From Halococcus agarilyticus (GTDB lineage Archaea; Halobacteriota; Halobacteria; Halobacteriales; Halococcaceae), in assembly GCF_000334895.1 (NCBI RefSeq), contig NZ_BAFM01000007.1, positions 62,001-126,000 of the forward strand: a stretch of 64,000 nucleotides of DNA. Reading direction: 5' to 3'. Below the pieces are notes generated by a model that worked only from the letters and a program-made list of their open reading frames with translations, made no database searches and was not told the origin of the DNA. Made by a program: the position numbers and the translations under genes. Shown here one piece after another: positions 1 through 64,000 of the stretch (its first letter is position 1; the number at the start of each line of letters is the position of its first letter).

Positions 1-1923
1 TGGAACGCGACGCTCGCCGACGTGACGGGCTACACCGACGCGGAGATCGCGACGATGGCACCGACCGATTTCGTGGCTGACGCCGACACCGAAGCGGTCG
101 CCGGAGCGATCGATCGAACCGTCGCGGAGGGGCGCGCGACGGTGGAGGCCGAGCTCGTCACGAAGTCGGGCGAGCACGTCCCCTACGAGTTCACGGGCGC
201 GCTGGTCGAGGACGACGCCGGCGACGTTCTCGGGATCTGTGGCATCGGCCGGAACGTCACCGAACGACGCCAGCGGGAACAGGAACTCGAACGGTACGAA
301 ACCATCGTTGAGACCGCGCCTGTCGGGGTGTTCGTGCTCGACGAGACGGCAACGATCCTCGGGGCCAACGCCACCGCGTGGTCGATGGTGGGCCACACCG
401 GCGAGGAGCTGGTGGGCGAACCGTTTCTCACACTGGTCGAGGCGGGCGTGGTCGACGAGGCGGTCGTCGAGGAGTACCTCGACGCGATCCGCGAGCTGCT
501 GTCCTCGGAAACCGAAAAGGAAACTGCCACCATGGAGGCCGAGATCACGCCACCCGACGGCGAGCAACGCACCTATCTGGTGCACGTCTCGTTGCTTCCC
601 TTCGAGGCGGAGTTCCGGGGCACCGTCGGCGTGTTTCAGGACATCACCGACAGGAAGAACCACGAGCACGCGCTCGAATACCAGGCCGAGCGCCTCGAGA
701 CGACCAACCGGATCAACGAGATCATCCGCGACGTGAACCAGGCGCTGGTGCGCGCCTCGACGCGCGAGGAGATCGAGCAGGCGGTCTGTTCGAACCTCGC
801 CGGTGAGGACGCCTACCGCTTCGCGTGGATCGGCGAGCGCCGCGTCGCCGAGGCGGGCGTCGAACCGCGAGAGTGGGCCGGTGTCGAGGATGGCTATCTC
901 GACGACCGTCCCGACCCCGACGAGGGGCGCGAGGACCACGTGACCGCCGCCACCGCGATCGGGGCGGGCGAGATGCAGGTCGCCCAGTCGATCGCCGACG
1001 ATCCGGCGTTCGCGCCGTGGCGCGAGGCCGCGCTCGAACGCGGCTACGAGTCGGCGGCCGCGATCCCACTGGTCTATGGGGGGACGGCCTACGGCGTACT
1101 GTGTGTCTACTCGCCCCGTCCGAACGCGTTCGACGAGACCGAACGCGAGGTACTGGCCGAACTCGGTGAGACCATCGCGTACGCCTTCAGCGCGGTCGAG
1201 CGCCGGCGCGCGCTCGTTTCGGACACCGTGGTCGAACTCGAGTTCGCCCTGCAGGACCGCTCGATCTTCACGATCGACCTCACCGCCCGGACGAACTGTG
1301 AGGTCACGCTCGACGGCATCGTCGAGCGTTCCGACGGGTCGCTCGTGGAGTTCGTCACCGTCACCGGGACCGATCCCGACACCGTGCTCGATCTCGCGGA
1401 CGAGCGCGAGGACATCGAGGCCACCCTGGTGAGCGAACACGACGGCGAGGACGGCACCGAGGCGGTCTTCCGGCTCGTCTCCGACGGCTCGTCGAGCACG
1501 GTGTCGCTCGCCGAACAGGGCGGCGTCATCCGGGAGGGTGTCGCCGCCGAGGGCGAGGGTCGACTCGTGTTCGAACTCCCCCAGGACGCCGACGTCCGTG
1601 CGATCGTCGCGGCGATCACCGAGCAGTATCCCGACACCGAGCTGGTGGCCCAGCGCGAGCGCGAGCGCACGGGAACGCGCGGTGCGGAGTTCCGGGCGGC
1701 GCTCGACGACGCGCTCACCGATCGCCAGACGGAGGTGCTCGAAACCGCCTATCTCTCGGGGTTCTTCGAGTGGCCACGCCCCATCGACGGCGAGGAGATC
1801 GCCGACTCGCTCGGCATCGCCGGACCGACCTTCCACGAGCACGTCCGCACCGGTGAGGCGAAGCTGCTCGAATCGTACTTCGAGAGCGAGGTCGCCGGCG
1901 AGGGCGAGCGACGCGTCGAGTGA
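1..1923 (+). CDS. Bat-like PAS/GAF/HTH-10 sensor regulator (5' truncated by window edge)
   Basis: Soluble transcription regulator of the haloarchaeal bacterio-opsin activator type; its signal is unknown. The open frame runs in from base 1 (W-N-A-T-L before the first GTG at 22), and that sequence is the start of a PAS domain, so the real start lies outside. Visible order over 640 residues: PAS (about 1-75), second PAS (about 90-215), GAF (about 240-395), Bat-type domain (about 400-560), and a C-terminal HTH-10 (about 575-630, with LTDRQ and a recognition helix near GPTFHEHV). No kinase or membrane segment is visible. It is probably a one-component regulator; the target genes cannot be named from context. 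Confidence 0.88.
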   Translation, partial: WNATLADVTGYTDAEIATMAPTDFVADADTEAVAGAIDRTVAEGRATVEAELVTKSGEHVPYEFTGALVEDDAGDVLGICGIGRNVTERRQREQELERYETIVETAPVGVFVLDETATILGANATAWSMVGHTGEELVGEPFLTLVEAGVVDEAVVEEYLDAIRELLSSETEKETATMEAEITPPDGEQRTYLVHVSLLPFEAEFRGTVGVFQDITDRKNHEHALEYQAERLETTNRINEIIRDVNQALVRASTREEIEQAVCSNLAGEDAYRFAWIGERRVAEAGVEPREWAGVEDGYLDDRPDPDEGREDHVTAATAIGAGEMQVAQSIADDPAFAPWREAALERGYESAAAIPLVYGGTAYGVLCVYSPRPNAFDETEREVLAELGETIAYAFSAVERRRALVSDTVVELEFALQDRSIFTIDLTARTNCEVTLDGIVERSDGSLVEFVTVTGTDPDTVLDLADEREDIEATLVSEHDGEDGTEAVFRLVSDGSSSTVSLAEQGGVIREGVAAEGEGRLVFELPQDADVRAIVAAITEQYPDTELVAQRERERTGTRGAEFRAALDDALTDRQTEVLETAYLSGFFEWPRPIDGEEIADSLGIAGPTFHEHVRTGEAKLLESYFESEVAGEGERRVE

Positions 1924-1995
1924 GCCCGACGGGCACGCCAGGCGGAGCCGGAACAGTGATACTCGACGGGACGGAACGAACCGAGACAACGAACA

Positions 1996-2949
1996 GTGTC
2001 CCGACAGCGATCCGCCACCGACCGACCGCGTTCGACGCTCCACCCGGAGATGGCGGCCGCCATTGCGGCGATCCGCCGCAAGGAAGGGCTGCCAGCGTGG
2101 CACGAGATGACGGTCGAGCGGGCGCGACGCCTGGAGGACAGGGTGTTCACCGCCGACGCCCCCGCCGTCGATCGCGTCGACGACCGCTCGATCCCCGGTC
2201 CCGCAGACGACATCCCCGTCCGTCTCTACCGGCCCGCGGTCTCCTCACCCGCGCCGGTCCTCGTCTTCTATCACGGTGGCGGGTGGGTGCTGGGGACGCT
2301 CGACTCGGCGGGATCGATCTGCCGTCGCCTCGCTCGCCGCACCGGTCATATCGTGGTTTCGGTCGACTACCGTCTCGCCCCCGAACACCCGTTCCCGGCC
2401 GCGGTCGCGGACGCCGAGAGCGCGCTCTCGTGGGTGGCCGCGAACGCGGGGGCGTTCGGCGGCGATCCCGACCGCCTCGGCGTCGCCGGCTCCAGCGCGG
2501 GCGGGAACCTCGCGGCGGTCGTCGCGCGCCACGCACAGGAGACCGATATCGAGCTCGACCACCAGGTCCTGCTCTACCCGATCACCGATCACGCCGCCGA
2601 TGCCGACCCCTGTGACGACTGGTCGGGGCTCCTCACCCGGACGGACATGGACTGGTTCTGGGAGCAGTACCTCCCGACGCCAGACGACGGCGCGGACCCC
2701 GACGCCTCGCCGCTCCGCGCCGACGAACTCGCCGGCCTGCCGCCCGCGACCGTCGTCACCTGTGGGTTCGACCCGCTCGGCAAGGAGGGCGTCGCCTACG
2801 CCGACCGTCTCCACGACGCCGGTGTCGCCGTCGACCACGCTCACTACCCCAGGATGGCCCACGGCTTCCTCAGCCTCGCGGGCTCGATCGACGCCGCCGA
2901 TCACGCGCTCGACGACGTGGCGGCCGCCGTGGGCGATCGACTCGGGTGA
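1996..2949 (+). CDS. alpha/beta hydrolase, hormone-sensitive-lipase type esterase
   Basis: Likely cytoplasmic carboxylesterase, 317 residues. The HSL-family oxyanion motif HGGGW lies at 93-97. The nucleophile elbow GSSAGG at 165-170 gives Ser167, and the triad is completed by Asp259 (in GFDP) and His289 (in MAHGF). No signal peptide is seen. The start used is GTG 1996; an ATG at 2050 is a possible shorter start, since the first residues are basic and weakly conserved in type. It follows the Bat-like gene by about 70 bases and may share transcription with it. The natural substrate is unknown. Confidence 0.85.
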   Translation: MSRQRSATDRPRSTLHPEMAAAIAAIRRKEGLPAWHEMTVERARRLEDRVFTADAPAVDRVDDRSIPGPADDIPVRLYRPAVSSPAPVLVFYHGGGWVLGTLDSAGSICRRLARRTGHIVVSVDYRLAPEHPFPAAVADAESALSWVAANAGAFGGDPDRLGVAGSSAGGNLAAVVARHAQETDIELDHQVLLYPITDHAADADPCDDWSGLLTRTDMDWFWEQYLPTPDDGADPDASPLRADELAGLPPATVVTCGFDPLGKEGVAYADRLHDAGVAVDHAHYPRMAHGFLSLAGSIDAADHALDDVAAAVGDRLG

Positions 2950-3039
2950 GTGCGTCCGTTGGCCGATGGAAGCGAGTGCGCTGTGGGGACGGATCGAACG
3001 TCGATAGTCCGTTGTACCTTCGACGGGTACCGTGGGTAC

Positions 3040-4338
3040 ATGGACGAGGGGTTCGAACCAGACAGGACGTACGCCGAGCGACGCGACCGCGACGATCCGC
3101 TTTCGTGGTGTCGGGAGCGTTTCGCGGTCCCCGACGGGATCTATCTCGATGGGAACTCGCTGGGACCGCTGTCGGCCGACGCCGAGCGGGCGCTCGACGA
3201 CGCCGTCGACGAGTGGCGGGAGCTGGGAATCGGTGGCTGGACCGACGCCGACCCGCCGTGGTTTCGCTACGGCGAGCGCCTCGGCGACCGGCTCGCGCCG
3301 CTCGTCGGCGCACGCGAGTCCGAGGTGGTGGTCGCAAATTCGACCACCGTCAACATCCACACCCTGATCGGCACGTTCCTCGACGGGCTCGACGACGGGG
3401 CGAAGATCCTCGTGAACGAACTCGATTTCCCGACGGACCACTACGCGATCCGGGCGCAGTTCCGCCAACGGGGGATCGACCCCGACGAGGGGCTCGTGGT
3501 CGTCGAAAGCGACGACGGCCGGACGATCGACGAGGAGCGCGTCGTCCGGGCGATGGACGACGAGAACATCGAGATCCTGTTCATGCCATCGGTGCTCTAT
3601 CGCAGCGGCCAGCTCCTCGACGTCGAGTATCTCACGAGAGCGGCCCACGAGCGGGACGTGCTCGCCGGGTTCGATCTCGCGCACTCGATCGGCGTCGTGC
3701 CGCACGCCCTCTCGAACCACGATGTCGACTTCGCGGTCTGGTGCTCGTACAAGTACCTCAACGCCGGGCCGGGCGCGATCGCAGGGCTCTACGTCAACCA
3801 GAAACATTTCGGTGCGACGCCCGCCCTGGCCGGCTGGTGGGGCCACGAGAAGGCGACCCAGTTCGAGATGAATTCGATGTTCACGCCGGCAGCCGACGCC
3901 GGCGCGTACCAGATCGGCACCGTCCCAGTACTCGCCGCCGCGCCGCTCGACGGCGCGCTCGACCTCATCGAGGAGGTCGGGATCGACGCGATCCGCGAGA
4001 AGTCGCTCGCCCTGACGTCGTATCTCGTCGACCTCGTGGACGAACGTCTCGGCGACGGGACTGACGGGGCGGACGACTGTTCGGTCGGAACGCCCCGCGA
4101 TCCCGAACGGCGGGGCGGCCACGTCGCGATCGAACACCCCGATGCCGAGCGGATCGCGCAGGCGCTGACCGAGAGTGGCGTGGTGGTCGACTTCCGGCCG
4201 CCGAACGTCGTGAGAATGTGTCCGTCGCCACTGTACACCGGTTACGCCGAGGTCTGGGACGCGATCGAGCGCTGGCGAGGGATCGTCGATTCGGGAGCGT
4301 ACGAGCGGTTCGATACGGATCGCTCGGGCGTCACCTGA
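3040..4338 (+). CDS. kynU: kynureninase (PLP, aminotransferase class V fold)
   Basis: Cleaves kynurenine to anthranilate and alanine in tryptophan breakdown. 432 residues from ATG 3040, close to the usual kynureninase length. Seen: the N-terminal DGNSLGP motif (37-43), the PLP-contacting FDLAHS (Asp212, His215), and SYKYLN with the Schiff-base Lys238, followed by a glycine-rich GPGAIAG. The open frame continues upstream, but the ATG is where family similarity begins. The stop abuts the stop of a convergent cupin gene. No kynurenine formamidase or tryptophan dioxygenase is adjacent, so its pathway role is inferred from the family only. Confidence 0.88.
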   Translation: MDEGFEPDRTYAERRDRDDPLSWCRERFAVPDGIYLDGNSLGPLSADAERALDDAVDEWRELGIGGWTDADPPWFRYGERLGDRLAPLVGARESEVVVANSTTVNIHTLIGTFLDGLDDGAKILVNELDFPTDHYAIRAQFRQRGIDPDEGLVVVESDDGRTIDEERVVRAMDDENIEILFMPSVLYRSGQLLDVEYLTRAAHERDVLAGFDLAHSIGVVPHALSNHDVDFAVWCSYKYLNAGPGAIAGLYVNQKHFGATPALAGWWGHEKATQFEMNSMFTPAADAGAYQIGTVPVLAAAPLDGALDLIEEVGIDAIREKSLALTSYLVDLVDERLGDGTDGADDCSVGTPRDPERRGGHVAIEHPDAERIAQALTESGVVVDFRPPNVVRMCPSPLYTGYAEVWDAIERWRGIVDSGAYERFDTDRSGVT

Positions 4339-4653
4339 TCACGACGGCAGCGGACAGAGGCTCGCGGTCAGCACCGCCCGTTCGTCGGTCTCGTTGCGCG
4401 CGCCGTGGACCGCGCCACGCTCGTTGGGGACGACACCAGGCGCGCTCACCCGCTCCTCCTCGTCGTCCCGCGTCACCACGACCGTTCCCTCGACGACGTG
4501 GAAGACGTTGGTCGCGTCGGCGTGATCGTGGGGGTCGACGCGCCCGCCGGGACCGAGCGCGAACGCCTTCACCAGCACGTCGTCGGTCACCACGAGTTCG
4601 GCGGTCAGGACCTCGCCGTCGTCGGGCGCGAGGTCGGGATACTGATCGAGCAC
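4339..4653 (-). CDS. small cupin-fold protein
   Basis: About 104 residues, a single cupin barrel. A metal-ligand motif HDHAD near residue 43 is followed by FHVVEG, and a second half ends in GAVHGARN. Probably binds a metal ion; its substrate is unknown. It converges on kynU with no spacing. The start is uncertain: GTG 4653 is chosen because residues upstream are basic and unlike the rest, and because it leaves room for the promoter of the divergent aldo/keto reductase gene. A much longer open frame on this strand is antisense to that gene and was not used. Confidence 0.65.
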   Translation of the reverse strand: MLDQYPDLAPDDGEVLTAELVVTDDVLVKAFALGPGGRVDPHDHADATNVFHVVEGTVVVTRDDEEERVSAPGVVPNERGAVHGARNETDERAVLTASLCPLPS

Positions 4654-4776
4654 ACCCCGACGACGAGAGCGAGCGACGTAGCCGTTTCGGGTGACGAGAC
4701 GGCCGGCGCTCGCCCCGTACGGCCGGCGGAGGCCACGAGACGGGAGCGTTTTACGCCCGCCCCTCCCCGTCACGGT

Positions 4777-5595
4777 ATGGAACACGTCACTATCCAGGGT
4801 GTCTCGGTCCCGGCCATCGGGCTCGGTACGTGGCGGATGACCGGCCCGACCTGCCGGCGCGCCGTGTCGACCGCGCTCGATTGCGGCTATCGCCGGGTCG
4901 ACACCGCCCAGGCGTACGGCAACGAGCGCGAGGTCGGCGCGGCGATCGACGTCGCCGACGTGGATCGCGAGGACGTCTTCCTCACCACCAAGCTCGATGC
5001 CGGCAATCGCGATCGCGATTCGGTCCTCGACTCCACCCGCGAGAGTCTCGACAAGCTCCGAACCGAGTACGTGGACCTCCTCCTGATCCACCAGCCGAAC
5101 CCGGTCGCCGACCTCTCGGAAACCCTCGACGCGATGGACGAGCTCGTCGACGAGGGTAGCGTCGAGCACATCGGCGTCTCGAACTTCGGCGTCGAGCGGC
5201 TCCACACCGCACGTCAGCACGCCGACGCCCCGATCCTCGCCGATCAGGTTCAGTACCATCCGTTCTGGGATCAGACCACGCTGCTCGACTACTGCCAGAT
5301 CAACGATATCATGCTGACGGCGTACAGCCCACTGGCCCACGGCGGTGCGGTCGACGACGACGTGCTCCGTGACGTCGGCGCGCGCTACGGCAAGACCCCC
5401 GCTCAGGTTGCGCTCCGATGGCTGGTCCAGCAGGAGAACGTCTCGACCATCCCCAAATCCACCAGCCCCGAACATCTCGAAGCCAACCTCCAGGTGTTCG
5501 ACTTCGAACTCACCGACGCGGAGATGGACGCAATCGCGCGGCCGTCGCTCTCGCGCACCGCGTCGAGCTTCCTCCGCCAGCGCCTCCCGTTCTGA
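4777..5595 (+). CDS. aldo/keto reductase
   Basis: NADPH-dependent carbonyl reductase of the AKR superfamily, 272 residues, cytoplasmic. All four catalytic residues are visible: Asp42 and Tyr47 (in VDTAQAYGNE), Lys72 (in LTTKL) and His105 (in LLIHQP). The C-terminal cofactor region contains IPKSTSPEHLEAN, typical of AKRs. An upstream TTTTACG stretch about 27 bases before the ATG could be a TATA element of a leaderless transcript. It is transcribed away from the cupin gene. Substrate is not predictable. Confidence 0.9.
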   Translation: MEHVTIQGVSVPAIGLGTWRMTGPTCRRAVSTALDCGYRRVDTAQAYGNEREVGAAIDVADVDREDVFLTTKLDAGNRDRDSVLDSTRESLDKLRTEYVDLLLIHQPNPVADLSETLDAMDELVDEGSVEHIGVSNFGVERLHTARQHADAPILADQVQYHPFWDQTTLLDYCQINDIMLTAYSPLAHGGAVDDDVLRDVGARYGKTPAQVALRWLVQQENVSTIPKSTSPEHLEANLQVFDFELTDAEMDAIARPSLSRTASSFLRQRLPF

Positions 5596-5631
5596 GACGA
5601 TCGGTCCCGACGGACGCCACCGCCGCAGTTC

Positions 5632-6393
5632 TCATCGGGCGGCGTCGCGTTCGGTCTCGATCCGCTCGGCGTACGGGGTTGCGATGCGTTCGAGGATCGC
5701 CTCACCCGCTTCGGCCGTCCCCTCCCGCGGATCGCCGAGCACACCGTTCTCGCTGATCGCGTCGAACCCCTCGCTGAGCAGTCGTGACGCCGAAACCTCG
5801 CCCTCGTGGCCGACCGTGAGCTCGTCCGTCCGGACGAGCCCCTCGTTCACCGCGAGCACGATCGCGGTTTCGGCGGCTCCGGCGTGGATCACCGGCTCCT
5901 CGTACTCGACGCCGGCCTCGGCGAGTCCCTCGTTCATCAGCCGCATGTTCTCGTCGAGATCCGCGATGGCGATCACGCTCGCGTCGATCTCCCTGGCGAT
6001 CTCGGGCGCGACGGTGTTGACGGGCGCGAAGTTGCCGCCGTGAGTCGGTATCAAGACGACGTGCTCGAACCCGTGCTCGTCGAGCGACTCGCAGTACGAC
6101 CTGATCAGGCTCATCAGCGTCTCGGATGGGATCGTGATCGTGCCGGGAAACGCCATGTGATGGCCCGAACAGCCTGGCCGGATCGTGGGTGCGGCGAGCG
6201 CGTCGCCGAGGCGGTCGGCGATCCGACGGGCGAGTTCGTCGCCTGCGAGCGTGTCCATGATCACCGGGAGGTGGGGACCGTGCTGTTCGACCGACCCGAC
6301 GGCCACGACCGCCGTCGTGGTGCCGTCGTCGAGCGCCGCCTTGATCTCGGGCCACGTGTGCTCCGCTAGCCGGACTGACGTGCGAGAAGACAT
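5632..6393 (-). CDS. creatininase-family amidohydrolase
   Basis: 253-residue metal-dependent amidohydrolase of the creatininase/ArfB family. GSVEQHGPH (about 33-41) carries metal ligands Glu36 and His38, with Asp47 soon after; SGHHMAF and THGGNF supply further active-site residues. In haloarchaea this family includes the ArfB deformylase of riboflavin/F420 synthesis, but a second family member at 35273-36019 is the better ArfB candidate. ATG 6393 is preferred over TTG 6399. Convergent with the AKR gene, divergent from the MBL gene. Confidence 0.8.
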   Translation of the reverse strand: MSSRTSVRLAEHTWPEIKAALDDGTTTAVVAVGSVEQHGPHLPVIMDTLAGDELARRIADRLGDALAAPTIRPGCSGHHMAFPGTITIPSETLMSLIRSYCESLDEHGFEHVVLIPTHGGNFAPVNTVAPEIAREIDASVIAIADLDENMRLMNEGLAEAGVEYEEPVIHAGAAETAIVLAVNEGLVRTDELTVGHEGEVSASRLLSEGFDAISENGVLGDPREGTAEAGEAILERIATPYAERIETERDAAR

Positions 6394-6534
6394 CGGCAAC
6401 TTCCACCGTCACAGGCGGGGGTATTAAACGTTCGTCCGTCGACACTGATCTGCCCGTTCGTGCCGACTGCGGTGGCGCGCTTCGGTTTCCGACGCAAGCG
6501 CCGGAGGTTTGGCCTCGTGGATCGAACCCCCGGC

Positions 6535-7206
6535 ATGGCGACACGACTCGGCGACGGCATCTGGTGGTTCGGTCTCCGCGGCGTGAACGCGTATCTGGTC
6601 GAGGACGACGTCCTCACGCTGGTCGACGCCGGCACACCGCTCGACGCGGGAGCCATCGCGGCCGGCATCGAGGAGACCGGTCACGCCGTCAGGGACGTCG
6701 AGCGCGTCCTCCTGACTCACTACGACATGGATCACGTCGGGACGCTTTCCCGGCTCGACGACCTCGATGCAGTCGTGCGGACGGGGGCGGCCGACGCCGC
6801 GATGCTCACCGGCGAGACCAACCCACCGTGGCGCAACCACAAGGGGGCGCTCCAGCGCGCCACGGGACCGTTCCTCGGCTGTGACCTCCCGGTCGCGGCG
6901 ATCGACGACGGCGACTCCGTCGGGACGTTCACGGCGTATCACACGCCCGGTCACACCCCCGGCCACACCGCGTTCGTGAGCGAGGAGCGCTCCGCGGGCT
7001 TTCTCGGCGATCTCGTCTTCGAGAGCGACGGTTCGCTCGATTCCTCGCCGTGGCTCGTGAGCTACGACACCGACGAAGCCCGCGAGAGCGTCCGATCGCT
7101 CGCCGAGCGCGCGCCAGCGTTCGACGCCCTCGGGATGGGTCACGGCGTGCCGTTCGTCCGCGACGGCGACCAGCGCCTCGCGGACCTCGCGCGCCAACTC
7201 CGGTAG
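6535..7206 (+). CDS. MBL-fold metallo-hydrolase
   Basis: 223-residue metallo-beta-lactamase-fold hydrolase. The metal motif is THYDMDH (61-67), the HxDxDH variant of the usual HxHxDH, as found in the branch of the family with a Q/D in place of the second His. A later AYHTPGHTPGH and a GDLVF segment provide the remaining ligands. No membrane or signal segment. The N-terminal half starts directly with a beta strand, consistent with ATG 6535. Function may be thioester or ester hydrolysis; nothing in the neighbourhood narrows it. Confidence 0.8.
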   Translation: MATRLGDGIWWFGLRGVNAYLVEDDVLTLVDAGTPLDAGAIAAGIEETGHAVRDVERVLLTHYDMDHVGTLSRLDDLDAVVRTGAADAAMLTGETNPPWRNHKGALQRATGPFLGCDLPVAAIDDGDSVGTFTAYHTPGHTPGHTAFVSEERSAGFLGDLVFESDGSLDSSPWLVSYDTDEARESVRSLAERAPAFDALGMGHGVPFVRDGDQRLADLARQLR

Positions 7207-7242
7207 GAGGGATTTTACGCGGCGGCGTCGAACCCGCTCCCG

Positions 7243-7581
7243 ATGAGTGCCAGCGACGACGACCTCCCCGGCGACTGGACGGGAGTCGACGACACCGACG
7301 AGAAAGCCGGCCAGTACGATCCACAGCGTCCGCTCCACTACGAGCACACGGACGGAATCGAACTCGTCGTCCAGCCCACGTCGCCGAACGTCGCCGACGC
7401 CGACGAGGCGGACTGGCGCGTCCGCGCCATCAGCGAGGGCGGCGACGAAACCGAGAGTCTGCGTGATGGGGTCGAGGGCCGCGACGACGCGATCGGCGTC
7501 GCCCGCGAGTTCATGACGGCGTACGAAGAGCGCTGCGTCGAGGGCGACGAATCGCCAACGGATCTCGCAGCGTCGTTCTAA
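7243..7581 (+). CDS. haloarchaeal conserved hypothetical, 112 residues
   Basis: Very acidic small soluble protein with no recognised domain. The N-terminal 30 residues look disordered (DDD, DDTDEK); the core has alternating strands (IELVVQP, WRVRAI) and ends in a helix with EFMTAYEE. It starts 36 bases after the MBL hydrolase and is probably co-transcribed. Its stop overlaps by four bases with the stop of the opposing DUF7126 gene. Composition and periodicity match real haloarchaeal genes; function is unknown. Confidence 0.7.
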   Translation: MSASDDDLPGDWTGVDDTDEKAGQYDPQRPLHYEHTDGIELVVQPTSPNVADADEADWRVRAISEGGDETESLRDGVEGRDDAIGVAREFMTAYEERCVEGDESPTDLAASF

Positions 7582-7916
7582 CCAGCGAGTTCCTCGGCGA
7601 CGGTATCGGCGTCCAGCAGCCCGGGATCGACGAGCAGATCCGCCTGCCCTTTCGCGAACTCGGGCAGCGATTCACGCGCGTAGACGATCACTCGGAGATC
7701 GGCAGCGAGATCAAGCGCGACCGGGATCGAGGTCGCGTGACCGACGTCGGTCAGCACGAACAGGTCCGCCTCACCGATTCCGCCGTCCTCCAGCGCCGGC
7801 CGGTTCGCCGTGCCGTCGATCCGGGCTACCGATACGCCGTGCGCTTCGAGCGCGTCGCCAAGTCCCTCGGGATCGGGTCCGGTGAGGACTGCTACTTTGT
7901 CGTTCGTGTCACTCAT
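7578..7916 (-). CDS. DUF7126-type Rossmann-like small protein
   Basis: 112-residue haloarchaeal protein of unknown function. It begins with a beta strand followed by GPDPEGLGDAL, then alternating strands and helices (LFVLTDVGHA, LRVIVYARE), which look like a small nucleotide-binding or receiver-like fold. The family name DUF7126 is from memory of haloarchaeal annotation. Its ATG overlaps the stop of the upstream NUDIX gene (ATGA), so the two are probably translationally coupled and may act together. Confidence 0.65.
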   Translation of the reverse strand: MSDTNDKVAVLTGPDPEGLGDALEAHGVSVARIDGTANRPALEDGGIGEADLFVLTDVGHATSIPVALDLAADLRVIVYARESLPEFAKGQADLLVDPGLLDADTVAEELAG

Positions 7917-8437
7917 TGGTTCATCTCCACGATTGCTCGTCGCATTCTGTCTTCCCCGCCGGGTCGCAGCTCCCGTACGGTTTGTTTTTCGAGTCGCCGG
8001 AATCGTGCCTTTTTCGCATCCGATCCTGCGTCTGGTTCGCCAGTCGTGTCTGCTCGCGACACGGCGTAGCCGACTGCACCGACGTAGACATCGTCTTCCG
8101 GCCATTCGTGTTGCCACGTATCGAAAGGTACGAGATCATCCGGCGATACCTCGATGTCTGTCTCCTCACGAAGTTCCCGCACCGCAGCCGCCGCCAACGG
8201 CTCGTCGTACTCGACGGCACCGCCGGGAAGGGCCCATGACCCTTCGTGCGGCGGTAGCTTCCGCTGGACGAGGAGCACGTCCTGTCCATCCACAACCGCG
8301 ACGTTTGCGGCCGATCCGGGCTGTCGAAAGACGATCCGGTCGCAGTCCGCACAGTGCTGTCGTTCCCGTCCTTCGAACCGTTTCGATCCCAGTGAACTAC
8401 CACACATGGGACAGAACTCGGCGGGAAACTTCGTCAT
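7913..8437 (-). CDS. NUDIX hydrolase with N-terminal zinc ribbon
   Basis: 174 residues. Cys9/Cys12 and Cys29/Cys32 form a zinc ribbon as in NudC-like and ADP-ribose NUDIX enzymes. The Nudix box runs from about 73 to 95 with PGGAVEYDE and RELREETDI; the usual Gly after the second EE-x is Asp here. It probably hydrolyses a nucleoside diphosphate derivative in the cytoplasm. ATG 8437 was chosen because the zinc ribbon starts right behind it. It lies just downstream of guaAb and overlaps the next gene by four bases. Confidence 0.85.
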   Translation of the reverse strand: MTKFPAEFCPMCGSSLGSKRFEGRERQHCADCDRIVFRQPGSAANVAVVDGQDVLLVQRKLPPHEGSWALPGGAVEYDEPLAAAAVRELREETDIEVSPDDLVPFDTWQHEWPEDDVYVGAVGYAVSRADTTGEPDAGSDAKKARFRRLEKQTVRELRPGGEDRMRRAIVEMNQ

Positions 8438-8468
8438 TGGTGGCGAGTGCAACGGACTATCCCCGTCA

Positions 8469-9386
8469 TCACTCGTACTCGATGGTCGCGGGCGGTTTGT
8501 GGGTGACGTCGTAGACCACGCGGGCGACGTTCTCCTGCGAGCCGGTGATCCGGCTCTGGAGGCGCTGGAGAGTTTCCCAGTCGATCTCCAGAGCACGGGC
8601 GGTCATCCCGTCGCGCGACTCGACCGCCCGAACTGAGACAACCCAGCCGTGAACCCGGTTGTCCCCTTTTACTCCTGTTGCCTTGCCGATCACTGCAGCG
8701 AGCGCCTGCCACGGGTCGTACTCCTCCAGCTCCTCCTCGACCGCGTGGGTCGCCTCGCGGGCGACTTCGAGCTTCTCCTCGGTGACTTCGCCGAGGACTC
8801 TGACGGCGAGTCCGGGGCCGGGGAACGGCATCCGCTCGGCCACCAGCTCGTCGAGGCCGAGCGCACGCGCGACCTCGCGGACCTCGTCCTTGTAGAGCTC
8901 CCGAACGGGCTCGACGATCCCCTCGAAGTCCACGACATCGGGCAGGCCGCCGACGTTGTGATGGGACTTGATGTTCCCCTCCGACTCGATCCGGTCGGGG
9001 TAGATCGTTCCCTGAACGAGGTAGTCGGCCTCGGCATCGCGGGCCTCGCGCTCGAACTCCCGAATGAACCCCTCGCCGACGATGTGGCGTTTCTCCTCGG
9101 GGTCCGTGACACCGGAAAGCGCGTCGAGGAACCGCTCGTGGGCGTCGACGATTCGGAGACTGTCCATGTACGAGAACGTCTCCGCCACCTGCTCGGTCTC
9201 GCCCTTTCGCATCAGGCCAGTGTCGACGTAAACCGGTGTAAGGCGGTCGCCGAGCGCCTCGTAGGCCAGCGCGGCCGCCACCGACGAGTCCACACCACCG
9301 GAGAGCGCGATCACCGCGTTCGCGTCGCCGACCTCGTTCTCGATTTCGTCGACGGCCTCCTCGATGAACGGTTCGGTGTCGACCAT
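8469..9386 (-). CDS. guaAb: GMP synthase, ATP-pyrophosphatase subunit B
   Basis: Converts XMP to GMP using ammonia passed from a separate glutaminase subunit, as in archaea with split GMP synthase. 305 residues. The PP-loop SGGVDSS lies at 29-35; [12 protein letters not shown] and the C-terminal KPPATIEYE are characteristic of the dimerisation domain. No glutaminase domain is fused, so subunit A must be encoded elsewhere. Its ATG overlaps the last base of the pyrG stop, so the two purine/pyrimidine biosynthesis genes form an operon. Confidence 0.95.
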
Positions 9387-11026
9387 CAGGCCTCGACCTC
9401 GTCGATCGCGTGGCGGTCACGCTCGTCGAGTGCAGCGTCGAGCAGTCCCACGAACGGTGGGCTCGCCCGGCCGGGCCGCGACCGGAACTCGGGGTGGAAC
9501 TGGGTGCCGAAGAAGAACGGATGGTCGGCGAGTTCGAGGATCTCCATCCGGTTGTTCGCCCGGCCCGAAAAGTGGAGTCCTGCCTCCTCCAGGCGGTCGA
9601 TGTACTCGGGATTGACCTCGTAACGGTGGCGGTGGCGCTCGGTGCACGACTCGCCGTAGAGGTCGGCCGCGAGCGTTCCGGGTTCGATCACGGTCTCGTG
9701 TGCGCCCAGCCGCATCGTCCCGCCGAGGTCCTCGATGTCGTACTGCTCGGGCAGGAGACCGATCACGGGATGGGAAGTCTCCTCTTCGATCTCCGTCGAG
9801 TGCGCGCCGTCGAGATGCAGGACGTTTCGGGCGTACTCCACGACCGCCATCTGGAAACCGAGGCACAGCCCCAAGAACGGGACATCGTTCTCGCGGGCGT
9901 AACGTGCGGCGGCGATCTTCTCGGGGGTGCCTCGGGTGCCGAACCCGCCGGGGACGACCACGGCGTCGGCCTCACGCAGGCGGCGCTCGTGGGTGTTCGC
10001 CATCTCCTCGGCGTCGACCCAGAGCACCTCGACTTCGACGCCGTGTTCGAGCCCGGCGTGTTTCAGCGCCTCGTGGATCGAGAGGTACGCGTCCTCCAGG
10101 GCGTACTTCCCGACGAGCGCGATCGTCACGGTACCGGACTGCTCGCGGGTCACGAGGTCGCGCCACTGACTCGTGCGATCGTCGGCGGGCAGCGCACGCC
10201 CCGCGATCCCCAACTCGTCCATCACGTACTCGTCGAGGCCCTCGGACTCGACCATCAGCGGCACGTGGTAGATGTCCTCGACGTCTGGGTTCGAGAACAC
10301 CGCGTCCTCGGGCACGTCACAGAACAGCGCGATCTTCTCCTTGGTCTCGGGGTCGAGCTCGTCCTCGCAGCGGCCCACCACGATATCGGGCTGCAAACCA
10401 ATGGAACGGAGCTCCTTCACGCTGTGCTGGGTGGGTTTGGTCTTCTGCTCGCCGTTTTTCGAGTACGGAACCAAAGTGACGTGGGCGAGCAGGACGTCTT
10501 CATCGTCTTCCTCGTGGCTGAACTGCCGGATCGCCTCGTAGTACGGTCCGCCCTCGATGTCGCCGACCGTGCCACCGACCTCGATCAGACAGACGTCGTG
10601 GCCCGCGGCGGCCTCTCGGACGCGACGCTTGATGTCGTCGGTGATGTGTGGGATGATCTGGACCGTCTTCCCGAGGTAGTCGCCGCTTCGCTCCTTCTCG
10701 ATGACGTTCTTGTAGAGCTTTCCCGTGGTTATGTTCTGATCGAACGTCATGTCGGCGTCGAGGAAGCGCTCGTAGTTGCCCAGATCGAGATCGACCTCGC
10801 CGCCGTCCTTCAGGACGTAGACCTCGCCGTGCTGGTAGGGGTTCATCGTCCCGGCGTCGACGTTGAGATAGGGGTCGATCTTGACGGCGGTGACGTCGAA
10901 ACCGGCGTTCGCGAGCAGCCGGCCGGTGCTGGCGGCCGTGATGCCCTTTCCGAGGCCACTCATCACACCTCCGGTGACGAAAACGAACTTCGGTCCCGTG
11001 TCGGGACTTGGGGGGTCTGTCGGCAT
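9386..11026 (-). CDS. pyrG: CTP synthase
   Basis: Makes CTP from UTP, ATP and glutamine. 546 residues, normal length. The synthase domain begins with [13 protein letters not shown] (17-29) followed by [15 protein letters not shown]; the C-terminal class I glutaminase domain has the nucleophile in LGLCLGFQ (about residue 390) and catalytic His/Glu in FHPEF. The start at ATG 11026 gives a short polar N-terminal tail before the synthase domain. First gene of the pyrG-guaAb operon; the upstream region is shared with the divergent regulator at 11175. Confidence 0.95.
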
Positions 11027-11128
11027 ATCAACGGTGCGCCAGCGGGGGACAAAATCGTTTCGGACCCCTGGATGACGATCTTGGGAAAGCGCGAAGAACA
11101 GCACGAGGTGCGAAAGTCAGAACAGAAT

Positions 11129-11144
11129 ATTTTCCTTGGAAAAT
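11129..11144. promoter_or_regulatory. palindromic operator candidate
   Basis: Perfect 7+2+7 inverted repeat ATTTTCC-TT-GGAAAAT in the divergent gap between pyrG and the HTH gene, 31 bases before the HTH gene's ATG, so it overlaps the expected TATA/BRE zone of a leaderless promoter. The position and symmetry suggest a binding site for the adjacent winged-helix protein. This is inference. Confidence 0.5.
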
Positions 11145-11174
11145 TACTTGCATCTCGGCGTCGTAGAATGAACG

Positions 11175-11693
11175 ATGACCGAGCAGGAGGGATGGAACGA
11201 CGTCAACGAGCACGTCCGCGAGCAGTGGACCGACGAGACGACGCCGTTCGAGCGGGTGTACGAAGTCGTCGAGACCACTCGTGAGGGCGCGTCGGCGGCG
11301 ACCATCGCCGAGCGCGCGCTCGTGAGCGAACCCACCGCCAGACGTCACTGCAACGCGCTCGTGAACACCGGCTTTGTGGCCACCGAGCAGGACGGCCGGA
11401 CGACACTCTACAGGCGCGACGAGGATCAGGTGCTGCTGAGTCGGATCCACGACCTCCGCGAGCGGGCCGACCGCGAGGAGTTGCTCGACGGGATCGAACG
11501 GATGAAAACGACGATCCGCGGGTACGAGGACACTCACGACGCGATCTCTCCGGAGGAACTCGCGCGACATCTCTCGGGTGCGGATAGCGAGGGCTGGGCG
11601 GACGTCACGTCGTGGAAGACCACTCGCCGGAACCTCGCCGTCGCACAGGCGGCGCTCGCCTACGACGAGGCCAGCGAACAGCTCACCGCATGA
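11175..11693 (+). CDS. winged-helix DUF7342-type regulator (antitoxin-like position)
   Basis: 172-residue acidic protein. Residues 25-70 form a winged helix: EGASAATIAERALVSE then TARRHCNALVNTGFV, followed by a wing ending in LYRRDE. The C-terminal half is helical and charged (IERMKTTIRGYEDTH) and includes EELARHL. I associate it with the haloarchaeal DUF7342 group from memory. It overlaps the next gene by ATGA, and a palindrome sits in its promoter, so autorepression and coupled translation are likely. It could be the antitoxin of a two-gene module; alternatively it is an ordinary ArsR-like regulator. Confidence 0.7.
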   Translation: MTEQEGWNDVNEHVREQWTDETTPFERVYEVVETTREGASAATIAERALVSEPTARRHCNALVNTGFVATEQDGRTTLYRRDEDQVLLSRIHDLRERADREELLDGIERMKTTIRGYEDTHDAISPEELARHLSGADSEGWADVTSWKTTRRNLAVAQAALAYDEASEQLTA

Positions 11694-12157
11694 TGGATGC
11701 GGACCGGACTGGCGAGTTCGGTCCGATCTCCCTCCCCGCGCTCCGGCGGATCCGCAATCTCTGGATGGATCTCGAACCCCTGGTGTCCGATACCGGCTAC
11801 GACGACCCGATCGATCCCGCCGAACTCTCCATCGAACTCGCCGATGGTCTCGACGACGCCGACACCGCCAGGTTCGACGTCCAATGGAGTGAGTTGGACA
11901 ACTACTCGTTTCACTACGTCGATGGCGCTGGCGTGAACTGGCGGTTCGACCGCCATCCCAACACCCACTCTCCCGAAGCGCATTTTCATCCGCCGCTGGG
12001 CTCATCGCCCGCGGACACATCGACCGCTGCCGCCGAACCCTCCTGCATCCGCGTCGAGGAGGTGTCTCTCGTGACTCGTGCAGTCATCGTAATGTGGCGT
12101 GCGGCCTACGAGAGCGACGACCGCGGACGGCTCAACAGCGTATCGAATCCACCGTGA
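11690..12157 (+). CDS. TumE-like (DUF6516-like) hypothetical protein, candidate toxin
   Basis: 155 residues. The centre carries an aromatic/histidine-rich stretch, YSFHYVDG, WRFDRHPN and HFHPP, that resembles the TumE/DUF6516 pattern of a YSYHY strand followed by a frame of His and Pro residues. The C-terminus is helical (LVTRAVIVMWRAAYE). No membrane or signal segment. The start codon overlaps the upstream regulator's stop (ATGA). By position and pattern it may be the effector of a toxin-antitoxin module, but the family link rests on motif resemblance only. Confidence 0.55.
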   Translation: MMDADRTGEFGPISLPALRRIRNLWMDLEPLVSDTGYDDPIDPAELSIELADGLDDADTARFDVQWSELDNYSFHYVDGAGVNWRFDRHPNTHSPEAHFHPPLGSSPADTSTAAAEPSCIRVEEVSLVTRAVIVMWRAAYESDDRGRLNSVSNPP

Positions 12158-12214
12158 TCGTTGCGGATAGTCTATGTCTGCGGGATTGCCGACGAGTCAT
12201 CGAGACTTTCAGCG

Positions 12215-12826
12215 TCACCACTCCTCGTCGAAGAACCCGACGACCGCCGCAGCCACCTTCTCGGCCTGCCCGACGAAGAAGTGATCCGCCGACAGTGCCG
12301 TCACCGCCAGATCGAGTTCGCGGGCGCGCTCGACCACCGGCCTCCAGTCCGCGGTCGTGTCGCGCTCGGCATAGAGCACCTGTACCGGACAGTCGATCCC
12401 GTCGAGGGCGGCCACCGCGTCCGTACCCTCGTGGCCACGGTCGGGCGCGAGCGCGCTCACCGCTCGGAGTCCCTCCAGATCGGGGGCCGCACACAGCGCC
12501 ATCGTCGCGCCGAAGCTGAACCCGAACAGGCCGACCGAATCGGCGTGCTCGTGTGCCCATTGGACGGCGTTTTTCAGGTCGGACTGCTCGCCTCGGCCCT
12601 CGTCCCAGTTCCCATAATCGAACCGGAGGCACGCGACGCCACGCTTCCGGAGTGCGTCGCTCACGGCCACGAGCCGCCGGTCGGAGCGCGTTCCGCCGTC
12701 CTGGGGATGGGGCGGACACGCGACGACGACTCGTTCGAGCTCCGGGTCCGTGCTCTCGTCCGGCGCGCCGTCCGGGCGATCGAGCGTTCCACGCACGTCC
12801 CGACCGCCGGGCACCACGACGTCCAT
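12215..12826 (-). CDS. alpha/beta hydrolase, dienelactone-hydrolase-like
   Basis: 203-residue cytoplasmic hydrolase. The nucleophile elbow is GFSFG (about 101-105, Ser103), preceded by a strand and DYGNWDEG. The late acid is in YAERDTTAD and the catalytic His in SADHFF. Starts at ATG 12826 with a short strand typical of this family; the same reading frame stays open far upstream through pspA, but that part is antisense and was left out. Divergent from pspA by about 55 bases. Substrate unknown. Confidence 0.8.
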   Translation of the reverse strand: MDVVVPGGRDVRGTLDRPDGAPDESTDPELERVVVACPPHPQDGGTRSDRRLVAVSDALRKRGVACLRFDYGNWDEGRGEQSDLKNAVQWAHEHADSVGLFGFSFGATMALCAAPDLEGLRAVSALAPDRGHEGTDAVAALDGIDCPVQVLYAERDTTADWRPVVERARELDLAVTALSADHFFVGQAEKVAAAVVGFFDEEW

Positions 12827-12880
12827 CGTCCGGGGTTCGTGTAGGAGGTGTTTTAAGATGACGGGACTCCAACGGGCGGC

Positions 12881-13735
12881 ATGGGAATCCTCTCGCGCGC
12901 GTCGTACGTCATCCGGTCGCGGCTGAACGCGGTCCTCGATAGCGCCGAGGACCCGGGCGAGCAGCTCGATTACTCCTACGAACAGCTCCGCGACCAGCTC
13001 CAGGACGTGAAGGGCGGGATCGCGGACCTCACCACCCAGAAGAAACGCCTCGAGATCCAGAAGCGCCGGCTGGAGGAGAACGTCGAGAAACACAACGAGC
13101 AGGCCCGCGAAGCCGTCCGTCAGGATCGCGACGACCTCGCACGCCAGGCCCTCGAAAAGAAAAAGCAGAAGATGACCCAGATCGAGGACCTCGAGGGTCA
13201 GATCGCCGAACTCCAGAACACTCAGGACCAGCTCGTCGAGAAGAAAAACACCCTCCAGGGCCGGATCGACGAGTTCCGCACGAAAAAGGAGACGATGAAG
13301 GCACGCTACGAGGCCGCCGAAGCGAGCACGAGAGTGTCCGAAGCGATGACGGGCGCTGGCGACGAGATGGAGGACGTGGGTCGGTCGATCGAGCGCGCGA
13401 ACGAGCGGACCGAGGACATGGAGGCCCGTGCCGCGGCGATGGACGAGCTCGAGGAGTCGGGGGCGTTCGAGGACGCGCTCTCCGACAAGGACAGCATCGA
13501 CCGCGAGCTCGAATCGCTCAGCACCGACAGCGAGGTCGACGCCGAACTGGAGACTCTCCAGGCCGAGATGGGGGCGGACGGTGGCTCCGAAACGGCGAGC
13601 GAGTCGACGAGCGAGGATGTCGAGTCGGCGACCACCGAGGTCGACGCCGGTGGAACCGACGGCGGCAGCGACGAACCGGCCGATCCCGCGGTCGAGGCCG
13701 AACTCGAAGAGCTCCAGAACGACGAGGACGGGTAG
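12881..13735 (+). CDS. pspA: PspA/IM30 (ESCRT-III-like) membrane-maintenance protein
   Basis: 284 residues, nearly all coiled coil from about 25 to 190 with Lys/Glu/Gln heptads, and no membrane span. The N-terminus MGILSRASYVIRSRLN is an amphipathic helix as in PspA/Vipp1, which binds stressed membranes. The C-terminal 90 residues are acidic, Ser/Thr-rich and probably disordered, then end in a short helix. It precedes an integral membrane protein by 84 bases, which fits a membrane-stress role. Confidence 0.85.
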   Translation: MGILSRASYVIRSRLNAVLDSAEDPGEQLDYSYEQLRDQLQDVKGGIADLTTQKKRLEIQKRRLEENVEKHNEQAREAVRQDRDDLARQALEKKKQKMTQIEDLEGQIAELQNTQDQLVEKKNTLQGRIDEFRTKKETMKARYEAAEASTRVSEAMTGAGDEMEDVGRSIERANERTEDMEARAAAMDELEESGAFEDALSDKDSIDRELESLSTDSEVDAELETLQAEMGADGGSETASESTSEDVESATTEVDAGGTDGGSDEPADPAVEAELEELQNDEDG

Positions 13736-13819
13736 CGAAGCGCGCTCCCCGACCCCGGCCGATCCCGATCGTCGCGCCGCAACCACAACCTTTTGCCCGG
13801 CAGCGGTAGGAGAGGTGGT

Positions 13820-14866
13820 ATGGCCGAGTCGGACGCCGACCAGCCGAGCGACACGATGCGCGAGCGGGTCGGCGAGAGTCGGACGAAGCTCTGGCTGTTG
13901 CTCGACGCCGACCGCCGCGTGATCGCGGCCATCCCCCTCTGTCTCGTGTTCGTCTCGCTCGTCGTGCTCGGCGTACTCGACCCCGCTCCGCTCTCGCGAG
14001 CGATCGTCACGGGCGACCCGTTCGAGACCGTCTTCCAGGGGTTTCTGACCGCCATCATCACCGGTGTGACGCTCGTGGTCACCATCAACCAGCTCGTGCT
14101 CTCCCAGGAACTCGGTGCGGTCGACGACCAGCGCGAGCGGATGTCCGGTGCGATGGAGTTCCGTGAGGACGTCGAGACCGCGATCGAGGCTCCGATCAGC
14201 CCCCCCGAACCGTCGAGCTTCCTCCGGGCGATCGTCGACGTGACACAGACGCGCGCGAACGCCCTCGAAGAGGCCGTCTCGGAGAGCCGGGACGAGCAGT
14301 TCATCGAACGCACCGAGGACTACGTCGACAGCCTCACCGTGAACGCCGAGACGGTCGGCAACCAGCTCGAAGACGCCCAGTTCGGCACGTTCGACCTCCT
14401 CTTCGCCGCGCTCGATTACAACTACTCGTGGAAGATCTACGAGGCACGCCGCCTCCGCAACGAGCACGAGGACTCGGTGACCGACGAAACCGACGACGCC
14501 TTCGAGGGACTCATCGAGGTGCTCAAGTTCTTCGGCCCGGCGCGCGAGCACTTCAAGACGCTGTACTTCGAGTGGGAACTCATCAACCTCTCGCGCGCGA
14601 TGCTCTACTCCGCTGTTCCGGCACTGATCGTCATCCTCGGGGGGATCCTCTACGCCGACAACCCGGGGTCGATTCCCGGTGTCACGTTCGGGATCGAGAA
14701 CCTCGTCTGGGTCGCGAGCGCCGCGTCGACGATCGCGCTGGTCCCGTTCATGCTGCTGCTCTCCTTTATCCTCCGGATCGCCACGGTCGCGAAGCGGACC
14801 CTCTCGATCGGGCCGTTCATCCTACGCGAATCCGCCCGGACCGAGGACATCGCGTGGGACGAGTAA
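13820..14866 (+). CDS. haloarchaeal integral membrane protein
   Basis: 348 residues, no named family recognised. Two hydrophobic segments near the N-terminus (about 35-55 and 73-95) and two near the C-terminus (about 255-275 and 290-320) flank a long polar middle region with predicted helices and many acidic residues. Topology suggests a cytoplasmic or external central domain of about 150 residues. Located directly after pspA and in the same direction, it may be a membrane partner of PspA, though this is inference from position. Confidence 0.75.
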   Translation: MAESDADQPSDTMRERVGESRTKLWLLLDADRRVIAAIPLCLVFVSLVVLGVLDPAPLSRAIVTGDPFETVFQGFLTAIITGVTLVVTINQLVLSQELGAVDDQRERMSGAMEFREDVETAIEAPISPPEPSSFLRAIVDVTQTRANALEEAVSESRDEQFIERTEDYVDSLTVNAETVGNQLEDAQFGTFDLLFAALDYNYSWKIYEARRLRNEHEDSVTDETDDAFEGLIEVLKFFGPAREHFKTLYFEWELINLSRAMLYSAVPALIVILGGILYADNPGSIPGVTFGIENLVWVASAASTIALVPFMLLLSFILRIATVAKRTLSIGPFILRESARTEDIAWDE

Positions 14867-14892
14867 CGCTCCGTCCGACGGTCTGACGTCGA

Positions 14893-15408
14893 TCAGTCGA
14901 CGTTCTCGCCCTGGTAGCTTCCGTCGTATCGGCCGTCGTGGTCAGCCTCGGCGAGCACGAGCTGGGCGATGCGCGCGCTGCGCTCGATCTCGACGTCGTG
15001 GTGTACCTGGAGAAGCCCCTCGCCACGTCCCTCGTACCCCGCGTCCCAGACAGCGGTGTTGAGCATACACGAGTTGCGCATGAGCGACGAGCGCGGGTGG
15101 ATGAATCCGATATGGCCGTCGGGGATCCGGACGGTTTCGGCGTACCGGACGACGTACCCGCCCGGTGGGAGATAGTAGGGATCGGTCGCGTTATCGGTCC
15201 CGAAATCGGTGTCGTCGGCTCCCGATCCCTCGGTGACGTGTTCGCGGCGTCGGTGACGGTCGCCGATCTCCTTGCCGTCGACCCCGATGTGGCCCGGCTC
15301 GTGCTGGGAGAACACCGCTTCGAGCGTGAGATCGACGCCGTTCGGCTGGATCTGTTCGGCCGTGACCGGCGTGACGTGCTCGGCGACGAACTGCCCGCTC
15401 TCGAACAT
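14893..15408 (-). CDS. dut: dUTPase / dCTP deaminase family
   Basis: 171 residues. Hydrolyses dUTP to dUMP, keeping uracil out of DNA; the related dCTP deaminase fold cannot be fully excluded. Signature pieces: HPRSSLMR (about 109-116), the sugar-binding AVWDAGYEG (about 122-130) with the Asp that activates water, and QLVLAEAD in the trimer strand. It ends in a Gly/Tyr-rich flexible tail (YDGSYQGE) that would cap the active site. Divergent from aconitase. Confidence 0.85.
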   Translation of the reverse strand: MFESGQFVAEHVTPVTAEQIQPNGVDLTLEAVFSQHEPGHIGVDGKEIGDRHRRREHVTEGSGADDTDFGTDNATDPYYLPPGGYVVRYAETVRIPDGHIGFIHPRSSLMRNSCMLNTAVWDAGYEGRGEGLLQVHHDVEIERSARIAQLVLAEADHDGRYDGSYQGENVD

Positions 15409-15540
15409 ACGCCCGTTTTTTCAAGGGGGAGCAAAGAGCTATCGGAGCGATACCGTCGTCGCCACGACCACGACTGGCGCTGTCACTCCGTATGGCAATA
15501 CTTGCGGTGTGTGGCGGTCTTTCGTGCGAAACGCACGGGA

Positions 15541-15546
15541 TTTATA
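15541..15546 (+). promoter_or_regulatory. TATA box of aconitase
   Basis: TTTATA lies 28-33 bases before the aconitase ATG at 15574, the spacing expected for a leaderless haloarchaeal transcript. Confidence 0.65.
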
Positions 15547-15573
15547 CCGGTGGCCGGCGGAGTGTTCGGTGCT

Positions 15574-17547
15574 ATGGGACAAACGCTGACCGAGAAGATC
15601 CTCGATGACCACCTCGTCGAGGGCGAACTCGAAACCGGCGAGGAGATCGGGATCGACATCGACCAGGTGCTCACCCAGGACACGACCGGGACGCTGGTCT
15701 GGCTCCAGTTCGAGGCGCTCGGCCTCGACGAGGTCCAGACCGAACTCGCGGCCCAGTACTGCGACCACCAGACCTACCAGTTCGACTTCAAGAACTCCGA
15801 CGACCACCGCTTCCTCCGGTCGGCGGCCGGCACGTTCGGCGCACACTTCTCCCGACCGGGCAACGGCATCTGCCATCAGGTTCACAAAGAACGGTTCGCC
15901 GCACCGGGCAAGACGATGCTCGGCAGCGACAGTCACACCCCGACGCCTGGCGGGATGGGCGAGCTCGCGATCGGCTCCGGCGGTCTCGACGTGGCCGTCG
16001 CGATGGGCGGCGGCCAGTACTACATCGAGATGCCCGAGGTCGTGAACGTCCGGCTCGAAGGCGACCTTCCCGACTGGGCCACCGCGAAGGACGTCATTCT
16101 CCACCTGCTCGGCGAGCTCTCGGTCAAGGGTGGCGTCGGCAAGGTGCTCGAATACACCGGGCCTGGCGTCGAGAACCTCTCGGTGCCCGAACGGACCACC
16201 ATCACCAACATGGGAACCGAGCTCGGGGCCACGACCTCGATCTTCCCGACCGACGACCACACCCAGGAGTTCCTCGACCGGCTCGGCCGTGGCGACGAGC
16301 ACGTCGAGATCGGACCGGACGAGGATGCGGAGTACGACGACGTGATCGAGGTCGATCTCGGTGATCTCGAACCGCTCATCGCCACGCCGTCGATGCCCGA
16401 CAACGTCGTTCCCGTGCGCGAGGTCGCCGGCGAGGACGTCGAGCAGGTCATCATCGGCTCGTGCACCAACGGGGCCTACGAGGACATCCTCCCCGGCGCG
16501 AAGATGCTCGAAGGCCGCGAGGTCGACAAGCGCACCGAGATGATCGTCGCGCCCGGCTCGAAGCAGGCCTCCGAACTGCTCGCGCGCGAGGGCTGGACCG
16601 CCGAAATGATGGCCGCCGGCGTCAACTTCTCCGAGGCGACCTGTGGCGCGTGCATCGGCATCGGTCACGTGCCCGCCTCCGACTCGGTCTCGCTCCGAAC
16701 GTTCAACCGCAACTTCGAGGGCCGGTCGGGTATCGAGGACGACTCGGTCTACCTCTGCTCGCCGGAGGTCGCCACCGCCTCCGCGATCGCCGGCGAAATC
16801 GTCGATCCGCGCGACCTCGCGGACGACCTCGGCGACCTCGAGGATCCCGGCTTCGAGATGGCCGACACCTACGACGGCTCGACCGCCGACCTCATCGCAC
16901 CGGACGAGGCCGTCGACGACGGGCTCGTGAAGGGGCCGAACATCGGCGACGTCCCGCTGAAGGACCCGCTCGACGCCCACCTCGAAGGATCGGCGCTGCT
17001 CAAGATGGACGACAACATCACGACCGACCACATCATCCCGGCGACCCAGGACATCCTGATGTACCGGTCGAACATTCCCAAGCTCTCGGAGTTCACGCTC
17101 TCGCGGGTCGACGACGACTTCGCCCAGCGCGCGCTCGACGCCGACGGCGGGTTCCTCGTCGCGGGCGAGAACTACGGCCAGGGGAGTTCGCGCGAGCACG
17201 CGGCGCTCTGTCCGATGTATCTCGGCGTCGAGGGCGTCCTCGCCCAGAGCTTCGCCCGGATCCACAAGGCGAACCTGTTCAACTTCGGACTCCTGCCCCT
17301 CACGATCGACGAGGACACCTACGAGCAGATCGACGAGGGCGACGACATCGAGATCGTCGACGACGTCGAGGAGGCCGTCCGGAGCGGTCAGGACGAGTTC
17401 ACGATCCGCGTGAACGACGACTGGGAGGCGATCGGCCAGCTCGACGCCTCCGCCCGTGAGCGTGAGATCCTCGCCGACGGCGGCAAGCTCCCGCACACGA
17501 AGGCCCAGCAGGACGATAGCTCGGGTGCGGCTCCCGCGGACGACTAA
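15574..17547 (+). CDS. acn: aconitate hydratase
   Basis: TCA-cycle enzyme interconverting citrate and isocitrate. 657 residues, the shorter archaeal form. The [4Fe-4S] ligands are Cys297 (GSCTNG) and Cys357/Cys360 (CGACIG). SDSHTPTPGG in the first half and GENYGQGSSREHAA in the C-terminal swivelling domain are diagnostic. The reading frame is open upstream, but the TATA box at 15541 and similarity both fix ATG 15574. A T-run follows the stop. Acidic surface composition is typical of a halophile cytosolic enzyme. Confidence 0.96.
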   Translation: MGQTLTEKILDDHLVEGELETGEEIGIDIDQVLTQDTTGTLVWLQFEALGLDEVQTELAAQYCDHQTYQFDFKNSDDHRFLRSAAGTFGAHFSRPGNGICHQVHKERFAAPGKTMLGSDSHTPTPGGMGELAIGSGGLDVAVAMGGGQYYIEMPEVVNVRLEGDLPDWATAKDVILHLLGELSVKGGVGKVLEYTGPGVENLSVPERTTITNMGTELGATTSIFPTDDHTQEFLDRLGRGDEHVEIGPDEDAEYDDVIEVDLGDLEPLIATPSMPDNVVPVREVAGEDVEQVIIGSCTNGAYEDILPGAKMLEGREVDKRTEMIVAPGSKQASELLAREGWTAEMMAAGVNFSEATCGACIGIGHVPASDSVSLRTFNRNFEGRSGIEDDSVYLCSPEVATASAIAGEIVDPRDLADDLGDLEDPGFEMADTYDGSTADLIAPDEAVDDGLVKGPNIGDVPLKDPLDAHLEGSALLKMDDNITTDHIIPATQDILMYRSNIPKLSEFTLSRVDDDFAQRALDADGGFLVAGENYGQGSSREHAALCPMYLGVEGVLAQSFARIHKANLFNFGLLPLTIDEDTYEQIDEGDDIEIVDDVEEAVRSGQDEFTIRVNDDWEAIGQLDASAREREILADGGKLPHTKAQQDDSSGAAPADD

Positions 17548-17551
17548 CGAC

Positions 17552-17557
17552 TTTTTT
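17552..17557 (+). terminator. T-tract terminator after aconitase
   Basis: Run of six T five bases after the TAA stop of aconitase, the usual form of an archaeal intrinsic terminator. Confidence 0.5.
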
Positions 17558-17567
17558 ACTTCGTCGG

Positions 17568-17811
17568 GTGGCCTCCCTGCGGTCGGCCACCTCTCCTCGC
17601 AAAAACCTCGACTAAAAACACCCGCTCACTCGCGCCTTCGGCGCTCGTTCACGGTACAACTGCTGGCGCTCTCCGCAGCCGCACAGCACCGCCGAAGCCC
17701 TCGCTGCTCCCTCCGGTCGCACCTCGCCCTTCATCCGCCAGGAGAGCAAGCTCTCCTGAGCCACTGCGGTCGCGGAGCGACCGCAGGACGCCAGGCCAGC
17801 ACCGCCTGGCG
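17568..17811. repeat. cluster of perfect hairpins in aconitase-downstream gap
   Basis: The 294-base gap between aconitase and the next gene holds no coding sequence I can support. It contains inverted repeats: 17568-17590 (GTGGCC/GGCCAC), 17739-17758 (9-bp stem, AA loop), 17765-17785 (9-bp stem, GGA loop) and 17789-17811 (8-bp stem, 7-nt loop). The last three are spaced about 25 nt apart, like the larger array at 22060-22192. Confidence 0.6.
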
Positions 17812-17841
17812 ACCGCAACCGGCCCGACGGCACCGCCGCCG

Positions 17842-18135
17842 CTACTCGTCGGCCCGGTCGCTGTAGGCGGCGTACCGGAGGAGATTCAGACTCCATTCCT
17901 CGGGGAGTTCGGCGACGAGTTCGTTGACGCCGGTCTGCTCGTACTCCTCGTCGAGTACGGCGGCGACGTGATCGGCCGCCTTCCCGTAGGCGACGCTTTT
18001 CCCCTCGGCCTCGCCCGTCTCGCGGTCGGTCAGTTCGTCCTGGTTCTCGATGGCGTCGAGCTTCTGCACCCCGCTGAGAACGCGCAGCCGCAGCCGGATG
18101 TTCTCCAGATCCTCGCGGTCTGCCTCGTCGAGCAT
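17842..18135 (-). CDS. haloarchaeal hypothetical, 97 residues
   Basis: Small acidic helical protein with no recognised domain. It starts MLDEADREDLENIR and carries LRLRVLSGVQKLD, then a polar middle and a terminal helix around WSLNLLRYAAY. It is followed (3') by the hairpin cluster. A TATA-like context upstream is not obvious. Composition is that of a genuine halophile gene, and the opposite strand offers nothing better. Confidence 0.6.
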   Translation of the reverse strand: MLDEADREDLENIRLRLRVLSGVQKLDAIENQDELTDRETGEAEGKSVAYGKAADHVAAVLDEEYEQTGVNELVAELPEEWSLNLLRYAAYSDRADE

Positions 18136-18191
18136 GTGGCGGGGTTGTGCGCTCCGAGGGATAAACGAACCGTCGTGGTCGGCAGCGCCGG

Positions 18192-18782
18192 TCAGGCGAC
18201 GTACGTATCGCGGATCGTCCCCGCGAGCAGCCCGTCGCGATCGAGCGCGAGCGCGACCAGCACGAACGGGTGCTCCGCCGGCCGGATGACGAACACTCCG
18301 TAGGGTGGCTCCGCACCCTCTCCCAGTCGGTCGATCAACGGCTCCAGAGGGGTAACTCCATCACGAAACTCGCCATAGAGATCGCGCTGGCCCGCCTGCT
18401 CCGCGAAGGTGTAAACCACCCCATTGGTCTCGCCGTCGGTGTCCTGGGTCACCCGCGAGTTCATCGCCGCTCCCTCGCGTCGCGCCTCGTTCCACGTCTC
18501 GCGCGCGACCTCGAAGACGTCGGTCGCGCCGTCGACGAACTCGACCGTGGTCCGGCTGTCGATCGAAAGCTCCGCGAACCGCGGCGCGTCGTCGTCCCAC
18601 GACAGCGTCGCGTCGATCCGGTTGCCCGCCGCTACTTCCGCCACCCGATCGGCGAGCTCTCCCTCGTAGCCTGCGGTCGTGACGTAAGTCGGGTCCTGGC
18701 TCTCGACGTCGAGCAGGAGGAGTTCGTCGGGCCTGCGCGTACTCGAAAGCACGCGGTAGGTCCCGGACGTCGTCGGTTGCAT
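18192..18782 (-). CDS. DUF6663-type haloarchaeal protein
   Basis: 196 residues, soluble, probably a beta-rich N-terminal part (TYRVLSSTRRPDELLLLDVE, RIDATLSWD) and a helical second part (VFEVARETWNEARREGAAMNSRV). The family label DUF6663 is from memory. A segment near VVYTFAEQAGQRDLYGEF resembles a small-molecule-binding domain but no catalytic motif is visible. Divergent from the BtuF-like gene with about 75 bases between, so the two may share a control region. Confidence 0.65.
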   Translation of the reverse strand: MQPTTSGTYRVLSSTRRPDELLLLDVESQDPTYVTTAGYEGELADRVAEVAAGNRIDATLSWDDDAPRFAELSIDSRTTVEFVDGATDVFEVARETWNEARREGAAMNSRVTQDTDGETNGVVYTFAEQAGQRDLYGEFRDGVTPLEPLIDRLGEGAEPPYGVFVIRPAEHPFVLVALALDRDGLLAGTIRDTYVA

Positions 18783-18856
18783 ACCCGCCTTCGCCCCGCC
18801 GCGGATAAATCCCTGTCCACCTGAACGGCTTTGGGGCTGCCGCCCGTAGCAAGTGC

Positions 18857-19786
18857 ATGCGCATCGTCACGCTGCTGCCCTCGGCGACCGAGATCGTCTA
18901 CGCGCTGGGGCTCGAACCCGTCGGGACCTCCCACGAGTGTGACTACCCGCCCGAAGCGGCCGAAAAGCCCGCGGTCAACCGCTCACGAGTCGACGTCGAG
19001 GCGTCGAGCGCCGAGATCGACAGCCAGGTTCTCGAAGCCGAGGACGGTGACGGGGTGTACGACATCGATCTCGACACGCTCGACCGGCTCGATCCCGATC
19101 TCGTGGTCTCACAGGGGATCTGTGACGTCTGCGCGGTGGACTCGGTGCTGGTCCGGGAGGCGGTCGACGAACTCGACCTCGACTGCGAAGTACTGACGAC
19201 CGATCCCCACAGTCTGGGCGACGTCTTTGCGGACATCCAGCGGATCGGCGACGTCACGGGTACTCAGAAACGGGCCGACGAACTCGTCACCGACCTCGAA
19301 GCGCGCGTCGATGCCGTCGCGGCCACCGCCGAGGAGGCCGACGAACGCCCGCGCGTGGCAGTCCTCGACTGGACCGATCCCGTGATGACCGCCGGCCACT
19401 GGGTGCCTGAAATGGTTGACCTCGCCGGTGGATCGTTCGGTCTCGCGGAACCGGGCGACGCCTCCCGACCCCGCGAGTGGGACGCGATCCGCGAGGACGA
19501 CCCCGAGGTGCTCGTGGTCGCGCCCTGCGGGTTCGACCTCGATCAGACCGCCGAAAACCTCGCGGACCTGACCGAGCGCGAGGGTTGGGACGATCTCACC
19601 GCGGTGCGCGAGGGCCGTGCCTACGCACTCGACGGCCACCAGTTCATGAACCGGCCCGGGCCCCGGCTCGTCGACTCGCTCGAACACCTCGCGGCGCTCG
19701 TTCATCCCGAACTGTTCGACGCACCACCGGACGAGGCCGCCCGCCCGCTCCGGACGCTCCGCAGCGAACCCACGGCCGAACCCTGA
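18857..19786 (+). CDS. BtuF-like cobalamin/siderophore-binding protein without signal peptide
   Basis: 309 residues of the helical-backbone (class III) metal-binding fold: RIVTLLPSATEIVYALGLE at the start, then a GTSHECDYPPEA loop, a long linking helix and a second lobe with AGHWVPEMV. No signal peptide or lipobox is visible, so it is probably cytoplasmic; such forms are annotated as cobalamin-binding proteins in many archaea. The Cys pair in ICDVC is notable. No BtuC/BtuD genes are adjacent. Role is inferred from fold. Confidence 0.8.
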   Translation: MRIVTLLPSATEIVYALGLEPVGTSHECDYPPEAAEKPAVNRSRVDVEASSAEIDSQVLEAEDGDGVYDIDLDTLDRLDPDLVVSQGICDVCAVDSVLVREAVDELDLDCEVLTTDPHSLGDVFADIQRIGDVTGTQKRADELVTDLEARVDAVAATAEEADERPRVAVLDWTDPVMTAGHWVPEMVDLAGGSFGLAEPGDASRPREWDAIREDDPEVLVVAPCGFDLDQTAENLADLTEREGWDDLTAVREGRAYALDGHQFMNRPGPRLVDSLEHLAALVHPELFDAPPDEAARPLRTLRSEPTAEP

Positions 19787-19807
19787 CGTCGGGCCACCGA
19801 GTCCGAC

Positions 19808-20623
19808 TCAGGTCGACGCGATCGCACAGGAGTCGGTGTACTCGACTTCACCGACCGACTCGATCCCTCCCTCGCCACACACCGGACAGTCGGGGTTCGG
19901 TGCGATCGGCACTTCCTCGAAGTTCATGTCCATCGCGTCGTAGACCAGCAGCCGGCCGTCGAGGGTTTCTCCCACCCCGATCAGGTGCTTCGCGGTCTCG
20001 GTCGCCTGGATCGAGCCCACCACCCCGGGAAGCGCGCCGAGCACGCCGACAGTCGCACAGTCCGGGACCGTGCCCTCGGGCGGTGCTTCGGGGAACAGAC
20101 ACCGATAGCACGGCGATCCCTCGGTGAAGGTCGTGACTTGCCCCTCGAAGCGATAGATCGCGCCGTGAGAGAAGGGAACGCCGGCGAGCGTACAGGCGTC
20201 GTTCACGAGATACCTGGTCCGAAAGTTGTCCGATCCGTCGACCACGAAGTCGTAGTCGGCGACGAGCTCGGTGATATTGCCGGAGCTGACGCGCAGGTCG
20301 TGAGTCACGACATCGACGTCGGGGTTCAGCCGGGTGACGAAGTCGGCGGCGCTGTCGACTTTCTTCCGGCCGACGTCGCTGTCGGCGTGGACGATCTGGC
20401 GCTGGAGGTTCGATCGCTCCACGGTATCGTCGTCGGCGATCCCGAGTTCGCCGACGCCCGCAGCGGCGAGATACTGGATCGCGGGCGAGCCGAGCCCGCC
20501 CGCACCGACCACGAGCACGCGCGCATCGAGTAGTTCGGCCTGGCCTGTCGGACCGATCTCGTCCATGATGACGTGTCTGGAGTACCGATCGAGCTGGGTC
20601 GGATCGAGACCGGGACCGCTCAT
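19808..20623 (-). CDS. ubaA: SAMP-activating E1-like enzyme UbaA (MoeB/ThiF family)
   Basis: Adenylates small archaeal modifier proteins for protein conjugation and for tRNA thiolation and molybdopterin sulfur transfer. 271 residues. ATP-binding GAGGLGSP at 40-47, the Arg-finger region SNLQRQ (71-76), the VDGSDNF Asp, and the active-site Cys189 in PDCATVGV. Two CxxC zinc pairs are visible: CYRC (172/175) and CPVC near residue 247. No rhodanese domain is fused. It is a lone gene here. Confidence 0.9.
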   Translation of the reverse strand: MSGPGLDPTQLDRYSRHVIMDEIGPTGQAELLDARVLVVGAGGLGSPAIQYLAAAGVGELGIADDDTVERSNLQRQIVHADSDVGRKKVDSAADFVTRLNPDVDVVTHDLRVSSGNITELVADYDFVVDGSDNFRTRYLVNDACTLAGVPFSHGAIYRFEGQVTTFTEGSPCYRCLFPEAPPEGTVPDCATVGVLGALPGVVGSIQATETAKHLIGVGETLDGRLLVYDAMDMNFEEVPIAPNPDCPVCGEGGIESVGEVEYTDSCAIAST

Positions 20624-20764
20624 GGAGGGTGGTTGGTGGCGAGCGGAATAAGCCCGCGGGTGGGCCGGTTCCAAAACGAGTGAGATCCGCGAGGGAGGAC
20701 GTGGCTATCGGTTCGGCGGCCCGATCTCTACTTTTATGTGGGACGACTCTGTACGGTGGCTCGT

Positions 20765-21607
20765 ATGCGAACGCGCACACTCACCGTTGCCCTCCTCTCG
20801 GCGTTGCTGATCGCGAGCGCCGGGACGGCGGGTGCGCTCACGATCGGCCCCCTTCAGCCCCAGGAATCGCCGACGAACACGACGACCAGTAGCGGCTCGC
20901 CGGTCCAGGGCGGTCCGAGCGTCACGTTCGACGACCAGGCCTCGAGCGGCCAGACGGTCCTCGTCGCGTCGGCGACCGTGCCCGAGCAGAGCTTCGTCGC
21001 CGTCTACGACAGCAGCCGGTCGGGCAACGAAACCGACCAGATCATCGGCGCGTCGTACCTGCTCCAACCGGGCACGTCGGACAACATCCGGATCCAGCTC
21101 GACGAGCCGCTCACCGAATCGAAGTCGCTGACCGCGGTCGTCCACACCGACAGCAACGGCAACGGCGAGTTCGACTACGTCTCCTCGGACGGCGGGGAGG
21201 ACGCGCCGCTCACCCCCGAGGGCGACCGTCGGATCGTCGACATCGCCCAGATCTCCGTCGAGAACGCCGGCGGCGCGAACGAGTCGACCGCGACGGACAC
21301 GACCGTGGCGACCACCGACGGAGCGACGAACGCCACGACCGCCGGCGAGATGACGACCGGTGAAACGACCGCTGACGAGACGACCGCCGCGGAACCGACG
21401 GCCGAAGCGACGGCCGCTGAAGAGACGACTGCCGAGGAGACAGCCGCCGACGAAACGTCCGCTGCGACCGAGGCGACGAGCGCCGGCGAAACGAACGGCT
21501 CCGGCGACTCGGGCAACAGCGGTGCGTTCGGTCCCGGCTTCGGTCCCGTCGTCGCGGTCGTGGCGCTGCTCGCGGCCGCGCTGCTCGTCGCCAGGCGGCG
21601 CGAATAG
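20765..21607 (+). CDS. secreted DUF7282 / PGF-CTERM surface protein
   Basis: 280 residues exported and probably anchored by archaeosortase A. A Sec signal peptide (1-24, ALLSALLIASAGTAGA) is followed by a beta-sandwich DUF7282-like domain (about 50-165), a Thr/Ala/Glu stalk of about 80 residues rich in TTAxET repeats (likely O-glycosylated), and a C-terminal PGF motif, hydrophobic span and RRRE tail that match PGF-CTERM. It probably sits on the cell surface beside the S-layer. TATA-like TTTTATG lies about 35 bases upstream of ATG 20765. Confidence 0.85.
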   Translation: MRTRTLTVALLSALLIASAGTAGALTIGPLQPQESPTNTTTSSGSPVQGGPSVTFDDQASSGQTVLVASATVPEQSFVAVYDSSRSGNETDQIIGASYLLQPGTSDNIRIQLDEPLTESKSLTAVVHTDSNGNGEFDYVSSDGGEDAPLTPEGDRRIVDIAQISVENAGGANESTATDTTVATTDGATNATTAGEMTTGETTADETTAAEPTAEATAAEETTAEETAADETSAATEATSAGETNGSGDSGNSGAFGPGFGPVVAVVALLAAALLVARRRE

Positions 21608-21700
21608 CTCCACGAATCGATCCCGTCTCTTTCGTTACGATCCGAACGAGCGCTGTCCGTGAACTCGAAACTGTTCGCCGAGCGCTTGTCGCAGAACTGA

Positions 21701-21723
21701 TGGGCCCTGTCGGATTCGAACCA
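21701..21723 (-). repeat. second copy of the 3' end of the CAT-anticodon tRNA
   Basis: 23 bases identical to 21814-21836, which is the T-loop, acceptor and discriminator part of the adjacent tRNA, in the same orientation and 90 bases beyond the tRNA's 3' end. A GC-rich hairpin (8-bp stem 21787-21794/21799-21806) lies between. No other tRNA parts are present. Confidence 0.85.
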
Positions 21724-21813
21724 CGGTCGTTTCGTTCACTCCGCTCACTCCACTCCCTGCTTCGAATCCTCGGGTGACGTCTCACACGCGCCGCTGTCGC
21801 GGCGCGGTTCGAC

Positions 21814-21950
21814 TGGGCCCTGTCGGATTCGAACCAACGACCACTCGGTGTCCCATGCTATCCGACGAGTCGCATCGGAGCGGAGCTGTGTCCGATCCGA
21901 TTTCGGATACCAGTATGAGCCGAGCGCTCTTACCACTGAGCTAAGGGCCC
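21814..21950 (-). tRNA. tRNA-Met(CAT), intron-containing
   Basis: Reads GGGCCCU acceptor, UA, D-stem GCUC/GAGC, anticodon stem CUCGG/CCGAG with anticodon CAT at 21917-21915, T-arm GUUGG-UUCGAAU-CCGAC, AGGGCCC, discriminator A. An intron interrupts after position 37, as in haloarchaeal elongator tRNA-Met. The stem lacks the three G-C pairs of an initiator. A tRNA-Ile2 (C34 modified) cannot be excluded from sequence. CCA is not encoded. It may be co-transcribed with tRNA-Asn. Confidence 0.88.
21850..21913 (-). other. tRNA intron (about 64 nt)
   Basis: Sequence between anticodon-loop position 37 and position 38 of the CAT tRNA. Removing it leaves a 73-nt tRNA with all stems paired. Exact splice points could shift by a base or two and depend on the bulge-helix-bulge. 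Confidence 0.7.
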
Positions 21951-22059
21951 GTGTGAGCCGAACGTTTCGCCTTCCGACTCTTGAACGTATCGGGTTCGAT
22001 GATTCGGCTTCGCCTTCCGAAAGGACGCCGGCATCAGAAACCAGAGACTTCTGATTGGC

Positions 22060-22192
22060 CGTGAAACCCGCAGGATTTCACGCCGTCGTCAGATTCCGGC
22101 GGGATCTGACGGGCCGTGAATTTTCGAAGAAAATTCACGCCGTCGTGAAAACTCGATGAGTTTTCACGGGCCGTCAGACCGAAGGTCTGACG
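22060..22192. repeat. tandem array of five perfect hairpins, ~28-nt period
   Basis: H1 22060-22082, H2 22087-22111, H3 22115-22139, H4 22144-22168, H5 22172-22192. H2-H4 have 11-bp stems (one G-T pair in H2), H5 9 bp, H1 7 bp; loops of H2-H5 are 3 nt (GGC, GAA, GAT, GAA). Spacers alternate CCGT, GGC, CCGT, GGC. H1, H3 and H4 begin CGTGAA; H2 and H5 begin CGTCAGA. H5 overlaps the last two bases of tRNA-Asn. Non-coding, between the two tRNAs. Confidence 0.9.
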
Positions 22193-22263
22193 CCGCCGCC
22201 AGGGCTCGAACCTGGGACAACCTGGGTAACAACCAGGTGCTCTACCAACTGAGCTACGGCGGC
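22191..22263 (-). tRNA. tRNA-Asn(GTT)
   Basis: 73 nt: acceptor GCCGCCG/CGGCGGC, D-stem GCUC/GAGC, anticodon stem CCUGG/CCAGG with loop UUGUUAC (anticodon GTT), T-arm CCAGG-UUCGAGC-CCUGG, discriminator G as expected for Asn. Transcribed toward the hairpin array and the CAT tRNA; divergent from cca. Confidence 0.95.
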
Positions 22264-22347
22264 TCTGCTCAATCCTAACGCGAGTTCGTTCATAGCCGTT
22301 TCGCTTTCGACCGACACGTTTTCGCCCGGCGGCGGGATAGCCTCGGT

Positions 22348-23712
22348 ATGACCGACGACGCCCTCGATACGGTTCTCGCACGGGTCAGAGAGCGCGTCAC
22401 TCCCGACGCCGAGAAACGCGCCCGTCTCGACGAGGCCGTCGCTCGGCTCACCGACGCCACCGAGCGCGCGGTCGCGGACCGCCCAGTCGACGCCGACGTG
22501 GTCCACGTCGGCTCCACCGCTCGCGGCACGTGGCTGCCCGGCGACCGCGACATCGACCTGTTCGTCCGGTTCCCGTCCGAGCTTCCCCGAGAGGACCTCG
22601 AACGCCACGGCCTCGCGGTCGGGCACGAAGTACTCCCCGACGGCCGCGAGGAGTACGCCGAACATCCCTACGTCACCGGCCATTTCGACGGGTTCGCGGT
22701 CGATCTCGTCCCCTGCTTTCGGGTCGAGCGCGCGGCAGACGTCCGGTCGGCGGTCGATCGCACGCCCTTCCACACCAAGTATCTCGATTCCCGACTCGGT
22801 TCGGCGCTCGCCGCCGACGTCAGACTCGCGAAGGCGTTCCTCGCGGCGATCGGCGTCTACGGCAGCGACCTCCGCACCCGCGGGTTCTCGGGCTACCTCG
22901 TTGAACTCCTCACGCTCGAACACGGCGGGTTCCGCTCGCTGATCGAGACGGCCGCCGACTGGCACCCGCCGGTGCGGTTCGATCCGGAAGGGCACGGCGA
23001 CGCTGGCGGTGAGAGCTTCGACGACCCGCTCGTGGTGGTCGATCCCACCGATCCGGGACGCAACGTCGCGGCGGTGCTCTCGACAACCAATCTCGCGAGG
23101 TTCCAGCACTACGCCCGTGATCTCCTCGCCGATCCGCGCGAGTCGGCGTTCGTTCCCGATTCGCCCGCAGCGATCGCCGCCAACGAGATGCGGACCGAGA
23201 TCGACCGCCGCAGCACGGTCCCGGTCGCCGTGCGGTTCGACGCGCCGGATCTCGTCGCCGACCAGCTCTACCCCCAGCTCGAACGCTCCCGACGGGGAGT
23301 GGTCGACGCCCTCGACCGTCGCGGGTTCGACCCCCTCCGCTCGGCCGCGTTCGCCGACGATTCTGCTGTGTTGTTCGTCGAACTCGGGGTCGCCGAACGA
23401 CCGGCGATCGAGCGCCACGAGGGGCCCCCGGTGAGCGCGCGCGAGCACGCGACCGCTTTCCACGAAAAGTACGCCGATACGGACTGCTACGGCCCATTCA
23501 TCGAGGAGGGACGGTACGTCGTCGAGCGCGAACGAACGTTCCCCAGCCCCCGCGCGTTCCTCGAAAGCGACGCGCTGTTCGACGTGGCGCTCGGCGCGGA
23601 CGTCGAACGCGCGCTCGCGGCCGACTACACGGTGCTCGTGGGCGACGAGACGGCCGCCCTCGCCGACGAGTTCGGGGCCGAGCTGTCGCGGTACTTCGCG
23701 CCGAAGCCCTGA
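22348..23712 (+). CDS. cca: CCA-adding enzyme, archaeal class I
   Basis: Adds CCA to tRNA 3' ends; none of the tRNA genes here encode CCA. 454 residues. The nucleotidyltransferase motif runs from GSTARGTWLPGD to RDIDLFV (55-73) with catalytic Asp68 and Asp70 and a third carboxylate in FAVDLVPCF. HTKYLDSRL and the following helical region belong to the archaeal CCA-specific core, and the C-terminal tail and body domains are complete. It sits divergently from tRNA-Asn, a suggestive functional neighbour. Confidence 0.93.
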   Translation: MTDDALDTVLARVRERVTPDAEKRARLDEAVARLTDATERAVADRPVDADVVHVGSTARGTWLPGDRDIDLFVRFPSELPREDLERHGLAVGHEVLPDGREEYAEHPYVTGHFDGFAVDLVPCFRVERAADVRSAVDRTPFHTKYLDSRLGSALAADVRLAKAFLAAIGVYGSDLRTRGFSGYLVELLTLEHGGFRSLIETAADWHPPVRFDPEGHGDAGGESFDDPLVVVDPTDPGRNVAAVLSTTNLARFQHYARDLLADPRESAFVPDSPAAIAANEMRTEIDRRSTVPVAVRFDAPDLVADQLYPQLERSRRGVVDALDRRGFDPLRSAAFADDSAVLFVELGVAERPAIERHEGPPVSAREHATAFHEKYADTDCYGPFIEEGRYVVERERTFPSPRAFLESDALFDVALGADVERALAADYTVLVGDETAALADEFGAELSRYFAPKP

Positions 23713-23778
23713 AAGCGCCGCTGCGTGACGATTCGTCGACAGAATACTTCATCGCAACGGTTCTCCCGGCCCGAAGCG

Positions 23779-24216
23779 TCAACAACACTCCTCGGTGGCT
23801 GCTGCCGTTCGCTCGGCATCCACGGTGGCCACCTCACAGTCCTCCGCACAGCCACACTCGACGAGATCGACTTCCGCCTCTAGCTCCCGAAGCACCCCGA
23901 CGAACTGCCTTCCGGCGGGGGTGAGTTCGTACCGCGTCGACGGCGGCGACGTCGCCTCGACGCGACGCTCGACGAGACCGTGACAGCGGAGTTCCGTCAG
24001 ACGTTCCGAGAGCGTCTTCGCCGTCGGCCCGTCGAGTTCACGGCGCATCTCGTTGAATCCTCGTGGCCCTTCGAAGAGCAGACGGAGGACGTGCATGGCC
24101 CACTTCCCACGCAGCGCCCGGTGGAGACCGTGCCACACGGCCTGCCATTCCGCCGATTCCTCGACAGCGTGCTCCGGTGGTTGGGTGGCAGCACGCTCCG
24201 ACGATTTCCCGTTCAT
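23779..24216 (-). CDS. HxlR-type winged-helix regulator ending in Cys-Cys
   Basis: 145 residues. The core (about 25-115) is an HxlR winged helix: ALRGKWAMHVLRLLFEGPRGFNEM, then TAKTLSERLTELRCHGLVERR and a wing ending in RYELTPAG. The C-terminal tail is cysteine-rich: CGC (121-123), Cys127 and a terminal ECC (144-145), suggesting metal or thiol sensing. Start at ATG 24216 chosen; the frame is open slightly further. It diverges from a 50-residue peptide that also ends in Cys-Cys. I recall family names of the type 'halo-CC-star' for such proteins but could not check. Confidence 0.8.
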   Translation of the reverse strand: MNGKSSERAATQPPEHAVEESAEWQAVWHGLHRALRGKWAMHVLRLLFEGPRGFNEMRRELDGPTAKTLSERLTELRCHGLVERRVEATSPPSTRYELTPAGRQFVGVLRELEAEVDLVECGCAEDCEVATVDAERTAAATEECC

Positions 24217-24257
24217 GCGCCTCCTCGGTGCTGCCGACACCTGAACCCCCGCATCCG

Positions 24258-24284
24258 GTTTCCGTTCGGAAACGCCATTTATAT
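24258..24284. promoter_or_regulatory. shared operator/TATA between the HxlR gene and the Cys-rich peptide
   Basis: Inverted repeat GTTTCC-GTTC-GGAAAC (24258-24273) lies between the divergent start codons; TTTATAT at 24278-24284 follows, 19-25 bases before the peptide's ATG, and reads as a TATA element for a leaderless transcript. Binding by the HxlR protein is inference. Confidence 0.5.
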
Positions 24285-24302
24285 CGAAAAATTAACTCGT
24301 TT

Positions 24303-24455
24303 ATGCCGTCGAAGCTCGTTCGTCCGAACGCGATGGCAGAGAACCACTGTTGTGACGTCGACGCCGAATCGCTCGCCGATCTGTTCGAAACCACAGTCGA
24401 GATTCCCGTCGGAATCGTTCTTGCCGGCGGTTGCTGTTGCTGCCGATGCTGTTGA
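24303..24455 (+). CDS. 50-residue Cys-rich peptide, C-terminus CCCCRCC
   Basis: Small protein starting at ATG 24303 just after a TATA element; an internal ATG 24333 (MAENHCC) is an alternative. Cys16-Cys17, then an acidic helix (AESLADLFETT), a hydrophobic stretch (VEIPVGIVLAGG) and a tail with Cys44-47 and Cys49-50 immediately before the stop. The tail could bind a metal or be lipidated, and the short hydrophobic segment could touch the membrane. It is divergent from an HxlR regulator that also ends in Cys-Cys. Its 3' end abuts the stop of the convergent deacetylase-family gene. Confidence 0.7.
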   Translation: MPSKLVRPNAMAENHCCDVDAESLADLFETTVEIPVGIVLAGGCCCCRCC

Positions 24456-25466
24456 TCACGTGCCGAGACCGTGAGCGGTTCGGACCTCGTCGATGACCGA
24501 GCGCGCGCGATCGTCGACCGATCCGTCGGGTTCGACGGGATCGTACCCACCGAACACCTCGTTCACCGTCGTGATGCTCTCCGAGAGGGTTTCGAGGCCG
24601 TAGCCGCCTTCGAGCACGAACCCGTAGCCCGCGTCCGATCGCGCTGCGAGATCGCGCAATCGGGCGGCGAGCACGCCGTACCCCTCGGTCGAGACGCTCA
24701 TCCGCGAGATCGGATCGTGCTCGTGAGCGTCGAAGCCCGCGCTCACGAGGAGGAGATCGGGATCGAACGAATCGAGCAGCGGCGCGAACACCTCGTCCAC
24801 CGCGGCGACGTACGCCGGATCGCCCGCGCCGGAGGGGAAGGCGAGGTTCGCGGTCGTCCCTGCGCCGTCGCCTGTTCCGATCTCGCCCGCCTCGCCGGTG
24901 CCCGGATAGAGCCCGCGCTCGTGGATCGAGGCGTAGAACACGTCGCCGCGGTCTTCGAAGATGTCCTGGGTGCCGTTGCCGTGGTGGACATCCCAGTCGA
25001 CGATGGCGACCCGCTCCGCGCGGCCGTCGTCGATCATCGCTTCGGCCGCGATGGCGGCGTTGTTGAGGAAACAGAAGCCCATCGCGTCGTCGGCGACCGC
25101 GTGGTGGCCCGGTGGTCGCCCGAGGGCGAAGGGGGTCTCGCGCCCGCTCGCCCCGTCGAGGGCGGCTTCGGCGGCCCACACCGCCTGACCCGCACTCCGG
25201 AGTGCGGCATCCCATGTCGCCTCGACCGCGACGGTGTCGGGATCCCACTGGCCGCCGCCCGACGCGCAGAACTCCCGGAACTCGCGGACGTAGTCGGGGT
25301 CGTGGGCCGCCCGCGCCGCCGTCTCGTCGATCGGGTCGGCCTCGACGTACTCGACGCCGTGGCGTTTCGCGAGCGCCCGCCGGATGGCGCGGAGCCGATC
25401 GGGGCTCTCGGGGTGGCGCGCGCCGGGATCGTGATCGAGACACTCGGCGGAGTAGCCGAATCTCAT
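24456..25466 (-). CDS. histone deacetylase / acetoin-utilisation family amidohydrolase
   Basis: 336 residues, zinc-dependent deacetylase fold. GRPPGHHA supplies the catalytic His121-His122; zinc ligands are Asp159 and His161 (VDWDVHHGNGTQ) and a later Asp in SAGFDAH; the transition-state Tyr region GGYGL is at the end. Substrates in archaea may be acetyl-lysine proteins or small acetylated molecules. The ATG overlaps the stop of the histone gene upstream (ATGA), so the two are translationally coupled, which fits a chromatin-related role. Confidence 0.88.
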   Translation of the reverse strand: MRFGYSAECLDHDPGARHPESPDRLRAIRRALAKRHGVEYVEADPIDETAARAAHDPDYVREFREFCASGGGQWDPDTVAVEATWDAALRSAGQAVWAAEAALDGASGRETPFALGRPPGHHAVADDAMGFCFLNNAAIAAEAMIDDGRAERVAIVDWDVHHGNGTQDIFEDRGDVFYASIHERGLYPGTGEAGEIGTGDGAGTTANLAFPSGAGDPAYVAAVDEVFAPLLDSFDPDLLLVSAGFDAHEHDPISRMSVSTEGYGVLAARLRDLAARSDAGYGFVLEGGYGLETLSESITTVNEVFGGYDPVEPDGSVDDRARSVIDEVRTAHGLGT

Positions 25467-25906
25467 TCGTCGGGGTAGTACGGCGCGAGTTCGAAGTACG
25501 TCTCGACGTCGGCGACCGTGATCGTGCGCCGGCCGGCGTGGCGCGCGAGCACCGCCGCGGCCGCCGCGACCCGGCCGGCGTAGCGTTCGAGCCGGCCGGC
25601 GAGCGCGACCCGGGCGTCGCGCGCGACCCGGTAGCGATCGTCGATGTCGAGGCGAGCGATGCGGTCGACCGGCGCGACCGGGAGTTCGAGGTCGTCGGAC
25701 CCGGCGGCGTCGGCGTCGAAGTCCTCCACCTGGAGGGTTTTCCGGTCGTCGTCGGTCGCACGTCGGGCGGCGTCGGCCGCGAGACGCGCGCCGCGCTCCT
25801 GGATGCGTTCGGCGAGCTCCTCGGTGGCCTCGCTGCTCACCCGCAGCGAGCCGGCGTGCCGACGGATCACGGCATCGACCGGCGCGAACGGGAGCTCGAC
25901 GCTCAT
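25463..25906 (-). CDS. hpyA: archaeal histone, tandem doublet
   Basis: 147 residues containing two histone folds in one chain (about 1-68 and 75-140), the haloarchaeal form. The first fold starts MSVELPFAPVDAVIRRHAG and ends KTLQVEDF; the second starts LPVAPVDRIARL and ends RTITVADVETYFE. Acidic rather than basic overall, as usual in halophiles. It binds DNA or acts as a regulator; in some haloarchaea it is not an abundant chromatin protein. In line with RPA upstream and the deacetylase downstream. Confidence 0.9.
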   Translation of the reverse strand: MSVELPFAPVDAVIRRHAGSLRVSSEATEELAERIQERGARLAADAARRATDDDRKTLQVEDFDADAAGSDDLELPVAPVDRIARLDIDDRYRVARDARVALAGRLERYAGRVAAAAAVLARHAGRRTITVADVETYFELAPYYPDE

Positions 25907-25951
25907 AGCGCATACGCGGACTGTTCCGGTCTTAAGGGTTTCCGTGACGTG

Positions 25952-27415
25952 TCAGAACACCTCGTCCGCGTCGAGCGTCCCCTCCGCCATCCGTCCGCGG
26001 GCGGTGAGCTCCTCGCCGAGGTGCGTGGTCGAAGACGTCTCGACGCGCATCGTCTCGCTGCCGTTGTCGAGCACCACCGGATCGCTCGCCTGCACGACCG
26101 TTCCGGTGAACTCGATCGGGCCGCCGTCGCCGCCCTCGGCTCCGCTTTCCGCCGTTGAGCCGGCCTCTTCTCCGTGATCGGTGCCGTCCCCCGACTCGCC
26201 ATCCCTCGGACCGTCCTCCTTGCTCTCGTCATCCCCGCCACCGCCGGCGAACGCGCCGAGACCGGTCTCGTCGTCTTCGCCGGTCTCGTCGCCCTCGGCC
26301 GCCGAGGGTACGTCGCCGGTGTCGAACGTCGTCACGCTCGTCTGCCAGCCCGCCGAGGCTTCGAGATCGTCCTGCCAGCCGTCCTGAATCTCGACGTCCG
26401 CGAACTGGACCTCGTCGCCCGGTCCCAGATCGCGGTCGGCCTTCTCGCCCCACAGCGCCACCCGGATATCGCCGGTCTCGTCCTGGATTCGGACGTTTCT
26501 GACCTGACCCTCCGAGCCGTCGTCGCGGTCGAAGGTGCGTTTGGGATCGGTCGACCTGATGACGCCGCCGATGTCCACCGTCGTATCGATCTCCAGATCG
26601 TCGATCGGGGTGGTTTCGGGCGTGTACTCGACAGTCGTGTCGACCTCCGTGAGTCCCCCGCGATCGCCGACGTGGAGTTCGAGGTCGCCGTTGCGCTCGC
26701 GGACGTAGCCGTCGGTGAGTTCGATCGTCGTGCCGGCGGCGAACTCCTCGACCCGTTCGGCCTGGTCGTCCCAGAGCGTCACCCGCGTCCGGCCCGTCTC
26801 GTCGCCGAGCGTGAGGTTCGCCACCCGTCCCTCCGAGCCGTCGTCGCGGTCGAAGGTTCTGATGGTGTCGGTGTCGAGCACTAACCCTGTGAGATCGACG
26901 TCGGACTGACCGAGCGAGAGCCCCGCGATGGTGTCGGCGGCGTCGAGATCGACGTCGACCTCGACGTCGGCCGGTTCGACCCGATCCGCGCTGACCTCGA
27001 TCCCGTTGTACCCCTCGCGCGGTCGGCCCGCAACCCTGAGCACCGCGCCGGTTTCGAGCTCCTCGGCCGCGCCCGCTGCCCGTTCGTCCCAGAACGCGAC
27101 CCTGATCCGTCCCGTCTCGTCGGCGACCTCGACGTTGATGACCTGGCCGTCCTCGTCCTCGCCGTCGCGCTCGAAGGTGCGGAGCTCGCCGACGCTCGTG
27201 ACCTTCGCGACGAACTTCGCCTCCTCCATCCCCGGTTCGACGTCCGCGACACCCTCGACCTCGCCGTCGGCGACCTCGTGGGCGATCAACATCGCGGCGG
27301 TCTCCTCGTCGGCGAGCCCCCCCATCTCCTCGACCTTCTCCTCGACGGCCGCCCGGAACTCCCCCTCGGGTACGTCGGCGTCGAGGTCCGCGTAGATCTC
27401 TGCTATCGCACCCAT
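25952..27415 (-). CDS. rpa: replication protein A, multi-OB-fold single-strand DNA-binding protein
   Basis: 487 residues. Three clear OB folds (about 65-165, 170-265, 280-375), each with an FxRDxGxEGxVxN strand and an (D/E)ETGxxRVxxWD loop, then an acidic Gly/Asp/Glu-rich linker (about 380-425) and a small C-terminal OB-like module ending GTLDADEVF. Protects single-stranded DNA in replication and repair. Length and lone-RPA layout resemble the haloarchaeal RPA2 type. It lies 45 bases before the histone gene in the same direction, so an RPA-histone-deacetylase operon is likely. Confidence 0.9.
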   Translation of the reverse strand: MGAIAEIYADLDADVPEGEFRAAVEEKVEEMGGLADEETAAMLIAHEVADGEVEGVADVEPGMEEAKFVAKVTSVGELRTFERDGEDEDGQVINVEVADETGRIRVAFWDERAAGAAEELETGAVLRVAGRPREGYNGIEVSADRVEPADVEVDVDLDAADTIAGLSLGQSDVDLTGLVLDTDTIRTFDRDDGSEGRVANLTLGDETGRTRVTLWDDQAERVEEFAAGTTIELTDGYVRERNGDLELHVGDRGGLTEVDTTVEYTPETTPIDDLEIDTTVDIGGVIRSTDPKRTFDRDDGSEGQVRNVRIQDETGDIRVALWGEKADRDLGPGDEVQFADVEIQDGWQDDLEASAGWQTSVTTFDTGDVPSAAEGDETGEDDETGLGAFAGGGGDDESKEDGPRDGESGDGTDHGEEAGSTAESGAEGGDGGPIEFTGTVVQASDPVVLDNGSETMRVETSSTTHLGEELTARGRMAEGTLDADEVF

Positions 27416-27564
27416 GTTCTACGCCAGTCCATGAGCGATGCGCGCTTAAGCGTTGTCGTCACGGAGTACCCCGTCGCTGTCGTGCGATCTCTGTCCCGAG
27501 CGCACGCTTCGCTCTCGGTGGCGTTGTCCGCGCTTTCACGGATACACTTCGGGTGGACTGCGGC

Positions 27565-28254
27565 TCATCCACCGGGCTCGGCGGTAGCGACCGTCTTCTC
27601 GTCGCCAGCGCCGCGGTGGATCACCGTCACCGACGCCGGCTGGCTCTCGACGGTGACGGTCGCACGATAGCTGATCCCGACGAGCGCCTGCGTACACATC
27701 GTGCCGGCGTCCGCGGCGCGCTCGGTGGCGACCACGATCCGGACCTCGCCAGCGTCGGTGCGGACCGAGTCGAGGGTAGCCGTCTGACATCCGTTCTCGC
27801 CGGTGATCGTCCCGGTCACGACGATCCGCGACCCGTCGTTTTCGATGGCGACGCTCGCCTCGTTGCCCACTTCGCCCCCCGTCTCGCGCACCGTGAACGA
27901 CCGATCCGCCGCCGAGCCGTTCGTCGCCGTCTCGTTCGTCGTTCCGTTCATCGTTGTTCCGTTGGTCGTCGGCCCATCCGTGGTCGTTCTGCCCGGCGTC
28001 TCGGTGCGGGCTTCGGTCGTGGTTCCTGTGGCCTCGCTTTCGGTCGTCGTGGCCGTCGGTTCGGCGGTCGTCGTCCCCGTTTCGGTAGTGGTGGTTGTCT
28101 CAACCCTGTCCGTGACGTCTGTCTCGGTCGATCCAGCCGTCGTGGCGGCTCCGTCGGTGGATTCGGCTGTCGAGCCGTTGTCGCTTCCACCGTCGCCGAG
28201 ACAGCCGGTACCCACGATGGCGGCAGTCGCCACGAGGACCTCACGACGGTTCAT
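27565..28254 (-). CDS. Tat-type lipoprotein with Thr-rich stalk, unknown function
   Basis: 229 residues. MNRREVLVATAAIVGTGCLG is a short twin-arginine signal with a lipobox ending at Cys18, so a lipid-anchored exported protein. Residues 25-120 are a Thr/Ser/Gly/Glu stalk with many TTT runs, probably glycosylated. The C-terminal domain (about 125-229) is beta-rich and contains two Cys (in ENGCQTAT and GTMCTQAL) that may form a disulfide. The ligand is not predictable. Confidence 0.75.
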   Translation of the reverse strand: MNRREVLVATAAIVGTGCLGDGGSDNGSTAESTDGAATTAGSTETDVTDRVETTTTTETGTTTAEPTATTTESEATGTTTEARTETPGRTTTDGPTTNGTTMNGTTNETATNGSAADRSFTVRETGGEVGNEASVAIENDGSRIVVTGTITGENGCQTATLDSVRTDAGEVRIVVATERAADAGTMCTQALVGISYRATVTVESQPASVTVIHRGAGDEKTVATAEPGG

Positions 28255-28312
28255 GTTGGCACGTCACCGGGCGAAAACATGGGTCTTGTGGCGGCCCGCG
28301 CGGCAACCGTAA

Positions 28313-28325
28313 CGGGTTTAACCCG
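28313..28325 (+). promoter_or_regulatory. TATA-like palindrome upstream of tRNA-Arg
   Basis: CGGGTT-T-AACCCG, 22-34 bases before the tRNA 5' end; its TTTAA core sits at the place of a TATA box. Confidence 0.45.
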
Positions 28326-28346
28326 AACTGGTGTAGAGGGGAGTGA

Positions 28347-28419
28347 GTCCTGGTTGGGTAGTGGACTATCCTACTGGCCTGCGGAGCCGGTGACCGGAGT
28401 TCAAATCTCCGCCAGGACG
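28347..28419 (+). tRNA. tRNA-Arg(GCG)
   Basis: 73 nt. Acceptor GUCCUGG/CCAGGAC, anticodon stem CUGGC/GCCGG around loop CUGCGGA with anticodon GCG, T-arm CGGAG-UUCAAAU-CUCCG, discriminator G. No intron, no encoded CCA. Followed after 53 bases by a short repeat of its own 3' end. Confidence 0.93.
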
Positions 28420-28471
28420 CTCCCTTCGGTCGCGCCCTGGCGTGCCCTGCGCTCACTGCGTTCGCGCAGGA

Positions 28472-28482
28472 CTCCGCCAGGA
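28472..28482 (+). repeat. short copy of the tRNA-Arg 3' end
   Basis: 11 bases (CTCCGCCAGGA) identical to 28407-28417 in the tRNA's T-stem/acceptor, same orientation. Preceded by a hairpin CCTGCGC/GCGCAGG (28446-28452/28464-28470). Short enough that chance is possible; listed because the CAT-anticodon, Val and Phe tRNAs show the same layout. Confidence 0.5.
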
Positions 28483-28515
28483 ATTCTTCCGCATCGAAAA
28501 CCGGTGAGCGGCTGT

Positions 28516-29127
28516 TCAGCTTTCGACGTCAGCGCCGAGCGCGTTCGCTTTGAGCGCGGTGATGGACTCCTCGGCGTCCTCGCGCGAGTCGTAGCCCGTC
28601 GAGCTGACCGCGAGCGTCTCGTCGTCGTGGGTCAGTCGCCAGCGCCAGTTCCCGCCGTCGTCCTCGTAGAGGTCGAACGTCGCCGACGACCCCGACAGCG
28701 CGATCTCGATGGTCGTGTCGCGTGGACCGGGGATTTCGACCGTTCGCGGCGTTTCGGCCGCCCCGTCGTCCCCGGTCCCGAGCGACGATCCCGACCGTCG
28801 CTCACGGAGGTCGCCGATGCGCTCGCGGAGCTGCCGGCCGTACCTGGTGGCGGTGCCGACGCCGCGTTCGAGCCCGCGCTCGACGTCGCCAGATTCGACG
28901 AACGGCGACCCGCGATCGAGCACGTTCTCGCCGTTGCGCGAGAGCGCGATCTCGTAGCCCCGCCAGACGAATCCCTCGTCGGCATCGTTCATTCCGTCGA
29001 TCCCGTCGTGGCCGTACTCGAAGGCGACCAGGGCCTTTTCGAGCGTCCCGCCGTCGGCGCTGTACGCAACCCGGAGGGTGGCGTTCGGCCGAACGGTCAG
29101 CGTGTAGTCGTGATCGTGCTCGCTCAT
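28516..29127 (-). CDS. DUF1508/YegP-domain haloarchaeal protein
   Basis: 203 residues. The C-terminal 45 residues (WRWRLTHDDETLAVSSTGY, then DSREDAEESITALK) match the small YegP/DUF1508 alpha-beta domain found in one or two copies in many prokaryotes. The N-terminal part has two beta-rich stretches and a charged central segment. No catalytic residues known for the family; possibly a stress-related protein. Starts at ATG 29127, divergent from the VOC gene. Confidence 0.75.
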   Translation of the reverse strand: MSEHDHDYTLTVRPNATLRVAYSADGGTLEKALVAFEYGHDGIDGMNDADEGFVWRGYEIALSRNGENVLDRGSPFVESGDVERGLERGVGTATRYGRQLRERIGDLRERRSGSSLGTGDDGAAETPRTVEIPGPRDTTIEIALSGSSATFDLYEDDGGNWRWRLTHDDETLAVSSTGYDSREDAEESITALKANALGADVES

Positions 29128-29224
29128 GGAATCACCGTTGATCGCCCGTTCTCATAAATGTCCATCCGGCGATCGCAAACGCCCACGGACAGATTCATTC
29201 ACGTCGGCATCCGAGTTCGACCCG

Positions 29225-29845
29225 ATGAACGACGATGCACCCCCGGTCACCGCGGACCGGCCCGACAGTCCGTTTCACACCACCGGCACCGATCACGTCA
29301 CCGTCTGGGGCAGCAACGAGGCCGACACGCTCGCCTTCTACCGCGACCTCCTCGGCATGAGCCTCGTGCTGCGCCAGCCGAACCTCGACGATCCCTCCCA
29401 GACCCACCTCTTTTTCGACACCGGCGACGGCCGCATCGTGACGTTCTTCGTGAGCGACGACCGCGATTCGAACCCCCAGCCCCAACGCAGCGGCGTCGGT
29501 GGGGTCCACCACCTCTCCTTCGGCGTCGATCCCGAACGCTTCGGCGAGGTGATGGCGGCACTCGACGACGACGGCCGTGGCTACAACGTCTTCGACCGCG
29601 GTATCTTCCACTCGCTGTACACCCGCGACAACAACGGTCTCGTGATCGAACTCGCCACCGACAAGTACGCAATCCCCGACGATCGCCGGGGCGAGGTGCT
29701 CGCGACCGCCCAGCGCATCCGGGAAGAGGAGGGTGCCGACTACGCCGAGGAAGAACACCTCGCGGCCGCGCTCGAAGAACTGGGACTGCCGGCTGAACCG
29801 CACGACCTCCCGGATGCAGCGAGCGGCGTCGGTGGAGTCGAGTAG
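29225..29845 (+). CDS. VOC-superfamily (glyoxalase / ring-cleaving dioxygenase-like) protein
   Basis: 206 residues with one complete VOC module: THVTVWGSNEADTLAFYRDLLGM at the start, a GVHHLSFGV strand with a likely metal His, and a closing NGLVIELATDKY with the Glu. The C-terminal 50 residues are helical and charged. Single module, so a dimer would be needed for a full active site. Substrate unknown. The start is ATG 29225, since the preceding residues are basic and unlike the rest. Confidence 0.78.
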   Translation: MNDDAPPVTADRPDSPFHTTGTDHVTVWGSNEADTLAFYRDLLGMSLVLRQPNLDDPSQTHLFFDTGDGRIVTFFVSDDRDSNPQPQRSGVGGVHHLSFGVDPERFGEVMAALDDDGRGYNVFDRGIFHSLYTRDNNGLVIELATDKYAIPDDRRGEVLATAQRIREEEGADYAEEEHLAAALEELGLPAEPHDLPDAASGVGGVE

Positions 29846-29890
29846 GGGCAGTCGGCCGTCTCGGCTGACGGTCGCTTCACCGAACGCCGC

Positions 29891-30337
29891 TCACTCGGAG
29901 TCGCGCCGCTCGTACAGCACGAGCCCGATCATCGACATGACTTCGTCGCCGTCCTGGTTGTGGGTCGTCGTCTTGCTACGAACCAGTCCGAGACGATCGC
30001 TCCACGACTCGGTGTCGAGCACCTCGGTCCGAACCGAGAGCGTGTCGTCCGGTCGCACCGGGTTCGGCCACCGGAGTTCGTCGATCCCGACCGCACCCGT
30101 CGCACCGGAGTCCTCGAAGACGTTCGTGACGAGCAGTTCCATCGTCATCGCCGCGGTGTGCCAGCCGCTCGCGATCAACCCACCGAACATGGACTCTCCG
30201 GCGGCCCCCTCGTCCGTGTGGAACGGCTGTGGGTCGTAGCGCCCGGCGAACTCGACGATCTCCTCGCGGGTCACGTCGCGGCTGCCGAACTCGCGGGTCT
30301 CGCCCACAGTGACGTCCTCGAAGTGTTCGCGCGCCAT
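29891..30337 (-). CDS. MaoC-type (R)-hydratase / dehydratase
   Basis: 148 residues, hot-dog fold. The hydratase motif is AGRYDPQPFH with catalytic Asp35 and His40, followed by GGLIASGWHTAAM. Probably hydrates enoyl-thioesters in acyl-CoA metabolism. Length is that of a single-domain MaoC that dimerises. Convergent with the VOC gene. Confidence 0.88.
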   Translation of the reverse strand: MAREHFEDVTVGETREFGSRDVTREEIVEFAGRYDPQPFHTDEGAAGESMFGGLIASGWHTAAMTMELLVTNVFEDSGATGAVGIDELRWPNPVRPDDTLSVRTEVLDTESWSDRLGLVRSKTTTHNQDGDEVMSMIGLVLYERRDSE

Positions 30338-30531
30338 GCCTCGGACTGGCGGCCAGCGGTCAAAGCGTTTCCCCACGGCCGCCGCGTTCACCCCGACGTT
30401 CTCTGCGTTCTGCTCGACTCGACGCGTCGAATCGAGCGAAGCTGCTCCCGACGGTGCTCCGGTCGTCGGTGCGGTGGTTGCCCGCTCTCGCCGGCAGCAT
30501 ACCTATCCGTGCGCGGGTCGGTGATACGCAT

Positions 30532-30990
30532 ATGTCTGTAGACGACTCGTCCACCGACGTACTCGGCACGCTCCAGGACTGGTTCGAGGAGGCAGCAGCC
30601 AGAGAGGACGACCCCGACCTCGACGCCCTCTCGGCCCGCGAGCGCGGGGCGCTGAAACGCTCCCGAGCGATGGCTACACTCCTCGACGACGCGATCCCGA
30701 TCCCCGTGATCGGCTACCGCGTCGGGATCGATCCGGTCCTGAGCATCGTCCCGATCTCGGGTGATCTCGCTGGCGCGGCGCTCTCGATGCACATTGTCGC
30801 CGAGGCCGCACGCCTTGGGGTACCGCCGAAGACTCTCGCTCTGATGATCGGAGACGTCGCCGTTGACACGGTCACCGGGTCGGTCCCGGTCGCTGGAACG
30901 CTTTTCGATGCGGTCTGGAAGCCCAACAGGCGCAACGTCGCACGGCTCGAATCCTACCTCGAAAACCGTACCGACGTGCCCACCGAGTGA
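30532..30990 (+). CDS. DUF4112 membrane protein
   Basis: 152 residues. After an acidic N-terminus, the conserved DUF4112 block runs DDAIPIPVIGYRVGIDPVLSIVPISGDL, then a hydrophobic segment and VDTVTGSVPVAGTLFDAVWKPNRRNV. One or two hydrophobic segments (about 80-100 and 105-125) suggest membrane association. Function of the family is unknown. TATA is not obvious, and the MaoC gene diverges from it. Confidence 0.8.
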   Translation: MSVDDSSTDVLGTLQDWFEEAAAREDDPDLDALSARERGALKRSRAMATLLDDAIPIPVIGYRVGIDPVLSIVPISGDLAGAALSMHIVAEAARLGVPPKTLALMIGDVAVDTVTGSVPVAGTLFDAVWKPNRRNVARLESYLENRTDVPTE

Positions 30991-31055
30991 GCGGTCGACC
31001 ACCGTAGCGTCGATATACCCGGAACGCGTTTCGGCCCGCCCGCCGAACGACAGGT

Positions 31056-31673
31056 ATGAACGACCACCTCCGGGCCGGCATCGCGATCTACACCGCCGGT
31101 CGCTTCCACGCCGCCCACGACGCGTGGGAGGATCGCTGGCTCGCGCTCGATGCGGGCGACGACGAGCGCTTTCTCCACGGGCTGATCCAGTTCACCGCGG
31201 CGGTCCACCACGCGACCGGCCGCAACTGGGCGGGCGCGTGCGGCCTCGCCGAGAGCGCCCGCGAGTATCTCGCCGACCTCCCCGAGGACTACCGCGGCGT
31301 GAACGTCGGCGAGGTCCGGGCGTCTCTCGCGACCCTCCACGCCGATCCAGAGTCGATCGAACGCGCGCCGCCGCTCCTGTTGACCTACGAGGGCCAGCAA
31401 CTCGATCTCGACGACCTCGACTTCGCGGCGAGTGCGGTCGCTGCGGAGGTTCTCGCCGAGGCGGGCGAAGGCGACCACGCGACCGTCGAGCGCGCCGTCG
31501 AGTACGCCCGTGAGGACTTCGCTGCCGGCAACGAGACCAGCCCGTTCGTGACGCTCGTGATCGACTTCGTTCGCGATCCCGACAACCGAGGGATCGTCCA
31601 CCAGCGCCTCACCGAGCACACCGAACGCCGAGCCGCCCGCGACCGCGACGTTGACGGGCTGTTCGAGCCGTAA
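31056..31673 (+). CDS. DUF309 domain protein
   Basis: 205 residues. The DUF309 signature is at the N-terminus: AGIAIYTAGRFHAAHDAWEDRW followed by FLHGLIQFTAAVHH, with the HxxWE and GxxQ residues that mark the family. The second half is haloarchaea-specific, acidic and helical. Function unknown. It starts 66 bases after the DUF4112 gene and may be co-transcribed with it. Confidence 0.8.
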   Translation: MNDHLRAGIAIYTAGRFHAAHDAWEDRWLALDAGDDERFLHGLIQFTAAVHHATGRNWAGACGLAESAREYLADLPEDYRGVNVGEVRASLATLHADPESIERAPPLLLTYEGQQLDLDDLDFAASAVAAEVLAEAGEGDHATVERAVEYAREDFAAGNETSPFVTLVIDFVRDPDNRGIVHQRLTEHTERRAARDRDVDGLFEP

Positions 31674-31718
31674 CACTCGGTTGAGTCGTTCTCAGTGGCC
31701 ATCACCGGCAGTAGCGTC

Positions 31719-32087
31719 TCAGAGAACGAACAGCACGGATCCAAGGGTCGCCACAGTCAACAGGACGATAACCACGAACACACCAACCAGACCGAGCGTA
31801 CCGACACTTCGATTGCCTTGGTCGAACGGACCGACGATCCGCTTCCGAATCTTCGCATACGACAGTAGTACGATCAGACCGTACGCTGCGATCGCCCACC
31901 CCCGAGGTGTTTCGGGGAGATCCCGTCTCACACTATCGTCGGTAGCCAGCTCCTGCTCGAACATCGGATGAAGGTCTCCTAAGACCGGTCCGATGACCCA
32001 GAGACCGGTGATAACGATAAACAGGAAGACGATCGACAGCTCGATCAGTACAAGCGGTTGTTGCTTTGCGTCTTCTAATCTGCTCAC
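31719..32087 (-). CDS. small haloarchaeal membrane protein
   Basis: 122 residues with three hydrophobic segments (about 12-35, 66-82, 98-120) separated by polar loops, the first loop acidic. GTG start at 32087. No family recognised. Base composition is slightly lower in GC than its neighbours. Hydrophobic pattern supports a real gene. Confidence 0.6.
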   Translation of the reverse strand: MSRLEDAKQQPLVLIELSIVFLFIVITGLWVIGPVLGDLHPMFEQELATDDSVRRDLPETPRGWAIAAYGLIVLLSYAKIRKRIVGPFDQGNRSVGTLGLVGVFVVIVLLTVATLGSVLFVL

Positions 32088-32230
32088 GAAAACGAGTCAG
32101 AACAGCACTACATAGGCTTTGCGGGGAACGGAGAACCGATTCGCCTTATCGAGGTTCGCGCTTAGCTAGACAGGTCGAAGCCTGATATTCGTTTCCGATT
32201 TGCGAACTGTCGAAAGACGTTCTCGTGGCT

Positions 32231-32986
32231 TTAGAACTCGACCGAGTTGTCCTGTGGATCGTAGCCGAGCACTTCGCGGGCGCGCTCGATGGAGTAGTAT
32301 TTCCGGTCGTTGTCGGAGATGCCGTAGACGATCTCGTACTCGTAGTCGGCTTCGAGACACCGCTCGAAGAGGTGGGCACAGTCCCGATAGGAGAGCCACA
32401 TCGCCTGGCCGCGCTCGTAGTTCACCGGTGGGTGATCTTCGGTCAAGTTCCCGACGCGAACGCAGACCGCGCTCATCCCCGTCTCGTCGTGGTAGTACCG
32501 ACACAGCGTCTCGCCGGCGACTTTGCCAACACCGTAGAGGTTGCTCGGCCGCGGCAGTTCGGTGCCGTCGAGCCGGAACTCGTCGTCCTCGCGATACAGT
32601 TCGGGCACGCGCTCGTCGGTCTCGTACGCGCCGACCGCGTGGTTCGAGGAGGCGAAGACGAACTTCTCGACGCCGGCGTCGGCGGCCGCCGCGACCACAG
32701 TTCGAGTCCCGTCGATGTTGTTCGCGAGCACGCTGTCCCACGGCGCTTCCGGTCGAGGGTCGCCAGCGAGGTGGATGACTCGATCCACGCCCGCCATCGC
32801 CTCGCGCACGGCCTCCGCGTCGGTGACGTCCGCGACGACGTACTCGTGGTCGGGCTCGCCGGTCGGCGGTTCGCGGTCGAGCAGCCGCCAGTCGTACTCC
32901 TCACCGAGCCGGCGCAGGATCGCCTCGCCGACGCGCCCCGACGCGCCGGTGAGCAACACTTTCGAACCCCGTGACCTCCCCGCCAT
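32231..32986 (-). CDS. azf: NAD-dependent glucose-6-phosphate dehydrogenase Azf (SDR family)
   Basis: 251 residues, extended short-chain dehydrogenase fold. NAD-binding LLTGASGRVG at 11-20, a DVTDAEAV acidic loop, GDPRPEAPWDSVLANN, and the YxxxK pair in NLYGVGKVAGE. The C-terminal block VYGISDNDRKYYSIERAREV resembles the haloarchaeal Azf enzyme, which opens the oxidative pentose-phosphate pathway. The assignment is from remembered similarity; a sugar epimerase or uronate dehydrogenase is the alternative. Confidence 0.78.
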   Translation of the reverse strand: MAGRSRGSKVLLTGASGRVGEAILRRLGEEYDWRLLDREPPTGEPDHEYVVADVTDAEAVREAMAGVDRVIHLAGDPRPEAPWDSVLANNIDGTRTVVAAAADAGVEKFVFASSNHAVGAYETDERVPELYREDDEFRLDGTELPRPSNLYGVGKVAGETLCRYYHDETGMSAVCVRVGNLTEDHPPVNYERGQAMWLSYRDCAHLFERCLEADYEYEIVYGISDNDRKYYSIERAREVLGYDPQDNSVEF

Positions 32987-33052
32987 TCGGCCGGGAGTCG
33001 GGAACCCGTCGGTAAGTAACGTGCGGTTCGCTGCCGTGTGGCGAATCCGGAG

Positions 33053-33661
33053 TCAGGCCAGCCGGGCGAACGCGAGCGTCCCGCTGATGTTCTCGATGTA
33101 GGCGTCGACCACGTCGCCCTCCTGTGCACCGGGGACGAAGATGGTGTACTTCCCTTTCTCCGCGACGCCGTCGCCCTTCCGGCCCGTTCCCGTGATCTTG
33201 ACCTCGTAGGTCCGGCCCTCCTCGACGTCTGGCTGCTGGCGGGACTGCTGGGAGCCGGTGTTCTTCGCGACCGGGCGGAAGGCTCCACACGCCTCACACC
33301 GGAGCATCCGGGTCCGCCCCTCCATTTCGAGCCTGGTGTCCGGAAGGCCACACTCCGAGCAGGTCACGAACTCCTCGATGTAGTCGTCGATGGCCGCGTC
33401 GAAGTCGCCGTCGGAAAAGGAGCCGTTGTATCGCGCGCGGTCGCCGCCGAACTGGCCGTTGGTCCCGAGCTCGCGCTGGATCACCCGGTGGAGGTGTTCG
33501 GGCTCGCGCGAGAGCGCGTCGGCGACCCGGCCGAGGTTCACGAGCCGCGTGAACGCGCCGTCCTTCTGGGCCTCCGCGTCGGGCACGTCGAGGCGCGAAT
33601 CGCCGGTGTCGAGGTCGGGGACCGAGTCCATCGCCCGGTCGAGACTGGCTTCGTAATCCAT
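33053..33661 (-). CDS. aIF2-beta-like protein with TRAM domain
   Basis: 202 residues. The N-terminal two-thirds are the translation initiation factor 2 beta fold: an alpha-beta core, a HLHRVIQRELGTNGQF segment and a C4 zinc ribbon (CSEC and CEAC). The C-terminal 60 residues are a TRAM beta-barrel (GRTYEVKITGTGRKGDGVA) that binds RNA. This fusion is typical of haloarchaea. It may act in initiator-tRNA delivery or in RNA binding. ATG 33661 is used; ATG 33670 adds three residues. Confidence 0.85.
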   Translation of the reverse strand: MDYEASLDRAMDSVPDLDTGDSRLDVPDAEAQKDGAFTRLVNLGRVADALSREPEHLHRVIQRELGTNGQFGGDRARYNGSFSDGDFDAAIDDYIEEFVTCSECGLPDTRLEMEGRTRMLRCEACGAFRPVAKNTGSQQSRQQPDVEEGRTYEVKITGTGRKGDGVAEKGKYTIFVPGAQEGDVVDAYIENISGTLAFARLA

Positions 33662-33765
33662 GACCGACATGAGGGACTCGCTCCGTATATGGATTCCGTG
33701 AGAGAACGCGACAGGGACGTTCGCCGCCGTTTGACACCGAAGGTAGTGGGCGGTGGCGCGCGGGA

Positions 33766-33782
33766 GCACGCCGGAGGCGTGC
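33766..33782. repeat. hairpin with GGA loop in intergenic gap
   Basis: GCACGCC-GGA-GGCGTGC, a 7-bp perfect stem with the same three-base loop as one hairpin at 17765-17785. The 280-base gap around it (33662-33938) shows no gene. Confidence 0.55.
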
Positions 33783-33938
33783 GACTCGTGCGAGGGATGA
33801 CTGAGCGAACGACCAACGGGAGTGAGCGAAGGAATCGGCTGGGGAGGCGTGTGGCCTGCGGTTCTCGTTTGCATCGTGACTCGACTTCGACTGTTCGACT
33901 GACAGCGTATTTGTTCGCTCCCCACGGACCGTAGCTCG

Positions 33939-34310
33939 ATGACTACAGATTCCGAGATGGACACAGCTTCACCGACTGACGCCGAAACCGCCTGCTTCGA
34001 GGCGGGGATCAAGTTCGGCGCGCTGTACCACCAGTTCGCCGGCACCCCGGTCAGCCCGGCCAGCGCAGCGAGTCTGGAGCGCGCGATCGAGGACGCGATC
34101 GAGAACCAGCCCCACTGCGAGTCGGTCTCGGTCGCGATCCTTACCGACGAACTCGACGCCGCTATCGATCACGGCTACACCGAACTCACGGGCCGGTTCA
34201 TGGAAGTCGAACTTGTCGTAGAGTTCGAGAAAAACCGAGTCACGGCACGAATGGCGATGGAAGAGGGGTATCCTCGAATGCGGATCGCATCCGTCGAGGC
34301 GCTGGACTAA
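33939..34310 (+). CDS. mptD: archaeal dihydroneopterin aldolase MptD family
   Basis: 123 residues. Matches the archaeal MptD/DUF372 pattern: CFEAGIKFGALYHQFAGTPVSP, SLERAIEDAIENQPHCESV, and a terminal strand with GYPRMRI. MptD makes 6-hydroxymethyl-dihydropterin in tetrahydrofolate or methanopterin synthesis. Soluble; no metal motif. The first 14 residues are probably disordered. Convergent with the MazG-like gene. Confidence 0.82.
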   Translation: MTTDSEMDTASPTDAETACFEAGIKFGALYHQFAGTPVSPASAASLERAIEDAIENQPHCESVSVAILTDELDAAIDHGYTELTGRFMEVELVVEFEKNRVTARMAMEEGYPRMRIASVEALD

Positions 34311-34319
34311 CCCGCCGAG

Positions 34320-34625
34320 TCAGCCGTCGGACGAGGCGCTTCCCGTCTCGTCGAGTCGCTCCTCGTACTTCGCGAGCGATTCGTCGAGTGCGTCGCCGGC
34401 GTCGACGTCGAGCGATTCGGCGACCGCGAGCAACGAGAAGAGTGCGTCGCCGATCTCGTCGGTCTCGATGTCGAGATCGTTCGTCTCCGTTCCCCACTCG
34501 GTCGATTTGGTCGCGTCGGCGGCGATCTCGCCGACTTCGGCGGACAGATCGAGGATCCGGAACGCCGGCTCGCCCTGAAGATCGTACTCCGCGATGAACG
34601 CCGCGACGCGCTGTTGTTCGTCCAT
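34320..34625 (-). CDS. MazG-like nucleotide pyrophosphohydrolase
   Basis: 101 residues, all-helical NTP pyrophosphatase. The metal-binding pattern ExxE...ExxD is visible as LSAEVGEIAADA and TDEIGDALFSLLAV. It probably removes non-canonical NTPs. Starts at ATG 34625. The C-terminal ten residues are Ser/Gly/acidic and likely disordered. Convergent with mptD. Confidence 0.82.
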   Translation of the reverse strand: MDEQQRVAAFIAEYDLQGEPAFRILDLSAEVGEIAADATKSTEWGTETNDLDIETDEIGDALFSLLAVAESLDVDAGDALDESLAKYEERLDETGSASSDG

Positions 34626-34755
34626 CCGTGTCGGTCGATCGCGGGTGAAAGGTAAGCGTTGCGACGATCGACGGTCGACGATCGATTCCGAAACCACGAC
34701 GAAAACCGATCTGAGACCGACGACACGGCCCGTTTTCACTTCCGCTTTCGGGCGC

Positions 34756-34767
34756 GGGTTTAAACCC
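34756..34767 (+). promoter_or_regulatory. TATA-type palindrome upstream of the DUF5790 gene
   Basis: GGGTTTAAACCC, perfectly self-complementary, 23-34 bases before ATG 34790, as expected for a leaderless promoter. Confidence 0.55.
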
Positions 34768-34789
34768 CGTGCGGGCGAACCGCACGGTC

Positions 34790-35272
34790 ATGAACCAGTC
34801 GACGATCGAGGACGACCTGTTCGACGAGGCCGCGGCGGACATCCGCACCGACGTCGAAGAACACCTCGCGGCGGCGCGCGAGGCGCTGCCCGCATCCGAG
34901 GCGATCTGGTCGGTCGAGGCCGACAACACGCTCGGCGTGCTCAACTCGTTGGAGCAGGCGCTCGACACCGGCGACGCCGCCGACCGCCTCCGCGACGCCA
35001 AGAAGTGGTACGCGATGGGCGAGCGCGCCGACGCCTTCGACGACGCCGACGACCTCGCCGAGCAGATCGAGGAACTCGAAGCCGTACTGGAGGACGTCGA
35101 GGCTGCCCACGACCACGCGGACGAGCTGTCGAGTACGGTCCCCGAACTTCGAGGGGCGCTCGACGAGGCCAGCGAGGCTGCAAACGGCGCGGACGACACG
35201 GACGAGAGCGACGACGCGGACGACGCCGACGCGACCGACGGCTCGGGCGAGGCCGAAGAAGCCGCCGAGTGA
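34790..35272 (+). CDS. DUF5790 haloarchaeal protein
   Basis: 160 residues, strongly acidic. Helical N-terminal 110 residues with coiled-coil character (LAEQIEELEAVLEDVEAAHDHA) and a segment WYAMGERADAF; the last 40 residues are nearly all Asp, Glu, Ala and Ser. Family name from memory; function unknown. Its stop abuts the stop of the creatininase-family gene on the other strand. Confidence 0.72.
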   Translation: MNQSTIEDDLFDEAAADIRTDVEEHLAAAREALPASEAIWSVEADNTLGVLNSLEQALDTGDAADRLRDAKKWYAMGERADAFDDADDLAEQIEELEAVLEDVEAAHDHADELSSTVPELRGALDEASEAANGADDTDESDDADDADATDGSGEAEEAAE

Positions 35273-36019
35273 TCACTTCCGCTTCGGTCGGCTCACGTCA
35301 CGGTCCTCGATGGCGTCCAGCAGCGCCACGAGCGCCGCCGTCGCAGCCTCTAAGAGTTCCTCGCCGCGTTCCGCGCTGCCGTCGCTGGGGTCGCCGACCG
35401 CGCCGCTGTCGGTGAACTCCGCCGCGTCGAACGCGAGGTTCGTCCCTGAAACCCACTCGCCCCACGTCTCGCTCGCTCCCGCCCGCGCCGCCTCGATGCG
35501 ATCTTCGCGGACGAGATCGGGATGGATGGCGCGGAGGAGCGCGGTCTCGATCGGGCCGCCGTGGCCCATCTCGGACAGGCTCGCAGCGGCCTCGAACCAC
35601 GTGAACGGGACGGCGTAGGCCGCATCGTGACGGGTGATCGTCCCACAGACTTCTCGAAGCGCATCGACGTTGCCGCCGTGGCCGTTGACGAGCACGACCC
35701 GATCCCAGCCGTGGCTGGCGAGGCTCGCGACGACCTCGCGGACGTACTCCCGGAGGGTGTCGGGCGCGACCCAGAGCGTGCCGGCGAACTGGCGGTGCTC
35801 CTCGGCGATCCCCACCGGGATGGTGGGTGCGACGACCACTTCGCTGTCGTGGACGTCCTCGTAGCGCTCCGCGCCCGCCGCCGCGACCGCACGCGCGGTG
35901 AGACGATCGGTGCCGAGCGGCGCGTGCGGACCGTGCTGTTCGGTGCTGCCGACGGGAAGCACTGCGAGATCGGTCTCGACCGCGTCGGCATCGGTCCACG
36001 TGGCCTCGGTGAGCTGCAT
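35273..36019 (-). CDS. arfB: creatininase-family deformylase, probable ArfB
   Basis: 248 residues. GSTEQHGPHAP (24-34) provides Glu27 and His29, GTDRL provides Asp38, and VNGHGGN plus MGHGGPIET complete the active site. In archaea ArfB deformylates the pyrimidine intermediate of riboflavin and F420 synthesis; this copy, with the GTDxLTA pattern, fits that branch better than the copy at 5632. No other riboflavin gene is near. Starts at ATG 36019; a TATA-like element is not certain. Confidence 0.7.
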   Translation of the reverse strand: MQLTEATWTDADAVETDLAVLPVGSTEQHGPHAPLGTDRLTARAVAAAGAERYEDVHDSEVVVAPTIPVGIAEEHRQFAGTLWVAPDTLREYVREVVASLASHGWDRVVLVNGHGGNVDALREVCGTITRHDAAYAVPFTWFEAAASLSEMGHGGPIETALLRAIHPDLVREDRIEAARAGASETWGEWVSGTNLAFDAAEFTDSGAVGDPSDGSAERGEELLEAATAALVALLDAIEDRDVSRPKRK

Positions 36020-36093
36020 ACCGGGGTGAACGCCGCCGGAGGCTTAAGCAGGCACAACTCCTTTGCCGTCGCTGTGCGTCGATCCGCTGCACC

Positions 36094-36420
36094 ATGACCG
36101 ACGAAGACGACACCAGAGAGCAGGGCGTCGAGTTCGGGGACGTCGAGGACGAACTCGAATCGATGGACTACCCCATCGACCACGAGACGGTGATCGAACG
36201 CCACGGTGACGCGGAGATCGGTCTGCCCGACGGGAGCGCCTCCCTCGGGGAGGTCCTCGAACCGCTTCAGGACGAAGAGCAGAACTATCAGGACGCGGAC
36301 GAACTCAAGACGATGGTCAAGAACATGGTCGGCGACGACGCCGTCGGCCGCGAGGGCTACTCAGATCGCGGTCCCTCGACGGAGCCCGACGACAACGGCG
36401 ACGACGCGGAGTCGCTCTAG
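36094..36420 (+). CDS. DUF5789-type haloarchaeal protein
   Basis: 108 residues, acidic. The central part (ELESMDYPIDHETVIERHGD, then LGEVLEPLQD) is the recognisable DUF5789 core with a short helical bundle; both ends are disordered and rich in Asp and Glu. Function unknown; the family is widespread in haloarchaea. Its stop overlaps the stop of the ABC exporter gene on the other strand. Confidence 0.72.
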   Translation: MTDEDDTREQGVEFGDVEDELESMDYPIDHETVIERHGDAEIGLPDGSASLGEVLEPLQDEEQNYQDADELKTMVKNMVGDDAVGREGYSDRGPSTEPDDNGDDAESL

Positions 36421-38354
36421 TCGTCGCCGGCTTCCGCCTCGGTCCGTGCCTGGCGACGGCTCGCGCGCTCGATGAACTCCTGTGGGAGCTCGTCGATCTC
36501 GCCGGCCTGGACCGCCCAGAGGTTGGCGTACAGCCCATCGGCTTCGATGAGGTCGTCGTGGGTGCCGCGTTCGCGCACCTGCCCCTCTTCGAGAACCACG
36601 ATCTGGTCGGCGTCCTTGATGCTCGACAGCCGGTGAGCGATCGCAAAGGTGGTACGATCCGTGGTCAGCCGGTCGAGACTCCGCTGGATCAGCATCTCGG
36701 TCTCGGTGTCGACGTCGCTCGTCGCCTCGTCGAGCACCAGGATCTCGGGATCCTTGAGGATCGCGCGTGCGATGGTGATGCGCTGGCGCTGGCCCCCCGA
36801 GAGTTTCACACCGCGCTCGCCGGCCATCGTGTCGTAGCCGTCGGGGAGATTTTGAATGAACTCGTGGGCCTCGGCGGCCTTCGCGGCCTCGACGATCTCC
36901 TCGTCGGTCGCGTCGAAGGTGCCGTACGCGATGTTCTCCTTCACCGTGCCGTAGAACAGGTAGGAGTTCTGACTGACGTAGCCGATCGACTTCCGGAGGC
37001 TCGACAGCGTGACGCTGTCGATGTCCTGGTCGTCGATCCGGATCTCGCCCTCGTCGACATCGTACATCCGGAGTAGCAGCTTCAGGACAGTGGATTTGCC
37101 CGCACCCGTGGGGCCGACGAGCGCCACCGTGTCACCACCGGGAACGTCGAAATCGATGTCCTCGACCGTGGGGTTCCCATCGCCGCGCTCGCTCTCGTAG
37201 CCGAAGGTGACGTCGTCGTACTCGACGTGGCCCTCGGTGACGGTGAGATCCTCGGCGTCCGGGTCCTGTTCGAGCCGGCTCGGCTCGTCCATCAGCCCGA
37301 AGATGCGCTCGGCGGAGGCGCGGGCGCGCTGGTACATGTTGATTATCTGTCCGAACTGCGCCATCGGCCAGATGAACCGTTGCGTATAGAGGATGAACGT
37401 GGTGAACGTCCCGACGGTGAGTTGCTGCGTGAACGGCCCGAACGGACCGTTGAGCACCCAGAATCCGCCGATGAGGAACGTGGCGACGAAGCCGATTCCC
37501 GAGATCACCTGGAGCGTAGGGAAGAACTTGATTCGGATGTTGATCGCCCCCCACTGGGCGTCGTAGTACGACTTGGAGACGTCGTCGACGCGGTCGGACT
37601 CGTACCCCTCGGTGTTGGTCGATTTGATGACCTGGATCCCCCCGAGATTGTTCTCCAGTCGGGAGTTCATCTCGCCGACCGTCGAGCGGACCTCGGCGTA
37701 CTTCGGCTGGATGATCTTCACGAACCAGTAGGTGAAGCCCGCAACGAGGGGCACGGGGATCAACGCGATCAGCGCGAGCTGCCAGTTCTCGATCAGCATG
37801 ATGGCCGCGATCCCGACCACCATCGCGCCCAGCCGGAACAGGGAGTTCAGCCCGCCGTTCAGGAACTGCTCTAGCCTGTTGACGTCGTTCGACAGCACCG
37901 ACATCATCTCTCCCGTTTGCTTGTCGGCGAAGAAGTCCATGTTCAGCCGCTGCATCTTGTCGTAGGTGTCCGTGCGAATCTGATGCTGGATGTTCTGGGA
38001 GAACGCGTTCCACCCCCAGTTGCGGCCGTAGTGAAAGGCCGCACCACCGAAGAAGGAGACACAGATCAGGCCCACGACGAACCAGAACTGCCCCATCTCG
38101 GTCGTTGGGATCCATGCCGACGGCACGAACCGTAGGTCGAACGGGCTCTCGTTCCGGAAGATCGAGTCGATCGCGATCCCGAGCAGTAGCGGGGGCAGGA
38201 GATCGAGCATCCGCGCGACGAGGCTCGTCAGCGTTCCGACGCCAAAGGAGAAGGCGTTCTCGCGGCCGTACACCCCGAACAACCGTCGCATCGCGTTCTC
38301 CGTTCCCTCCCGTTGATCTTCGAAGGGATCGTCGTCCTCAGTAGAAATACCCAT
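36417..38354 (-). CDS. ABC exporter half-transporter (type IV fold, MsbA-like)
   Basis: 645 residues. An N-terminal domain with six hydrophobic segments (about 40-360) includes AFHYGRNWGWNAFSQNIQHQ and MQRLNMDFFADKQTGEMM near the first coupling loop. The ATPase domain has Walker A GPTGAGKST (about 428-436), Q-loop YVSQNSYL, signature LSGGQ, Walker B ILVLDEATSD and H-loop AHRLS. Works as a homodimer or with another half. A second such exporter is encoded at 47097. Start ATG 38354; the preceding codons are not in family. Confidence 0.9.
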   Translation of the reverse strand: MGISTEDDDPFEDQREGTENAMRRLFGVYGRENAFSFGVGTLTSLVARMLDLLPPLLLGIAIDSIFRNESPFDLRFVPSAWIPTTEMGQFWFVVGLICVSFFGGAAFHYGRNWGWNAFSQNIQHQIRTDTYDKMQRLNMDFFADKQTGEMMSVLSNDVNRLEQFLNGGLNSLFRLGAMVVGIAAIMLIENWQLALIALIPVPLVAGFTYWFVKIIQPKYAEVRSTVGEMNSRLENNLGGIQVIKSTNTEGYESDRVDDVSKSYYDAQWGAINIRIKFFPTLQVISGIGFVATFLIGGFWVLNGPFGPFTQQLTVGTFTTFILYTQRFIWPMAQFGQIINMYQRARASAERIFGLMDEPSRLEQDPDAEDLTVTEGHVEYDDVTFGYESERGDGNPTVEDIDFDVPGGDTVALVGPTGAGKSTVLKLLLRMYDVDEGEIRIDDQDIDSVTLSSLRKSIGYVSQNSYLFYGTVKENIAYGTFDATDEEIVEAAKAAEAHEFIQNLPDGYDTMAGERGVKLSGGQRQRITIARAILKDPEILVLDEATSDVDTETEMLIQRSLDRLTTDRTTFAIAHRLSSIKDADQIVVLEEGQVRERGTHDDLIEADGLYANLWAVQAGEIDELPQEFIERASRRQARTEAEAGDD

Positions 38355-38465
38355 TACTATACTGCAAACCGATACGTCCCTAAAAGGGTTCGTAACCATG
38401 CGAAACCACCGCATGGAGACGAGACGTGATTCCGGTCGTCGTCGCCCGGAATCGCGATCGTATCG

Positions 38466-38981
38466 TCATTCCGATCGATCGATATCGACCTGATGGCCGA
38501 CGTGGATTCCGTGACGCTCCATCCACCCACGGGGCACTTCGAGGACGTACTGCCCCCGGCCGGTGCGCTGGATCGATTCGCCGTCCTCTCCCGGACCCGG
38601 TGCGGGCGCGCTCTCGATCGCGTTGATCCGGCCGTCGGCCCCGACGAACACGATGTCGAGCGGGAAGTCCATCTTCCGCATCACGTAAGTGTGCTCGGAA
38701 GCCTCGTCGTAGGTGAACAGCATCCCGGAGCCGTTCGCGAGCGACGTGGTGTTCGAGAGGCCGGTGTATTTCTTCTGGTAGGTGTCGGCGATCCGGGCGT
38801 CGACGGTGCCGAGGGTTCGACTGCAGTTGTTGGTGATCGTGACCTCTGCACGCTCGTAGTCGTCGGGTGCGCCCACGAGCGCCGCCGGCGGCGGAACGAT
38901 TCCGGCAGCGACCGCCGTGGTGAACACCAGCGCGAGCACCGCGACCACGCCGACGACGTTGAGCACGCGCTGGAGCGTCAT
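38466..38981 (-). CDS. exported DUF192 protein
   Basis: 171 residues. An N-terminal hydrophobic segment (about 7-27, VVGVVAVLALVFTTAVAAG) acts as a signal or membrane anchor. DUF192 follows: RIADTYQKKYTGLSNTT, GMLFTYDEASEHTYVMRKM, DFPLDIVFVGADG, and a terminal LEVPRGWMERHGIHVG. Probable small-molecule-binding beta-barrel outside the cell. Lone gene near tRNA-Val. Confidence 0.85.
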   Translation of the reverse strand: MTLQRVLNVVGVVAVLALVFTTAVAAGIVPPPAALVGAPDDYERAEVTITNNCSRTLGTVDARIADTYQKKYTGLSNTTSLANGSGMLFTYDEASEHTYVMRKMDFPLDIVFVGADGRINAIESAPAPGPGEDGESIQRTGRGQYVLEVPRGWMERHGIHVGHQVDIDRSE

Positions 38982-39061
38982 ACTCCGACTACGGGCCGGG
39001 GACGGCCTAAGCGTTCCGGCAGAGAGAAAGGGTTATTCCGCCCGCACCGGTTGACTGACTG

Positions 39062-39135
39062 GGGCTCGTGGTCTAGGTGGTTATGACGCGGCCTTTACAA
39101 GGCCGAGATCGGTGGTTCGAATCCGCCCGAGCCCA
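39062..39135 (+). tRNA. tRNA-Val(TAC)
   Basis: 74 nt: acceptor GGGCUCG/CGAGCCC, anticodon stem CGGCC/GGCCG around loop UUUACAA (anticodon TAC), T-arm with loop UUCGAAU, discriminator A. No intron, no CCA. Confidence 0.95.
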
Positions 39136-39184
39136 TACCGGACCGCGGCTCACGTCCGTTCGCCGCGTGTCCGTCTCACACGAG

Positions 39185-39209
39185 GGCGGTTCGAATCCGT
39201 CCGAATCCA
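39185..39209 (+). repeat. degenerate copy of the tRNA-Val 3' end
   Basis: 25 bases matching 39111-39135 at 21 positions; all four differences are transitions. Same orientation, 49 bases beyond the tRNA. A hairpin CGCGGC/GCCGCG (39144-39149/39162-39167) lies between. No D-arm or anticodon arm is present, so it is not a tRNA gene. Confidence 0.75.
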
Positions 39210-39243
39210 CTCGGATTCCGATACGTTCGCCGTCTCGGTCGAG

Positions 39244-39333
39244 TCAGCTCAGCAGCGCGACGATCAGGATGCCGGCGGTGAACACGAGCGCGGCGATCGT
39301 CCCGAGCACCAGAAGGGCGTGACCGGTCGACAT
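39244..39333 (-). CDS. 29-residue single-span membrane peptide
   Basis: ATG 39333 to TGA 39244. After MSTGH the peptide is almost entirely hydrophobic (ALLVLGTIAALVFTAGILIV), ending ALLS. Such very small membrane proteins occur in haloarchaea. There is no other support than codon use and hydrophobic pattern, so it may be chance. Confidence 0.4.
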   Translation of the reverse strand: MSTGHALLVLGTIAALVFTAGILIVALLS

Positions 39334-39430
39334 ACCTACCTCTAATGGCGAGCGGTCAAAGGCTCCCGCCATCCGGCCAGACACGACGGACGGCAAAGCT
39401 CTTTCAGCTCTGCCACCCTCTCGAAGAGCG

Positions 39431-39550
39431 ATGATCTCCGGATCGACGTGCCCCGAGTGTGGCGGTCACGTGACGACCGAGGACGGCTTGGGGTACGTCT
39501 GTGAGGACTGCGGGACCGAGTTCGACGTGGCGGATCTGTTCGTCCACTGA
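39431..39550 (+). CDS. small zinc-ribbon protein (CPxC type), 39 residues
   Basis: Starts at ATG 39431 and contains two metal pairs, CPEC near residue 7 and CEDC near residue 24, the treble-clef/ribbon layout common among haloarchaeal micro-zinc-finger proteins. The short acidic C-terminus (FDVADLFVH) completes it. Probably a regulatory or protein-protein contact module. Lies between tRNA-Val and tRNA-Phe. Confidence 0.78.
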   Translation: MISGSTCPECGGHVTTEDGLGYVCEDCGTEFDVADLFVH

Positions 39551-39598
39551 CCGCGATTCCGAAACCCTTTTTCAGTCGGTCGGCGTCGATCCGAACGG

Positions 39599-39672
39599 GC
39601 CGCCTTAGCTCAGACTGGGAGAGCACTCGACTGAAGATCGAGCTGTCCCCCGTTCAAATCGGGGAGGCGGCA
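39599..39672 (+). tRNA. tRNA-Phe(GAA)
   Basis: 74 nt: acceptor GCCGCCU/AGGCGGC, D-stem GCUC/GAGC, anticodon stem CUCGA/UCGAG with anticodon GAA, T-arm CCCCG-UUCAAAU-CGGGG, discriminator A. No intron, no CCA. Confidence 0.95.
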
Positions 39673-39786
39673 TTTTCCTGCGACCGACGGGAGCAGTGAA
39701 AACGCTCCCGACCCGACTTGAGCACGCCAGTCGCAGCCCCGGAATGGCGAACGAAGTGAGCCACACGCCCGGAACGTCTGGCATCT

Positions 39787-39807
39787 GTTCAAATCGGGGA
39801 GGCGGCA
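39787..39807 (+). repeat. second copy of the tRNA-Phe 3' end
   Basis: 21 bases identical to 39652-39672 (T-loop through discriminator), same orientation, 114 bases beyond the tRNA. Between them lies a hairpin CGGGAGC/GCTCCCG (39688-39694/39704-39710). Confidence 0.85.
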
Positions 39808-40690
39808 CTCTACTTCCGGTTCGTCTGCCCGTCGTATAACTCCAGGGAGCCATCGGCGGTCCAAGACGCGTGGGCGGTTCGCACTCGACGGCCGGGTCGC
39901 CCGGCTGCCGAGGTGTCCTGCGATGCTGTTCGACAGCGGGAGCGCCGGCGGACAGCCACGACTCCTCGGACCACCGGCGAGAGCAACGGCAGCGATGCCG
40001 AGACCGATACGGAGTCCGTGACTGACCCGAAAAATCGCAGCAGCCAGCCGGCGGCTGCGGTTCCGATCCGAAGGTCGAGGCGCTCTCGACACGCCTCGAT
40101 GCGGTTCAGGTACTCGCCATCGTGCGACCGTTTCCAGCAAAACTCCTTGGATATGAGGCTCTTACGGGTGTCACTGTTCGAACGAAATACTGATACTACG
40201 ACGTAGACGGTCCGGAAGAAGTTCATACTCACCTTCATAGTCCATCTTCCCCCACAAAAATTCAATAAATCGGTCGGCCGGCGGAGGACAAAAATACAGT
40301 TTTTTCTATGGTCTTCTCAGTGCCGGTCTGCTATATGAGTGTGATCCTGCCGAACGCGCCTGTTGTTGGCTGGGTTCGAGGCACGGACTCGGCGATCGGC
40401 GCTCTCGTCGACACCCACGAAAACCCGATCGAAATCGAGCGTGTCGGGCGCGACCGATCGGTGCTGACTGCGAGTGGAACTGTTCCGTGCTGACGTTGAG
40501 AGCCCGACTCCACGATGCGGTTACCGGGATCGGGCAGCGTTCGATCAGCACCCTGTCCCTGAGTCCCAACCGGTCGCTTGCCAAGGGTTGATGTGTTGTC
40601 TCGTTCTGTGGAGCCGATTCCCACGTATCGGGTGGCTGGCCCTCTCGTGGGCTGGTGGTAGACCCATAGTTCGACATACCGTACCAGGGG
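39808..40690. other. no supported gene (883 bases)
   Basis: Follows the tRNA-Phe 3' copy. Open frames on both strands are short, basic and unlike halophile proteins. GC falls sharply around 40245-40315, where A and T runs are common. It looks like decayed or non-coding DNA, possibly the remains of an element inserted next to tRNA-Phe. Confidence 0.5.
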
Positions 40691-40700
40691 AGTTAAATAG
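40691..40700 (+). promoter_or_regulatory. TATA box of the MoxR operon
   Basis: AGTTAAATAG, 22-31 bases before ATG 40722; fits a leaderless transcript for the four-gene operon. Confidence 0.55.
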
Positions 40701-40721
40701 GGTCCCGTTGGTGTCATCCGT

Positions 40722-41675
40722 ATGGCTGTCGCAGACGCGAGCGAGCGCTGTCAGCGGGTCGTGGAGACGATGTCGGACGCGATCGTCGCCGACGAGGTGT
40801 TCTTCGAGGACCTCCTCGTGGGATTGCTCGCCGGGGGACACGTCCTCATCGAGGACGTTCCCGGGACGGGCAAAACGTTGACCGCTCGCTCGATGGCAAC
40901 CGTCCTCGGTCTCTCGTTCAGTCGAGTCCAGCTGACTCCCGACCTCCTGCCGGCCGACGTCACCGGTACGCAGGTGTTCGACCAGCGCGAACGCGCCTTC
41001 GAGTTCCGCGAGGGTCCCCTCTTCGCGAACGTCGTCCTCGCCGACGAGCTCAACCGGGCGCCACCCAAGACGCAGGCGGCGCTGCTGGAAGCGATGGAGG
41101 AGGGGCAGGTGACGGTCGAGGGCGAGACACACCCGCTCGCGACCCCCTTCTTCGTCGTGGCGACCCAGAACCCGGTCGAACAGAGCGGCACCTTCGAACT
41201 CCCGGAGGCACAGAAGGACCGGTTCCTGCTCAAGACGAGCCTGGGCTACCCGGAGCGGGACGGCGAGCGATCGTTGCTCGAGCGGCGTCTCGACCGGGAC
41301 GCAGCCGCGCCCTCCGTCGACCGCTTCCTCGACCCGGACGCGGTGCGCGAACTCCGGGACGTGACCGAGACGGTCTCCGTCGATCCCGATATCGTCGATT
41401 TCATGCTGGATATCGCTCGCGGTACGCGCTCCGATCGCCGCGTGCGAACCGGCGTCTCGCCACGAGGAACTCAGCGCCTCCTCGAGGCGACACGAGCGCG
41501 AGCTGTCCTCGAAGGCCGGGAGTACGTCGTGCCCGACGACGTCACGCGAGTGGCCGGGCCAGTGATGGCCCACCGGCTCGTCCTCACTCCAGAGGCAGAG
41601 GTCCGGGAGGTCGACAAGGACGAGGTCCTCCACGACGTCGTCGACGGAGTGCCCGTTCCGACGGTAGAGGCCTGA
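40722..41675 (+). CDS. moxR: MoxR-family AAA+ ATPase
   Basis: 317 residues. Walker A in EDVPGTGKT (Lys51), Walker B in VVLADELNRAPP, sensor-1 in VVATQNPVEQ, and the MoxR insertion FELPEAQKDRFLLK. Acts as a chaperone-like ATPase for metal or protein-complex assembly, usually with DUF58 and VWA proteins. First gene of an operon with DUF4129, DUF58 and DUF7519 proteins, the normal haloarchaeal order. Confidence 0.92.
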   Translation: MAVADASERCQRVVETMSDAIVADEVFFEDLLVGLLAGGHVLIEDVPGTGKTLTARSMATVLGLSFSRVQLTPDLLPADVTGTQVFDQRERAFEFREGPLFANVVLADELNRAPPKTQAALLEAMEEGQVTVEGETHPLATPFFVVATQNPVEQSGTFELPEAQKDRFLLKTSLGYPERDGERSLLERRLDRDAAAPSVDRFLDPDAVRELRDVTETVSVDPDIVDFMLDIARGTRSDRRVRTGVSPRGTQRLLEATRARAVLEGREYVVPDDVTRVAGPVMAHRLVLTPEAEVREVDKDEVLHDVVDGVPVPTVEA

Positions 41676-41707
41676 CATGATCCCCCGACGAGCCGTTCGA
41701 TACCACG

Positions 41708-42700
41708 ATGGCTGACCGATCTCCACTCACCGATAGACGCCACCGCAACGCCGCACTCGCCGCGCTGGCGGTCCTCGCCGTCGTCCTCGTCGCGGCAGCA
41801 GTCGCGCCGGTCTTCTCCAGTCGGACCGGTGGTGATGGCTCACCGCAGATCGAACGATCGAACGGGAACAGTACCGGTGGCGTCCCCGGCAGCAACGGAC
41901 AGCTTCCGACGACCGCGATAGTGGTCGGATTCCTCGCTCTTGGCGGTATCGTGGTCGTCATCCAGTTCGCCGACGACCCGTGGAACGCGCTCAAGAGGGT
42001 CGTCGGACTGGGAGCCGTGACCGTTCTCCTGCTTTTGCTCGCCGAGCGGTTCACCGATCTGCGTCCGCCGTCCCGGGGAACGAACCGGAGTGTCGGTCAG
42101 CCGACGGTGCAGGCCACGACGACTCCCGTCGGGAACACCGGGTTCGAGGGTGGTGGCGGAACGGCCTTCTCGTGGCCAGTCGAAACGATCGTACTCGGCG
42201 CGGCCGCTGCTGCAGTTGCGGGAGCAGTTGCGCTGTTCCTCTGGCGCTCCGACGCTGTCCGGTCCCGTCTCGGCGTGGCCGCGGACGACACGGACGAGTC
42301 CGATCTCGGGTCCGTCGCGCGCGTCGCGGGTGATGCCGCCGACCGCGTCGAATCGGCATCGACGTCCCGGGCGGCCGACAACGCCATCTATCGCGCCTGG
42401 ACCGAACTGGTCGATCTGCTCGACGCACCGGGACCGCAGTCCGGAACACCGCGTCAGTTCGAGTCCGCGGCGATCGAGCGCGGTATGGACCCCGAGGACG
42501 TTCACGTACTCACCGAGGCGTTCGAGGCAGTCAGGTACGGTGATGCATCGACCTCTCCGCCCCGCCGCGAGCGCGTCACCGCGGCGCTCAGACGCCTCCA
42601 GCGGGCACACGGTGAGACCCCCTCCGATGGGGCAGGTGGCAGTCTCACCGCGACGAGTGCCGAAACCGAACGCAGTGACGACACGGGGGAGACACGATGA
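41708..42700 (+). CDS. DUF4129 membrane protein
   Basis: 330 residues. Hydrophobic segments at about 14-35, 63-80, 89-107 and 157-176 anchor it; the C-terminal cytoplasmic part carries the DUF4129 motif AIYRAWTELVDLLDAPGP and then TPRQFESAAIERGM. A Gly/Asn-rich segment between spans may be external. Starts at ATG 41708, about 30 bases after moxR, and ends overlapping the DUF58 gene by ATGA. Confidence 0.82.
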   Translation: MADRSPLTDRRHRNAALAALAVLAVVLVAAAVAPVFSSRTGGDGSPQIERSNGNSTGGVPGSNGQLPTTAIVVGFLALGGIVVVIQFADDPWNALKRVVGLGAVTVLLLLLAERFTDLRPPSRGTNRSVGQPTVQATTTPVGNTGFEGGGGTAFSWPVETIVLGAAAAAVAGAVALFLWRSDAVRSRLGVAADDTDESDLGSVARVAGDAADRVESASTSRAADNAIYRAWTELVDLLDAPGPQSGTPRQFESAAIERGMDPEDVHVLTEAFEAVRYGDASTSPPRRERVTAALRRLQRAHGETPSDGAGGSLTATSAETERSDDTGETR

Positions 42701-44709
42701 GGGGGCGCACTCGACGCGTCGCGGTCGTGGTCGGGGTCGCAGCACTCGCAGCGGGGATCACGGCAGTGATCTCCGGTGGAGGCAGTGCGACGGCTCCGTT
42801 GCGGGCGCTGCTCTCTGTTGCTGGCGGTCTGGTCGGTATCTGGATGACGGTCGTCAGCTACCGGAACTGGCTGTCGGGAAGCGGCGTAGACGCGCCGCAG
42901 GTCGAGCGAGCACGTGACCACCCGGCCCCGGGTGACGAGTTCGACCGGAGTCTGGCGCAGTTCGACGGTCGGGGACAGGGCGTTCTCCCCGATCGGTCGG
43001 CGATCCACGACCGTCTCCGAACGCTCGCCGTGCAAGTTCGCATGCGCCGCGGGCAATCCCACGAGGAGGCGAGGGAGACGGTAGAGGCTGGCGAGTGGCC
43101 GGACGACCCGGCCGTCGCCGCATTCCTCCGGAACCCGGACGTGAAGCTTCCGCGCTCACAGTGGGATCGCGCCCGGGAGCTGCTAGGGGACCGAACGGGG
43201 CCCTCGGACTTCCAGACGCTGGTCAGACGGACTGTCGATACGCTCGCGGCGGAGTGTGACGTGCCGACCGTCGCTGCCGACCCCGCCGACAGTTCTCTCG
43301 TCGAACATCCCGCCGAGGAAGCCGTCGTCCGCTCGGACGCTGGCGAGCAGCACGGCCGGCAAGAGGGACCGACCGACCCCGTTACGGAGGATTCTGTCGA
43401 CGGGGGCCGCGATATCGTGACCAATCGATGGCAGGTGGCCGTGCCCGTCGGCCTCGCGTTCGTCGGGTTCGGGCTCGTGTTCCGATCGGCCGCAGTCGTG
43501 CTCGCTGGGGCGGTTCTCGTCGGGTTTATCGCCTACGCGAAAGCCGACACCCCGCCCGACTCTGCGCTCGTCGTCGAACGAACGATCCAGCGTGACGGGT
43601 CCGATCCCGGCGACCGATCTGCCCCGGGTGACTGCGTCGACGTGACCATCACGGTACGCAACGAAGGGGACAGCATCGTCCCCGACCTCCGGATCGTCGA
43701 CGGCGTGCCGGCGAATCTCGCAGTGGACGACGGATCACCGCGCCGTGCAACGGCGCTCCGCCCTGGGGAATCGATCTCGTTCACTTACTCCCTCGGGGCC
43801 CGGCGGGGCGTTCACGAATTCGAGCCGGCGTGGACCGTGGTTCGCGGCTACGCGGGCCGGACCGCGCGTGTTCGTCGCCTCCCCGAGACCGACGAGAGCG
43901 ACCGATCGCTGACGTGTGTCCCGGCACTCGACGCGTTCCCGGTCGCGGTCCCGCTCTACGAGCGAACCAGTCAGTATCTCGGTCGCCTGCCCGCCGGCAG
44001 CGGGGAAGGGGTGGCCTTTCACTCGACGCGGGAGTACCAGCCGGGCGACGCCAGCACACGGATCGACTGGAAGCATCTCGCCGGATCGCCCGACGACGAC
44101 CTCACGACGATCCGCTTCCGCGAGGAGAACGCCGCGACCGTCGCCCTCGTCGTCGTGACCGATCCGACTGCGTACCTATCCGAGGGTGTGGACGGCACGA
44201 GTGTGTTCGAGCGCTCGATCGAAGCGACCGGACGGCTGTTCGTCTCGTTGCTCGACAGCGGGGACCACGTCGGTCTCGCCAGCGTCGGCTCGACACCGCT
44301 CTGGATCGATCCGGACATCGGCCCGGATCACCGCCGACGCGTCGAGAAGCTGCTCGCCACCCACTCCGCGTTTCCACCGACTCCACCGGAGACCGATAGC
44401 TACACTTCGGGCTGGGTCCGTGAGTTCCATCGTCGGTTCCCCAACGAGACTCAGGTCGTGTTGCTGTCCCCGCTCTGTGACCGGACGTACCGCCACGTCA
44501 TCCGCCGGCTCCGAGGGTACGACCACCCCGTCACGGTCGTCAGTCCCGACCCGACAGCCGACGGGACCGTGGGCCAGCGTCTCGTGCATCTGGAACGTCG
44601 GATCCGCATCGAATCGCTCCGGGAGACCGGCGTTCGCGTCGTCGACTGGCGTCCCGACGACGACCTCGCGGTGGCGCTCGGTCGCGCGGCCACGAGGTGG
44701 TCGAAGTGA
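42697..44709 (+). CDS. DUF7269-DUF58 fusion protein
   Basis: 670 residues. The N-terminal 190 residues, with two hydrophobic segments (about 8-25 and 30-50), match the small haloarchaeal DUF7269 protein that usually is a separate gene here: HPAPGDEFDRSLAQF, VEAGEWPDDPAVAAFL. After an acidic linker (about 195-245) come two more hydrophobic segments (about 248-285), a beta domain, and the DUF58 core with EYQPGDASTRIDWKHLA (about 447-463) and a von Willebrand-like end. No stop or frameshift is seen at the junction. Probably assists a surface or membrane complex with MoxR. Confidence 0.85.
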   Translation: MRGRTRRVAVVVGVAALAAGITAVISGGGSATAPLRALLSVAGGLVGIWMTVVSYRNWLSGSGVDAPQVERARDHPAPGDEFDRSLAQFDGRGQGVLPDRSAIHDRLRTLAVQVRMRRGQSHEEARETVEAGEWPDDPAVAAFLRNPDVKLPRSQWDRARELLGDRTGPSDFQTLVRRTVDTLAAECDVPTVAADPADSSLVEHPAEEAVVRSDAGEQHGRQEGPTDPVTEDSVDGGRDIVTNRWQVAVPVGLAFVGFGLVFRSAAVVLAGAVLVGFIAYAKADTPPDSALVVERTIQRDGSDPGDRSAPGDCVDVTITVRNEGDSIVPDLRIVDGVPANLAVDDGSPRRATALRPGESISFTYSLGARRGVHEFEPAWTVVRGYAGRTARVRRLPETDESDRSLTCVPALDAFPVAVPLYERTSQYLGRLPAGSGEGVAFHSTREYQPGDASTRIDWKHLAGSPDDDLTTIRFREENAATVALVVVTDPTAYLSEGVDGTSVFERSIEATGRLFVSLLDSGDHVGLASVGSTPLWIDPDIGPDHRRRVEKLLATHSAFPPTPPETDSYTSGWVREFHRRFPNETQVVLLSPLCDRTYRHVIRRLRGYDHPVTVVSPDPTADGTVGQRLVHLERRIRIESLRETGVRVVDWRPDDDLAVALGRAATRWSK

Positions 44710-45212
44710 ACGGGTCCGACGGCCGTCACACACATCGGCCCGGAAGGGTGTTCGCCACGGCGGCACTGCTGTTCGGGGCGATTACAGCGGCCGTCGTGGG
44801 CCCGACGTCGCCGGTGGCGCTGGGTGCGGTCCTCCTCGGCGTGCTCGGTCTGGCGATCGGACTCACCCGATTCGACCGTCGCGTCGCCGCAGTGGGTGCG
44901 GTCGCCCTCTTCGGCGGGGTGCTGGCTGCCGGCGCCGCCGGTAGTGGGGTCGAACGCCTCCTCCCGGCGACAGGTACTGCGCTGCTCGCGTGGGAGTTCG
45001 GTGCCGATGTCTTCGACGCGCGCAGCGAACTTCACGGCGGCACGAGCGACAGAGTCGAGACACTCCGAGTGGCGGTCGGGGCCGCTGTCGGAGCAGTCGT
45101 GGTGAGTGTCGTGTATGCCTGCTATCGCTTCCTCGCGCTCGACGCCTCGCCGCTCGGCGTCGTACTCCTGTTCGTCGCCGTCGTGATGCTCACACTGGCT
45201 CTCCGCGAGTGA
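44706..45212 (+). CDS. DUF7519 membrane protein
   Basis: 168 residues from GTG 44706, which overlaps the previous stop (GTGA). About five hydrophobic segments, e.g. FATAALLFGAITAAVVG, AVGAVALFGGVLAAGAA and GVVLLFVAVVMLTLALRE at the end. Last gene of the MoxR operon; no catalytic motif. An earlier GTG at 44697 is possible. Family name from memory of the haloarchaeal operon. Confidence 0.75.
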   Translation: MNGSDGRHTHRPGRVFATAALLFGAITAAVVGPTSPVALGAVLLGVLGLAIGLTRFDRRVAAVGAVALFGGVLAAGAAGSGVERLLPATGTALLAWEFGADVFDARSELHGGTSDRVETLRVAVGAAVGAVVVSVVYACYRFLALDASPLGVVLLFVAVVMLTLALRE

Positions 45213-45512
45213 TTCCCTCCCTGAACGGGACGATCTGTCGAACATCACGTTCTCAAGGCCGGTGAGCTCGACCTGTCGTGACCGTCGCTGTTCGATGTAG
45301 CACTCGGCTGGCTCCCGACAGGTACACTCCGGCGGTGCTCGGAGCCGACCCGTTCGCCACCGAGTGTCCCGAGAGATCGATCGCGTCGGCTCGAACGCTT
45401 CGGCACGCGTCGTGGCTGTGTGGGCCACCGGCGAACCCGATGGCCGACTGGCCACTCGGATCGGTGTGCAGAGGATCAGTATGTTCATGATCCCCCTTCG
45501 AGATGGTCCCGT
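45213..45512. other. no supported gene (300 bases)
   Basis: Between the MoxR operon and the Gfo/Idh/MocA gene. Contains only short frames of unlikely composition. It marks the start of the accessory region. Confidence 0.5.
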
Positions 45513-46613
45513 ATGGAGAGCGTCAACGTCGGTCTTCTCGGTTGTGGCACGATCAGCGACGAGTACCTCACCTCCGGTGACACGTTCGACGCGTTCGACG
45601 TGAGCGCCTGTGCGGACATCGATATCGACCGTGCAAGGACGAAAGCCGACGAGTACGACGTCACCGCACACGACGTACAGGGCCTACTCGCCGATCCGGA
45701 CGTCGAACTCGTCGTCAACTTGACTCCACCCAGGATCCACGCGGAAACGTGCCAGCGGATACTCGACGCGGGCAAGCACGTCTACGTCGAGAAACCGATG
45801 GCTACGATGGCCGAGGAGGTGGAAGACGTACTCCGGACTGCCGAGGCCGAAGGGCTGCTGGTCGGATCGGCACCGGATACGTTCCTCGGAGCGGGGTTGC
45901 AAACCTGCCGGTCGCTCATCGACGATGGCCGTATCGGTGAGCCCATCGGAGCGACGGCTGTCTGGACATCGCCCGGCCACGAGAGCTGGCATCCAGATCC
46001 CGACTTCTTCTACCAGCACGGTGGCGGCCCTCTCCTCGATATCGGCCCGTACTACGTGACGGCCCTCGTTTTCCTCCTCGGCCCGGTGAGCCGGATCTCC
46101 GGATCCGTTGCTCGCGGCTTCGAGGAGCGTACGATCACGAGCGACCCTCGACGTGGCGAGCGTATCGATGTCGAGGTCCCGACTCACGAAGCCGGCGTCG
46201 TCGACTTCGAAAACGGTGCCGTCGCTAACCTCTTGACCAGCTTCGACGTGCAGGGTTCGACACTCCCAGCACCGGCGTTCGAGATCTACGGGACCGAGGG
46301 GACGCTGAGTCTTCCAGACCCGAACCACTTCGATGGACCGGTCAGTGTCCGGAAGCGGGGCAGTGACGAGTTCGAAACGGTCCCGCTCACTCACGGCTAC
46401 ACCGGGGGGCGAGGTGCCGGCGTGGCCGACTTGGCGTTCGCGCTTCGAACCGACTGGGACCAACGAACGAGCGGTGAACTCGCCCGCCACGTCTTCGATG
46501 TACTCTCAGGTATCCGGGAGTCCTCCGATCGGAGCCAACACGTCACCCTCGAACCAGACTGCGAGCGGCCGGCACCCCTTCCACGGACGTTTCCGGAAGG
46601 GGTAGTGAACTGA
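45513..46613 (+). CDS. Gfo/Idh/MocA-family oxidoreductase
   Basis: 366 residues, NAD(P)-dependent sugar or inositol dehydrogenase family. Rossmann start NVGLLGCGTISDEYL (4-18), the diagnostic EKPMATMAEE (about 96-105), and the substrate lobe with GGGPLLDIGPYYV. Such enzymes oxidise sugars or cyclitols. Its position at the edge of a region with sulfatases and a GH-like protein suggests carbohydrate breakdown. ATG 45513 starts exactly at the Rossmann strand. Confidence 0.9.
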   Translation: MESVNVGLLGCGTISDEYLTSGDTFDAFDVSACADIDIDRARTKADEYDVTAHDVQGLLADPDVELVVNLTPPRIHAETCQRILDAGKHVYVEKPMATMAEEVEDVLRTAEAEGLLVGSAPDTFLGAGLQTCRSLIDDGRIGEPIGATAVWTSPGHESWHPDPDFFYQHGGGPLLDIGPYYVTALVFLLGPVSRISGSVARGFEERTITSDPRRGERIDVEVPTHEAGVVDFENGAVANLLTSFDVQGSTLPAPAFEIYGTEGTLSLPDPNHFDGPVSVRKRGSDEFETVPLTHGYTGGRGAGVADLAFALRTDWDQRTSGELARHVFDVLSGIRESSDRSQHVTLEPDCERPAPLPRTFPEGVVN

Positions 46614-46744
46614 TCGGCTCTCTGTCCCGGTCGATCCGGGACGGCAGCGAGATCCCTTCCGGGCCATCGGTCGAGGTTCCCGGGGTGCAGTAGATAGGTA
46701 CCGACGCACCACTGCACTCCGACCGACGATCGACGAACGGTGAG

Positions 46745-46975
46745 CTCCGGGAGTCGGCTTTCCGTCCGTTTCGGCTATCGACGAACCAGTGAACGACGTC
46801 CCGGAGGAGACGTCGATACTCCTCGTGCCCGAGATACCCGTCGCCGTCGAAGACGGACGACCGTGGACTCTGGTGGTGCTCGTCGGTGAGCGTGCTGTCC
46901 GTGGGACGATCTCGTCGTCGCTATCACCGACCACGAACGCGGAGGCGATCCGGGAAGCAAGACCATCACGATGTG
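46745..46975 (-). pseudogene. frameshifted C-terminal fragment, carbohydrate-enzyme-like
   Basis: On the reverse strand two frames read like one protein end: ASAFVVGDSDDEIVPR in one, then TDEHHQSPRSSVFDGDGYL and GHEEYRRLLRDVVHWF in another, offset near 46895. Such an ending is reminiscent of ThuA-like or glycosidase C-termini, but I cannot name the family. No start or full domain is present. It sits between the oxidoreductase and the ABC exporter. Confidence 0.4.
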
Positions 46976-47096
46976 ATAGCCGTTTATAAGGACTCTGAAC
47001 CTCGAAAACCTCTGATCTGCGGTATAAGACCCTTCCGCTCCGGGAACCCGCGCTCCGGCGGTCGGCGGTTCAAGTCTCCTCCCACGTACCGCCGGT

Positions 47097-49109
<2,013 letters not shown>

Positions 49110-49252
49110 TCGCCGCCGCGATTCCTCATTTCGAACCGGCGGATCACCGAACCGCCACACCGACGGTTTCGGTGGCATTGGTCGGGTGAACACCGGAAAC
49201 GGCCGTCAGATACATATGGCATCGGGACGGAACGGCCGGTGGCCATCCACCA

Positions 49253-49525
49253 GTGTGCTGCCAACAACCGACACCGACTGCCGAACTCGGCGCGTGCATC
49301 GACGACCTCGGACCGAGCGCGAAACTGGTTTTCCGCGTGCTCGACTACGAAGGGCCGCTTACCCAGCGCGAACTCGCGGAGCTGACCCTGCTGTCACAGC
49401 GCACGGTCAGAAAGGCTCTCCGGCGGCTACTCTCTCGGGAGGTGATCGACGAACGCCTCTACGTTCCCGACGGCCGACAGCGACTGTACGAGATCCACGG
49501 CCGACGGAGAGATCGGGAAGAATAG
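49253..49525 (+). CDS. MarR/TrmB-like winged-helix protein
   Basis: 90 residues from GTG 49253. Core winged helix: LGPSAKLVFRVLDYEGPLTQ, then RELAELTLLSQRTVRKAL and a wing with VIDERLY. Typical of the small haloarchaeal MarR-type proteins. The Cys pair at the very N-terminus (MCCQQP) is of unknown use. It may control the neighbouring sugar genes. Its 3' end overlaps an antisense oxidoreductase remnant. Confidence 0.78.
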   Translation: MCCQQPTPTAELGACIDDLGPSAKLVFRVLDYEGPLTQRELAELTLLSQRTVRKALRRLLSREVIDERLYVPDGRQRLYEIHGRRRDREE

Positions 49526-49790
49526 CGCCGCTTCGTCCCGATATCCGTCGTCCACACGGGTGGCCGTTCGGTCCTCGATGTCGACGCGCTTGCCGGTCCG
49601 GGCCGACTCGTAGATGTCCTCGGTGACGATCGTCGTCTCCAGTGCGTCGCGGGAAGTCGCCGAGAGGTCGGCGTCATCGACGACCGCGTCGAGGAACACC
49701 CCGATCTCGTTGGAACCATCGTCATCGAACTCGATCGGGTGCTTCGCCTCCCCTCGACGGTCGAGAGGCTCCGCTGGTCCCGGACCGATC
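49526..49790 (-). pseudogene. C-terminal remnant of a Gfo/Idh/MocA oxidoreductase
   Basis: Reverse-strand frame reading EPLDRRGEAKHPIEFDDD, then EIGVFLDAVVDDADLSATSR, then IVTEDIYESARTGKRVDIE, which is the end of a sugar oxidoreductase (family C-terminal motif xxIYESARTGxxVDI). Everything N-terminal of it, including the Rossmann fold, is missing. The frame then runs on past the normal end into the antisense of the MarR-like gene. Confidence 0.6.
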
Positions 49791-49849
49791 CCTCGACGAA
49801 CGGGCCGCCTGTGCGGCTCGGTGTCCCCGATTTGGTTGTGTGAGTATAT

Positions 49850-50640
49850 CTGAGACCTGTAACGGTAGTACTGATGTTACTGCTCTCGATCCGGGGGGTG
49901 CAGATCCGCCATTGCTGTAGGATCGCCCCTCAAAAGCTATGCAGGACCCGAACATTGTGGAACGATGCGAAGCATAGCCTTCGCGGTTTTAGGATGGCAG
50001 AACGGTCACCTGGCTCCTCTTCGCTGTCGAACCGGCCACCCTTTGATGGCTCAGGTGGCCCGATTGTGGGGGGTTGAACGTTTTTATCGACCATACCCCA
50101 CATCCTCATCTTCCAGTTGGGTTCCACCCCTACGGGGGAAGCAGCTCCAATTTCCCCTCTAGCGAACCGAGCGAACAGTATCGAACGTCCAATCATTCTG
50201 CGGGTGAGCACAGTATCGAGCAGAACGATCGATCGACGGGGTGTCTACAACTCGTCGGCTGGTCTCTGGTATGGAGACACACCCGACGGAACACGACTCG
50301 AACCACGAGTGGCCGTTGCACTCCAACCAGCGGGCATCCTGTTCGTCCGTGTTCGTTACAAAGAGACCTGTCCCGTGGAAATCGAACTCACTCGACAAGC
50401 GGAGCCGAATACGATCGAATCGTTGACACCACGCTCTTCTGGTGTGGGACAGTGCTTCGATCGTTTGTGAGCGGCTGGAATCACCCACCCCAAATGATGA
50501 CGTACCATCAATCGACGATATCTAACAAAGTGCTGTGACGGATCGTATGATCGACAGTGACCGTCGGTCGGAGGAACACGACAGCGGCAGCTCCGAACGG
50601 TTGAGGCGGACGGCTCGGTAGAGCAATATCCTAACTGTGT
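49850..50640. other. no supported gene (791 bases)
   Basis: Lower-GC stretch between the oxidoreductase remnant and the GH-like gene. Short frames on both strands, none recognised. A hairpin GGCCACC/GGTGGCC (50034-50040/50054-50060) is followed by a TATA-like TTTTTATC near 50079. Possibly remnants of a lost gene or element. Confidence 0.45.
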
Positions 50641-51675
50641 TCACTCGTCCTCTCGATCGGTTATCCCGTCCAAGTAGCCGAAGAAGGCTTTCTTACGAGC
50701 AGTGTTCGGTTCCCAGCGGACGGGGGGTGACTGGTAGCCGTGCCAGTAATCGTTCTCGCCGGGATCGAAATACCCCCACGATGAGCCGACGTCAATGGCA
50801 GCCTCGAGGTTCGACTCCGACCCGAAACGGAAGTGATCGTCTTCGTTGAACACAATCGGCATCGGTTCGTAGGACGGCAGGTCACGCGTTCTCTCCACCA
50901 TATCCCGGATCCGGGCGGGATCATCAACACCGTTGCCGTGAGCGAGCACGAAATCAGAAGCGGCAACTACATCATCGGGAGGGACGGTGCCGCCACTAAA
51001 ACTCGTCCCGACAGGATACCGATGTCCTCCACGTTCGATGTCGTGGACACGCTCGATCAGTTCGGATACTCGGTCGGGTTGGATAACGTCGTGGCTGTAG
51101 TTTATGTCGGCCTCATTGGCGATCTCTATCAGCACGTTCGTGTACTCCCTTCTGTGGAGCCACTCGATCGTACTGTCGACGGCGTTTTTGACGGCCGTCT
51201 CATCTGTGAGGACATCGTCCTGACCGAAGTAGAACAATCCAACAATCACCACCATTCCGAGATCGTCGGCCCTGTCGAGAACCCGTCTGACTCTATCCAT
51301 CCAGTCGGGCTTCAACGAGCCGTCCGAACGATACGCGGAAACGGTCCACGGTTGCTCGTCGGAATACCCCTCCGGGCTCCCACATTGGAGGTTGATCGTG
51401 AAACCACGAAGCCCACAGTCGTAGTAGGTCGGCATCGCTGCAATGAATTCTGCGACGTTTCGCTCGGGGTTCCATTGGCTCGTATCCGGATACGCCCAAC
51501 TGTCGACCGTCTTCGGATTCTCGTCGTCGAAACAGGCATGAACAAATCTCGCATTGAACAGCAATCCATCGATGGCCTTCCCATCGTGGGTTCGTCCTTC
51601 GTAGGTGGGTCGATCATTGATCGTGAAAGAATCGCCATCGATGCCGACCCGTGTCTCTCGTGCGTTTCCGAACAT
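50641..51675 (-). CDS. GH-like TIM-barrel protein, unassigned family
   Basis: 344 residues, soluble, no signal peptide. The pattern resembles a glycoside hydrolase barrel: GIDGDSFTINDRPTYEG near the start, GLRGFTINLQCGSPEG, LGMVVIVGLFYFGQDD, NVLIEIANEADINYS (Glu candidates for acid/base) and PIVFNEDDHF near the end. Likely acts on a sugar in the cytoplasm. ATG 51675 is preferred because a TATA-like CATATT lies 26-31 bases upstream; GTG 51687 is an alternative. Family number not assigned. Confidence 0.7.
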   Translation of the reverse strand: MFGNARETRVGIDGDSFTINDRPTYEGRTHDGKAIDGLLFNARFVHACFDDENPKTVDSWAYPDTSQWNPERNVAEFIAAMPTYYDCGLRGFTINLQCGSPEGYSDEQPWTVSAYRSDGSLKPDWMDRVRRVLDRADDLGMVVIVGLFYFGQDDVLTDETAVKNAVDSTIEWLHRREYTNVLIEIANEADINYSHDVIQPDRVSELIERVHDIERGGHRYPVGTSFSGGTVPPDDVVAASDFVLAHGNGVDDPARIRDMVERTRDLPSYEPMPIVFNEDDHFRFGSESNLEAAIDVGSSWGYFDPGENDYWHGYQSPPVRWEPNTARKKAFFGYLDGITDREDE

Positions 51676-52306
51676 GGGAAACTTCACCGGTGCCTACATC
51701 AATATGTTTTCGGTACAGTACACTGTGACGCACTCTCCCCTGCATCGTTCAGTAGATCGACAGCTGCCGCGTCCCCAGCGATCGCTTTCTCAACGTTCGG
51801 GGAGAACTTGGTCCGGCTTCGACGGTCTCCCTCGTCTCTTCCATGGTTCAGTTGCATGGTTGCTGCTCGGAAGGGGCCGAAGTGGACGGTTGCAGACGTC
51901 TTGGAGGCCTTCGAGAACGCGTCGTGAACACGTACACACCGCGTCCCGACCACCTGACTTCGGTCGAATACTGGTGGCCGTCTTCAACGTCCGAGAGGTT
52001 CGATGAGAACGCTCCACCGTGGATCGAATACAGACAGTACAACGTATCGTTGCGGCTTGTAACACTATGGAGCGAGTCTTTCTTACTGATCAACGGAATA
52101 GATCCTCCCAACGGATAGGGGGACTCACATGGGTGGACCGACGCGGGTCATCGCGAACTCCGTGAGTCCGTGATGCTCCGCGCTTACGCGAGTTCCGTCC
52201 ATCACCGATCGAACCTCCCGAAACAGGTCGTCTTCCGTCGATCGGTCGCGTCGAGGTCGATATCGACCGGAAGTGCAGCGACGGTCCCGGAATTGCCGCA
52301 CTACCG
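51676..52306. other. no intact gene; possible reverse-strand remnants
   Basis: Gap between the GH-like gene and the PhyH gene. Overlapping short reverse-strand frames (e.g. VHFGPFRAATMQLNHGRDEG, KAIAGDAAAVDLLNDAGE around 51720-51880) read somewhat like protein but cannot be joined or named. The 5' part holds the GH-like gene's promoter. Confidence 0.4.
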
Positions 52307-53143
52307 CTATTGCAGGTGTGTCCCTTTCGTGTCGATGTCCTGAATCGCCGGCCAGTGAGCGAACGGTTGTTCAAGATCCTGCTCCCAGTGGTCGTCGTAG
52401 TCCTCGTGGTGGAACCGTTTGAACAGTCCAACTCGGACGTTCGATCCCAGGTTCACGCCGGTGGTGTGCTGGAGCCGTCCATGCCAGAGGACGAGTGAAC
52501 CCGCACCTCCAGCAACCTCGAACGGATCACCGACGTCGTATGGCGGTTCGTTCTGGTTCGACTGAGCGTCGACGAACCCCTCGACATCGTTCGATTCGAA
52601 GTGTTCGGCAGCAGACCAGTGTGAGCCTGGCCAAACCGTCAACCCGCCGCCGCGAGGCGGGACGCGGTCCACGTACACCGTCCCCGCAATCGTGAAACCT
52701 GGGGGTTCACTGAACCCGTCCCCGAACCCATCCACGTGACCGCTGATATCGGATGTCGAAGGCGAATTGGCGTCCTCCGGACGTCCCTCGTCGGGGAAAT
52801 TGAGATTCAGCGATAGCCATCCGTCCAGATCGGACGGCTCGGGAGCGATCAGACTGTCACCGCCGACGAGTTCATCCGCATAGGAGAACATCTGTTCCCA
52901 GATCGGATAGAACGGTTCCCGATCGGTAACGCTTGGGTCCTTTCCCCCTAGGTTCCGGTACTCGGCCTCCAGTAGGTCGTCTCTGCTCTCCGGGTCTTCC
53001 GGTATCGAATCCCAGACGACGTCGCGTATCTGTCCGAGAGCCTCGTCGTCTATCGCGTCCGGGATCACGAGGAACCCGTTGTGCTTGAACTCGCGCCGTT
53101 CACCCTCGGTAAACTCGACGGCCCCTCGACTGTTTTCAACCAT
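52307..53143 (-). CDS. phytanoyl-CoA dioxygenase (PhyH) family protein
   Basis: 278 residues, Fe(II)/2-oxoglutarate oxygenase family. The iron ligands HxD are in SGHVDGFG, the distal His in LQHTTGVN, and the 2-oxoglutarate Arg in NVRVGLFKRFH. FKHNGFLVIPDAIDD is the usual N-terminal strand. A TATTTAC element at 53168-53175 lies 28 bases upstream of ATG 53143, arguing for that start; an in-frame ATG at 53167 would add eight residues. Neighbours suggest a substrate linked to sugar or lipid-sugar degradation, unproven. Confidence 0.85.
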   Translation of the reverse strand: MVENSRGAVEFTEGERREFKHNGFLVIPDAIDDEALGQIRDVVWDSIPEDPESRDDLLEAEYRNLGGKDPSVTDREPFYPIWEQMFSYADELVGGDSLIAPEPSDLDGWLSLNLNFPDEGRPEDANSPSTSDISGHVDGFGDGFSEPPGFTIAGTVYVDRVPPRGGGLTVWPGSHWSAAEHFESNDVEGFVDAQSNQNEPPYDVGDPFEVAGGAGSLVLWHGRLQHTTGVNLGSNVRVGLFKRFHHEDYDDHWEQDLEQPFAHWPAIQDIDTKGTHLQ

Positions 53144-53423
53144 CGCCGAGAGGTCAAACGAGAACATGTAAATAGCTTTCTGTGGTGGGGGATGGGACTC
53201 GGAGTGACGGTATCGCCTTTTGCCTCTGCTTATCGATTCCTCACCCACTGCCCGAACCGCTCGATCTTCCCTTCCAGAACCTTCTTCGGCTGTTTCCCGT
53301 CCTCTTTGCGACGGACGTTCTCCTCAAGGTCTCATGCCTTTTTTCCCATTCATCCTGCGAGGGGCGCTCTCAGAGGGGCAGATGGTTTGAAGTACCCGCC
53401 ACGAGATCGTCCATCGCATACCG
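53144..53423. other. promoter gap with a possible gene-end fragment
   Basis: Between the divergent PhyH and sulfatase genes. A reverse-strand frame at about 53240-53345 reads ENVRRKEDGKQPKKVLEGKI then ERFGQWVRNR and stop, coding-like but unassigned. The rest is AT-richer promoter sequence. Confidence 0.4.
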
Positions 53424-54896
53424 ATGCCCGATGACCGCCCGAACGTCGTTCTCATAAACACGGATCAACAGCGGTTCGATACCATCAACGCGCTTGGCGC
53501 GGACCACATGGAGACACCACATCTCGACAGACTGGTCGAGGAAGGGGTGTCGTTCACGAACTGCCACGTCACCGCGCCGTCGTGTGCGCCGTCGCGGGCG
53601 AGCCTCTTCACGGGCTATTACCCGCACACGACCGGCGTTTACACGAACGGCGACGAGTGGCGCCACTCGTGGATCGAGGACCTCTCCGAAAGCGGGTACT
53701 ACTGTCTCAACGTCGGCAAGATGCACGCGGCGCCTTACGACGCGCCGATGGGATTCGACGAGCGTCACATCGTCGAGAACAAGGATCGATACCTCGCACC
53801 GGTTCCCGGGGACGAACCGCCGCTGCCCGGGGAGAAGTTCTACTGGGACGAACTCGACAGAGCGATGGCCACCCGTGGAGCCGTCAGGCCGGGTCGGGAG
53901 TTCTATCGCCAGCTCGATGACTATGAGGAGCGTCTCGGAGCCTTCGAGTGGGAGGCACCGGACGATCTCCATCCCGACATGTTCGTCGGCGACCGCACGA
54001 CGTGGTGGCTCGATACGATGCCCAAGCTCGAACGACCCCTGTTTCTCGAAGTAGGGTTCCCCGGCCCGCACCCGCCCTTCGACCCCATCGAGCGGTGGGC
54101 CGAGGAGTACCTCGATCGGGACCTCCCGGATCCGGTACTCTCCGCGGCGGACCTCGAAGGCCAGCCGACCCCGATGATCCGCCTCCGCGAACACAACGAA
54201 CGGATCGATCACGACTCTGTCGTCCATCGGGTTGAGGCATCGCCCGATCAGCGCCACCGTCAGCGTGCCTATTACTACGCGAACGTATCGATGATCGACG
54301 AGAAAGTCGGGGAGATCATCGACGCCTTGGAACGGAACGGGTACGACGACACCGTCGTTGTGTTCACCTCCGATCACGGCGAGGCGCTCGGCGACCATGG
54401 TCACAGTCAGAAGTGGACGATGTACGACATCATCACCCGCGTGCCGACTATCGTATGGTCACCGGACCGGTTCGACGGCGGTCGCCGCGTGGATGAGTTG
54501 TGTCAGCTGTTCGATCTCGGACCGACAGTCCTCGAATACGCGGGCGTCGACGTTCCGGACTCGATGGAGGCGCGCTCGCTACGACCGGCGCTCGAAGAGG
54601 ACCCGGAAGACGAGTGGATCGGACGTGAGTGCGTCTTCGCCGAACACGCCCGGGACGGTATCCTTCAAGCGACCGAGTTCATGACGATGGTCCGCACCGA
54701 GGACTGGAAGCTCGTCCATTTCCTCGACCACGACGAGGGAATGTTATTTGACTTGTCCGAAGATCCTGATGAAACGGACAATCTCTGGAACGATCCAGCG
54801 GCCCAGGAGAAACGGCAGGAGCTCGAAAACACCCTGCTCAGGTGGCGCATCGAGAGCGGCCACCGGACTGCCGACTGGGCAGCGGATTTTCGCTGA
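53424..54896 (+). CDS. type I sulfatase
   Basis: 490 residues, alkaline-phosphatase fold. The formylglycine site is Cys54 in CAPSR (54-58), needing conversion by a maturation enzyme not seen in this window. Metal ligands: NTDQQRFD near the start and FTSDHGEALGDHG later. The C-terminal RTEDWKLVHFLDHDEGMLFD segment and DPDETDNLWND are typical of sulfatases acting on sulfated sugars. No signal peptide, so probably cytoplasmic on imported substrate. First of two sulfatases in the island. Confidence 0.93.
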   Translation: MPDDRPNVVLINTDQQRFDTINALGADHMETPHLDRLVEEGVSFTNCHVTAPSCAPSRASLFTGYYPHTTGVYTNGDEWRHSWIEDLSESGYYCLNVGKMHAAPYDAPMGFDERHIVENKDRYLAPVPGDEPPLPGEKFYWDELDRAMATRGAVRPGREFYRQLDDYEERLGAFEWEAPDDLHPDMFVGDRTTWWLDTMPKLERPLFLEVGFPGPHPPFDPIERWAEEYLDRDLPDPVLSAADLEGQPTPMIRLREHNERIDHDSVVHRVEASPDQRHRQRAYYYANVSMIDEKVGEIIDALERNGYDDTVVVFTSDHGEALGDHGHSQKWTMYDIITRVPTIVWSPDRFDGGRRVDELCQLFDLGPTVLEYAGVDVPDSMEARSLRPALEEDPEDEWIGRECVFAEHARDGILQATEFMTMVRTEDWKLVHFLDHDEGMLFDLSEDPDETDNLWNDPAAQEKRQELENTLLRWRIESGHRTADWAADFR

Positions 54897-54955
54897 GCTC
54901 GCGGTGAACGGGACTGACCCGAAGCCATAAACGACCCACGACGCAAATCCGGCCC

Positions 54956-55216
54956 ATGCTAGATGGCCCCTGGATAGAGCGAAGCTACGAGGAACCGTAT
55001 CTCACGTTTCGGTGTGATTGTGGCTGGGAGGGGAACGATGTCGACGTCACAGGGTGGGAGGTCCAACGGGAGAACGACCGCGCTGTTCGGCGCTGTCCGG
55101 CATGTGGCACTTGCGTGCCCCAGTGGGGATCGCTCCGGTCTCTGGAGGGCACCGCACAGGTCGCACACGGAGCTCTACGAGATGCTCTCGTTGCTGCCGG
55201 CGTTGTCGACGAGTGA
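54956..55216 (+). CDS. small zinc-ribbon hypothetical, 86 residues
   Basis: Starts at ATG 54956, 59 bases after the sulfatase. Two Cys pairs are visible, CDC (about 20-22) and CPAC (about 47-50), suggesting a zinc site; the remainder is acidic and helical. No named family. Composition is like neighbouring genes, so probably real. Confidence 0.6.
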   Translation: MLDGPWIERSYEEPYLTFRCDCGWEGNDVDVTGWEVQRENDRAVRRCPACGTCVPQWGSLRSLEGTAQVAHGALRDALVAAGVVDE

Positions 55217-55244
55217 AACGATATGGGTCGTTCGCTCGGTAGTG

Positions 55245-55395
55245 TCTGATTGGTCTCGTTGGAGCCAGCGAACGAAGGCTTGGAGCCAGTTTCGACGGTT
55301 TCGAGGAAAGCGTGGCTGAAGTGGTTCCGAGAACGAGGTGGCTCGGCATTTCAGCCCGCCGAAGACGCGCTCAACGCCGTTCCGGTTTCCACGTT
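55245..55395 (-). mobile_element. IS6-type transposase C-terminal remnant
   Basis: Reverse-strand reading: RNGVERVFGGLKCRATSFSE, a short linker, then RRNWLQAFVRWLQRDQS. This is the end of an IS6-family DDE transposase (N-x-VE-x-VF-x-x-LK-R and the terminal WLxAF(V)xxW block). Nothing else of the element, including the DDE core and terminal repeats, is present. It shows that an insertion sequence once visited this spot. Confidence 0.62.
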
Positions 55396-55524
55396 GTCCG
55401 GGATGAAATCGGTGTCCGGCTCGGAAGGGCGCAGTTCGGTGGTTCGAGCGCCACCGGCCAGAAACACGGCAGATTCGAGGGAGTGTGAGCCGTTCAGTTC
55501 GTCCTGACCTTCGAACGTGGGCTG

Positions 55525-55593
55525 CTCATCGGCGAACATCGCTTCGACGACCTGTACGCCTTCCTCGAGCATCGCTGCCTCACAAAGATTCAT
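55525..55593 (-). pseudogene. short luciferase-family (F420-dependent) oxidoreductase fragment
   Basis: Reverse-strand stretch reading LEEGVQVVEAMFADEQPTFEG, the helix and loop typical of LLM-class flavin/F420 oxidoreductases, after which the frame no longer looks like that family. It lies next to the IS6-type remnant, consistent with a gene broken by insertion. Confidence 0.4.
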
Positions 55594-55624
55594 GTGTCGG
55601 TGGCTGGATCGTTCGATAGATCAC

Positions 55625-57253
55625 ATGTCCTCACTGCGAAACGGAACGCCACCGAACATCCTCTGGCTCAGTATGGAGGACACGACAGCGGACCGACTGG
55701 GCTGTTACGGCGACGACCTCTCGCGAACGCCGAACATCGACGAACGGCTGGCGGGCGAGGGGCGACGCTATCGAAACGCGTTCTGTCCGTCACCCGTCTG
55801 CTCACCGAGCCGGTCAGCGACGATTACTGGCATGTATCCCACCGCTGTCGGATGCCACCAGCATCGGCCCGATCGCGAGCGGCCCGGTCTACCGCCGAGC
55901 CACCGAGTCGTGACGCCCCACTACGTTCGGTCGTTCACCGAACTGCTCCGCGCGGCGGGGTACTACTGTGCGAAGCGTGGCAAGAACGACTTCCAGTTCG
56001 GACACCCGTTCACCGTCTGGAACGACTACGGCCGCGACGAGACGGATGTCGTCTGGCGCGACCGCGATGGGGACCAGCCGTTCTTCGCCTCCTACCAGAA
56101 CGGCATCTCCCACGAAAGCGGGATGTACCCGCCGGACACCGAGTCTGACCGATCCCTCGAGACAGATCCCGGCACCGTCACGGTCCCTCCCTACCTTCCC
56201 GACACGGATCCCACGCGACGAGCGCTCGCCCGTCACTACGACAACCTCGCCGCGTCCGACGATTGGATCGGTGGCCTGCTGGACGAACTCGCGGCCGACA
56301 GTCTCGTTGAGAATACGGTCGTCGTCCTCTGGTCCGATCACGGAGAAGGGCTGCCCCGGTGTAAGTCCTGGCTGTACGACCGTGGACTCAACGTCCCGCT
56401 GATCGTCCGGTGGCCCGGCGAGATCGAGGCTGGCACCGAGACAACGGAACTCGTCTCGCTGGTCGACCTCGCGCGGACGATGCTCGAGTTGGCGAACGCC
56501 GAGGTGCCAACGTTCCTCCAGGGCCAGCAGTTCCTCGGTGAGGACCGCGACGACCCTCGAGAGTACGTCTTTGCCTCGCGCGACAGACAGGACGAAAGCT
56601 ACGCGATGCAGCGGGCAGTGCGCGACCAGCGATACAAGTACATCCGCAACTACTACCCGGCCAGGCCCAACCCCTGGTTCCAGTATCGCAACAACCACCC
56701 CGCCATGCGGGAGATAAAACGCCTGGAGCGGGAGGGCGAACTGAACGGCCCAATGGCATGGTTCGCCGAACCCAGGCCGGCGGAGGAGCTCTACGATCTC
56801 GACGTCGACCCTCACGAGACCGAAAACCTCGTCGCAGATCCTGCCTATCGAGAGACGCTCGATCGGTTGCGTGGAGCGCTCGATGACTGGCGAGAACGCA
56901 CCGGCGATATGGGCGAGACCGCCGAGGATCGACTCGTCGAGGAGTGGTGGCCCGATGGGAACCAACCCGAGACGGCACGACCGACGTTCGTCCCGAACGT
57001 CTCCGGCCGGCCGGGCCGGGACGACGCACCGGACGGCGGCGAGTTCGAGGGTCCGATGACAGTCCGGATCGACTGTGGCACCCAGGGTGCCTCGGTGGCA
57101 TACACGACCCAGCGCGGTGAGGATCCAGACTGGAAACTGTACACCGAGCCGATTCGCATCGAGCGTGGTGAACTCACGCTCCGCACAAAGGCAGTACGGT
57201 ACGGTTATTCGGAGAGTGATGAGCGGATCGCGACCTTTTCGGTCTCCGACTGA
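55625..57253 (+). CDS. sulfatase with C-terminal chitobiase-like beta domain
   Basis: 542 residues. Formylglycine site Cys59 in CSPSR (59-63); metal residues in WLSMEDTTADRLGCYG and LWSDHGEGLP. After the sulfatase fold (to about 455) come a linker and a C-terminal module (about 475-542) resembling the CHB_HEX C-terminal domain: VRIDCGTQGASVAYTTQ, WKLYTEPIRIERGELTLR, and KAVRYGYSESDERI. That module is usual in extracellular sugar enzymes of Bacteroidetes and Planctomycetes, so transfer is plausible. No signal peptide is obvious. Confidence 0.9.
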   Translation: MSSLRNGTPPNILWLSMEDTTADRLGCYGDDLSRTPNIDERLAGEGRRYRNAFCPSPVCSPSRSATITGMYPTAVGCHQHRPDRERPGLPPSHRVVTPHYVRSFTELLRAAGYYCAKRGKNDFQFGHPFTVWNDYGRDETDVVWRDRDGDQPFFASYQNGISHESGMYPPDTESDRSLETDPGTVTVPPYLPDTDPTRRALARHYDNLAASDDWIGGLLDELAADSLVENTVVVLWSDHGEGLPRCKSWLYDRGLNVPLIVRWPGEIEAGTETTELVSLVDLARTMLELANAEVPTFLQGQQFLGEDRDDPREYVFASRDRQDESYAMQRAVRDQRYKYIRNYYPARPNPWFQYRNNHPAMREIKRLEREGELNGPMAWFAEPRPAEELYDLDVDPHETENLVADPAYRETLDRLRGALDDWRERTGDMGETAEDRLVEEWWPDGNQPETARPTFVPNVSGRPGRDDAPDGGEFEGPMTVRIDCGTQGASVAYTTQRGEDPDWKLYTEPIRIERGELTLRTKAVRYGYSESDERIATFSVSD

Positions 57254-57973
57254 ACCACAGAGGCCGGACCGCACAGCACGTCAGTCTTGCAACACTGGTG
57301 TCAGTCGGATCGTCAACCCAACGGGATCGACGGGTACGAACGAGAGCTGTCGATAACTATGAGTGTGATGCTGACGTTGGCGGAACAGCGAACCGGCGTC
57401 GGTCGGCCCTCGTCCCGTTTCGCGCTCGGCGGTCAGTGTTGGTTTCTGCTTGGAATATCTCTCTACCAACACTTTCCACTTGGTCCGTGACTGATGGTGC
57501 GATCCAAATGGGAAATCAGTACTAACGGAAAGAAATGATGTCCAATTCATACGATATAGATCTACCCGAATATTCAATATTCGTAGCTACAATCAATTCT
57601 TTAGAGATTTTTTAGCCCAAATTAACTATTAGTATCTTCGATACCCTTGTCAAGAAAACATGGCGGAAAAGAGGATCATATTAAAGTTCCCGAAAACTTG
57701 TTTGGCACGGTTCGGTCCCTGCGGTGAGGGGACCGTTCGAAGTATCTGATACTATCCAGACTGTGCGTACCAGGAGCGAAGTGGATCGTCGACTACTACT
57801 CCGGTGCTACCAAGGCCGGGCGTTCACGAGGCCTGGAAGACCGTCCCGACGGTGTCCCTGATGCACGTCGGCTTCGAAGTTTGGGGGCGGCATCCACCGA
57901 CTGGTTCGAGACGCCGATCGCGATCCTGCTGTGCAGTTCGGACACCGTTCGTCGACACGGTGCGGTCACGAGA
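57254..57973. other. long AT-rich convergent gap with palindromes
   Basis: 720 bases between two convergent genes, so no promoter is expected for either. From about 57490 to 57700 the sequence is far more AT-rich than the rest. It contains CGAATATT-C-AATATTCG (57567-57583), hairpin CGGTCCC/GGGACCG (57713-57719/57729-57735) and AGTATC-T-GATACT (57741-57753). A 29-codon frame starts at ATG 57660. No recognised gene. Confidence 0.55.
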
Positions 57974-59098
57974 TCACGTCGCTTCCGAGCCCTCTCGCTC
58001 TACCGTTTCGTTCGGCCCGACGGTCGTCCACAGCTCGTCATCGACGTAAACCCGCAACCTCGCGCTTCCGTCGTTGTCGATGGAGACCACGTCGCCGGTC
58101 GTTCGGTACGTGTCGACACCACCGTCGCCGACGTATCCGTATATCTTCCGCCAACTGATCGGGGAGTTGCGGTCGGGCCGATCGGCTTCGGCCGGAACGT
58201 CGGCCTCGTCGCCGAGCGTTATCCGCTCGGTCGCGCCGAGGAAGTACGTGGCGTCGCCGTCGCCGACCGCTTCCACCCGGATCACCTTCTGCGACGCGTT
58301 GGGTGGCGGCAGGTCCGGCGGTCCCAGCGGCCCGTAGCGTCCGGCGTTCTCACCGGGCTCGACGGTGTCGTACAGCTCCCCGTTGAGATAGACCTCCAGC
58401 GTCGCGTTGCCGTCGTTGACGATGACGCCGAGACCGACGTCGGTCACGTAGTCGTCCACCCCGCCCTCACCCACGTAGCCCTGGATGTAGGTGGTGGTCT
58501 GGCTGATGACCCTGTCCGCGTGGTCGGCTTCGTCCGGCCGATCGGCTTCCTCACCGAGATCGATACTGCCGGGGACGTACACGCGATAGTACGACGCCCC
58601 GCCATCGACTGCCCGCACGACGACGTGATTTTCGTCCTCCTGCAACCCCTCCGGCCGCGACGGTATCGGCGAGTCGGAGTCGGCTGCCGTGGTCGTCGCA
58701 GTCGGTGTGGCGGTCGCGGTCGGTGTGGCGGTCGCGGTCGGTGTGGCGGTTGCCGTCGGGGTCGGGGTTCCGGTCTCGGTCGGTGTTGGGGTTGGTGTCC
58801 TCGTCTCGGTGGGTGTTCGTGTCGCGCTCACCGTCTCGGTCGGTGTTGTCGTCGCCGTCGTGGTGCTGGACGGTGTCCCCGTCGCGGTGGTCGACCGCTC
58901 CGTCGTGGCCGCACTCGTCGATGTCGCTGTGGTCGTGGCGGTGCGAGCATCCGCAGTCGTGGTCACCGCGTCCGTTGCCGTCTCTTCGCCTGGGGCACTC
59001 GTGTTCGTCGCGTCCCCGCCGAGATCGGCGAGGGAAGCACAGCCAGCCGAAGCGACTGCGAACACGAGCAAAACACTGACCACCGAACGCTTCATCAT
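57974..59098 (-). CDS. surface lipoprotein with Thr/Pro stalk and two related C-terminal domains
   Basis: 374 residues. Signal peptide with lipobox ending at Cys20 (VFAVASAGCAS). Residues 25-150 form a Thr/Ala/Pro stalk with TPTATA-type repeats, probably O-glycosylated. Two similar beta-rich domains follow, about 160-265 and 275-370; each has a VRAVDGG or VEAVGDG start, an EEADRPDEADHADRV-type acidic loop, YIQGYVGEGGVDDY / IYGYVGDGGVDTY, and a closing LEVYLNGELYDTV / LRVYVDDELWTTV. They look like an internal duplication. Function unknown; perhaps carbohydrate or protein binding on the cell surface. Confidence 0.8.
   Translation of the reverse strand: MMKRSVVSVLLVFAVASAGCASLADLGGDATNTSAPGEETATDAVTTTADARTATTTATSTSAATTERSTTATGTPSSTTTATTTPTETVSATRTPTETRTPTPTPTETGTPTPTATATPTATATPTATATPTATTTAADSDSPIPSRPEGLQEDENHVVVRAVDGGASYYRVYVPGSIDLGEEADRPDEADHADRVISQTTTYIQGYVGEGGVDDYVTDVGLGVIVNDGNATLEVYLNGELYDTVEPGENAGRYGPLGPPDLPPPNASQKVIRVEAVGDGDATYFLGATERITLGDEADVPAEADRPDRNSPISWRKIYGYVGDGGVDTYRTTGDVVSIDNDGSARLRVYVDDELWTTVGPNETVEREGSEAT
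58695..58748 (-). repeat. 18-base tandem repeat, three copies
   Basis: Units 58695-58712, 58713-58730 and 58731-58748; the second and third are identical and the first differs by one base. They encode six residues each in the Thr/Pro stalk. Copy number may vary between strains. Confidence 0.8.
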
Positions 59099-59281
59099 GT
59101 GATTGCTTCCACCAGATCCAAGCCACGTAACTGTCTTGTGGTGTTGCGGGGCCGTCTCCGGCGTCCGGAGCGCGTTGCCGGACGACGTTTCGACGATCGC
59201 GAACGCCGATCGGGAAGCAACGCACACGCCACCGACGGTCGGGGCCAGCACCCGGTCCAGACCGGAGGGGAACTGCCGAGC

Positions 59282-60082
59282 TCAGAGCCGCCGGAGAAAC
59301 GCCCGGAGCTCCGCCCGGGCGGCGTCGTGCTCGTCGTGGAACACGTAGTGGCCGGCGTCCGGAACGTGAACGAGCCGGCCGTCCGCGAGCGAGTCGGCGG
59401 CCGCGAGGTCACTGACTCGGCGCTCGGTGCCGGCGTCGGACCGCAGCACGAGCGTCGGGCACGTGATGTCGTCGAACACCTCCCGCAGCGGCTCCGGGTA
59501 GCCCTCGCGTCCGATCTCGGCGATGTTCGGACTGCACTCGGTGGCCGCGGCGGCGAGCCGTCGCGCCCAGTCGGGATCGAACTCGTCGTACTCGGTTTCG
59601 ATCAACTCCTCGATCGAGCGGTTCTCGATGTCGCGAAGTTGGTCGTGAACGATCGCCGCCCGTTCGTCCGGGTTCGTCTCCGTTTCGGTGTCGTGCATCC
59701 CGGCGGGGTCTTCGAGCACCAGGCCACGCGGGAGGCCTGGATGCTCCGCGGCGGTCCACGCGACGGTTGCCGCACCCATCGAGTGTCCCAGCAAAATCGG
59801 ATCGACGAGGTCGAGCGCCCCGACGAGACCGACGAGATCGGCGACGCGATTTCGGATATCGTAGCCGGTCTCGGGGGCTGCGGACCGGCCGTGACCGCGG
59901 GCGTCGTAGGTCACCACGTCGTACTCGGCGGCGAGATCCTCTGCGAGCGGCAGCCAGCACCGCCCGTTGCCGTAGAAGCCGTGGGCCATGACCAGCGGTG
60001 GGCCGTCGCCGGTGCGGTAGTACCGCAGGTCGATTCCGTTCGAACGAACGGCGTCCGTCGTCCATCCCGCAGGGAGATCCAT
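59282..60082 (-). CDS. alpha/beta hydrolase
   Basis: 266 residues. Nucleophile elbow GHSMG at 99-103 (Ser101), oxyanion HGFYGNG near 34-40, late acid in LRSDAGTE and catalytic His in PDAGHYVFHD. Similar to haloalkane dehalogenase-fold and epoxide-hydrolase-like esterases; no cap-specific motif to decide. Cytoplasmic. ATG 60082 begins at a normal N-terminal strand. Confidence 0.85.
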   Translation of the reverse strand: MDLPAGWTTDAVRSNGIDLRYYRTGDGPPLVMAHGFYGNGRCWLPLAEDLAAEYDVVTYDARGHGRSAAPETGYDIRNRVADLVGLVGALDLVDPILLGHSMGAATVAWTAAEHPGLPRGLVLEDPAGMHDTETETNPDERAAIVHDQLRDIENRSIEELIETEYDEFDPDWARRLAAAATECSPNIAEIGREGYPEPLREVFDDITCPTLVLRSDAGTERRVSDLAAADSLADGRLVHVPDAGHYVFHDEHDAARAELRAFLRRL

Positions 60083-60185
60083 GCGATCACTTCTCGAAAG
60101 GGACGAAAAGCGTACCGGACGACGGTGTCCGTCGAGCCTCGATTCGCCACGTCGGTGATCCGCGGGGCCGACCGACCGATCTCGG

Positions 60186-60989
60186 TTGACCACCGTTCCG
60201 GTTCGAAGCCAGGCAGCAGTACCCACCTTCACCGACGAGCAGCCCAAACCTCAGCCCGTCGAAATCTACTTGCCGTCGCCCCGACCTCTCGGAAGGGTGT
60301 GGCTCGACGAGTTCCGCTATCGAACGGCGTGGAACGCAGAGGCCAACGAACGCCGCTACGACGCGCCGGCCGACCCGTGGGCGCTCGTCCACGTGGATCC
60401 GAGCGAGGTGGAACGGCTCAACGTCGTCTCGCTGCTGTGGGGGCTCGGCCGCGTGCGCGACGGCGACTGGGATCGGCCGGCGAACTGCCGGCGGATCGAC
60501 GACACCCCAATCCACGAGGGACTGACTCAGCGATTCGGCGACGAACGTGACTGGGAGGAGACGGCCTACTACGAACACGCCGTCGGGCGGATCGAGGACA
60601 ATGGCGATCACAAGGGCGTCGAGAGCGAAGCAGAGCTCGTTGAGGAGTACCTTCCGGCCCTCGACGAGCTGTACGCGGATCTGTGTGACGAGGGCTACCG
60701 ACCGAACCGTGGGGTGGTGTACGACGGTCCCGAGGATGCGGACTACATCCACGATCTGGAGCCGATGGTCCTCGTCGGCCGCGATGGCGAGATCATCTGG
60801 ACCGAGGGGTTCCACCGGCTCGTGCTCGCCGACCTCGCGGGGATTCCCACGATCCCGGTGTACGTCCTCCGGCGGCACGACGCCTGGCAACGGGTCCGCG
60901 ACGCGCTCGCCCGGACGACACCCGACGAACGGCCGTCGGAGCTGGCCACACACGCGGATCACCCGGACGTTAGCGAGCTCGTCCCGTAA
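60186..60989 (+). CDS. haloarchaeal hypothetical with ParB-like segment, 267 residues
   Basis: No firm family. The second half has MVLVGRDGEIIWTEGFHRLV then LADLAGIPTIPVYVLRRHD, which resembles the ParB/sulfiredoxin-like loop with a GxHR-type motif, sometimes seen in sugar- or capsule-linked proteins. The front half is charged with a NVVSLLWGLGRV helix. The frame opens with TTG at 60186; a real start may be further in, since no good ATG or GTG is near. Divergent from the hydrolase gene. Confidence 0.6.
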   Translation: MTTVPVRSQAAVPTFTDEQPKPQPVEIYLPSPRPLGRVWLDEFRYRTAWNAEANERRYDAPADPWALVHVDPSEVERLNVVSLLWGLGRVRDGDWDRPANCRRIDDTPIHEGLTQRFGDERDWEETAYYEHAVGRIEDNGDHKGVESEAELVEEYLPALDELYADLCDEGYRPNRGVVYDGPEDADYIHDLEPMVLVGRDGEIIWTEGFHRLVLADLAGIPTIPVYVLRRHDAWQRVRDALARTTPDERPSELATHADHPDVSELVP

Positions 60990-61184
60990 CCCGATGTAGC
61001 CCTCCACAGCCGTGACTCGGTCGACGGGAGCCGGCTCGACGGGTGAGCTACGTGGCGCGGTCGCGCTGGGTTCCTTTAAGTGCTTCCCGCGACAAGGTGT
61101 AGATACGAGCGAGGTGCGTCGGTTCGTGACGGTTTTCTACACCAACCCATCATTCAACTGTCGGCGGCTGCTACGCCGTCGCCA

Positions 61185-61931
61185 ATGACCGACGACGATG
61201 CTTCGGAACCCGTCCTGTCGACGGCGGCGGACGGTGGATCGGCTGCGGCACAGACGGCCGTGCGGCTGAGCCGGCGGCCGGGCGACAGTTCGGTCGCGCG
61301 GGCCGACCTCCAGCGCGACGAAACCGTGCGCCGGTGGGGCCTGGTCACGCCGAGCGCGACCCGGATCGGCCGGGCCGACAGTCCCGAGAACGACCTCTCG
61401 GAGAACGTTCGTCGACTCCACGACGAGCGCCACCCGGCGATGGAGGGGTACAGCGCGCGTGCGCACCGCCTCGAAAAGCTCCGGCTGACCCACGCGCTGT
61501 GTGGCGACCTCGCGCTCACGCCGTGGCAGCGCGACCGCGCCATCGGGATCATGGTCGACCTCGATCTCACCGCGTTCGGAAGCCAGCGCGCCATCCCGAA
61601 GGTCGCGCTCGTCGTGATCCGCCACGTGGTCGATCGCGAGCGCGAGCGCCACCTCGGCCTCCACGACGACGAGTGGATCGCCGAACAATCACCCGAGCGG
61701 CTCGCCGATCTCTACGACCAGTTCCGCTCGATCACCGACGAGGACCGCTTCGACGCACTCTGTGAGCAACACGGCCTCGACGTGACGAACCTCAACCGGC
61801 TGCGCCGAACCCTGACCGAGCAACTCGACGACCAGGACCTCCACGATGCGGTGTACGGCCGCAACCCCTACCGCGACCCGAGCCTCCCGAGCCTCGGCTC
61901 CCGCGCCGTAACGGCCGGCTCCGGGGGGTAG
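61185..61931 (+). CDS. probable RNA polymerase epsilon-type haloarchaeal protein
   Basis: 248 residues from ATG 61185. A disordered N-terminal 45 residues is followed by a helical domain: LTHALCGDLALTPWQRDRAI, LDLTAFGSQRAIPKVALVVI, and SPERLADLYDQFR, resembling cyclin-like TFB repeats. I recall such proteins being annotated as RNA polymerase subunit epsilon in haloarchaea. It could equally be a TFB-related transcription factor. A TTTAAG at about 61075 is rather far upstream. Confidence 0.6.
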   Translation: MTDDDASEPVLSTAADGGSAAAQTAVRLSRRPGDSSVARADLQRDETVRRWGLVTPSATRIGRADSPENDLSENVRRLHDERHPAMEGYSARAHRLEKLRLTHALCGDLALTPWQRDRAIGIMVDLDLTAFGSQRAIPKVALVVIRHVVDRERERHLGLHDDEWIAEQSPERLADLYDQFRSITDEDRFDALCEQHGLDVTNLNRLRRTLTEQLDDQDLHDAVYGRNPYRDPSLPSLGSRAVTAGSGG

Positions 61932-62061
61932 CGTTCGCGTCGGCACGCCCATCGAACCGATTCCGGGCCGCGTGCTCGACTCCGCCCCCGATCCTGTTCT
62001 TCGAACGACGTTCCGACTCCCGACCGACAGCGTAATTGCCACTCAGTGGAATCACCGAGTA

Positions 62062-63336
62062 ATGGACCGACGAAGATTCCTCCAACGAGCGGGTGCTGGC
62101 GTGGCCGGACTGACGGTGCTCGCCGGCTGTACCGGTGGTAACGACGACGGCGCGAGCAATGCTTCCGGCTCGCAGACCACGGACGAGAGTGCGGGATCGA
62201 ATGGAGCGACCGACACGACCGGGACGGACGGGACGACCGGCACGAGCGGGATGAATGCGACGCACGAGACGACTGGCACGAGCGGGATGAATGCGACGCA
62301 CGAGACGACTGGCACGAGCGAGGCCAACGGCACGAACGGAACCGGGACGACGACCGGCAGCGCCTCGTCGAGCGACACGCTGACCGTCGCGACGTACTCC
62401 TCCTTTACTGGTGAGGACACCGCGGGCAACTGGCTCAAGTCCGCCTTCGAGGACGAGTATTCCGGCACGACCGTGGAGTTCGTCACCCCCGAAAACGGTG
62501 TCAATCAGTACATCCAGCGGGCGAAGCAGGGTGCGCCGATCGACGCCGACGTGTACGTCGGGCTGAACACGAGCGATCTCGTTCGCGTCAGTCGCGAACT
62601 CGACGAATCGCTGTTCCCGACGATCGCGGACAGCCTCGACCGCGCCGACACGGTGAAGGACGAACTGAACGTCGACCCCGACGGGCGCGCGATCCCGTAC
62701 GATACGGGCTACATCAGCCTCGTCTACAACGAGGACGAGGTCGAGGAGCCCCAGACCTTCGAGTCGCTCCTCGAATCGCGCTACGAGGGCGATCTCATCA
62801 CCCAGAACGCCCAGCAGTCCGATCCCGGGCGGGCCTTTCTGCTCTGGTCGATCATCACTCAGGGCGAGGACGGCTACCTCGACTACTGGGAGAAACTCCT
62901 CGACAACGGCGTCAAGGTGCTCTCTGACTGGGAGCCGGCCTACCAGGCGTATATGGACGGCGAGGCCCCGATGGTGGTCTCGTACTCCACGGATCAGGTG
63001 TTCTATCACGGGCCGGACGTGAACATGGCGAAACACCAGATCGGGTTCCTCAACGACCAGGGGTACGCGAACCCCGAGACGATGGCGCTGTTCGCCGACA
63101 GCGAGAATTCGGCCCTCGGCCGGCAGTTCATGAACTTCGTGCTGACCGAACGTGCCCAGTCGAAGATCGCGGTCAAGAACGTCCAGTTCCCGGCCGTCGA
63201 GGGCGTCACGCCCGGTGAGTCGTTCGCGAAGTACGCGAAGGAGCCACCCGAACCGGTGACCTTCTCGTACGACGAACTCGCGGGCTCGGTCGGGACGTGG
63301 GTCGAGGAGTGGGCGAGGCTGGTCGCGGGCGCGTGA
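62062..63336 (+). CDS. thiB: thiamine ABC transporter, Tat-lipoprotein binding component
   Basis: 424 residues. MDRRRFLQRAGAGVAGLTVLAGC is a twin-arginine signal ending in a lipobox Cys. A Gly/Thr/Ser/Asn linker (about 25-105) carries a duplicated 12-residue unit. The binding domain then matches TbpA/ThiB: LTVATYSSFTG, IPYDTGYISLVYN, MVVSYSTDQVFYH and a closing EEWARLVAG. It captures thiamine outside the cell. The next gene, overlapping by GTGA, is the permease. Iron-binding relatives are the alternative, but the SYSTD and VEEWARL blocks favour thiamine. Confidence 0.82.
   Translation: MDRRRFLQRAGAGVAGLTVLAGCTGGNDDGASNASGSQTTDESAGSNGATDTTGTDGTTGTSGMNATHETTGTSGMNATHETTGTSEANGTNGTGTTTGSASSSDTLTVATYSSFTGEDTAGNWLKSAFEDEYSGTTVEFVTPENGVNQYIQRAKQGAPIDADVYVGLNTSDLVRVSRELDESLFPTIADSLDRADTVKDELNVDPDGRAIPYDTGYISLVYNEDEVEEPQTFESLLESRYEGDLITQNAQQSDPGRAFLLWSIITQGEDGYLDYWEKLLDNGVKVLSDWEPAYQAYMDGEAPMVVSYSTDQVFYHGPDVNMAKHQIGFLNDQGYANPETMALFADSENSALGRQFMNFVLTERAQSKIAVKNVQFPAVEGVTPGESFAKYAKEPPEPVTFSYDELAGSVGTWVEEWARLVAGA
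62239..62310 (+). repeat. perfect 36-base tandem duplication in thiB linker
   Basis: Units 62239-62274 and 62275-62310 are identical and encode GTSGMNATHETT twice; a truncated third start follows. In frame, so linker length can change without breaking the protein. Confidence 0.9.
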
Positions 63337-64000
63337 CGACGCCGCGGCGGTGGGCGGGTCGGCTCGCGCTGCCCCTCGGCTTCGCGCTGACGCTCGCCGT
63401 ACTGGTCGCGATCTTCTACTATCCAGTCGGCAGCGTCCTCGTCGAGGCCGTGATGCGCAGCGGTCGGCTGACGGTCGCCCCGCTGCTCGACGTGCTCGCC
63501 GACCCGTTCTATACGGGGGTCGCCCACCACCTGTTCGCCGATCCGACGAGCGTGCCGGCCGGCGTGCTCGCGTGGATTCGGGCCGGGTTTCCGTCCGTGA
63601 CGTTCGGACTCTTCGGGTTCACGGCCTACCAGGCGCTGCTCTCGACGACCGCGAGCGTCGTCGTCGGGCTGCCGGGGGCCTATCTGCTCGCGCGCTACGA
63701 GTTCCGTGGCCGGCGCGCGCTCCGCTCGCTCACCATCCTGCCGTTCGTGCTGCCGTCGATCATGGTCGCGGTCGGCTTTCTGGCGATGTTCGGCCAAACG
63801 GGGGTGCTCAACGACGTTCTCGGGGCGCTCGGGCTCGGCGAGGTGAACCTGCTGTTCACGCTCGAAATCATCGTGCTCGCGCACGCCTTCTACAACGCGC
63901 CGCTCGTGACCCGGCTCGTGACCGCCGCGTGGGAGACCGTCGATGCCCGCCGGGTCGAGACCGCACGGGCGCTCGGCGCGTCGCCCCTTCGGGCGTTTCA
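63333..64000 (+). CDS. thiamine ABC transporter permease (3' truncated by window edge)
   Basis: Starts at GTG 63333, overlapping the thiB stop (GTGA), and stays open to the end of the window (222 codons visible). Hydrophobic segments at about 10-32, 85-125, 135-155 and 175-195 fit an ABC permease of the ThiP/iron type. The cytoplasmic coupling motif begins near the end: ETARALGASPLRAF, the EAA loop that contacts the ATPase. The second half of the permease and the ATPase lie beyond the window. Confidence 0.85.
   Translation, partial: MTTPRRWAGRLALPLGFALTLAVLVAIFYYPVGSVLVEAVMRSGRLTVAPLLDVLADPFYTGVAHHLFADPTSVPAGVLAWIRAGFPSVTFGLFGFTAYQALLSTTASVVVGLPGAYLLARYEFRGRRALRSLTILPFVLPSIMVAVGFLAMFGQTGVLNDVLGALGLGEVNLLFTLEIIVLAHAFYNAPLVTRLVTAAWETVDARRVETARALGASPLRAF

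Follow-up and report, generated by a model that had tools for sequence, protein, structure and literature searches.

A dense row of short hairpins adjoins the 3' end of a tRNA-Asn gene in Halococcus agarilyticus, which raises the question whether it serves the tRNA transcript or arrived there as mobile DNA. We analyzed the locus within a stretch of 64 kb, here called the window, whose positions are used throughout. The original prediction had placed the array correctly and had described five perfect hairpins, four of them with 3-base loops. Count, loops and perfection had to be revised: the row spans 22033-22192 and comprises six hairpins, each with a central loop of three bases, and perfect stems are limited to h3, h4 and h5. 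The first hairpin (22033-22055, ATCAGAAACC.AGA.GACTTCTGAT) has 10-base arms with two mismatched pairs and the loop AGA, h1 (22060-22082, CGTGAAACCC.GCA.GGATTTCACG) contains one C.A mismatch and h2 (22087-22111) one T.G pair. As predicted, the spacers GGC and CCGT alternate between the hairpins, and h5 (22172-22192) overlaps the tRNA-Asn gene (GTT anticodon; 22191-22263, minus strand; Rfam RF00005, 71 bits) at bases 22191-22192 of its 3' end.

Read alongside its relatives, the array resolves into three tandem units on the plus strand (22033-22085, 22086-22142 and 22143-22195). Unit 1 consists of the first hairpin and h1, separated by the spacer TGGCC and followed by the end tetramer GCCG, and is matched by our covariance model R1 at 22032-22082 (E 5e-7). 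Unit 2 starts with TC and the hairpin at 22087-22111, continues with the spacer GGC(C) and a hairpin with an 11-bp perfect stem (22115-22139) and closes with GCCG; it matches R1 with E 1.3e-15 and has an orthologue in the closest relative, G002. Unit 3 repeats this order with TC, a hairpin of 11 perfect base pairs (22144-22168), the spacer GGC(C) and a hairpin of nine (22172-22192), and here the closing GCCG is the 3' end of the tRNA-Asn gene itself (R1 match E 4e-12). The model was built from nine unit pairs, those of the window included, and its E-values are rough. We consider it likely that the array represents three tandem copies of a transposase-free, miniature mobile two-hairpin unit of about 55 bases that spreads by insertion and keeps its arms complementary.

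A chance origin had been judged very unlikely, and indeed, when the whole 64-kb window was shuffled ten times with its dinucleotides preserved, no run of three or more hairpins arose, while the same rule finds five here. An assembly artefact might be suspected, since the genome is a draft of 58 contigs. However, the independent assembly of G002 carries an orthologous array, and units of this kind are also present in named plasmids with complete sequences. Together with the shuffles, these findings refute chance or misassembly, to which we assign a negligible probability. A CRISPR array was also rejected, in agreement with the original prediction, because the hairpins vary and the spacers are constant, the reverse of a constant repeat with unique spacers. 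An Rfam search over the window returned no curated family above threshold except two tRNAs.

The same hairpin pattern was recovered elsewhere in the genome and in relatives. The H. agarilyticus genome holds 25 model matches at E <= 1, which fall into about a dozen separate loci outside the array; within the 64-kb window there is no match beyond the array. At E <= 1e-6 the unit model matches 52 of 147 Halobacteriales genomes; for the 124 genomes that belong to the phylum but not to this order, the count, made from the genome identifiers among the matches listed, is zero. The model search is the sole source of these copy numbers, and several of the genomes compared are draft or metagenome assemblies. 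A 58-bp subfamily occupies 90 sites in 55 plasmid records; among the matches listed, the plasmids named are haloarchaeal (Natrinema, Haloferax, Natronomonas, Haloterrigena and others), and nearly all of these matches have no annotated gene beneath them. Plasmid pHME132 of Haloferax mediterranei, a cultivable species, has this 58-bp unit at four sites. An exact-pattern scan of genome contigs with one stem returned only the metagenome assemblies SW_9_67_24 and QS_9_67_15, and a phage collection gave no haloarchaeal match.

Comparison of the copies revealed a common grammar. Units are 51-61 bp long and consist of two short hairpins with 3-base loops, a spacer of 3-7 bases and short conserved ends, the general form being TC, a 10-3-10 hairpin, a 5-base spacer, a second 10-3-10 hairpin and a tetramer. 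With the hairpins in parentheses, the same plan is seen at one other locus as GTC(GTCAGAACTC.ttc.GAGTTCTGAC)TGCTA(ACCAGAAGTC.ttt.GACTTCTGGT)GATG and at a further one as CGTT(CACGAGAGC.gaa.GCTCTCGTG)CAGCACA(TCAGAACGC.ttc.GCGTTCTGA)GGACG. Among the copies listed, the hairpin feet are TC or CGTT on one side and GATG, GACG, GCCG or GGACG on the other. Units can also be nested: loci L061 and L060 hold one unit within the spacer of another, and the outer unit is found solitary in L065. The composite four-hairpin form of L061 measures about 120 bp and has the ends GTNGTTCGA and TCGAACGAC.

The stems change in pairs. In an alignment of the 58-bp subfamily (19 copies), 98.8% of cells are paired, double changes occur in 11 of 17 pairs, and 25 double-change cells stand against three one-sided standard pairs; no shuffled or slid alignment of these copies came near this level. 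Between H. agarilyticus and G002, the orthologues of unit 2 differ at five bases, namely two compensated pairs (four bases) and one loop base. Two inverted copies in the H. agarilyticus genome (L078 and L079), about 3 kb apart and 96% identical over 443 bp, differ among the 300 aligned bases listed by one SNP and one inverted loop, TTC versus GAA, and the same loop flip is seen in L041, L042 and L043. In a comparison of G.U with A.C mismatches, meant as a test for selection on RNA, few mismatches were present in the stems. Intermediates are scarce and loops are flipped, and both are probably better explained by copying of one arm from the other in a hairpin or cruciform than by slow compensation at the RNA level.

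Filled and empty sites document insertion at single-base resolution. The tnpA gene of IS200/IS605 elements carries 54 extra bases, forming two hairpins in frame, in Haloferax larsenii and two Natrinema plasmids, whereas the copies of Halobaculum, Halorientalis and Halomicrobium lack exactly these 54 bases. In an IS-type transposase gene 56 bp were inserted at two sites, GACCCGCCGA^CGGCGG and CCCGCGT^CGGCGTT, with a shift of the reading frame; the empty copies are intact. A gene of H. agarilyticus that we assigned by eye from its sequence to the M20-type peptidases contains 51 extra bases in frame, which are missing in six aligned relatives of the same genus, and an equal length deficit was seen in other relatives. 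At the filled sites the target bases are intact and no duplication is needed beyond a possible 2-bp CG at the junction. Some of the insertions in transposase genes may go back to one old event that was inherited by many copies. Joined flanks at 11 non-redundant sites fold better than neighboring stretches, a weakly significant preference for palindromes (p = 0.04); the lower value obtained with 30 partly redundant sites (p = 9e-7) has to be discounted for redundancy. The spacers of the relatives are too divergent to reconstruct an exact empty site for the array itself.

Some further copies lie close to IS200/IS605 sequences. One IS200/IS605 element of Haloferax larsenii ends in a CCTCGGGG...CCCCGAGG palindrome whose loop is occupied by a two-hairpin unit (L063, 3996-4060); the palindrome is present in intact form at about 6080. 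The tnpB genes of L117, L118 and L119 seem to have received hairpin units at two positions close to their 3' ends (about 1440-1640). In TnpB systems, the tnpB 3' end overlaps the guide-RNA region.

The position of the array would also be compatible with a functional RNA element of a tRNA-Asn/tRNA-Met transcript, which guides or delays 3' processing, stabilizes the transcript or insulates it. Read along the minus strand, tRNA-Asn (22263-22191) is followed by the array and then by the CAT tRNA (21950-21814); the two tRNA genes, which share their orientation, flank the array, and one of them adjoins it. The CAT tRNA, which the original prediction had already placed near the array, was supported by Rfam (RF00005, 21814-21950, 58 bits); it contains an intron, for which reason it was missed by ARAGORN, and is of the elongator tRNA-Met type. 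Folding of the array stretch together with tRNA-Asn gave a very stable RNA structure (-121.4 kcal/mol versus -81.6 +/- 4.4 for shuffled sequences, z = -9), and in another family (G080, locus L108) a related two-hairpin unit adjoins a duplicated tRNA-Asn 3' end. Against a processing role, the tRNA-Asn site is occupied by the array in only two of ten genomes of the genus, H. agarilyticus and its closest relative G002, and the orthologous spacer lacks it in the other eight. Furthermore, only two of 44 other loci with related hairpins are near any tRNA, and members of the family are also inserted in protein genes. The earlier suggestion that the array shapes processing of the two tRNAs thus finds no support, and we regard such an element as quite improbable. 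Since only two of the ten genomes carry it at tRNA-Asn, the array was inserted recently and is not a conserved tRNA-processing signal; it is a young stack of miniature mobile elements, with two hairpins each, arranged in tandem.

The hairpins stay separate in the centroid fold of array and tRNA-Asn, and the 7-bp acceptor stem of tRNA-Asn is intact in both the minimum-energy and the centroid fold. In these predicted structures the hairpins fold alone and leave the tRNA undisturbed, and this self-contained folding may be the reason why the insertion was tolerated, probably as a near-neutral change. The array in G002 adjoins a duplicated tRNA-Asn 3'-end fragment as well, and tRNA 3' ends are possibly a recurrent neighborhood for the units.

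The second suggestion of the original prediction, a REP-like mobile hairpin family, proved right in kind, since dispersed copies, exact filled and empty sites and a shared grammar were found. Like REP sequences, the units are multicopy, dispersed palindromes in ordered clusters. They did not qualify as REP elements proper, because the test for a RAYT failed. REP sequences are known as short palindromes in ordered clusters, with foot tetramers, extragenic dispersal and occasional in-frame insertion (PMC3733652, PMC3116915, PMC6006769). The units show these traits, and several of them are located in tnpA, in tnpB or at IS200/IS605 ends, which would suit canonical REP/BIME/REPIN elements whose mobilizer is a resident Y1 transposase of the RAYT or IS200/IS605 type. 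However, the Y1_Tnp profile (PF01797) has no match in the H. agarilyticus genome, nor in G017, G021, G096 and G110, all of them unit-rich, near-complete genomes. Over all 147 genomes, Y1 was found in 27 of 52 with units and in 50 of 95 without (Fisher p = 1). A Y1 transposase as resident mobilizer was therefore rejected. Moreover, the units have no GTAG foot, and where REP sequences form a single long inverted pair, each unit has two hairpins that are independent of each other. This reading we likewise hold to be unlikely. The resemblance to bacterial REP/BIME/REPIN elements extends to short extragenic palindromes, clustered mosaics, a mobile doublet, compensatory changes and tetramer feet (PMC3116915, PMC3733652, PMC6006769), whereas the units differ from them by their 3-base loops, by the independence of the two hairpins, by the lack of an associated RAYT and by the lack of a GTAG or GTGG tag among the copies listed.

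Among described elements, the transposase-free small mobile repeats of Haloquadratum appear to be the closest, a match by description rather than by sequence. The SMR-A elements of Haloquadratum walsbyi (HqIRS42, 43 and 55) are transposase-free and multicopy, cause no target duplication (Dyall-Smith et al., 2011, PMC3119063), are about 110 bp long and have prominent inverted repeats at their termini, and are said to insert within near-terminal palindromes of IS605-type elements (PMC3119063). Their mobilization was called enigmatic and no mobilizer was reported (PMC3119063). Our units are likewise haloarchaeal, multicopy and too short to encode a transposase, and they insert as exact blocks of 51-56 bp without target duplication. 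One clear case of a unit in the loop of an IS605-type end palindrome is that of L063, and further copies lie in IS605 ends. The four-hairpin composite of L061 comes near SMR-A in size. Unlike SMR-A, the basic unit is only 51-61 bp long, is built from two hairpins with 3-base loops, forms tandem arrays, enters genes in frame and is spread order-wide. No such hairpin array was found in the Haloquadratum plasmid PL100.

Other known repeats are more distant. CGTC-tagged palindromic repeats, described from five bacterial phyla, have 4-5-base loops and a CCA tail (PMC3733652); they share with our units the lack of a dedicated transposase, and several units start with CGTC, but the units have 3-base loops and no CCA tail was seen. 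Rickettsia palindromic elements are also small palindromic units that can lie in frame within protein genes (see also PMC3733652), but they belong to another taxon, and each unit here is a hairpin pair with its own spacer and tetramer. MITEs are characterized by target duplication and by terminal inverted repeats that they have in common with a resident transposon; the unit insertions show no target duplication beyond the possible 2 bp. Searches of open-licence papers turned up no description of the unit, with SMRs and REPINs being nearest. The array is a new variant among REP, REPIN and small-mobile-repeat elements.

How such units move can be outlined as follows. Insertion at a new site, often inside an existing palindrome, would leave the target bases complete and would probably proceed through a single-stranded DNA intermediate and an enzyme acting in trans. 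Entry into the spacer at the tRNA-Asn 3' end would have happened in the ancestor of H. agarilyticus and its closest relative, and multiplication there may have proceeded in tandem or by repeated insertion side by side. Arm complementarity is probably maintained because one arm serves as the template for the other while the DNA is single-stranded or cruciform, and the same copying would flip the loops. A broader version of this scheme is tentative: two-hairpin mobile DNAs of this kind might make up one haloarchaeal family across the whole order, spreading without Y1 transposase via a host activity recognizing DNA hairpins, with the same chemistry rewriting arms and flipping loops. In that case the evolution of the hairpins as perfect palindromes would take place in the DNA itself, and the enigmatic mobilization of small mobile repeats would be accounted for.

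This class of tiny mobile elements seems to be unannotated in haloarchaea. Its grammar, filled and empty sites, covariation and loop flips are now described to the base for a widespread group, and the movement of transposase-free repeats becomes a testable question in cultivable species such as Haloferax. The case also cautions that striking hairpin arrays beside tRNAs are not necessarily RNA-processing signals.

The surroundings of the two tRNA genes show further features. About 110 bp downstream of the CAT tRNA gene, 23 bases of its 3' end (21814-21836) recur unchanged at 21701-21723, as after integration of an element at a tRNA. By eye, no AT-rich TATA-like box was seen upstream of the CAT tRNA gene at 21950-22030; several relatives of the same genus have ATAAAA about 29 bases upstream of theirs. 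Judged from these upstream sequences, expression of the CAT tRNA may require transcription that continues from tRNA-Asn through the array. In two families a short insert of about 120-165 bp follows tRNA-Asn and is flanked by a duplicated tRNA-Asn 3' end; the hairpin unit comes immediately after this duplicate (L039 of G002, about 1990-2200; L108 of G080, about 1337-1500). Divergent from tRNA-Asn, at 22348-23712, lies a gene for an archaeal CCA tRNA nucleotidyltransferase (TIGR03671, E 6.5e-144).
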